Shown in pieces: positions 1-34,574 of a DNA stretch of 34,574 nt. The stretch covers positions 1 to 34,574 of the forward strand of contig JACCVZ010000038.1 in assembly GCA_013697905.1 (NCBI GenBank), read 5' to 3'. The DNA comes from Nocardioidaceae bacterium. GTDB taxonomy: Bacteria; Actinomycetota; Actinomycetes; Propionibacteriales; Nocardioidaceae. The position numbers were made by a program, and so were the translations under genes. Below the pieces are notes generated by a model that searched no databases, was not told where the DNA came from, and saw only the letters and a program-made list of their open reading frames with translations. Within the stretch, counting starts at the first letter, position 1, and every line of letters starts with the position of its first letter.

Positions 1-1
1 A

Positions 2-466
2 GGCTCGACGGGGTCCGACGCCGACCACAACGGTGCGGACGTGAAGTTCGCCCAGATGATGATCCCGCACCACCAGCAGGCGGTCGAGATGAGCGGGCTC
101 GTCCTAAAGGCTGACGGGGTCGAGCCAGACGTGGTCGCGCTCGCCGAAGACATCAAGGCGGCACAGGCACCGGAGATCGAGCTGATGCAGGGATGGCTCG
201 AGGACTGGGGTGCCGACGACGGCGGGATGGACGGGATGGACGGGATGCTGTCCGTCGACCAGATGACCGCGCTCGAAGGCGCCAGGGGTGACAGGCTGGT
301 CGCACTGTTTCTCGAGGGCATGATCGGGCACCACGAGGGTGCCATCCAGATGGCACGAGACGCGCTCGACGCGGGCAGCAGTCCCGACGCCCAGGAGCTT
401 GCGGGCCAGATCATCGAGTCGCAGCGGGCGGAGATCGCCCGGATGCGAGACATTCTCGGCCCGTGA
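2..466 (+). CDS. DUF305 family protein, 5' end truncated by window
   Basis: Frame is open from the window start (GSTGSDADHNGADVKFAQMMIPHHQQAVEMS...). Two HH-containing motifs (MIPHHQQAVEM, MIGHHEGAIQMA) are typical of DUF305. Confidence 0.88.
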   Translation, partial: GSTGSDADHNGADVKFAQMMIPHHQQAVEMSGLVLKADGVEPDVVALAEDIKAAQAPEIELMQGWLEDWGADDGGMDGMDGMLSVDQMTALEGARGDRLVALFLEGMIGHHEGAIQMARDALDAGSSPDAQELAGQIIESQRAEIARMRDILGP

Positions 467-545
467 GTCGGCTCCGTCCTACGATGGACCCGACCTCGGT
501 CGCTGCGGCGGTCGGGCGGGCCGACGCGTGAAAGGGGTGTCAGGC

Positions 546-959
546 GTGAGTTGGATCAAGCCGGTTGGGACCAGGCTGGTCAAGTATGGTCCGCAGGCCC
601 AGCTCGTCTGGAAACATGTCGCGGCACCGGTGACCGTCGCCGCCGGGCGGACATTCGCGGTGCAGACAGCCCGGCGTACCGCTGTCAAACATGCAGACAC
701 GGTGATCGAAGGCGCCATCTTGATGGCGATGCATGAGGGGCAGACGCACTGGGTCGTCTTCAGCGGCGGTGAGCCAGTGGCGGCGTACCCGCCCGCGCCC
801 GTCCCGTTGCCTGAGCTGATCGCCCACGCCAACGTGTCGAAGAAGATGACGCCCGACCAGTTCCGCACCCGTCAGGCCGAAGCATCGCGCACCCGCAAGG
901 TTGTCGACACCGCGCGGACGATGCGTCAGCAGTACCGTCGGCGCCGAGACGGCATGTAG
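546..959 (+). CDS. hypothetical protein
   Basis: GTG start at 546 (MSWIKPVGTRLVKYGPQAQLVWKHVA...), in frame with the listed 339..959 ORF; GGGG-rich RBS-like sequence upstream; arginine-rich C-terminus. Confidence 0.65.
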   Translation: MSWIKPVGTRLVKYGPQAQLVWKHVAAPVTVAAGRTFAVQTARRTAVKHADTVIEGAILMAMHEGQTHWVVFSGGEPVAAYPPAPVPLPELIAHANVSKKMTPDQFRTRQAEASRTRKVVDTARTMRQQYRRRRDGM

Positions 960-990
960 GGGCAGTCGGTCGGGGTGGGAGGATTCCTCC

Positions 991-2856
991 GTGCACATCG
1001 CGGTCGGAGTCGTTGCTCTCATCACTGTCGTCACACTGGTGACGGCGTTCGGGCGCCGGCTTCCGATGCCGGCGCCGTTGCTCCTGGTCGTGGTCGGAGT
1101 GGTGGCGTCGTTCATCCCGCAGGTGCCCGATGTGGAGCTCAGTCCCGACCTGGTACTGGTCGGTTTTCTCCCTCCGCTGCTGTACGCCGCTGCGCTGAGT
1201 ACGTCGGTCACCGACTTCCGTGCGAACAAGCGCCCGATCGCGCTTCTCTCGGTGGGACTCGTCATCACCACCACGGTCGTGGTGGGGTTGGTGGCGTGGT
1301 GGTTGCTGCCGATCAAGCCCGCCGTGGCGTTCGCCCTCGGCGCCGTCGTCTCCCCGCCGGATGCGGTCTCGGCGACCGCGATCGCCCGCCGGGTCGGTAT
1401 GCCGAGACGGATGGTGACGATCCTCCAGGGTGAGAGCCTGGTCAACGACGCGACGGCGCTGGTCGCGCTGCGGACGGCGATCGCCGCCTTCGGCGGCACG
1501 GTCACCGTGTGGGAGGTCGGCTTCGACTTCGTGACCACCGCCGTGGGCGGTGTGTTGGTAGGGGTCGCAGTCGCGATCGTGACGGGGAAGATCCGCAAGC
1601 GCATCCAGGACGAGGTCACCGACACCGCGGTGTCGATCGTGACCCCGTTCATCTCCTACCTGGCGGCCGAGCAAATGCACTTCTCGGGCGTCCTTGCAGT
1701 GGTCGTCACGGGGCTCATCCTCGGGCACCGTTCTCACCTGATGCAGTCGGCGTCGTCGCGAGTCTTCGAACGGACGAACTGGCGGACGTTTGAGTTCATG
1801 CTCGAGAACACCGTCTTCTTGCTGATCGGGCTCCAGGTGCGCTCCATCGTGACAGCTGCGGGCGACAGCAACCTGGGGGTCCAGCGGATCGCCGTGGCCT
1901 GCGCCGTCATCACCCTGACGGTGATGGTGGTGCGGCCGCTGTGGGTGTTTCCGGCGACCTATCTGCCGCGCCTGATCCCGGCCATCCGCAGGAACGACCC
2001 GTTCCCTCCGTGGACCTATCCCGCAGGGATCTCCTGGGCCGGCATGCGCGGTGTGGTCACGCTCGCTGCGGCGCTCATCCTGCCAGCGGACGAGACGCAG
2101 GAGCGGGAGGTGCTGATTCTGATCGCGCTGGTGGTGGTGGGGGCGACGCTGCTGCTGCAGGGGTCGACGCTGCCCTGGGTCCTGCGTCACCTGGGCCTCA
2201 CCGGGCCGGACCCGGGCGAGGACGCGCTGCAGGCAGCGAGCGTGGCTCAGCGTGCCTCGGCGGCCGGGCTGCGACGGTTGGAAGAGATCCGGACTGACGA
2301 CGATCGCGACGAGGTCCTGGACCGGGTACGTCGACGCAGCAACGAGCGCTCCGACGCACTGTGGGAGCGCCTCGGCGGAACCGACGAGACGCCCAGCCAG
2401 GCCTACGCGCGACTGCGGCTAGCCATGATCGAGGCGGAACGTCATGAGCTCATCAGGCTGCGCGACGAGGGAGCCGTCCCCGATGACGTGATGCGACGGG
2501 TGGTCGCATCGATTGACGTCGAGGAGACGGTGCTCGACCTGGGGCAGCGGTGGAGTGACGAGAACCGCGTCGGCGAGCTGACGTCCACGATCACCCACGG
2601 CGCATGCGAGCATCTCGACGAGCTCGCTGAGACCCCTCATCCGAAGACGCCCCAGGGCTGCGAGGAGTGCATATCTGAAGATCTGGCGTGGGTGCACCTG
2701 CGGCTGTGCATGTCGTGCGGGCACGTGGGCTGCTGCGACTCGTCGATCGGCAAACACGCCAGTGCTCACTTCGGACAGGTGAAGCACCCGGTGATGCGCA
2801 GCTTCGAGCCGGGGGAGGCCTGGCGCTGGTGCTTCGTCGACGACGTCCTCGGCTGA
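991..2856 (+). CDS. CPA1-type Na+/H+ antiporter with C-terminal UBP-type zinc finger
   Basis: GTG at 991; multi-TM N-terminus with GAVVSPPDAVSATA and GESLVNDATALV motifs; C-terminus CEECISEDLAWVHLRLCMSCGHVGCCDSSIGKHASAHFGQVKHPVMRSFEPGEAWRWCFVDD is a zf-UBP module. Confidence 0.92.
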   Translation: MHIAVGVVALITVVTLVTAFGRRLPMPAPLLLVVVGVVASFIPQVPDVELSPDLVLVGFLPPLLYAAALSTSVTDFRANKRPIALLSVGLVITTTVVVGLVAWWLLPIKPAVAFALGAVVSPPDAVSATAIARRVGMPRRMVTILQGESLVNDATALVALRTAIAAFGGTVTVWEVGFDFVTTAVGGVLVGVAVAIVTGKIRKRIQDEVTDTAVSIVTPFISYLAAEQMHFSGVLAVVVTGLILGHRSHLMQSASSRVFERTNWRTFEFMLENTVFLLIGLQVRSIVTAAGDSNLGVQRIAVACAVITLTVMVVRPLWVFPATYLPRLIPAIRRNDPFPPWTYPAGISWAGMRGVVTLAAALILPADETQEREVLILIALVVVGATLLLQGSTLPWVLRHLGLTGPDPGEDALQAASVAQRASAAGLRRLEEIRTDDDRDEVLDRVRRRSNERSDALWERLGGTDETPSQAYARLRLAMIEAERHELIRLRDEGAVPDDVMRRVVASIDVEETVLDLGQRWSDENRVGELTSTITHGACEHLDELAETPHPKTPQGCEECISEDLAWVHLRLCMSCGHVGCCDSSIGKHASAHFGQVKHPVMRSFEPGEAWRWCFVDDVLG

Positions 2857-2866
2857 CCCCGCTGCG

Positions 2867-3367
2867 TCAGGGCAGGTAGCGACGGGCCTCGGCGACGACG
2901 TTTTCGAACAGCGCTTGGTCGACCGCGGCCCCCTCCCGGCGTACGGACGTCGCCTGCACTCGAATCAACCGGTCCAGCCGTACCTCGCTGGGACGCCGCT
3001 CGCGGTCCCAAGCGCCGGTGCCGACATCGCGCCAGTGCCGTCCACGCCGTGACTCCTGCTCGGCGTCACGATCATGATCCTTACTGGTCAGCATCAGCCC
3101 GGCCAGGTCGTCGTCGAGGCGGCCGATGATGAGGACCGGCCGGTCCTTGCCCTGGGCGGGGTCGTCCTCGTACGGGACCCAAGTCCAGACGACCTCACCA
3201 GGATCAGGGCGGCCGTCGAGGCGCGGCCGGTACTCCAGGACGAGGCCGTGGTTGCCCGGGCCGGGTGCAGGCGCGGGTGCAGAACGGGTGCCCGCTCGCA
3301 CCGGTCGACGGCGGGTGAGCGTGGTCAGCAGCCGGTGGAGCGGGCCACCGCGACGCGAACGCGGCAA
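2867..3367 (-). CDS. PemK/MazF-family toxin-like protein (start uncertain: TTG 3367 or GTG 3301)
   Basis: PDPGEVVWTWVPYEDDPAQGKDRPVLIIGR resembles the PemK/MazF N-terminal signature. Confidence 0.7.
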   Translation of the reverse strand: MPRSRRGGPLHRLLTTLTRRRPVRAGTRSAPAPAPGPGNHGLVLEYRPRLDGRPDPGEVVWTWVPYEDDPAQGKDRPVLIIGRLDDDLAGLMLTSKDHDRDAEQESRRGRHWRDVGTGAWDRERRPSEVRLDRLIRVQATSVRREGAAVDQALFENVVAEARRYLP

Positions 3368-3369
3368 GG

Positions 3370-3866
3370 TCAGCAGCCGCAGCTGTAGTAGGTGACGTCC
3401 CAGTGGCTGCCCTTGTTGGTGGAGATGTTGCCCGAGTAGGCCCGGCACATCGGGTAGCCGTCACCGCGCAACCCGATGTAGGAGTAGTGGTTGCGGACGT
3501 AGTCGTCGTTGCAGGTCGAGCGGGAGAGGTCGACCTTGCGGCCGTTGAAGCGGCTGCAGGTGCCGCTGGCGTGCCCGACCTGAGTGCCGCCGGCGATGTT
3601 CACCGCGCAGCCGCTGACCCCCGGTAGGCCTTGATGCCCGATACCGTCGACTGGTTCATCTGGTCGTACGCCATGCACGTGGCGTTGTAGCGGTTGGTGC
3701 AACCACCGCTCGAGGACCGGGTGATGCCGGACGCCCGCAGCTGCGACGCGGCCGACGAGTCGGAGAGCTTGGTGACCGCGGACGCTGTATGGACCGGGTC
3801 GAGGGGGACGGCGGCGAATTAGAGGAGTCCGATCAGCACGGCGATCAGACGATGGGTGCCAGTCAT
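3370..3866 (-). pseudogene. small secreted Cys-containing protein, interrupted by an in-frame stop and a frameshift
   Basis: ATG at 3866 reads MTGTHRLIAVLIGLL-TAA(3821..3819)-FAAVPLDPVHTASAVTKLSDSSAASQLRASGITRSSSGGCTNRYNATCMAYDQMNQSTVSGIKAYRG. A +1 correction at the G5/C5 run 3618..3622 joins it to GVSGCAVNIAGGTQVGHASGTCSRFNGRKVDLSRSTCNDDYVRNHYSYIGLRGDGYPMCRAYSGNISTNKGSHWDVTYYSCGC-stop. Confidence 0.7.
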
Positions 3867-4023
3867 AACGATTCCGTCCTGCAGCAGGTGCGCTGCGGCT
3901 GAACTGGTGACAGGGAAGGAGTTTCGGCGGCTCTCAAGGAAGTGTCTAGCAGGCGCAGGGGTCGCTTGCCCAGACCAAGCTCATTCGCCGGGCCCTGCGC
4001 TGCACTAGTGATGCGCCGCGGCG

Positions 4024-4067
4024 AGATCCGAGCGTGAAGCTGCTCTGGCGACCGCAGACTCGGATCT
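4024..4067. terminator. possible hairpin terminator downstream of the DHA2 transporter
   Basis: 9-bp inverted repeat AGATCCGAG (4024-4032) / CTCGGATCT (4059-4067), long loop. Confidence 0.3.
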
Positions 4068-4097
4068 TTGGGCCGCGGCGCGCTGCGGTGGGGGGCG

Positions 4098-5633
4098 TCA
4101 GGCGGGCACCAGACCGCGCTCGGTCGGGACGTCCTGCTTCTTGACGTTGATGAGGGTCAGCACTGTCAGCAGCGCCAGGAACAGCAACATTGCGCCCCAG
4201 AAGAACGACACGTGGTAGCCGTGCACGAAGGCGAGCCCGGTCACCTCCTTGACGTCGGCCGGATCGCGCAGGTTGTCGCTGACGTAGCCGGTCACCGCAC
4301 CGGCGTACAACGTGTTGAGCAGCGCCAGACCGAGCGATCCGCCGACCTGCTGGGCGGTGTTGAGCACAGCGCTCGCCACCCCCGCGTCGTGGTGGCTGAC
4401 GCCGACCAGGGCGGTGCTGGAGGCTGGGATGAAGACACCCGCGAGACCGACGCTCATCAAAATCAGCGCTGGCAGCACGTGCAGCCAGTACGACGTGTCC
4501 GGGGTGATCCGGGTGAGCAGCAGCATGCCGACCACGGCCATCACTAGGCCGGGGATCAGCAGCGGCTTCGGCCCCACCTTCGGCAGCAGCTGGGCGACGA
4601 TCCCGGCTGAGACGATGATGCCGGCGCTGAACGGCAAGAAGGCGAAACCGGATCTCAGCGGGCTGTAACCCAGCGTCAGCTGGAAGTAGTAGGTCAGGAA
4701 GAGGAACATCGCGAACAGCCCCGCACCGACCAGCAGGAACGTCAGGTAGGAGCCGCCCCGGTTGCGGTCGAGGATCACCCGCATCGGGAGCAGCGGGTTC
4801 TTCGCACGCAGCTCCCACACGATGAACGCGACGAGGAGCACGGCTGCCGCGGTCAGGAAGAACAGGGTCGGACCGGCGGTCCACCCGAGCACCTCCGTGC
4901 TCTGGCCCGGGTCTTTCAGCTTTGCGGCCTCGGTGAAGCCGTAGACCAGCGACACCAGTCCGAGCGTGGCAAGGACAACGCCGGGGACGTCGTAGCGGGT
5001 GTCGCCCTCCGCCCTGCTCTCGTGCACGATCGGCACAGCAGCCAGCGCGGCGCCCAGCGCGATCGGGACGTTGACCCCGAGACACCAGCGCCACGAGGCG
5101 TACTCCGTCAGCACGCCGCCGACGATGAGACCGATGGCAGCGCCGCCACCGGAGATCGCGCCGAAGACGCCGAACGCGCGAGCCCGCTCCTTCGGCAAGG
5201 TGAACATCACCGTGATCAAGGACAGCGCGGCCGGTGCGAGCAGCGCCGCGAAGGCGCCCTGCAAGCCGCGGGCGGCGAACAACAGGCCAGCGGTCGAGGC
5301 GACGCCGCCGAGCGCGGACGCGCCGGCGAAGCCGAGCAACCCGACGATGAACGTGCGCTTGCGGCCCATGTAGTCAGCGATCCGACCGCCGAGCAGCAGC
5401 AATCCGCCGAACGCGAGGGTGTAGGCCGTGACCACCCATTGCCGATCGGCGTCACTGATACCGAGATCGGTCTGCGCCGACGGCAGCGCAATGTTGACGA
5501 TGGACGCGTCGAGAATGATCATCAGCTGGGCGACGGCGATCACACCGAGCGCCAACCAGCGGCGCGGGTCGAGACCGTCGTCAGGCGTCGATGGTTCGGC
5601 GGTGGTTTCGGGGGGGAGAGTTGAGTCGGTCAC
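4098..5633 (-). CDS. MFS transporter, DHA2 (EmrB/QacA) drug:H+ antiporter family
   Basis: 511 aa; LDASIVNIALPSAQTDLGISDADRQWVVTAYTLAFGGLLLLGGRIADYMGRKRTF is typical of DHA2 14-TM exporters. Confidence 0.92.
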   Translation of the reverse strand: MTDSTLPPETTAEPSTPDDGLDPRRWLALGVIAVAQLMIILDASIVNIALPSAQTDLGISDADRQWVVTAYTLAFGGLLLLGGRIADYMGRKRTFIVGLLGFAGASALGGVASTAGLLFAARGLQGAFAALLAPAALSLITVMFTLPKERARAFGVFGAISGGGAAIGLIVGGVLTEYASWRWCLGVNVPIALGAALAAVPIVHESRAEGDTRYDVPGVVLATLGLVSLVYGFTEAAKLKDPGQSTEVLGWTAGPTLFFLTAAAVLLVAFIVWELRAKNPLLPMRVILDRNRGGSYLTFLLVGAGLFAMFLFLTYYFQLTLGYSPLRSGFAFLPFSAGIIVSAGIVAQLLPKVGPKPLLIPGLVMAVVGMLLLTRITPDTSYWLHVLPALILMSVGLAGVFIPASSTALVGVSHHDAGVASAVLNTAQQVGGSLGLALLNTLYAGAVTGYVSDNLRDPADVKEVTGLAFVHGYHVSFFWGAMLLFLALLTVLTLINVKKQDVPTERGLVPA

Positions 5634-5884
5634 AAAGACCCCTTCATTGTCGGTAAACGGACTGGTCGTGGCGAGGCGCCGTGTCCCTCACCGACCGGAT
5701 CAGTCAACCACCCCTCCGACAGGTGGTCGTGTCAGTCATTGCATCATGGTCAACCGACAGAATCGGAGCCGTTCATACGCGCGCTCTGGCCCGTCTCGTG
5801 CAGCACGCGCGATGCTGCGGTCACCATCGTCATGCTGAGGAGCCTGACAGCAGTCGGTCCGGTGACGTAGCCAAGGGCAAGCAT

Positions 5885-5890
5885 TAGAAT
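5885..5890 (+). promoter_or_regulatory. candidate -10 element of a near-leaderless hrpA transcript
   Basis: TAGAAT ends 9 nt before the ATG at 5900; no clear Shine-Dalgarno sequence. Confidence 0.4.
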
Positions 5891-5899
5891 TGAGCCATC

Positions 5900-8800
5900 A
5901 TGTCCACGCAGAGGCGCCTCGCGTCCGAGGTGTCCGCGCCGGCGCCGGTGGGCGCAGCGCTCGCCATCACCTACCCCGCGCAGCTTCCTGTCTCCCAACG
6001 AAGGGCCGACATCGCCGCGGCGATCCGTGACCACCAGGTCGTGATAGTCGCCGGGGAGACGGGCAGCGGCAAGACGACACAGCTGCCGAAGATCTGCCTG
6101 GAGCTCGGACGTGGGCGCGACGGTGCAGTGATCGGCCACACCCAGCCACGGCGCATCGCTGCCCGCACCGTCGCCGAGCGGATCGCCGAAGAGCTCGACA
6201 CCGACCTCGGTGACCTCGTCGGCTACCAGGTTCGCTTCACCGACAAGTCGAGCGACGCCACGGCGGTGAAGGTGATGACCGACGGGATCTTGCTGGCAGA
6301 GATCCAGCGGGACCAAGACCTGCGCCGCTACGACACGATCATCATCGACGAGGCACACGAGCGGAGCCTCAACATCGACTTCATCCTCGGCTACCTCAAG
6401 CAGCTGCTGCCACGCCGACCGGACCTCAAGGTCGTCATCACCTCCGCCACGATCGACCCCCAGCGGTTCTCCGCCCACTTCGACGCGGCGCCGATCATCG
6501 AGGTCTCGGGACGCACGTACGACGTCGAGGTGCGCTATCGCGAGCTCGTAGACGACCAGACCCAAGGCATCGTCGACGCCGTTCGCGAGCTGATCAGCGA
6601 GGGCCCCGGTGACATCCTGGTGTTCTGTTCCGGGGAGCGCGAGATCCGCGACGCCACGGACGCGCTGCAGAAGCTGAGGCCACGCCGTGTCACCGACCAG
6701 CTCGAGGTGCTGCCGCTCTACGCGCGGCTGTCGTCGGCCGAGCAGCGTCGCATCTTCGCGCCCCACTCGACCAGGCGAGTCGTGCTCGCGACCAACGTCG
6801 CCGAGACGTCGCTGACGGTGCCCGGGATCCACTACGTCGTCGACACCGGCCTCGCCCGCATCTCCCGCTACAGCCCACGCACCAAGGTGCAACGGCTGCC
6901 GATCGAAGCCATCTCGCAGGCCAGCGCCAACCAGCGCAAGGGCAGGTGCGGTCGCCTCGCCGACGGCATCTGCGTCAGGCTGTACGCCGAGGACGACTTC
7001 GAGGCGCGCCCGGAGTTCACCGACCCCGAGATTTTGCGCACCAACCTGGCGGCAGTCATCCTTCAGATGACAGCCCTCGGCTTGGGCGACATCGCCCGAT
7101 TCCCCTTCCTCGAGCCGCCGGACAGCCGGGCTGTGCAGGCCGGCTTCCAGCTCCTCGACGAGATCGGAGCCATCACGACCGCACCACCGAAGCGGCGTAC
7201 GTCGCGACGCGCCGGTCGGGGTCCCCGACCAGCTGAGGCCGGCCGGCCGCGGTTGACCCGGATCGGCCGAGACCTCGTGCGCCTGCCGGTCGATCCCCGA
7301 CTGGCGCGGATGGTGCTGGAGGCAGGTCGCCACGACTGCGCGCGCGAGGTCATCACGATCGTCGCCGCTTTGTCCATCCAGGACCCGCGTGAGCGGCCGG
7401 CAGACCGGCAGGAGCAGGCCGACCAGGCACACCGCCGCTACGCCGACCCAGACTCCGACTTCGCCAGCCTCCTCAACATGTGGCGCCACATCAAGGAGCA
7501 GCAGAAGGCGCTGTCGTCCAGCGGCTTCCGGAGGATGTGCAAGCGTGAGTTCCTGAACTACCTCCGGGTCCGGGAGTGGCAGGACCTTGACGCCCAGCTT
7601 CGGCAGGTTGCCAAGCAGCTCGACGTACCGCTGACCAAGAGTGCCGCCGCGGCCGAGGCCATCCACCGGTCGATGCTCGCTGGGCTGCTGTCCCACCTCG
7701 GGATGCGCGACGAAGAGAAGCGCGACTATCTCGGGGCCCGCGGGACCCGGTTCTCGATCTTTCCCGGCTCCGGCTTGTTCAAGAGCCAGCCGCCGTTCGT
7801 GATGGCCGCGGAGCTGGTCGAGACCGGGCGGCTGTGGGGACGCGTCAACGCGCGGATCGAGCCCGAGTGGGCCGAGGACATCGCCGGCCACCTGGTCAAA
7901 CGCAGCTACAGCGAGCCGCATTGGGAGAAGAGCCGAGGCTCGGTGGTGGCGCTCGAAAAGGTCTCGTTGTACGGCGTCCCGATCGTCTCCGAGCGCAAAG
8001 TCAACTACGGCCGCATCGACCCTGCGGTGGCCCGTGAGCTGTTCATCCGGCACGCCTTGGTGCTGGGGGAGTGGACCACCCACCACCGGTTCTTCGCCGA
8101 GAACCAGGCGCTGCTCGACGAGGTCGAGGATTTCGAGCATCGAGCCAGGCGCCGCGACATCGTCGTCGACGACGAGACCTTGTACGACTTCTACGACCAG
8201 CGGATCCCCGTCGACGTTGTGTCGACCGCTCACTTCGACGCCTGGTGGAAACGGCGTCGACAGCTCACGCCCGATCTGCTGACATTCACGCTGGACATGC
8301 TCGTGCAGGACCATGCCAGCGAGCTCACCGCTGAGGAGTTCCCGCTCGTCTGGCGCCATGGGGAGGTCGAGCTGCCGCTCGCCTACCAGTTCGAGCCGGG
8401 CACCGACCGCGACGGCGTCACCGTCGACATTCCGGTCGCGACGCTGCCGCAGGTCGAGGCCCAGGACTTCTCCTGGCCGGTGCCCGGGCTGCGGGAGGAG
8501 CTCGTCGTCGCCATGATCCGCTCGCTTCCCAAGCAGCTCCGCGTCACCTTCATCCCGGCCCCCAATGTCGCCCGCGGTTTCCTGGCGGCGGTGACGGCAG
8601 GGGAGGAGCCGCTGCTGGACGCGCTGACCCGCCACCTGCGTCGTACGACGGGAGTCGCCGTGCCGCCCGACGCTTGGGACCTGGCCAGGGTGCCGCCGCA
8701 CCTGCGCACGTCGTTCCGGGTGGTCGACGACACCGGTGCCGAGCTCGGCGTCGGCAAGGACATCGAGGCGCTGCAACATCAGTTGCGCGCGCAAGCCGGC

Positions 8801-9691
8801 CGTGCGGTATCGGCCGCGGCGACAGGGCTCGAGAGGTCAGGGCTCACCCGGTGGGACTTCGAGGACCTCCCTCGGGTCTTTCGCCAGACCCGCGCCGGAC
8901 ACGAGGTTCGCGGCTACCCCGCACTTGTCGACGACGCCACCTCGGTGCGCATTGCGGTGCTCGGCACCGAGCAGCAGCAGCAGGCCTCGATGGTGTCGGG
9001 TGTTCGCCGGCTGCTGCTTATTGCTGTCCCCTCACCTGCCAGCGACATCGCGGACAGCATGTCCAACGCCGGCAAGCTCGCCCTCGCGCTCAACCCTGCC
9101 GGCGGTGCCAACGCCCTCCTCGATGATGCTTACGCCGCCGCGGTCGACGCCCTGGTGGCCGACAACGGTGGTCCGGCGTGGGAGCGCGAGTCCTTCCAGA
9201 GGCTCGTCGAGGCGGTGCGCCGCGGCGGGCGGGCGCGCACCGAGCAGGTCCTCGTCCTCGCTCGGGAGGTCGTCGGCCGGGCGCATGTGGTCGACCGTCG
9301 GCTCTCCGGGCGGGTGGAGCTTGCCTTGCTGCCGGCGCTTTCCGACCTCAAGGGCCAGTGGACACGGCTGATGGCGCCAGGCTTCGTGTCGGATGCAGGA
9401 GTGGAGGCGCTGCGGCACTACCCCCGGTACTTCGCTGCGATGGAGCAGCGACTCGACAAGCTGCTCGATGACCCGCGACGCGATGCTGAGCTGATGGGGA
9501 CCGTCGCCGGTGTCCAGGCGGCTTACCTGCAGCGGGTGGAGAGCAGGCATCCCGGGGAGACAGCGGATCCGGCGCTGCAGGCGATTCGCTGGATGATCGA
9601 AGAGCTGCGGGTGAGCCTGTGGGCGCAGCAGCTACGGACTCCCCAGCCTGTCTCGGTGAGTCGCATCGAGAAGGCACTGACCGACCTTTGA
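5900..9691 (+). CDS. hrpA: ATP-dependent RNA helicase HrpA (DEAH-box)
   Basis: 1263 aa; GETGSGKTTQLPK Walker A, DEAH box (IIIDEAHERSLNIDF), SATID motif III, and an HrpA-type long C-terminal region. Confidence 0.95.
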   Translation: MSTQRRLASEVSAPAPVGAALAITYPAQLPVSQRRADIAAAIRDHQVVIVAGETGSGKTTQLPKICLELGRGRDGAVIGHTQPRRIAARTVAERIAEELDTDLGDLVGYQVRFTDKSSDATAVKVMTDGILLAEIQRDQDLRRYDTIIIDEAHERSLNIDFILGYLKQLLPRRPDLKVVITSATIDPQRFSAHFDAAPIIEVSGRTYDVEVRYRELVDDQTQGIVDAVRELISEGPGDILVFCSGEREIRDATDALQKLRPRRVTDQLEVLPLYARLSSAEQRRIFAPHSTRRVVLATNVAETSLTVPGIHYVVDTGLARISRYSPRTKVQRLPIEAISQASANQRKGRCGRLADGICVRLYAEDDFEARPEFTDPEILRTNLAAVILQMTALGLGDIARFPFLEPPDSRAVQAGFQLLDEIGAITTAPPKRRTSRRAGRGPRPAEAGRPRLTRIGRDLVRLPVDPRLARMVLEAGRHDCAREVITIVAALSIQDPRERPADRQEQADQAHRRYADPDSDFASLLNMWRHIKEQQKALSSSGFRRMCKREFLNYLRVREWQDLDAQLRQVAKQLDVPLTKSAAAAEAIHRSMLAGLLSHLGMRDEEKRDYLGARGTRFSIFPGSGLFKSQPPFVMAAELVETGRLWGRVNARIEPEWAEDIAGHLVKRSYSEPHWEKSRGSVVALEKVSLYGVPIVSERKVNYGRIDPAVARELFIRHALVLGEWTTHHRFFAENQALLDEVEDFEHRARRRDIVVDDETLYDFYDQRIPVDVVSTAHFDAWWKRRRQLTPDLLTFTLDMLVQDHASELTAEEFPLVWRHGEVELPLAYQFEPGTDRDGVTVDIPVATLPQVEAQDFSWPVPGLREELVVAMIRSLPKQLRVTFIPAPNVARGFLAAVTAGEEPLLDALTRHLRRTTGVAVPPDAWDLARVPPHLRTSFRVVDDTGAELGVGKDIEALQHQLRAQAGRAVSAAATGLERSGLTRWDFEDLPRVFRQTRAGHEVRGYPALVDDATSVRIAVLGTEQQQQASMVSGVRRLLLIAVPSPASDIADSMSNAGKLALALNPAGGANALLDDAYAAAVDALVADNGGPAWERESFQRLVEAVRRGGRARTEQVLVLAREVVGRAHVVDRRLSGRVELALLPALSDLKGQWTRLMAPGFVSDAGVEALRHYPRYFAAMEQRLDKLLDDPRRDAELMGTVAGVQAAYLQRVESRHPGETADPALQAIRWMIEELRVSLWAQQLRTPQPVSVSRIEKALTDL

Positions 9692-9768
9692 GCGACGAAG
9701 GCGGGGCGGGAGCGGTGCAGCCGCCCACGGACCACTAGTAGAGTCCCGGCTGAGCGAGGGAGACCGTG

Positions 9769-10584
9769 ATGAACACTGCGCAGAACACAGCCCACCAGGT
9801 CAACGACAATGCGTGGTTCGAACGGTTGGTGCGCGTGGGCCTGGCGTCGTACGGCATCGTGCACCTGCTCATCGGATGGCTGGCACTCCAGCTAGCGTTC
9901 GGCGACAGCTCGGGAGCACCAGACCAGCAGGGCGCTCTCCAGCAGATCGCCGCCGAACCTTTCGGTGAGGTGTTGCTGTGGATCATCGCCTTCGGGTTGC
10001 TCGCAATGGCCGTCTGGCAGGGGATCGAGGCGTTCGTCGGTCACCGTAGCCGAGACAACCCGAAGCGAACGTTGAAGCGCATCTCCTCTGCGGGCAAGGC
10101 TGTCCTCTACACCGGTCTCGCGGTCTCGTCGGTCAAGACTGCCCTGGAGTCGAAGTCGAAGTCCACCAGCAAGGACTCGATGACCGCGAAGCTGATGGAC
10201 CTGCCCTTGGGGCGCTTCCTCGTGTTCGCTGTCGGTGCGGTGATCATCGGCGTCGGGGTCGCGCTCGTCGTCAAGGGAGTGAAACGGAAGTTCGAGCGCG
10301 ATCTTGATGGTCGAGCAACGTCAGGGTCAACGGGCTCTACGGTGGTGAGGCTCGGCCAGGTCGGCTACACCGCCAAGGGAGTTGCCCTCGGCGTGGTGGG
10401 GGCGCTGTTCGTCTGGGCCGCTTGGACCTACGACGCCAACAAGGCCGGCGGCCTCGACGTTGCCCTGCGCAAACTGCTCGACACCGGATTAGGCCCGTGG
10501 TTGCTGGCCCTGGTCGCCGCCGGGATCGTCTGCTTCGGGGCTTACTGCTTTGCCTGGGCCAGGTACGCCGACACCTCCTCCTAA
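9769..10584 (+). CDS. DUF1206 domain-containing membrane protein
   Basis: Internally repeated TM modules (RVGLASYGIVHLLIGWLALQLAFGD..., GKAVLYTGLAVSSVKTAL, GYTAKGVALGVVGALFVWAA...). Start could be GTG 9766 or ATG 9769. Confidence 0.85.
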   Translation: MNTAQNTAHQVNDNAWFERLVRVGLASYGIVHLLIGWLALQLAFGDSSGAPDQQGALQQIAAEPFGEVLLWIIAFGLLAMAVWQGIEAFVGHRSRDNPKRTLKRISSAGKAVLYTGLAVSSVKTALESKSKSTSKDSMTAKLMDLPLGRFLVFAVGAVIIGVGVALVVKGVKRKFERDLDGRATSGSTGSTVVRLGQVGYTAKGVALGVVGALFVWAAWTYDANKAGGLDVALRKLLDTGLGPWLLALVAAGIVCFGAYCFAWARYADTSS

Positions 10585-10618
10585 CGTCTGCCTCCTAACG
10601 TCTGCCTCCTAACGTCTG
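10577..10618. repeat. 3 x 14-bp perfect tandem repeat CCTCCTAACGTCTG, first copy spanning the DUF1206 stop codon
   Basis: Copies at 10577-10590, 10591-10604 and 10605-10618 are identical. Confidence 0.95.
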
Positions 10619-10792
10619 CGCTGCACCCCGCCGGTGAGAGGTGTGTGGCGGCAGTACAAACGGCAGTACGACAGATGACGGCAGGATGTTTTCGGCGCTG
10701 CGCCTGTCTTCCCGGGCGGTCTGTGACCTATGGTGCTCTCGGTGTCCGCCAACTGGTGGTGTTGACGCCTCGCACCTGATCAAGGGGATCGT

Positions 10793-13700
10793 ATGTCTTT
10801 TGGCCGGCCACGAGGATGCTCGCGTCACCTAGCCCTTACAGCCCTTGCTACCTCTGCAGCCACCGTTGCCGCGATGGGTGCTCTGACCGGGCTACCTGCC
10901 GGCGACGCGTCGGTGGACCTCGGCCGTCAACCCAGTGCGGCGACGGGTAGTGCGGCGACGGGCCAGCCGAGCACTGCTACGGGCCACGCGGGCCCCACGG
11001 CTGACTCGCGTGACACCGTGGGCAACTACGACTCGCGCACGTCCAACGCCAAGGCTGTGACGCGTGCGTCGGCCAAGGTGCTCCGCGACCAGGGCGACGA
11101 CATCCAGGCGCTGGGCGCCAGGTTGGGGCCACACGCGGTCGTCTCGGTCAACCCCTTGACCGGCAGTCCTGACAACGTGGCCAGACTCGACGGGTTCCTC
11201 ACCTCGCCGCGTGCCGCATCCGCCCCCACAGTTGCGCTGGACTACGTCCGCGCGCACCTCGCCGAGTTCGGGCTCGACTCCGACGACCTCGGCACGCTGA
11301 CCACCCCCACGGTGCGCCTCGACCTCAACGGCATCAGCCACGTGTCCTGGCAGCAGAGCGTCGGCGGCGTTCCGGTTTTCGGGAACGGTCTGCGTGCGCA
11401 TGTCACCCGGGACGGCAAGCTCATCTCCGTCCAGGGCGCTCCCATCGCCGATCTGACGGACCTCGCCGCTGCCACCGCAGCCCCTCAGCTCAGCGCGGGC
11501 ACCGCGCGTGCCGCGGCTGCCGACGACGTCTCGGGCTCCGTCGCGAACGCGACGTCGAGCACGACTTCCGGCGCCGAGCGCGCCACCATGTGGAGCAACG
11601 GCGACAGCGCCTCGCTGGTCTACTTCCTCACGCCGGGTGGTCTTCGCAGCGGCTGGTCGACGTACGTGCAGCCCGGCCCGAAGCAGGCATTCCAGCAGGT
11701 GATCGACGCCAAGAACGGGTCGACCCTCTATCGGCACAGCACGATCCAGAAGGACCGTGGCGACGGACTGGCATTCGACCAGTACCCGGGTGCTCCGAGG
11801 GGCGGCAACCAGCGCACGGTCAACATCTACGAACGGAACTACCTGTCAAGGAACGCCACCTGGCTGAACGGCAGGTACGTCCGCGCCTGGGCCGACGTCA
11901 ACGACGACAACACGGTGCAGAACAAGGAGAAGACAGGAATCCCCGGCACGAAGTCGCGGGCGCAGTTCCTGCTCAAGAGGTTCAAGCTCGACTCGGTGCT
12001 GTGCTCCAAGGCATACCCGTGCACCTGGGCTCCGAACCGGGCGTACTCCTGGCGTGCGAACAAGAACCAGGACGGCACGCAGGGCTTCATCTTGGCCAGC
12101 CGGTTCCACGACTACCTGGAGAACGCCCCGATCGGCTTCACGGCTGGGATGGGCAACTTCGAGGCCAAGGGTGGCGACGCCTTGCGACTGAACGTGCTCG
12201 ACGGCGCCAACACCACCGGCGACGGTTTCCCGGACGGTAACCACATCGACAACGCGAACATGAACACACCGCCCGACGGTGGGGCGCCGACTATGCAGAT
12301 GTACCTCAACCACGTCCCGCACACCACCGCCCAGGAGGACCCCTACCTGCCGGCGAGTTCCTCGGACGCAGCCGACAACATCTACCACGAGTACACCCAC
12401 GGGTTGTCGAACCGCCTCGTGGTGGACTCCGGCGGCAACTCGACCCTGAACAGTCTGCACGCCGGCGCCATGGGCGAAGCGTGGTCGGACTACTACGCGA
12501 TGGACTACCTGGTCTACAAGCGGCTGATGAAGGACACCGACAGGGGCGGTGAGGTGCTCTTCGACCGCTACCTGACCAACAACCGGCCGATCACGCGATC
12601 GGAGTCGATCGACTGCTTCGTCAAGGCCACGTCCCGCTTCTGCCAGAAGGCCATTGGTCCGCGCGGTGGCTACACGTTCGGTGATCTCGGCAACGCCACG
12701 GGCGGGCCCGAGGTGCACGCCGACGGCGAGATCTGGGCGCAGACTCTTTGGGACCTGCGCCGGGCACTCGGTCACACGGTCACCAACGCGATCGTGACTG
12801 AAGCGATGAGCATCTCGCCGGCCGACCCATCGTTCCTCGACGAGCGCGACGCTATCGTGCTCGCCGATCGCGCCATCTACAACGGGGCTCACCGGGCGGA
12901 CATCTGGTCGGTCTTCGCCGGCCGCGGCATGGGCTGGTTCGCCTCCGCCACCGACGGCAGCGACGCCAGCGTGATCGAGAACTTCCAGGTGCCGCCCCGT
13001 CCCGGTACCCCGAGGTACGCGGTCACCGGCACCGTGACCGACGACGCTACAGGTGCGCCGATCGAGGGCGCTGTCATCACCATCCCCGGCCACTCGTCGT
13101 CGATCAGCAACTACTCTGCGGTCACCGGGCCGAAGGGCCACTACCGGATCAGGCACGTGCTCGCGGGTCGGTACCCCGAGATCGTTGCCCGGGCGCCCGG
13201 GTACGACATCGCCACTGAGGTGGCCGATGTGAGGGCTGGCCGGGCGCAGGTCGACTTCGAACTGCGGCGCGATTGGGCGGCCACGGCCGGAGGCGCCACC
13301 CTCGACGACTTCACAGGTCCGAACTACGGTCCTGGCTGTGGTCCGGCAGATGCGCTTGACCTCAACTACGGAGAAGGCTGGTCGACGAACCGCGGCGACG
13401 GGAACCCCACGGACACGCCGGAGCCGAAGTATCTGGTGGTCAAGCTTCCCCAGCCCATCACGGTGTCGGCCTTCGGTGTCGACCCGAGCAACACCTGTGG
13501 TGACGCTGGCAGCGCCTCGACCGGCCCCTACCGCATCGAGGTGTCCAGCAACGGCGACACCTTCACGCAGGTCGCGCAGGGAACGTTCACCCCGGCGGAC
13601 CGCGGTCGGGTGAACGAGATCTCGCCCGATGCGCCGCTCCCCGGCGTCGAGTACGTCAAGTTCTGGATCGACGACTCCCAGGTCGAGCAGCTCCGCCAGC

Positions 13701-15493
13701 CGGACGAGGTCTGCTCGGAAGGTGCGCCGTATGCAGGTTGCCAGTACATGGACCTGACGGAGCTTGAGGTGTACGGCAGCGCATCTGGTACACCGCCAGC
13801 AGCACGGGACATTCAGATCCTGTCGTTCAACGACTATCACGGCCACCTGGAGGCCAACGATCCTCCTCAGTCCCCGCTGCCGTCGACCACTCCACCGGTG
13901 GGAGGTGTCGAGTACCTTGCCTCTCACGTGAAAGCGCTCCGAGCCGAGCAGCCTCGCTCCACGCTCACGGTCGCTGCCGGTGACCTCATTGGCGGGTCGA
14001 CGTTCCTGTCCGGCTTGTTCCAGGACCAACCCTCGGTCGAGTCGATGAACGCGCTCGGCCTCGACGTCTCCAGCGTCGGGAACCACGAGTTCGACGAGGG
14101 CCTGAAAGAGTTGAAGCGGATGGTTCAGGGTGGCTGTCAGCCGGCGCCGAAGGGGTGCTTCACGGACGCCAACGGGGACGACATCCCGTACGCCGGGACG
14201 GACTTCCCGTACCTCGGTGCGAACGTGGTGAAGAAGTCGACGGGCGCCAACCTGCCGTGGCTCCCAGGTACGACGGTGAGGACGATCCGCGGCATCAAGA
14301 TCGGCTTCATCGGGATGACTCTCGAGGCAACCGACACGTTGGTCAACCCCGCCGGTGTCAGCGCGGTTGACTTCGAGGACGAGGTCGGCACCGCCAACGC
14401 AAAGGTGGCCGGTCTCAAGGCTCAGGGTGTCGAGACGATCGTCGTGCTGCTGCACGAGGGTGGGTACCAGGTGTCCCCACAGACGATCAACACCTGCAAC
14501 GGCATCTCCGACCCGATCAAGACGATCGCGCAGAACCTGGACCCGGAGATCGACGACGTCATCACCGGCCACACCCACCAGCCGTACGTGTGCACGATCG
14601 ACGACCCCGACGGCAACCCGAGGCTGGTCACCAGTGCGGCGTCATACGGCCAGGTGCTGACCGAGACGCACCTCAAGGTCGATCCGGCTACCGGTGAGGT
14701 GATCCGCAACCTGTCCACGGCCACCAACAACTTGGTGACGCGTGACGTGGTCAAGGACGCCGGTGAGACGTCGATAGTCGACTTCTGGAAGCCGTTGTCG
14801 GATGCGCTCGGCAACACCGTGGTCGGGGAGGTCACCGAGGACATCACCGGCGACTCCGGCACCTGCCGGTGCGAGGAGACCCCGATGGTGGATCTGGTTG
14901 CCGACGCGATCCTGTTCGGCACCGAGGCGCCGGAAGACGGTGGGGCACAGTTGGCGCTGATGAACACGGGCGGCGTGCGGGCCAGCCTGCTGGTCGCGCC
15001 CGCTGCAGGTGCTCCAGAGGGACCTGGGGAGGTCACCTACCGGGAGGCATACAACGTCGCCCCGTTCAACAACATCTTGGTGACGCTCGACATGACTGGA
15101 CAGCAGATCCAGGATGTGTTGAACCAGCAGTATCAGCCGATCACGGCTCGGGGTTCGCGCCCGATGCTGTCACTCGGAGTGTCTGACGGCTTCAGCTACG
15201 AGTGGACATGGGACGGACCCGCTCCGCCGCCCAACACTCAGCCGGGGCCTGGTGCGAACGGGCACGTCGTGCCTGGAAGCATGACGCTCAACGGTGTGGC
15301 CATCGACGTCAGCCAGACATACCGGGTCGCCACGCTGAACTTCCTCGCTGACGGTGGGGACTCGTTCACGGCCTTCACCGCGGGCACCAACCGGCTTGGA
15401 GGTCCTGAGGACCTGGCGAACCTGGTGGCGTACCTCGACGCCAACACCCCGCCCGGTCTGACGGCTCCGCCGTCGCGGATCATCGGTCTCTGA
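10793..15493 (+). CDS. secreted multidomain protein: M36 (fungalysin) metallopeptidase + carboxypeptidase-regulatory-like and discoidin-like domains + metallophosphatase/5'-nucleotidase
   Basis: Signal-like N-terminus; HEYTH with downstream GAMGEAWSDYYAMDY (M36); Ig-like YAVTGTVTDDATGAPIEGAVITIPG; ILSFNDYHGHLEAN, GDLIGGS, GNHEFDEG, GHTHQPY (metallophosphatase); NVAPFNNILVTLDMTGQQIQDVLNQQY (5'-nucleotidase C-terminal domain). Confidence 0.92.
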   Translation: MSFGRPRGCSRHLALTALATSAATVAAMGALTGLPAGDASVDLGRQPSAATGSAATGQPSTATGHAGPTADSRDTVGNYDSRTSNAKAVTRASAKVLRDQGDDIQALGARLGPHAVVSVNPLTGSPDNVARLDGFLTSPRAASAPTVALDYVRAHLAEFGLDSDDLGTLTTPTVRLDLNGISHVSWQQSVGGVPVFGNGLRAHVTRDGKLISVQGAPIADLTDLAAATAAPQLSAGTARAAAADDVSGSVANATSSTTSGAERATMWSNGDSASLVYFLTPGGLRSGWSTYVQPGPKQAFQQVIDAKNGSTLYRHSTIQKDRGDGLAFDQYPGAPRGGNQRTVNIYERNYLSRNATWLNGRYVRAWADVNDDNTVQNKEKTGIPGTKSRAQFLLKRFKLDSVLCSKAYPCTWAPNRAYSWRANKNQDGTQGFILASRFHDYLENAPIGFTAGMGNFEAKGGDALRLNVLDGANTTGDGFPDGNHIDNANMNTPPDGGAPTMQMYLNHVPHTTAQEDPYLPASSSDAADNIYHEYTHGLSNRLVVDSGGNSTLNSLHAGAMGEAWSDYYAMDYLVYKRLMKDTDRGGEVLFDRYLTNNRPITRSESIDCFVKATSRFCQKAIGPRGGYTFGDLGNATGGPEVHADGEIWAQTLWDLRRALGHTVTNAIVTEAMSISPADPSFLDERDAIVLADRAIYNGAHRADIWSVFAGRGMGWFASATDGSDASVIENFQVPPRPGTPRYAVTGTVTDDATGAPIEGAVITIPGHSSSISNYSAVTGPKGHYRIRHVLAGRYPEIVARAPGYDIATEVADVRAGRAQVDFELRRDWAATAGGATLDDFTGPNYGPGCGPADALDLNYGEGWSTNRGDGNPTDTPEPKYLVVKLPQPITVSAFGVDPSNTCGDAGSASTGPYRIEVSSNGDTFTQVAQGTFTPADRGRVNEISPDAPLPGVEYVKFWIDDSQVEQLRQPDEVCSEGAPYAGCQYMDLTELEVYGSASGTPPAARDIQILSFNDYHGHLEANDPPQSPLPSTTPPVGGVEYLASHVKALRAEQPRSTLTVAAGDLIGGSTFLSGLFQDQPSVESMNALGLDVSSVGNHEFDEGLKELKRMVQGGCQPAPKGCFTDANGDDIPYAGTDFPYLGANVVKKSTGANLPWLPGTTVRTIRGIKIGFIGMTLEATDTLVNPAGVSAVDFEDEVGTANAKVAGLKAQGVETIVVLLHEGGYQVSPQTINTCNGISDPIKTIAQNLDPEIDDVITGHTHQPYVCTIDDPDGNPRLVTSAASYGQVLTETHLKVDPATGEVIRNLSTATNNLVTRDVVKDAGETSIVDFWKPLSDALGNTVVGEVTEDITGDSGTCRCEETPMVDLVADAILFGTEAPEDGGAQLALMNTGGVRASLLVAPAAGAPEGPGEVTYREAYNVAPFNNILVTLDMTGQQIQDVLNQQYQPITARGSRPMLSLGVSDGFSYEWTWDGPAPPPNTQPGPGANGHVVPGSMTLNGVAIDVSQTYRVATLNFLADGGDSFTAFTAGTNRLGGPEDLANLVAYLDANTPPGLTAPPSRIIGL

Positions 15494-15525
15494 GCGGCGA
15501 GGAGCGCAGTCAGCAAGACGACGCG

Positions 15526-15559
15526 AAGCGCCCCACCCCCCCGGGGAGGCGGGGCGCTT
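15526..15559 (+). terminator. GC-rich hairpin downstream of the M36/5'-nucleotidase gene
   Basis: AAGCGCCCC...GGGGCGCTT inverted repeat 33 nt after the stop codon. Confidence 0.7.
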
Positions 15560-15660
15560 GGTTGGGTCTCGTCACCCAGCTGGCCGAGCGCTGGGCGTCA
15601 GCAGACGGTGATGCCGGGGAGCAAACCCACCAGGACACCTGAGGGGTTGATATACGGAGG

Positions 15661-15843
15661 TCAGGGGCCGGCGGGCACCCGGGCGATCGCTTCGCTGTAC
15701 GTGGGGCCGCTCAGCTCCAACAGGTCGACCACGAGCGAACGCATCTGGCCGAGTACTACGGCCGCCGACAACGTGAGCGGCTCCAGCTCGTCGAGCAGCT
15801 CCAGATAGTCAGGGGGCATCGTCTCGTCGAGTCGGGCGCTCAC
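15661..15843 (-). CDS. small hypothetical protein
   Basis: 60-aa ORF with GTG start, MSARLDETMPPDYLELLDELEPLTLSAAVVLGQMRSLVVDLLELSG...; ordinary composition, no family recognised. Confidence 0.45.
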   Translation of the reverse strand: MSARLDETMPPDYLELLDELEPLTLSAAVVLGQMRSLVVDLLELSGPTYSEAIARVPAGP

Positions 15844-16002
15844 GACGAGCGGCGGATCAGCACGCGGGTGTTGCCAAGCGCCCTGTCGAGAGGGCCAGCG
15901 ACCTCAGCGATCGAGCGCACCAGGGGCCGAACCGGGTGGGTCGCTCGTGTCGGCCACCCACCCGGCGCACGCACCACCCGTCTCACCTGGCAGGCTGGGG
16001 AC

Positions 16003-16860
16003 ATGCAGATGCGACAGCTCGGAGACGTCCAGGTCGGGGCCGTCGGCCTCGGTGCCATGCCGCTGACCGAGGACGAGCGCCCGTCGGAGGACGAGGCGAT
16101 CGCCACCGTGCACGCTGCGCTCGCCGCCGGGGTCACGTTGGTCGACACGGCCGACGCCTACACACCCTCAGATCGGGGCCTGGGCATGAACGAGGAGGTA
16201 GTCGCCAAGGCGCTGTCGACGTACGCCGGGTCGGGCGACCAGGTGCTCGTCGCCACCAAAGGCGGCCATACCCGCGACGGTGCCGCCTGGGGACTTAACG
16301 GACGCCCGGACTACTTACGTCGCGCTTGTGAAGCGTCGTTACGCCGACTCGGAGTCGACTCCATCGGCCTCTACCAACACCACCGTCCCGACCCAGACGT
16401 GCCGTACGACGAGACCATGGGAGGTCTCAAGGACCTCCACGACGCGGGGCTCATCCAGCGCGCTGGCATCTCCAATGCCGACCCCGACCAGATCCGCACG
16501 GCACACGCGATCCTCGGATCTGCGCTGGCGTCCGTCCAGAACCAGTTCTCGCCGGCGTTCCGTAGCAGCGAGCCGGAGATCGCGGTCTGCGCCGAGCTCG
16601 GGCTCGCGTTCCTGCCGTGGAGCCCGCTCGGGGGCAGCAGCGTCGCCAAGGAGCTCGGCTCGACCCATGCCGCCTTCGCCGACATCGGCGCGGCACACGG
16701 AGTCAGCCCGCAGCGGGTCTGTCTCGCCTGGGAGATGGCGCTGTCGGACTGCGTGGTGCCGATTCCTGGCGCCAGCCGGCCCGCGTCCATCGAGGACTCG
16801 GCACAGGCCACCGACCTCATCCTCAGCGACGACGAGCTCACGCGACTGTCCGCCACCTGA
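16003..16860 (+). CDS. aldo/keto reductase
   Basis: MQMRQLGDVQVGAVGLGAMPL..., VDTADAY, VATKGG, LYQHHRPDP, and C-terminal VVPIPGASRPASIEDS motifs. Confidence 0.93.
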   Translation: MQMRQLGDVQVGAVGLGAMPLTEDERPSEDEAIATVHAALAAGVTLVDTADAYTPSDRGLGMNEEVVAKALSTYAGSGDQVLVATKGGHTRDGAAWGLNGRPDYLRRACEASLRRLGVDSIGLYQHHRPDPDVPYDETMGGLKDLHDAGLIQRAGISNADPDQIRTAHAILGSALASVQNQFSPAFRSSEPEIAVCAELGLAFLPWSPLGGSSVAKELGSTHAAFADIGAAHGVSPQRVCLAWEMALSDCVVPIPGASRPASIEDSAQATDLILSDDELTRLSAT

Positions 16861-16915
16861 CAGCTGAAGAAGGCGGTGCCCCCACCGGTCCATCCCGATT
16901 CTCAGGGTGCGTCAC

Positions 16916-16944
16916 TTGCCCGTGCCGGCACCGTCGGCTAGCGT
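16916..16944 (+). promoter_or_regulatory. candidate sigma70-type promoter for the riboswitch/rpf transcript
   Basis: TTGCCC (16916-16921), 17-nt spacer, TAGCGT (16939-16944). Confidence 0.5.
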
Positions 16945-16969
16945 CGCTCAGGTCGCTCCGGCTGGGAGC

Positions 16970-17684
<715 letters not shown>

Positions 17685-17768
17685 ACGACAGCCTCGAGCC
17701 TCCCACGAGCCCGTAGGAGCGGACAGCCACCCTGGTGGCACACCCCCGTCAGTCCGTGACTGCGACAC

Positions 17769-17804
17769 GACAAGGACCCCGGCTCTCGAGCCGGGGTCCT
17801 TGTC
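17769..17804 (+). terminator. strong hairpin terminator downstream of the rpf-like gene
   Basis: GACAAGGACCCCGGCT-CTCG-AGCCGGGGTCCTTGTC, a 16-bp perfect stem. Confidence 0.85.
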
Positions 17805-18012
17805 AGCTTCGTGCGGCCGCGCCGACAGTCCCCCGACCAGCGGCGGAGCCGCTCTCTGGACTCGGGGGAGCCGCAAGTGGGGTGCAGAGGTTGACGATCG
17901 TCTTCTCGCGAGCCAGCATCACGACCGCTGATCCTAACTGGTAGGCAAAGAAATCGCGGTTAGTCTCGACTCATCGCGATCTCGGATGACGGATCAGGAC
18001 ACAATTGGCGAC

Positions 18013-18627
18013 ATGCACTGGGTAGTCGTCGAGGGGATCTACCTCCCGAAGCGCGTGGGCGGACACCCCGCGCTCGATTTCTGCAACACGTACGCCGGTT
18101 GGAGGGAGCGTTCCAATCCACGGGGTGAGTGGTTGCGGTCGTACGAGGTCGTGGCGCGCTTCGCCGGCTATGTCGAGCTGCTCGAGGAGACCGACGTGCG
18201 ACGACTCTGCCGGGCGGCGCTGCGCGACCCCGAAGGCGCCGCAGCCGTCCTGGTCGCGACACGGCGCTTCCGAACGCGCGTCCACTCAGCAGTCGGGGAG
18301 CCGTCCGACGCCAGGCTGCTCGGCCCGGTGACCCGACTGGCGCAACGCGCCGCCGGGGAGGCCCGACTTCGTCCCGGTCCCGACGGTGCAGCGCGCTGGG
18401 AGATCCCTCGTTCCACGGGCCTCGAGATGCCTCTGCTCGTCCTCGCCCTCAGCGCGGCCGAGATGCTGACGTCGCCCGAGGTGCGGCTGGTGAAGTCGTG
18501 CCCAGGCAGCGAGTGCGGATGGATGTTCATCGACAGCCGCGGCCGCCGGCGCTGGTGCAGCATGAGCGCGTGCGGCAACCGTGCCAAGGTGCGCGCGTTC
18601 AGCGAGCGCCAGCGAGCCCGCACCTGA
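18013..18627 (+). CDS. ABATE/CGNR zinc-finger domain protein (alternative start ATG 17986)
   Basis: N-terminal GGHPALDFCNTYAGW (ABATE) and C-terminal CPGSECGWMFIDSRGRRRWCSMSACGNRAKVRAF (CGNR zinc finger). Confidence 0.9.
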   Translation: MHWVVVEGIYLPKRVGGHPALDFCNTYAGWRERSNPRGEWLRSYEVVARFAGYVELLEETDVRRLCRAALRDPEGAAAVLVATRRFRTRVHSAVGEPSDARLLGPVTRLAQRAAGEARLRPGPDGAARWEIPRSTGLEMPLLVLALSAAEMLTSPEVRLVKSCPGSECGWMFIDSRGRRRWCSMSACGNRAKVRAFSERQRART

Positions 18628-18661
18628 CCTCCCAGGCCGACGTCATCGTGAGGCGCCACCC

Positions 18662-19537
18662 TCAGTTGTCGCGCAGGTAGTCCCCGGCCTTCTCGAGGGC
18701 CTTCGCCATCGGTTCCTCGCCGGGCTCGTAGTTGTAGTCCTGACCGGCGGAGAGGATGACCAGATACGAGATGCGGTCACCGGCTCGCACGAAGCCTTCT
18801 GCGTGGAAGTACGACGCTTCGCGGTCACCGGGCACAGGTCGATACGTCGACAACCACTGCTTGCCGATGCCGACGTCGGTCGCCACGTCGGCGATGCTGC
18901 TGACGCGTGCGCTCGTCCTGCCCTGCTGGCCGAGCAACTGCTGGCAGCGATCGTGCCAGGCGATGAGCACGCTCTCGGAGCGGGCTGCAGTCTGCTTGTC
19001 GGGGAACACCGCTGTCACCTGGACCGCGTAGGTGCTGTCATCGCTGGAGCTCCGATAGTCGCTGCGCGCAGCCGCGACCCCGCCGATCGAGAGCAGACTC
19101 GACCGGCTGCAGGCGGGTGGGGGGTGCGGCCCGGGGCCGCGACGGATGCGTTGACGGTCCCACCTGAAGGTGTCGTTGAAACCGGGCAGCTCGCCGGCCG
19201 GGATCAGCGCCGCGCGCAACCTTCGGCCCGAAGTCTCGGGTCCACTCGCCGTGGGCCGGGGTGTGGGCGGCACCCGGCTGGTGCCGGTGCCGGTCGTTGC
19301 CGGCTCGGTGTCGGACGCCGGCTCGGTGTCGGACGGCGGCTCGGTGTCGGACGGCGGCTCCGGCTCGGTGGTGGCCGACGAGGTGTTCGCGGCGGTCGTG
19401 GCGGTCGTGGTCGAGAGCGCCGAGGTCTGACGTGACGGGGGTGCCGGCGTCGTCTCGTCGATGCAGCCGCACAAACCCAGACACACCGCCAGCGCGGTCA
19501 CTGGGAGGTGGAGCGAGCTACGAGTACGCCGTCTCAT
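18662..19537 (-). CDS. lipoprotein with PknH-like/sensor-type extracellular domain
   Basis: MRRRTRSSLHLPVTALAVCLGLCGC lipobox, Pro/Ser/Thr-rich linker, then a globular domain (ALIPAGELPGFNDTFRW...VQVTAVFPDKQTAARSESVLIAWHDRCQQLL...) resembling PknH-like sensor domains. Confidence 0.65.
   Translation of the reverse strand: MRRRTRSSLHLPVTALAVCLGLCGCIDETTPAPPSRQTSALSTTTATTAANTSSATTEPEPPSDTEPPSDTEPASDTEPATTGTGTSRVPPTPRPTASGPETSGRRLRAALIPAGELPGFNDTFRWDRQRIRRGPGPHPPPACSRSSLLSIGGVAAARSDYRSSSDDSTYAVQVTAVFPDKQTAARSESVLIAWHDRCQQLLGQQGRTSARVSSIADVATDVGIGKQWLSTYRPVPGDREASYFHAEGFVRAGDRISYLVILSAGQDYNYEPGEEPMAKALEKAGDYLRDN
19302..19355. repeat. 3 x 18-bp in-frame tandem repeat in the lipoprotein linker
   Basis: GGCTCGGTGTCGGACG(C/G)C three times; encodes the repeated P(P/A)SDTE linker. 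Confidence 0.9.
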
Positions 19538-19634
19538 CGCTTCTCCTCCGGCCCGGGCCATGTCGTCCCTCAGGCGTTCCAGCACATCATGCGGATGGCA
19601 TCAGAGGCGTCCCGCCGCGCCTTGGCCCGGCCTG

Positions 19635-20360
19635 TCAGCTGGAGACGGAGAAGACCTGCTCGCTCGCCTGGTTCTCGGCGTCCCCGGCGTACACCTGGAT
19701 CGTGTAGTCACCGGTGTCGGTGAGTTCGGCCACGAACTCGGCTTCGTCGTCCGGGGCAGCCTCGGCCTTGGCGACCTCGCCGCCGGACGGGTTGAGCAGC
19801 ACCAGGTAGTGCTCGGTGGTCGTGCCGTTGGCGAGCTTGAATTCGATCTTCTCGCCCACTGTGCCCTTGCTGCTTGCGTCGGTGACCGGTGCGAGGGTGC
19901 CGTCGTCCTCGACCACGAGCTCAACTTCACGGTCGTAGAGTGCCTCGTCGTCCTCAACGGTTTCGTCATCTCCGGTGACCGTCAGCACCGATCGGATGCC
20001 GTCACCGGTCATGCCGGGCTTGCAGGCGACTTCGTAGTCACCGGCCGCCAGGTCGACGGAGAAGTCCTGGGAAGTTCCCGGACCGATGTTTTCGACCTCA
20101 CCCATGATCTTGGTGAACTCGTCGCCGTCCTTGCCGTAGACGTAGACCTCGGTCACGTCCGAGCCCTGGTTGTCTACCTTGAAGGTCGCTTTGCCCGACG
20201 GGATCGAGGAGGACTCGAGCTCGCAGGCTGAGTCGTTGGCCGTCACGTCGTAGCTGTCGCCACCGCCACCGCCCCCGGACGAGTCGTCGCTGCCACAGCC
20301 GCTGACTGCTGCCAGCAGCACAACGGCGTGGACGGTGACGGCAGGGTAAAGCAGACGCAT
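19635..20360 (-). CDS. lipoprotein with two cupredoxin-like domains, EfeO-associated type
   Basis: Lipobox VSGCGS; YDVTANDSACELESSSIPSGKATFKVDNQGSDVTEVYVYGKDGDEFTKIMGEVENIGPGTSQDFSVDLAAGDYEVACKPGMTGDGI resembles EfeO cupredoxin domains; a second cupredoxin-like domain follows; adjacent to efeU. Confidence 0.8.
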   Translation of the reverse strand: MRLLYPAVTVHAVVLLAAVSGCGSDDSSGGGGGGDSYDVTANDSACELESSSIPSGKATFKVDNQGSDVTEVYVYGKDGDEFTKIMGEVENIGPGTSQDFSVDLAAGDYEVACKPGMTGDGIRSVLTVTGDDETVEDDEALYDREVELVVEDDGTLAPVTDASSKGTVGEKIEFKLANGTTTEHYLVLLNPSGGEVAKAEAAPDDEAEFVAELTDTGDYTIQVYAGDAENQASEQVFSVSS

Positions 20361-20412
20361 GAGGAGCCTTTCGGTGCTTCGAAGTGGCGGAGGGGAGGTG
20401 TGAACAGCTTGA

Positions 20413-21252
20413 TCAGGCCCGAGCGGTCTCGCTCGGAGCGCGCTGGGCGGTGGGCGTCTTGGTGGACGGCCACAGGAAAAGCGTCATCACCGTGACGAGG
20501 TAGCCGATCCAGACGGTCAGCTCGACGTACGTCGGCGCCGGGTTGAAGTTGAACGCACCCTTGAGCAGGGTGCCGTACCACGACGAGAGCGGCACCTGGG
20601 CGCTGATGTCGAAGACGGTGTTGGTCAAACCGGGTATCCAGCCAGCTTCTTGCAGGTCGTGGAAGCCGTAGGCAAGAACCCCTGCCGCGACCACCACGAG
20701 GCCGGCGCCGGTGTAGCGGAAGAACGTCGCGAGGTTGATGTGGACGGCGCTCTTGTAGAGCAGGTAGCCCAGAGCCGTCGCGGCGCCAAGTCCCAACGTG
20801 GCGCCCACCAGAGGGCTCGTACCTGACGTTGACTGGGTTGCCGACCAGATGAACAGCGACGTCTCGATGCCTTCGCGAGCCACCGACACGAAGGCGATCG
20901 TGACAAGGGCTGCTTTGCCGACGGTCAGAGCTTCGGCCAGCTTGCCCTCCAGCTCGCTCTTAAAAAAGCGGGCGGTGCGCTTCATCCAGAAGATCATCCA
21001 GGTGACCAGCGCCACGGCCAGGATCGACATGATGCCGCCGAACGCCTCTTGCGCCTCGAACGACATGCTCTGGCTGGTGAAGCTCAGCACGGCGCCGAAC
21101 GCAAGGCTGAGCGCAACGGCGGTGCCGACGCCGAGCCAGATCGCCGGCAGCCGTTCGCGGTGCCTGGTCTTGACGAGGTAGGCAACAAGGATGCTGACGA
21201 CGAGGGCGGCTTCGAGACCCTCGCGCAGCCCGATCAGGAAGTTCGCGAGCAC
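20413..21252 (-). CDS. efeU: EfeU/FTR1-family high-affinity iron permease
   Basis: LIGLREGLEAALVVSIL and VSVAREGIETSLFIW, the two REGLE-type motifs of FTR1/EfeU; 7-TM pattern. Confidence 0.94.
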   Translation of the reverse strand: MLANFLIGLREGLEAALVVSILVAYLVKTRHRERLPAIWLGVGTAVALSLAFGAVLSFTSQSMSFEAQEAFGGIMSILAVALVTWMIFWMKRTARFFKSELEGKLAEALTVGKAALVTIAFVSVAREGIETSLFIWSATQSTSGTSPLVGATLGLGAATALGYLLYKSAVHINLATFFRYTGAGLVVVAAGVLAYGFHDLQEAGWIPGLTNTVFDISAQVPLSSWYGTLLKGAFNFNPAPTYVELTVWIGYLVTVMTLFLWPSTKTPTAQRAPSETARA

Positions 21253-21269
21253 GTGACGCTCCTGGGCAG

Positions 21270-21288
21270 TTAGGAGAGCCTTACTTTA
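21270..21288 (-). promoter_or_regulatory. IdeR/DtxR-like iron box upstream of efeU
   Basis: TTAGGAGAGCCTTACTTTA matches about 16 of 19 positions of the TTAGGTTAGSCTWACCTWA consensus by eye; lies 18-36 nt upstream of the efeU start. Confidence 0.7.
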
Positions 21289-21344
21289 CTCACGAAGATT
21301 TCTGCAGCACAACCCGTAGGAGGCCTTTACTCGCAGCAGGGCTG

Positions 21345-22679
21345 TCAAGCCTCTGAAGAGTCGCCGACGGCCCCGTCAGCGCAGCTGCCGGGGCCGACAT
21401 CGGCGGGGCTGACAGTAGGTGCGGCAGCCAAGACGTCGGCCAGTGTCGCCGCGGTGAGCTCACGCTGCCAGGGGCGGGCTCCGAGAGCGGCCAATGTAGC
21501 GACCACGTGCTCGACCGACGGTGGCTTGGGCGGGGTCCAGGCGAGGCGCCGCACCACGTCGGGTGCCAGCAGGTTCTCCTGCGGGAGATCGTGCTCCACC
21601 GCCAGGGCAGAGACGGCAGCCCGGCAGCGAGCCAGCCGGTCGGCGGCAACCGGGTGCTTGGCAGCCCAGTTCCGCGGCGGCGGTGGCCCGTCGTAGCGCG
21701 GGGAAAGCGGCGGAAGCTCCCGGTCCGCAAGCTCGCCGGCGGCGAGGGCAGCGGCGTAGAAGTCGCGGAGGTAGCGCTGGCCACCACGGGTGGCGAACCC
21801 TGCAAGCTCCGACAATGCGGTGCGAGAGGTGGGCGTTTCCTGCGCTGCCTCGACGATAGCTGCGTCCGGCAGAATGCGGCTGGGGGTGACGTCACGCTTG
21901 CGCGCCAACGCGTCACGGGTCCGCCACATCTCGCGGACGAACGCGAGCCCGCGTCGACCGCGGACGCGATGCATGCCCGACGTACGACGCCACGGGTCGA
22001 TCCGAGGGGCCGTCGGGCCCATCTGCGCCCAGGCGGCGAACTCCTGGCGGGCCCAATCTGCCTTACCGGCCTCCTCGAGCTGGCGCGCCAGCTCGTCGCG
22101 GAGCTCCAGCAGCAGCTCCACGTCGAGGGCGGCGTACACCAGCCACGGCTCGGGCAGCGGACGTTTCGACCAGTCGACCGCAGAGTGCTCCTTGCGCATC
22201 CGGTAGCCCAGCAGGTCCTCGACCATCACGGCCAGCCCCACCCGGGGGTAGTTGAGCAGGCGGCCGGCAAGCTCGGTGTCGAACAACTGGGCAGGCTGCA
22301 TCCCCAGCTCCGCCAGGCAGGCCAGGTCCTGGCTAGCAGCGTGGATGACCCACTCGGCGTCGCGGATGGCTTCGGCGAGGGGCAGCAACGAGTCGTTGGG
22401 GACGTCTCCGAAGGTGGCTGGGTCGATCAGCAGGGTGCCCGCGCCGGCCCGCCGCATCTGCACCAAGTAGGCCCGCTGGCTGTACCGGTAGCCCGACGCC
22501 CGCTCGGCGTCGAGTGCCACCGGACCATGTCCGGCGGCGAACGCCGCGACCGCACGGTCGAGAGCCGCCGGCGTCGAGACGACCGGCGACAGGCCGTCTC
22601 GAAGCTCCAGCAGCGGCTTCGGGGCGGCTTCGGCGACGGGCTCCTGCGCGGGTGGGGTCTGCTCGTGTGGAGCGCTCAT
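21345..22679 (-). CDS. rnd: ribonuclease D (3'-5' exonuclease with HRDC domain)
   Basis: PVALDAERASGYRYSQRAYLVQMRRAG, DTELAGRLLNYPRVGLAVMVEDLLG, WLVYAALDVELLLELRDEL DEDD exonuclease motifs; ATG at 22679. Confidence 0.93.
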   Translation of the reverse strand: MSAPHEQTPPAQEPVAEAAPKPLLELRDGLSPVVSTPAALDRAVAAFAAGHGPVALDAERASGYRYSQRAYLVQMRRAGAGTLLIDPATFGDVPNDSLLPLAEAIRDAEWVIHAASQDLACLAELGMQPAQLFDTELAGRLLNYPRVGLAVMVEDLLGYRMRKEHSAVDWSKRPLPEPWLVYAALDVELLLELRDELARQLEEAGKADWARQEFAAWAQMGPTAPRIDPWRRTSGMHRVRGRRGLAFVREMWRTRDALARKRDVTPSRILPDAAIVEAAQETPTSRTALSELAGFATRGGQRYLRDFYAAALAAGELADRELPPLSPRYDGPPPPRNWAAKHPVAADRLARCRAAVSALAVEHDLPQENLLAPDVVRRLAWTPPKPPSVEHVVATLAALGARPWQRELTAATLADVLAAAPTVSPADVGPGSCADGAVGDSSEA

Positions 22680-23260
22680 CGAGGGCGTTGACCGCGGCGG
22701 TTGGGCATCACCACGACCCCCGCCGGGACCGGAGGCAATCCGGCCGCGATACAGAGCAGGTCGCCCCAGGCCGCGACGTGCGGACCGACGGGGCCGAGCG
22801 GCGTCCACGAGGCGCGCACCTCGATCTCTGCGCTGCTGTCCTCGTCGGCCATCCCGCCGAAGCTCTCCGAGGCGACCTTGGTGACGGTGCCGCTTGGGGC
22901 GACATACTCCGCTCCTTGGCCCTCCAGCGCTTCGATCAGCCACGTCCATCCGACGGCGCCCAACAACGGGTCAGCGACCATCTCGGGGTCGATGTCTGCG
23001 CGGGCGTAGGCGACGCAGCGGAACACTCCCTCCCAGGCGTCGTTGCCGACGGGGTCGTAGAGCAGCACGAGTCGACCGCCACCCACGTCCGTGCCGGACA
23101 CGGTGACATCGGCGCTGACGGCGGCGGAGTACGGCGCGATGCGCTGCGGCGCGGGCATCTCCTCGCAGAAAACCTCGGGTCGAAGCCGCGCAGATCTGAG
23201 TTGGTCGAGAGCTTTCCGGAACTCCTTCGGAGGCGCATCGACATCCCCGCGCGCGGCCAT
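22676..23260 (-). CDS. DUF3000 domain-containing protein
   Basis: PPKEFRKALDQLRSARLRPEVFCEEMPAPQRIAPYSAAVSADV...; 4-nt ATGA overlap with rnd, an actinobacterial arrangement. Confidence 0.85.
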   Translation of the reverse strand: MAARGDVDAPPKEFRKALDQLRSARLRPEVFCEEMPAPQRIAPYSAAVSADVTVSGTDVGGGRLVLLYDPVGNDAWEGVFRCVAYARADIDPEMVADPLLGAVGWTWLIEALEGQGAEYVAPSGTVTKVASESFGGMADEDSSAEIEVRASWTPLGPVGPHVAAWGDLLCIAAGLPPVPAGVVVMPNRRGQRPR

Positions 23261-23345
23261 GACTCGAGCCTAAGTCGTCTCGTGGGTGGCGTGCGTCTCG
23301 ACTCGCCGCAGGAAGCCGGCGGCGTTTCGTGCAAGGATCTGCGGA

Positions 23346-24494
23346 GTGACCGTCCCTTCCCCGGCGGCCCCTTCCCCGGCGGCCCCTTCCCCGGCGGCCG
23401 CTTCCCCGGCGGCCTCTGCCCCCGGGGCCACTAGCCCGAGGGGCCGGCAGACCGCCGCTGGCTCGACGGCACAGTCCGACCTGATGCGCGCCGCCCGCGG
23501 CGAACCCGTGGAGCGGACGCCGGTGTGGTTCATGCGGCAGGCCGGACGCTCTCTGCCGGAGTACCGCGAGGTGCGATCCGGGGTGGCCATGCTGGACGCG
23601 TGCATGCGTCCCGACCTTGTCGTCGAGATCACCCTGCAACCGGTACGCCGCCACGGCGTCGACGCAGCGATCCTTTTCAGTGACATCGTGTTGCCGCTCA
23701 AGGCGCTCGGTGCTGACCTGAGCATCGAGCCGGGAGTCGGACCCGTCATCGCCCGTCCGGTGCGTGCCATGGCCGACGTCGAAGCGCTGCCGGCTTTCGA
23801 GCCCGAGGCGATGACCTTCGTCGCCGAGGCAGTGCAAGGAGTCGTCGCCGAGCTCGGCGTCACGCCGCTGGTCGGCTTCGCCGGGGCGCCGTACACGTTG
23901 GCCTCCTACTTGATCGAGGGTGGGCCGTCGAAGGAGCACGCCAAAACGAAGGCGCTCATGCGCGGAGCGCCCGACGTGTGGCACGCCCTGATGACTCGAC
24001 TGGCCGACATCTCCGGACAGTTCCTGCGCGTCCAAGTCGACGCGGGCGCGTCGGCGGTGCAACTGTTCGACTCGTGGGCCGGCGGCCTCTCACCGGCCGA
24101 CTACCGCACGCACGCGCTCCCCTACAGCAAGATGGTCTTCGCCATCGTGGCCGATCTTGATGTCCCGCGCATCCACTTCGGAGTGGCGACCGGTGAGATT
24201 CTGGCCGACATGGCGACCGCCGGTGTCGAGGTGATGGGTGTGGACTGGCGGGTGCCGCTCGATGTGGCCGTGACCCGGATCGACGCCAGCCAGGCGGTGC
24301 AAGGCAACCTGGACCCCACCTTGGTGTTCGCGCCGTGGGACGTGCTGGAGGCGCGCGCCCGTGAGGTGGTGGTGGCTGGACGGGCCGCCCCAGGGCACAT
24401 TTTCAACCTTGGCCACGGTGTGCTGCCCGACACCGACCCCGACGTGCTTACCCGGCTCGTCGAGCTGGTGCACACGCTCCCAGTTGCGGACTAA
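23346..24494 (+). CDS. hemE: uroporphyrinogen decarboxylase with N-terminal PSPAA-repeat extension
   Basis: [58 protein letters not shown] motifs; GTG at 23346 preceded by AAGGA at 23333-23337. Confidence 0.93.
23356..23415. repeat. 4 x 15-bp in-frame tandem repeat (CTTCCCCGGCGGCCC) at the hemE 5' end
   Basis: Copies start at 23356, 23371, 23386 and 23401; encodes (P/A)SPAA repeats. Confidence 0.9.
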
Positions 24495-25653
24495 GGCTGC
24501 GGCGGCCCGCGCCCGCCCGGACCAGCCCGGCGACCGCGGCCAGCGCCGCCAGGGCGAACAGCGGTGGCCGGGTGCCGAACGACGGCTCCACGACTTCGAG
24601 CAGCAGGGGTACGCCGAAACCCAGGTAGGTGGTCACGTAGAACATGCCGGTGAGCGCGCCCCGTCGGGCCGGCGGTGCCCAGCGGTCCAGGTCGCTGAGC
24701 CCGCCGTGCAGGCAGAGGCCGTAGCCCAGTCCCAGCAGCACTGAGCAGGCGAGGAACACGACCAACCCGACCGAGTCGCCGGCGCCACCCATCAACACCA
24801 GCCCGGCGCAGGTGCAGGCGAGGCCGTGCACACCGTAGGGACGCCCCCGACGGCGGGCCGCGAACTGAGCGGCCAGCCCGGTTCCGAGTACCAGCCCGCC
24901 GGCCATGCCCGCCAGAATCGGGCCGGGGTAGCTGGCCGGCAGCCGCGCCGGCAGCGTGAACACGCCGACCGCCGCTGAGACGAAGACGAAGGGAGCGATA
25001 GGGAGCGCCCACCTGAGCGCCCGCCCGCTGGTACGCACGTGGACGTCCTGGCGCGGGTCCTCGGCGGCGCCGAACGGGGTGGCCGTGGGCGTCAACCGCC
25101 GACGGGAGGCCACGAGGCCGCCGATGGCGGCAACCGACAGGACCAGGCTGACCACGAAGGGGATGACCAACGGCGCGGGCAGCGCAACCGCGACGAGGCC
25201 CGAGACGACGGGCCCACCGCCGAATCCCGAGGTGAGCGCAACCCCGGCCATGGTGGCGCCGTGTGAGCCGTCGAGGTCAGCCATCCAGGCGGTTCCGGCG
25301 CTGAACGTGGCGCCCGCTCCGAGACCGACGACCAGGCGGCCGACGGCGAGGCCGACAGGGTCGTGCCATAGCAGCAGGATGATGGTGCCCCCGGCCGCTA
25401 GACAGGCGCCCGGAACGGCGATCTTGGCTCGGCCGATCTGGTCCGAGAGGGTACCGCCGCCGAGCAGGCCGGGCAGTAGTCCGACGGCGTACAGGCCGAA
25501 GACCGCGGCGAGCAGCTGCTCGGAGTAGCCACGCTGCTCGTGCAGGACCGGGACGATGGCCGAGAAGTGGTTGGCCGCCCACCCCGTCGCGGTCAAGACG
25601 GCGAGCAGGGCGTAGGGACGGCCAGCGTTTGCCGCCACGGCGCGGGTGTACAT
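24448..25653 (-). CDS. MFS transporter
   Basis: 12-TM pattern; [32 protein letters not shown] motif; 47-nt convergent overlap with the hemE 3' end. Confidence 0.9.
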
Positions 25654-25725
25654 GGACACTCCTGAACTTTAGTGGCCGCAGTTTTCTGGTTCGCCCGATG
25701 CCGACCCGGACGCCGACTTCTCGGT

Positions 25726-26706
25726 CTACTCGGTCGGCTGAGGCTCGCGATGGGGGAGACGCCGGCGTACGACGACCCACCCGAGGAGTGCCAGCAGGGC
25801 GAACAGCGAGCCGAGCGGGAGCGCGACTCCGACCGCGTGCCCGGTCCCGATCACGAAGGCGGTGAAGGCGTCCCAGCCCTTCTTGATACCCGCGACGAAA
25901 CCGGCCTGGTCATCTCGAGGCTCGGGTACAACTTTGTCCGGTGCCCGGGTGACGCTCACCGAGATGGTCGACATTGCTGTCTGGTCGGCGAGCGCCTTCT
26001 GTTGCGCCAGGAGTGACTCGAGATCGGCCTGGCGCTGCGAGATCTCCCGCTCCAATGTGATGACCTGGCCGAGCGTGGTGGCGCGCACGTACAGCCGGTT
26101 CAGCGACTCCACGGCATCGCGGGCGCTCTGTACGCGTGCATCGACGTCGACCACCTGCGTGGTCACGTCTTCTTCGTCGCTGTGCCTCTCGACGAGCGTG
26201 CCCACCCCTTCGAGCTCGACAAGGACCGCCTCGAACTCGTTCACCGGAACCCGAAGCTGCAGCTGGCTGCGTTCCTGCTTCCCTTTGTCATTCGTCGTGG
26301 TGCTCTCCGAGGCAATCTCCCCGCGGTGCGCGGTCACGATCCCGGTGATGTCGGCGAGGACCTGCCCGACATCCTTGGTTCGCAGGTTGACCGAGCCGGT
26401 CTTGATCAGTGCTCGGGAGGTGAGGAGGGCCTCATTCTTGACCTTGGTCTTCGGGCTCTCGCCGCGAGCGATGCTTGCCTGGGAGAGGTCTTCGGCTTGG
26501 GCGCCGTCAGCCTGGACGTCGCTCCCGGCTGAGCCGCCGCTGTAGTCGCGTTGGGCGCTGCCGGCCGCGCCGTGCAGGGCGTCGGACCCGCTCGCGGCGC
26601 CGCCGCTGTCACCGCCGCCGCTGCACCCGGCGAGCGTGGTGAAGGCGAGCAGTACGGCAACGACGGCGAAGGTGGCGCCCCGGAGGCCGCGGAGGTGTGT
26701 GTCCAT
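25726..26706 (-). CDS. DUF4349 domain-containing lipoprotein
   Basis: Lipobox TLAGCSGGG; RALIKTGSVNLRTKDVGQVLADITGIVTAHRGEIASE... coiled-coil region and C-terminal TM, typical DUF4349. Confidence 0.92.
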   Translation of the reverse strand: MDTHLRGLRGATFAVVAVLLAFTTLAGCSGGGDSGGAASGSDALHGAAGSAQRDYSGGSAGSDVQADGAQAEDLSQASIARGESPKTKVKNEALLTSRALIKTGSVNLRTKDVGQVLADITGIVTAHRGEIASESTTTNDKGKQERSQLQLRVPVNEFEAVLVELEGVGTLVERHSDEEDVTTQVVDVDARVQSARDAVESLNRLYVRATTLGQVITLEREISQRQADLESLLAQQKALADQTAMSTISVSVTRAPDKVVPEPRDDQAGFVAGIKKGWDAFTAFVIGTGHAVGVALPLGSLFALLALLGWVVVRRRLPHREPQPTE

Positions 26707-26797
26707 GACAGATGAGAGGTGCCAACCACCCAAATGGTTCCCGCGACTTCGCCGCGGCCGGTCACGGCGGCTGTTGTGTACCTGCAAGGCTGGGTTG

Positions 26798-28246
26798 GTG
26801 AGCACCGCCGACCCGCCCGCCCCGCGCCACCACGTCGTCGTGGTGGGTGGAGGCATCGCAGGACTTGCGGCGGCGCATGAGCTGCTGGTTCAGCGCCCCG
26901 ACCTGGCGGTGACCGTGCTCGAAGGTGCTGACCAAGTGGGGGGCAAGCTGCGTCTCGGCGAGGTGGCAGGTATGCCGGTCGACCTGGGGGCGGAATCGAT
27001 GCTGGCCCGCCGCGCCGAAGCGGTCGACCATGCCTCGGCGGTCGGCCTGGCGGCCGACATCGTGCATCCCCGCGTGGTCAACGCCGGTGTATGGACGCGC
27101 GGAGCCGTGCACTCGCTGCCTCCCACCCTGATGGGCGTCCCGGCAGACCTCCGGGTCGCGGCTAGGTCGGGCATCCTCGGCCGCGCCGGGGTGGCGCGGG
27201 CGCGGCTGGAGCCTCGGCTGCCTGCCGTCGACCTCAGCGCCGACACCTCGATCGGATCGCTCGTCTCACGGCGGCTCGGCCGTGAGATTCTGGACCGGTT
27301 GGTCGAGCCGCTCGTCGGCGGGGTGTACGCCGGGCGGTGCAGCGAGCTGTCGCTCTTCGCCGCCTGGCCTCAGGTGACCGCGGCACTGAAGCAGCATCCC
27401 TCGCTGCTCAGGGCCGCTGAGGTGGAGACCGCGGCCGCCCGACCGCCGGAAGGACAGCCTCGACGGCCGGTGTTCGCCGGCATAGCCGGCGGAGTCGGCA
27501 GGCTGGCGCTGGCGACCGCCGACGAGATCGAACGGCTTGGTGGCGAGGTGCGCCGCGGTGCCGTCGTGCGTGAGCTGATGACCCACCCGGCGGCTGGCGG
27601 CTGGCGGCTGGTCGTCGGGTCAGCGGCGGCACCGGAGGTGGTGGATGCCGACGCCGTGGTGGTCGCAGTCCCCGCCGCCCCCACGGCGCGGCTGCTGGCG
27701 AGGGTGGCGCCGGCGGCCGCTCTCGAAGCCGCTCGGATCGAGTCTGCCTCACTCGCGATCGTAACGGTGGCGATGAACGTAGCCGACGTCTCGGCCGACC
27801 TCCGCGGGTCAGGGTTCCTCGTGCCGCCCGTCGACGGCACGACGATCAAGGCCTCGACGTACTCGTCGCTCAAGTGGGACTGGTTCCCCGACGACCTCCT
27901 CGTACTCCGGTGCTCGGTTGGACGCCACGGCGACGCGGCGGTGCTCCAGCGCGACGACACAGAGCTCCTGGACGCCGCCATGCTCGACCTTCGAGAGGCA
28001 ACCGGGCTGCACGCGCCTCTGCTCGACGCGGACGTCACCCGTTGGGGAGGTGCCTTGCCGCAGTATGCCGTCGGCCACCTCGACCGGGTCGCCCGGATCC
28101 GCACAGCCGTGGACGCCGTCCCGGGGCTGGAGATCTGCGGGGCGGCGTACGACGGTGTCGGCATCCCCGCCGTCATCGCGACCGGCCGGGCCGCGGCGAC
28201 CCGGGTGGTCGCGGCGCTGGGGCCGGCCGCGACAATGAAGGCATGA
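26798..28246 (+). CDS. hemY: protoporphyrinogen/coproporphyrinogen III oxidase
   Basis: [45 protein letters not shown]-binding motif; FVGGVYAGR-like [22 protein letters not shown]-terminal [25 protein letters not shown]; followed by hemQ. Confidence 0.94.
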
Positions 28247-28971
28247 CCAGCGACCCCGACTCCGGCAAGCGTGCACAGCAAGGCAAAACGGCCCGCGGGC
28301 TCAACGACGTCATCCGTTACACGATGTGGTCGGTGTTCAAGCTGACTGCCCCGGTCGCCTCCGACGCCGATCGCGCCCAGCAGATCGTCGAGGTCGACGA
28401 GCTGGTCGCACGGCTGGCCGACGACGACGTCACCGTGCGGGGCATCTACGACGTGTCTGGCCTCCGGGCCGACGCCGACATCTTGGTGTGGTGGCATGCG
28501 CCGACGGCCGAGGCGCTGCAGTCGGCGTACAACGCGTTTCGACGCACAGCGCTTGGCGCCCGGCTGGCGCCGGTGTGGTCCCAGCTGGCACTTCACCGCC
28601 CAGCTGAGTTCAACAAGAGCCACATCCCGGCGTTCCTCGCCGACGAACCAGCCCGCGACTACATCTGCGTCTACCCGTTCGTGCGCTCCTACGAGTGGTA
28701 CCTGCTGGAGGACAGCGAGCGGCGGTCGATGCTCGCCGAGCATGGCCAGCTCGCGCGCGGGTTCCCCGACGTACGCGCGAACACCGTCGCGTCGTTCGCG
28801 TTGGGCGACTACGAGTGGATGTTGGCGTTCGAGGCCGACGAGCTGCACCGGATCGTCGACCTGATGCGGCACCTGCGAGCGAGCACGGCGCGCCGCCACG
28901 TCCGCGAGGAGGTTCCCTTCTACACCGGTCGACGCCGCTCCGTGACGGATCTGCTCACCGCACTGCCCTGA
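28243..28971 (+). CDS. hemQ: HemQ, coproheme decarboxylase (chlorite dismutase-like)
   Basis: [55 protein letters not shown] motifs; ATGA overlap with hemY. Confidence 0.95.
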
Positions 28972-29010
28972 CCAGCCCGCGCTGCGGAAGGAGGGCGGCG
29001 GCTGGTCAGG
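28967..29010. terminator. bidirectional hairpin terminator between convergent hemQ and msrB
   Basis: CCTGACCAGCC (28967-28977) / GGCTGGTCAGG (29000-29010); both stop codons lie in the stem arms. Confidence 0.65.
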
Positions 29011-29416
29011 TGTCGGTGGCCGGCTCGAGGCTAAGGCTGATCGAGTTGATGCAGTAGCGGGCATCGGACGGGTTGTCGTAGCCCTCGCCGAGGAACAGGT
29101 GGCCAAGGTGCGAGTCGCACGCGGCACAGCGCACCTCGGTGCGGGTCATGCCGAGCGAGCTGTCTTCGATGAGCGTCACCGCCGAGCTCTCCTGCGGTGC
29201 CCAGAAGGACGGCCAGCCACAATGTGAGTCGAATTTGGTGTCGCTGCGGAAGAGCTCCGCACGGCAGGCGCGACAGCGGTAGACGCCTTCGGTCTTGGCG
29301 TCGACGTACTCACCCGCCCACGGCCGCTCGGTGCTGGCCTGACGCAGCACCTTGTACTCTTCGCGGCTGAGCTGCTCGCGCCACTCGTCTTCGGTCTTGG
29401 TCACCTTGGTGGTCAT
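29006..29416 (-). CDS. msrB: peptide-methionine (R)-S-oxide reductase MsrB
   Basis: YRCRACRAELFRSDTKFDSHCGWPSFWAP, EVRCAACDSHLGHLF, RYCINSISL: zinc-binding CxxC pairs and RYC(I/V)NS. Confidence 0.96.
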   Translation of the reverse strand: MTTKVTKTEDEWREQLSREEYKVLRQASTERPWAGEYVDAKTEGVYRCRACRAELFRSDTKFDSHCGWPSFWAPQESSAVTLIEDSSLGMTRTEVRCAACDSHLGHLFLGEGYDNPSDARYCINSISLSLEPATDT

Positions 29417-29529
29417 GAGCCAAGCGTACGGCGGGGGCAAACCTCGCGCGGCGCGACGGCGGGTCGGACGCGCACTGGCGTCCGCACCGCCATCGACAGC
29501 GGGTCGTCAGTTACCTGACGGTGACCGTC

Positions 29530-29727
29530 ACGGATGCCGACGTGCCGGGGGACATGGTCGGCGTCTGCGGGTTTGACCACCCGGAAGGCGCTGACGTTCT
29601 TCTTCTCCTTGGGCCAGAACGTGTAGCGGAAGACGTAGCTGCTGTCGCGGTGATGAGGGCGGCGGCCACGGCGCCGGGGGAGCGCAGCGGCGAGCAGCCG
29701 CCGGCGAAGCTGGGTGCGTGAGGTCAC
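29530..29727 (-). pseudogene. probable frameshifted remnant of a small secreted protein
   Basis: One frame carries SSYVFRYTFWPKEKKNVSAFRVVKPADADHV. Removing one C from the C5 run at 29676-29680 gives a signal-peptide-like LLAAALPGAVAAALITATAATSS. Removing one C from the C5 run at 29547-29551 gives DHVPGTSASVTVTVR-stop. Confidence 0.4.
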
Positions 29728-29883
29728 GAAGGGGATCCCATCGGGAGGGTGTGGGTGTCCGGGTCAACTTAAGCCAGGTTTGTGAAGAAAGGGAGACCTC
29801 CACCCGAACAAAGGTGATCAAGATGCGGCTGCGGTGTTGGCAGATGCCCCTGCGATGTCTCCAGCGGCCGCGCCGCCTCTGGA

Positions 29884-29889
29884 TAGGCT
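29884..29889 (+). promoter_or_regulatory. candidate -10 element of a leaderless LigD-polymerase transcript
   Basis: TAGGCT ends 6 nt before the ATG at 29896; no Shine-Dalgarno sequence. Confidence 0.4.
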
Positions 29890-29895
29890 GCCCTC

Positions 29896-30948
29896 ATGGC
29901 CGGTGCGGTGACGGAGCTCGAGGTAGGCGGCACGACCGTGCGGGTGACCAGCGCCGACCGGGTGATCTTTCCTGCTACCGACTCGACCCCGGAGGCATCC
30001 AAGCTCGACGTCGTGCAGTACTACGCGAGTGTCGGCGAGGCGATCCTGCGGGCGTTGCATCTGCGGCCGACCACCCTCGAACGGTGGCCAAAGGGCGTCC
30101 ACCCCGACATCAAACAGGCCACCCGCAGCGATCCGCACGGCGACGCGTTCTTCCAGAAGCGCATCCCCAAGGGCGCACCGCCGTGGGTGGAGACGGCCCA
30201 CATCACGTTCCCCTCGGGTCGAACCGCCGATGAGGTCTGCCCCACCGAGTCCGCGGTCGCTGCCTGGGCCGCTCAGATCGGCACAATCACGTTCCACCCG
30301 TGGCCTGTACGTCGAGCCGACGTGGACCATCCCGACGAGCTGCGCATCGACCTCGACCCGCAACCGGGCACCGACTTCGCCGACGCGGTCCGGGTCGCCG
30401 GCGAGGCTCGCGGACTGCTCGACGACCTCGGCATCCGTGGCTTTCCCAAGACGTCAGGCAACCGTGGCGTCCACATCTACATGCGGATCGAGCCGCTCTG
30501 GACGTTCACCGACGTCCGGCACGCTGCCATCGCCTTCGGGCGAGAGCTGGAGCGTCGGATGCCGGGCCGGGTCACCACCAAGTGGTGGAAGGAGGAGCGG
30601 GGCGACGCCATCTTCGTGGACTACAACCAGAACGCACGTGACCGCACCATCGCGAGCGCCTACAGCCTGCGGCCGCTACCCGGCGGTCCGGTCTCGACGC
30701 CTGTCGCCTGGGAGGAGCTCGACGGCCTCGATCCGCGCGAGTTCACGCTCCGGACCGTGCCTTCGCGGTTTGCCGAGCTCGGCGACCTGCACGACGAGAT
30801 CGACGACGTGCACCATTCGCTGGAGCCTCTGCTGGAGATGTACGAACGGGACGAGGTCGAAGGGCTGGGTGACATGCCCTACCCGCCGGAGTACCCCAAG
30901 ATGCCGGGTGAGCCGATGCGGGTGCAACCGTCCCGAAAGCGCGGGTGA
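29896..30948 (+). CDS. LigD-type polymerase/primase domain protein (NHEJ)
   Basis: LDVVQYYASVGEAILRALHLRPTTLERWPKGV, ELRIDLDPQPGTDFADAV, FPKTSGNRGVHIYMRI, FVDYNQNARDRTIASAYSLRPLPGGPVSTPVAWEEL: LigD Pol motifs, single-domain length. Confidence 0.94.
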   Translation: MAGAVTELEVGGTTVRVTSADRVIFPATDSTPEASKLDVVQYYASVGEAILRALHLRPTTLERWPKGVHPDIKQATRSDPHGDAFFQKRIPKGAPPWVETAHITFPSGRTADEVCPTESAVAAWAAQIGTITFHPWPVRRADVDHPDELRIDLDPQPGTDFADAVRVAGEARGLLDDLGIRGFPKTSGNRGVHIYMRIEPLWTFTDVRHAAIAFGRELERRMPGRVTTKWWKEERGDAIFVDYNQNARDRTIASAYSLRPLPGGPVSTPVAWEELDGLDPREFTLRTVPSRFAELGDLHDEIDDVHHSLEPLLEMYERDEVEGLGDMPYPPEYPKMPGEPMRVQPSRKRG

Positions 30949-30998
30949 CCAGCGAAGACGCCTGACTGGCCCTGTTGTGTGCTGGTCGCTTGAGCTGA

Positions 30999-31037
30999 CC
31001 CCGCTTGGTCGGCCGGAGGAGGTTTAGCCAAGCGGGG
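30999..31037 (+). terminator. hairpin downstream of the LigD-polymerase gene
   Basis: CCCCGCTTGG (30999-31008) / CCAAGCGGGG (31028-31037). Confidence 0.55.
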
Positions 31038-31145
31038 CGCTCATCCGCTGACCTCCTATTGCTCCAGCGGCACCTTCGAAATTACCGACACACGCCGCAG
31101 ACGCCAAACTTCACCGCACCCCCGACCCCAACACCTCGCGCCGGC

Positions 31146-31175
31146 GCTGGTCAGCGGCCTACGCCGCTGACCAGC
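31146..31175. terminator. perfect hairpin in the intergenic region between convergent genes
   Basis: GCTGGTCAGCGGC-CTAC-GCCGCTGACCAGC, 13-bp stem with 4-nt loop. Confidence 0.5.
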
Positions 31176-31287
31176 AGAGAGCGGCGGTCCCACGGTCACT
31201 TCACGCTCGCGGGTGCGGTAGTAGCCCCGACGTCGGCGACGACCTCTGTCCCCTCTACCGTCGGTGGCCTGCCTCGACGCCACGTTC

Positions 31288-31818
31288 CTACATGCCGGTG
31301 ATGCCCTGGCCGGTGCCGGACTCGGCGTCGAGGTCCTCGTGCTCGATCAGGTGCAAGATCGGTACGCCGAGGCGCCGCCGAGCCTTGGACGTCCAGTCCA
31401 GGTGCAAGAACTCTTGCACCACGTGTGGACGGGTCATCACGATGACCTCGTCGGCGCTGCGGCCGGCGACGAGACGCTCGAGAGCATCGATGGGGTCGTC
31501 GGAACTGAACTCTCCAGTCGCGTCGTGGCCCGAGGCCACCACCGCGGCGATACTCACCGACACTGCGTCATGGGCGTGCGCATCGATGACCTTCTGCGCC
31601 TCCTCGGCGTCGAGGTCGTCGTTGACCACGGGCGGCGCGGCGAGCACCTCGCTGGCGGCCAGCGCACCGAGGGCCGTCTCAACCCGCACCTGGGCGTTCT
31701 CGCATGGGATCAGCAGGTGATAGCGCCGCGGCTCCTCGATAGACTCGTGCAGCGAGACGACTTCGGCAGCGTCACCGGTGGTGAGTGCCTGCTCGGCGAG
31801 GACGATCACGTCGTACAT
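31288..31818 (-). CDS. hypothetical protein, universal-stress-protein-like
   Basis: 176 aa, MYDVIVLAEQALTTGDAAEVVSLHESI...RYHLLIPCENAQVRVETAL...DEVIVMTRPHVVQEFLHLDWTSKARRRLGVPILHL; C-terminal pattern resembles Usp folds. Confidence 0.6.
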   Translation of the reverse strand: MYDVIVLAEQALTTGDAAEVVSLHESIEEPRRYHLLIPCENAQVRVETALGALAASEVLAAPPVVNDDLDAEEAQKVIDAHAHDAVSVSIAAVVASGHDATGEFSSDDPIDALERLVAGRSADEVIVMTRPHVVQEFLHLDWTSKARRRLGVPILHLIEHEDLDAESGTGQGITGM

Positions 31819-31887
31819 GGCAATCTCCCTTCGACGTGTGTGTGCCTATTGTGCTCCTCATCGGCTACCCGGCCCAAGCTCGAGCCG

Positions 31888-32967
31888 CTACGACAAGATG
31901 TCGTCGAGCTCGTAGTTCACCGGCTCCTCGAGCTGCTCGTAGGTGCACGACTGCGGCGTCCGGTCCGGACGCCACCGCTTGAACTGGGTCGTATGCCGAA
32001 ACCGCGTCCCTTCCATGTGGTCGTATCCGACCTCCGCCACCATCACTGGGTCGAGCGGCACCCACGACAGGTCCTTGCCGGCGTTCCACCGTGACTGCGC
32101 ACCGGGCATCCGGTCACCGCCCTCGGCGGCCGCCCACTGCGCCCACGGATGGCCGGCGGGCTCGATGACGAGGTCGGCGAGTTCCTCGATCAGCTCAGCG
32201 CGACGGGCGGCGGGGAATGCGGCCGAGACGCCGACGTGCTGGAGCACGCCGTCGGCGTTGTAGAGACCGAGCAGCAGCGACCCCAGCAGCGGCTCATCCG
32301 GCTTGGATGTCTTGTGCAGCCGGTAGCCGGCGAGCACGACGTCGGCGGTGCGCTCATGCTTGACCTTGAGCAGCGTGCGTTTGTTGGGCTCGTACGTCGC
32401 CGCGCGTGGCTTCGCGACGACTCCGTCGAGCCCGGCACCTTCGAACATGGAGAACCACTCCTGCGCCGTCGCCTGGTCGGTCGTCGCGGGAGTCAGGTGG
32501 ATCGGTGGGCGGGCCGGCCCGAGCGCCTGCTCCAGCAGTCGGCGTCGCTCGCCCTGCGGTGTGTCCAGGAGCGAGTCGTCGCCCAGGGCGAGCAGGTCGA
32601 AGGCGACGAACGACGCCGGTGTCTCGGCTGCGAGCTTGCGGACTCGTGAGTCGGCAGGATGGATCCGCTCCAGCAACCGCTCGAACTCCAGCCGACCGTT
32701 GATCGCGACCACGATCTCACCGTCGACGACGCAGCGCTGCGGAAACGACGCCTTCACCGCCTCGACCACCTCGGGGAAGTAACGGGTGAGCGGGCGTTCG
32801 TTGCGGCTGCCGAGCTCCACCTCGTCGCCGTCGCGGAACACGATGCAGCGGAAACCGTCCCACTTCGGCTCGTACTGGAGCCCGTCGTGGTACGCCTCCG
32901 GTGAGGGCAGCGCTTTGGTTGCCTTGGAGAGCATCGGCGACAGCGGGGGCATGACAGGCAGGTCCAT
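31888..32967 (-). CDS. ATP-dependent DNA ligase (LigC / LigD ligase-domain type)
   Basis: YEPKWDGFRCIVFRDGDEVELGSRN (KxDG motif I), VVDGEIVV, GLDGVVAKP, TLLKVKHERTADVVLAGYR motifs. Confidence 0.95.
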   Translation of the reverse strand: MDLPVMPPLSPMLSKATKALPSPEAYHDGLQYEPKWDGFRCIVFRDGDEVELGSRNERPLTRYFPEVVEAVKASFPQRCVVDGEIVVAINGRLEFERLLERIHPADSRVRKLAAETPASFVAFDLLALGDDSLLDTPQGERRRLLEQALGPARPPIHLTPATTDQATAQEWFSMFEGAGLDGVVAKPRAATYEPNKRTLLKVKHERTADVVLAGYRLHKTSKPDEPLLGSLLLGLYNADGVLQHVGVSAAFPAARRAELIEELADLVIEPAGHPWAQWAAAEGGDRMPGAQSRWNAGKDLSWVPLDPVMVAEVGYDHMEGTRFRHTTQFKRWRPDRTPQSCTYEQLEEPVNYELDDILS

Positions 32968-32978
32968 CGGGTCTCCGT

Positions 32979-33737
32979 TCAGGTTCGGGCGTAGCGGCAG
33001 AACAGCTCGCCGTCGCTCTCGAGCAGGTGGCGCAGGCGCAGGTCGGCCGGTGGGGCCAGGGCCTCCCCGTGCGTGAGGCGCAAGGCGTCGCCGGCAATGA
33101 TGCGAGGCATGAGTGTGAGGCAGAGCTCGTCGAGGTGGCCGGAGGCGACGAGGTCACGCATCAGCGTGGGGCCGCCTTCACAAAGGACCCGCTGCAGCCC
33201 CAAGCCGGCGAGCGCGTCCAAGGCCACACCGAAGTCGACGCTGTGCTCGCCGGCTACCACGACCGTGGCCAGCGCCTCGACGTCTGCCCGCACGTCAGCG
33301 GGAGCCGCCCCAGTGGTGATGACGACGGTGCGCGCGCTGCCACCGCGGAGAAGCTCGGGATCCAGACGGAGCGAGCGTGACACGACCGCGATGGATGGCA
33401 CCGGCGCCAACCCCAGGTCGGCCCGGACCGACGCACGCATCTCCGCCTCCGTGACGGGCTGGTAGCCCTCGACCCGGGTGGTATGCGCCCCGATGAGCAC
33501 GACGTCGCACAACGAGCGGAGCAGGGCGAAGAGATGATGGTCCGGCGGGCTCGACAGCGATCCCGATCGCTGGTCAGGCCCTTGGACAGCGCCGTCGAGA
33601 GTGCTGACGAAGTTAGCCCGCACCCACTGTCGTTCCACCGGGTAGGCGTAGAGCTCGAAGAGATCGGCGTCACTCAGCTCGCTCGGGCTGGTCGGGAACA
33701 GGGACTGCACGACGACGATCCTGCCACTCCTGCACAA
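32979..33737 (-). CDS. pyrimidine reductase family protein (RibD C-terminal/DHFR-like); start uncertain
   Basis: WVRANFVSTLDGAVQGPDQRSGSLSSPPDHHLFALLRSLCDVVLIGAHT and RVLCEGGPTLMRDLVASGHLDELCLTLMPRIIAGD. Confidence 0.88.
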   Translation of the reverse strand: MCRSGRIVVVQSLFPTSPSELSDADLFELYAYPVERQWVRANFVSTLDGAVQGPDQRSGSLSSPPDHHLFALLRSLCDVVLIGAHTTRVEGYQPVTEAEMRASVRADLGLAPVPSIAVVSRSLRLDPELLRGGSARTVVITTGAAPADVRADVEALATVVVAGEHSVDFGVALDALAGLGLQRVLCEGGPTLMRDLVASGHLDELCLTLMPRIIAGDALRLTHGEALAPPADLRLRHLLESDGELFCRYART

Positions 33738-33745
33738 TGACTGAG

Positions 33746-34574
33746 ATGCCTGACTCAGTTGCCGCTCTGCTGCGGCTGCCGTTCGGACCCGTCGACCTCG
33801 GGTCGATCGATCCGCACGGCACGCCCGGCTTCGACGACGGCAAGGCCGCCGGCAAGCGTGCCCTGTCCGACCTGGGTTCGCCGCTCGCCGACGTGCAGGA
33901 GCGGCTGTATGCCGAGTCGAAGGCCGGGGGCACGCGGCGCGTGCTCATCGTCCTGCAGGGGATGGACACGTCGGGCAAGGGTGGCGTGGTGCGGCACAGC
34001 CTCGCCGCGCTCGACCCGCAAGGGATCCAGCTGGCTTCGTTCAAGGCACCCACCGATGTGGAGCGGCGACACGACTTCCTGTGGCGGATCAGGAAGCACG
34101 TGCCTACGGCAGGGATGGTCGGGGTGTTCGATCGCAGCCACTACGAGGACGTGCTCATCGCCCGGGTCCGCTCGCAGGCAAAGTCGTCGGAGATCGAACG
34201 ACGCTACGGCGCCATCAACGATTTCGAGAAGTCGCTCGTCGACGAGGACGTCACCGTGATCAAGTGCATGCTGCATATCTCCAATCAGGAGCAGCAAGGT
34301 CGACTCCTGGCCAGGCTCGACGACCCCACCAAGCACTGGAAGTTCAATCCGGGCGACATCGACGAGCGAGCCAGGTGGGATGACTACCAGCAGGCCTACC
34401 AGCAGGCACTCGAGCGCTGCAACACCTCGGCCGCGCCCTGGTACGTGGTTCCCAGCTACCGCAAGTGGTACCGCAACTGGGCGATCGCGAGGCTGCTGCT
34501 CGAGCATCTGCAGCTGCTGGCACCCCAGTGGCCGGTCGCTGACTTCGACGTCGAGGAGCAGAAGGTCCGCCTCG
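33746..34574 (+). CDS. polyphosphate kinase 2 family protein, 3' end truncated by window
   Basis: RRVLIVLQGMDTSGKGGVVRHSLAALDPQGIQLASFKAPTDVERRHDFLWRIRKHVPTAGMVGVFDRSHYEDVLIARV, PPK2 Walker A/B motifs. No stop before the window end, so it is absent from the ORF track. Alternative start ATG 33737. Confidence 0.93.
   Translation, partial: MPDSVAALLRLPFGPVDLGSIDPHGTPGFDDGKAAGKRALSDLGSPLADVQERLYAESKAGGTRRVLIVLQGMDTSGKGGVVRHSLAALDPQGIQLASFKAPTDVERRHDFLWRIRKHVPTAGMVGVFDRSHYEDVLIARVRSQAKSSEIERRYGAINDFEKSLVDEDVTVIKCMLHISNQEQQGRLLARLDDPTKHWKFNPGDIDERARWDDYQQAYQQALERCNTSAAPWYVVPSYRKWYRNWAIARLLLEHLQLLAPQWPVADFDVEEQKVRL

Follow-up and report, generated by a model that had tools for sequence, protein, structure and literature searches.

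Introduction

The enzymes that most closely resemble the protein described here are well known individually. Stand-alone actinobacterial M36 (fungalysin) peptidases, found for example in Kribbella and Nocardioides, end at a discoidin-like domain, and in none of those compared does a nucleotidase follow. Stand-alone secreted bifunctional metallophosphatase/5'-nucleotidases of Actinomycetota carry their own signal peptide, lack a peptidase and end without an anchor. The same nucleotidase fold, with its metal-site and substrate-site motifs, is found in UshA, CD73 and the Thermus 5'-nucleotidase (PDB 1ush, 4h2i and 2z1a) and in PDB entry 3ivd, all of which are single-enzyme proteins. A further group comprises multi-domain, probably secreted proteins in which a C-terminal 5'-nucleotidase is preceded by a phytase-like domain (two loci, Streptomyces among them), an Exo_endo_phos domain or CHRD/fasciclin domains, so that the N-terminal partner is a phosphate-releasing enzyme, a nuclease or a binding domain. 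Here we describe an open reading frame (ORF) of a Nocardioidaceae bacterium in which the partner is instead a peptidase. It lies in a window of 34,574 nucleotides (contig JACCVZ010000038.1, assembly GCA_013697905.1), and all positions below refer to this whole stretch.

Results and Discussion

The fusion ORF occupies positions 10,793–15,493 (+) and encodes an M36 metallopeptidase followed by a 5'-nucleotidase. The initial annotation had described an uninterrupted frame of 1566 amino acids, which was borne out: it runs from an ATG, preceded by a good ribosome-binding site (AAGGGG), to a TGA stop without any internal stop codon. The N terminus resembles a signal peptide (residues ~1–39; 10,793–10,909), as judged by reading the sequence, with a basic n-region (RPRGCSRH), a hydrophobic core and then GLPAGDA. 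Pfam assignments place an FTP propeptide motif at residues 177–216 (11,321–11,440; PF07504, 5e-12), the Peptidase_M36 catalytic domain at 421–715 (12,053–12,937; 2.5e-43), a CarboxypepD_reg beta-sandwich domain at 744–824 (13,022–13,264; 2e-13) and a discoidin-like F5/8 type C domain at 13,334–13,777, for which the F5_F8_type_C match covers residues 848–961 (2.6e-7) and the last predicted strand ends at ~997. A linker, SASGTPPAA (residues 996–1004; 13,778–13,804), leads into the Metallophos domain (1009–1264; 13,817–14,584; 3.7e-4) and the 5_nucleotid_C domain (1343–1529; 14,819–15,379; 2e-31). All domains named in the initial annotation were recovered, although its list had missed the CarboxypepD_reg and discoidin-like domains. 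Stand-alone M36 relatives align across both domains as far as their own C termini, which places the two in the M36 half.

GC3 values are 0.859 and 0.843 in the two halves, and the flanking MFS, HrpA and LigD genes are alike in this respect. A G+C-rich hairpin lies just 3' of the stop codon (15,526–15,559, +; arms AAGCGCCCC and GGGGCGCTT), which is a possible terminator and is not among the hits of a T-tail terminator scan. On the opposite strand, a GTG-initiated ORF of 910 residues (11,846–14,578, −) overlaps the fusion ORF; it is rich in Arg, Val and Asp and resembles the antisense shadow frames of high-GC sequence.

The M36 half meets expectations for this family. Its Peptidase_M36 score of 149.1 bits (cut-off 23.3) identifies it as an M36 (fungalysin, MEROPS) domain, and the FTP prodomain is in place. 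The HExxH zinc motif is present as HEYTH (residues 532–536; 12,386–12,400) and the downstream glutamate lies within GEAWSD (561–566; 12,473–12,490), so the catalytic motifs that had been reported as intact are indeed so; both histidines and both glutamates are invariant columns of the M36 alignment. The half keeps 106 of the 110 columns at which all other rows agree, and the four departures (H556 for Q, F629 for Y, I762 for V and N844 for D) fall outside HEYTH and GEAWSD and within the range of the relatives. AlphaFold modelled this part with medium confidence (mean pLDDT 73.7, alignment of 23 rows), and the PDB entries that represent relatives of the catalytic domain are titled extracellular metalloproteinase. 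No close homologue was found (54% identity at best), and in the tree a rather long branch (0.76) leads to this half, whose position is unsure owing to long branches.

The nucleotidase half is also complete. Its C-terminal domain, which had been proposed from the sequence, matches 5_nucleotid_C over nearly its full length (109.6 bits, cut-off 23.6), whereas the Metallophos match falls just below its cut-off (21.4 against 21.5 bits) while family alignments and a fold search are clear. Every motif expected from the first reading could be located, namely FNDYHG (starting at 1012), AGDLIGG (1062), GNHEFDEG (1096) and GHTH (1259), together with LLHEGG (1219), NTGGVRA (1391) and, in the C-terminal domain, NFLADGGDSF. 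These supply all metal-site motifs of the family (DxH, GD, GNHE/D, H and GHxH) through D1014/H1016, D1064, N1097/H1098, H1221 and H1260/H1262. None of the 79 columns invariant in all other rows departs, and retention at this level in both halves indicates that neither is decaying. The AlphaFold model has pLDDT >90 for most of its length and the predicted fold is complete; its top 50 PDB structural matches all belong to 5'-nucleotidases or to the related NadN, with 3ivd best (E 1.8e-39, target TM 0.84) and 2z1a, CD73 and UshA also among the leading ones. Identity to UshA, CD73, the Thermus enzyme and 3ivd is ~21–24% in the structural alignments. A single stand-alone nucleotidase from the same family (69% identical) is the fully supported partner of the nucleotidase half in the tree and has the same catalytic and C-terminal domains and C terminus; the clade neighbours are nucleotidases of Intrasporangiaceae (~60%) and relatives.

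The junction could be defined from both sides. In 13 relatives that consist of the M36 part only (44–54% identical, with the catalytic motifs and C-terminal region of the fusion), the last residues (TELEVFG-like) match residues ~996–1000 of the query, and in ~85 nucleotidase relatives (up to 69% identical) the core starts at ~1002–1007, in most cases after their own signal peptide. Since the M36 relatives stop where the nucleotidase relatives start, the join is in frame and at domain borders. The two parts of the chain were folded separately, and a mixed whole-chain alignment was dropped because it forced M36-only rows onto the nucleotidase half. In the resulting models, the discoidin-like domain has its final strand at ~990–997 and the first nucleotidase strand begins at ~1005, which leaves a linker of ~9 residues and agrees with the earlier estimate of a junction near 13,800. 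Neither an inner stop codon nor an internal nucleotidase signal peptide is present. Stop loss between adjacent genes was rejected as the origin: loss of a stop codon alone cannot explain the join because the nucleotidase signal peptide is gone, and no adjacent pair occurs in the flanks of relatives that were examined. The relatives do encode the enzymes as two genes, as the initial annotation had supposed for these usually separate extracellular proteins, but the genes are non-adjacent rather than divided by a stop codon or indel, and the nucleotidases have their own signal peptides. An internal start that would yield a separate nucleotidase is unlikely, as its product would have no signal peptide and a spacer is absent. 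The analysis thus confirms, at the level of sequence, an in-frame fusion of two otherwise separate secreted enzymes, both apparently intact.

No match spanning both halves was found at the level of family (150 genomes), order (347) or phylum (297), and an M36 profile search of 247 genomes at class level gave no other M36 open frame longer than 1365 residues; in total 1071 genomes were searched for the fusion, some more than once. Likewise, none of the best 80 loci from a scan of genomes from ~85,000 species spans both halves, a scan that relied on exact peptide seeds and could miss distant cases. A tblastn search of plasmids returned matches to the nucleotidase half only, and viral contigs gave no match. 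We found no paper in the open-licence literature that describes an M36–5'-nucleotidase fusion, so that neither the databases nor this literature suggest an already common and characterized architecture. Three genomes of the same genus (G027, G001 and G042; 77–88% complete) contain no close copy of either half. The genome that carries the fusion (~94% complete) has no PF02872 match and no strong M36 match other than the fusion gene, and the sole further match to the fusion ORF in it is a weak one of 73 residues.

Comparison with the same-genus genomes shows that the gene lies on a ~5 kb insertion (approximate edges 10,585–15,663) placed between the DUF1206 and aldo/keto reductase genes of the window and absent at this site in G027, G001 and G042. 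The G027 flanks are 81–90% identical in DNA to the window, and the order there is the DUF1206 gene, a gene on the minus strand that we take to be FUSC-like from reading its sequence rather than from a database match, and the aldo/keto reductase gene; in G001 the DUF1206 gene directly adjoins the reductase gene. The FUSC-like gene encodes an intact protein of 365 residues in G027 and is retained in the window as a frameshifted and shortened remnant (15,664–15,929, −); G042 and G009 also keep matches to this region. The most plausible reading of this comparison is therefore that the fusion gene was gained in this lineage alone and that the DNA on either outer side of the insert is native.

Where the insertion begins on the left, the DUF1206 stop codon is overlapped by a perfect tandem repeat (10,577–10,619) made up of three copies of the 14-bp unit CCTCCTAACGTCTG; this repeat is missing from the matching place in G027. 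Farther upstream, a Na+/H+ antiporter (CPA1) gene with a C-terminal UBP-type zinc finger (901–2856, +) has a counterpart in G027 that is 91% identical. In the next ORF (2867–3448, −), a PemK/MazF-like domain is confined to the C-terminal ~105 residues; its true start is probably internal, since the matches in G027 and G009 also start at residue 69.

The fusion is seen on one contig, and no second genome with the join was found among those searched. We consider it probable that the gene is a genuine fusion, known so far from a single species, of a complete secreted M36 peptidase with a complete 5'-nucleotidase, and that its product is most likely exported through Sec and released as a two-headed exoenzyme. 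An assembly chimera, in which a stretch ending in an M36 gene was misjoined to one starting inside a 5'-nucleotidase gene, would account for the singularity of the join, and the assembly is fragmented (394 contigs, estimated contamination 3.35%). Such a misjoin would, however, have had to fall in frame and keep the conserved columns of both proteins while losing nothing but the stop of the M36 gene and the signal peptide of the nucleotidase, which a random break would do in fewer than 1 in 1000 cases by a rough estimate. The junction has no conspicuous repeat of a kind that could cause misassembly, GC and GC3 are unchanged across it, and on either side the sequence outside the insert is native to the genus; we therefore regard a chimera as quite improbable. 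A recent, fortuitous fusion, with one activity under selection and the other merely carried along, would fit an insertion found in a single species and missing from sister genomes. Against this, essentially all invariant residues are kept in both halves, although a very recent event would look alike, and the genome has no second copy of either enzyme. This explanation is improbable too, if somewhat less so than a misassembly.

Taking the gene as a genuine fusion that encodes a released two-headed enzyme, we propose that the whole chain would be exported once, most likely through Sec, and that the FTP prodomain would then be removed as in other M36 enzymes. In the medium, the M36 head would cut extracellular protein into peptides and the nucleotidase head would strip phosphate from the nucleotides of lysed cells, with the discoidin-like and CarboxypepD_reg domains between them probably serving as a spacer and/or as a binder of surfaces or polymers. 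Release is in keeping with a C terminus (PSRIIGL) that carries neither the LPXTG-type anchor whose absence had already been remarked upon nor any other sorting signal; the closest stand-alone relatives of each half end at the same places and also lack an anchor. NCBIfam models for sortase-, T9SS- or rhombosortase-dependent M36 enzymes or LPXTG-anchored 5'-nucleotidases score far below their cut-offs (NF038113, 131.5 against 885; NF047875, 177.1 against 1050). The product is most likely a released exoenzyme that scavenges nitrogen, carbon and phosphorus, which fits the coupled nutrient-scavenging exoenzyme suggested in the initial annotation. Alternatively, the exported chain could be a polyprotein that its own M36 domain or another protease would cleave close to the linker, giving a free peptidase and a free nucleotidase. 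M36 enzymes process their own prodomain, the linker is composed of Ala, Pro, Ser, Gly and Thr, and the model is of low confidence in the tail that follows the final discoidin strand (pLDDT <50 at model residues 676–679). This linker is nevertheless predicted to measure just ~9 residues between two folded domains, and related multi-domain nucleotidases share the tethered layout. Nothing found favours self-cleavage into two enzymes, and we judge the polyprotein reading unlikely overall. A more specific and still speculative idea, to which we give somewhat more credence, is that the intact chain would physically couple proteolysis to dephosphorylation, for instance on nucleoprotein or cell debris at one spot, with the discoidin-like domain directing it to a surface or polymer, and that one lineage gained this tethered exoenzyme ready-made in place of separate secreted enzymes.

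Conclusion

The protein combines two well-known enzymes in a clean and new way; it is not a new kind of system and changes no known mechanism. Fusions of this nucleotidase subfamily to phytase-like, endonuclease and CHRD/fasciclin domains occur in other proteins, so that the present pairing is new but its modular theme is already known, and the M36 domain appears to be the first peptidase partner of this subfamily that we could find among the systems searched. If the fusion is real and bifunctional, protein and nucleotide scavenging can share one secreted chain, and a peptidase would join the enzymes fused to this actinobacterial nucleotidase module. The fusion would then also offer a compact natural construct with which to test whether tethered exoenzymes gain an advantage.
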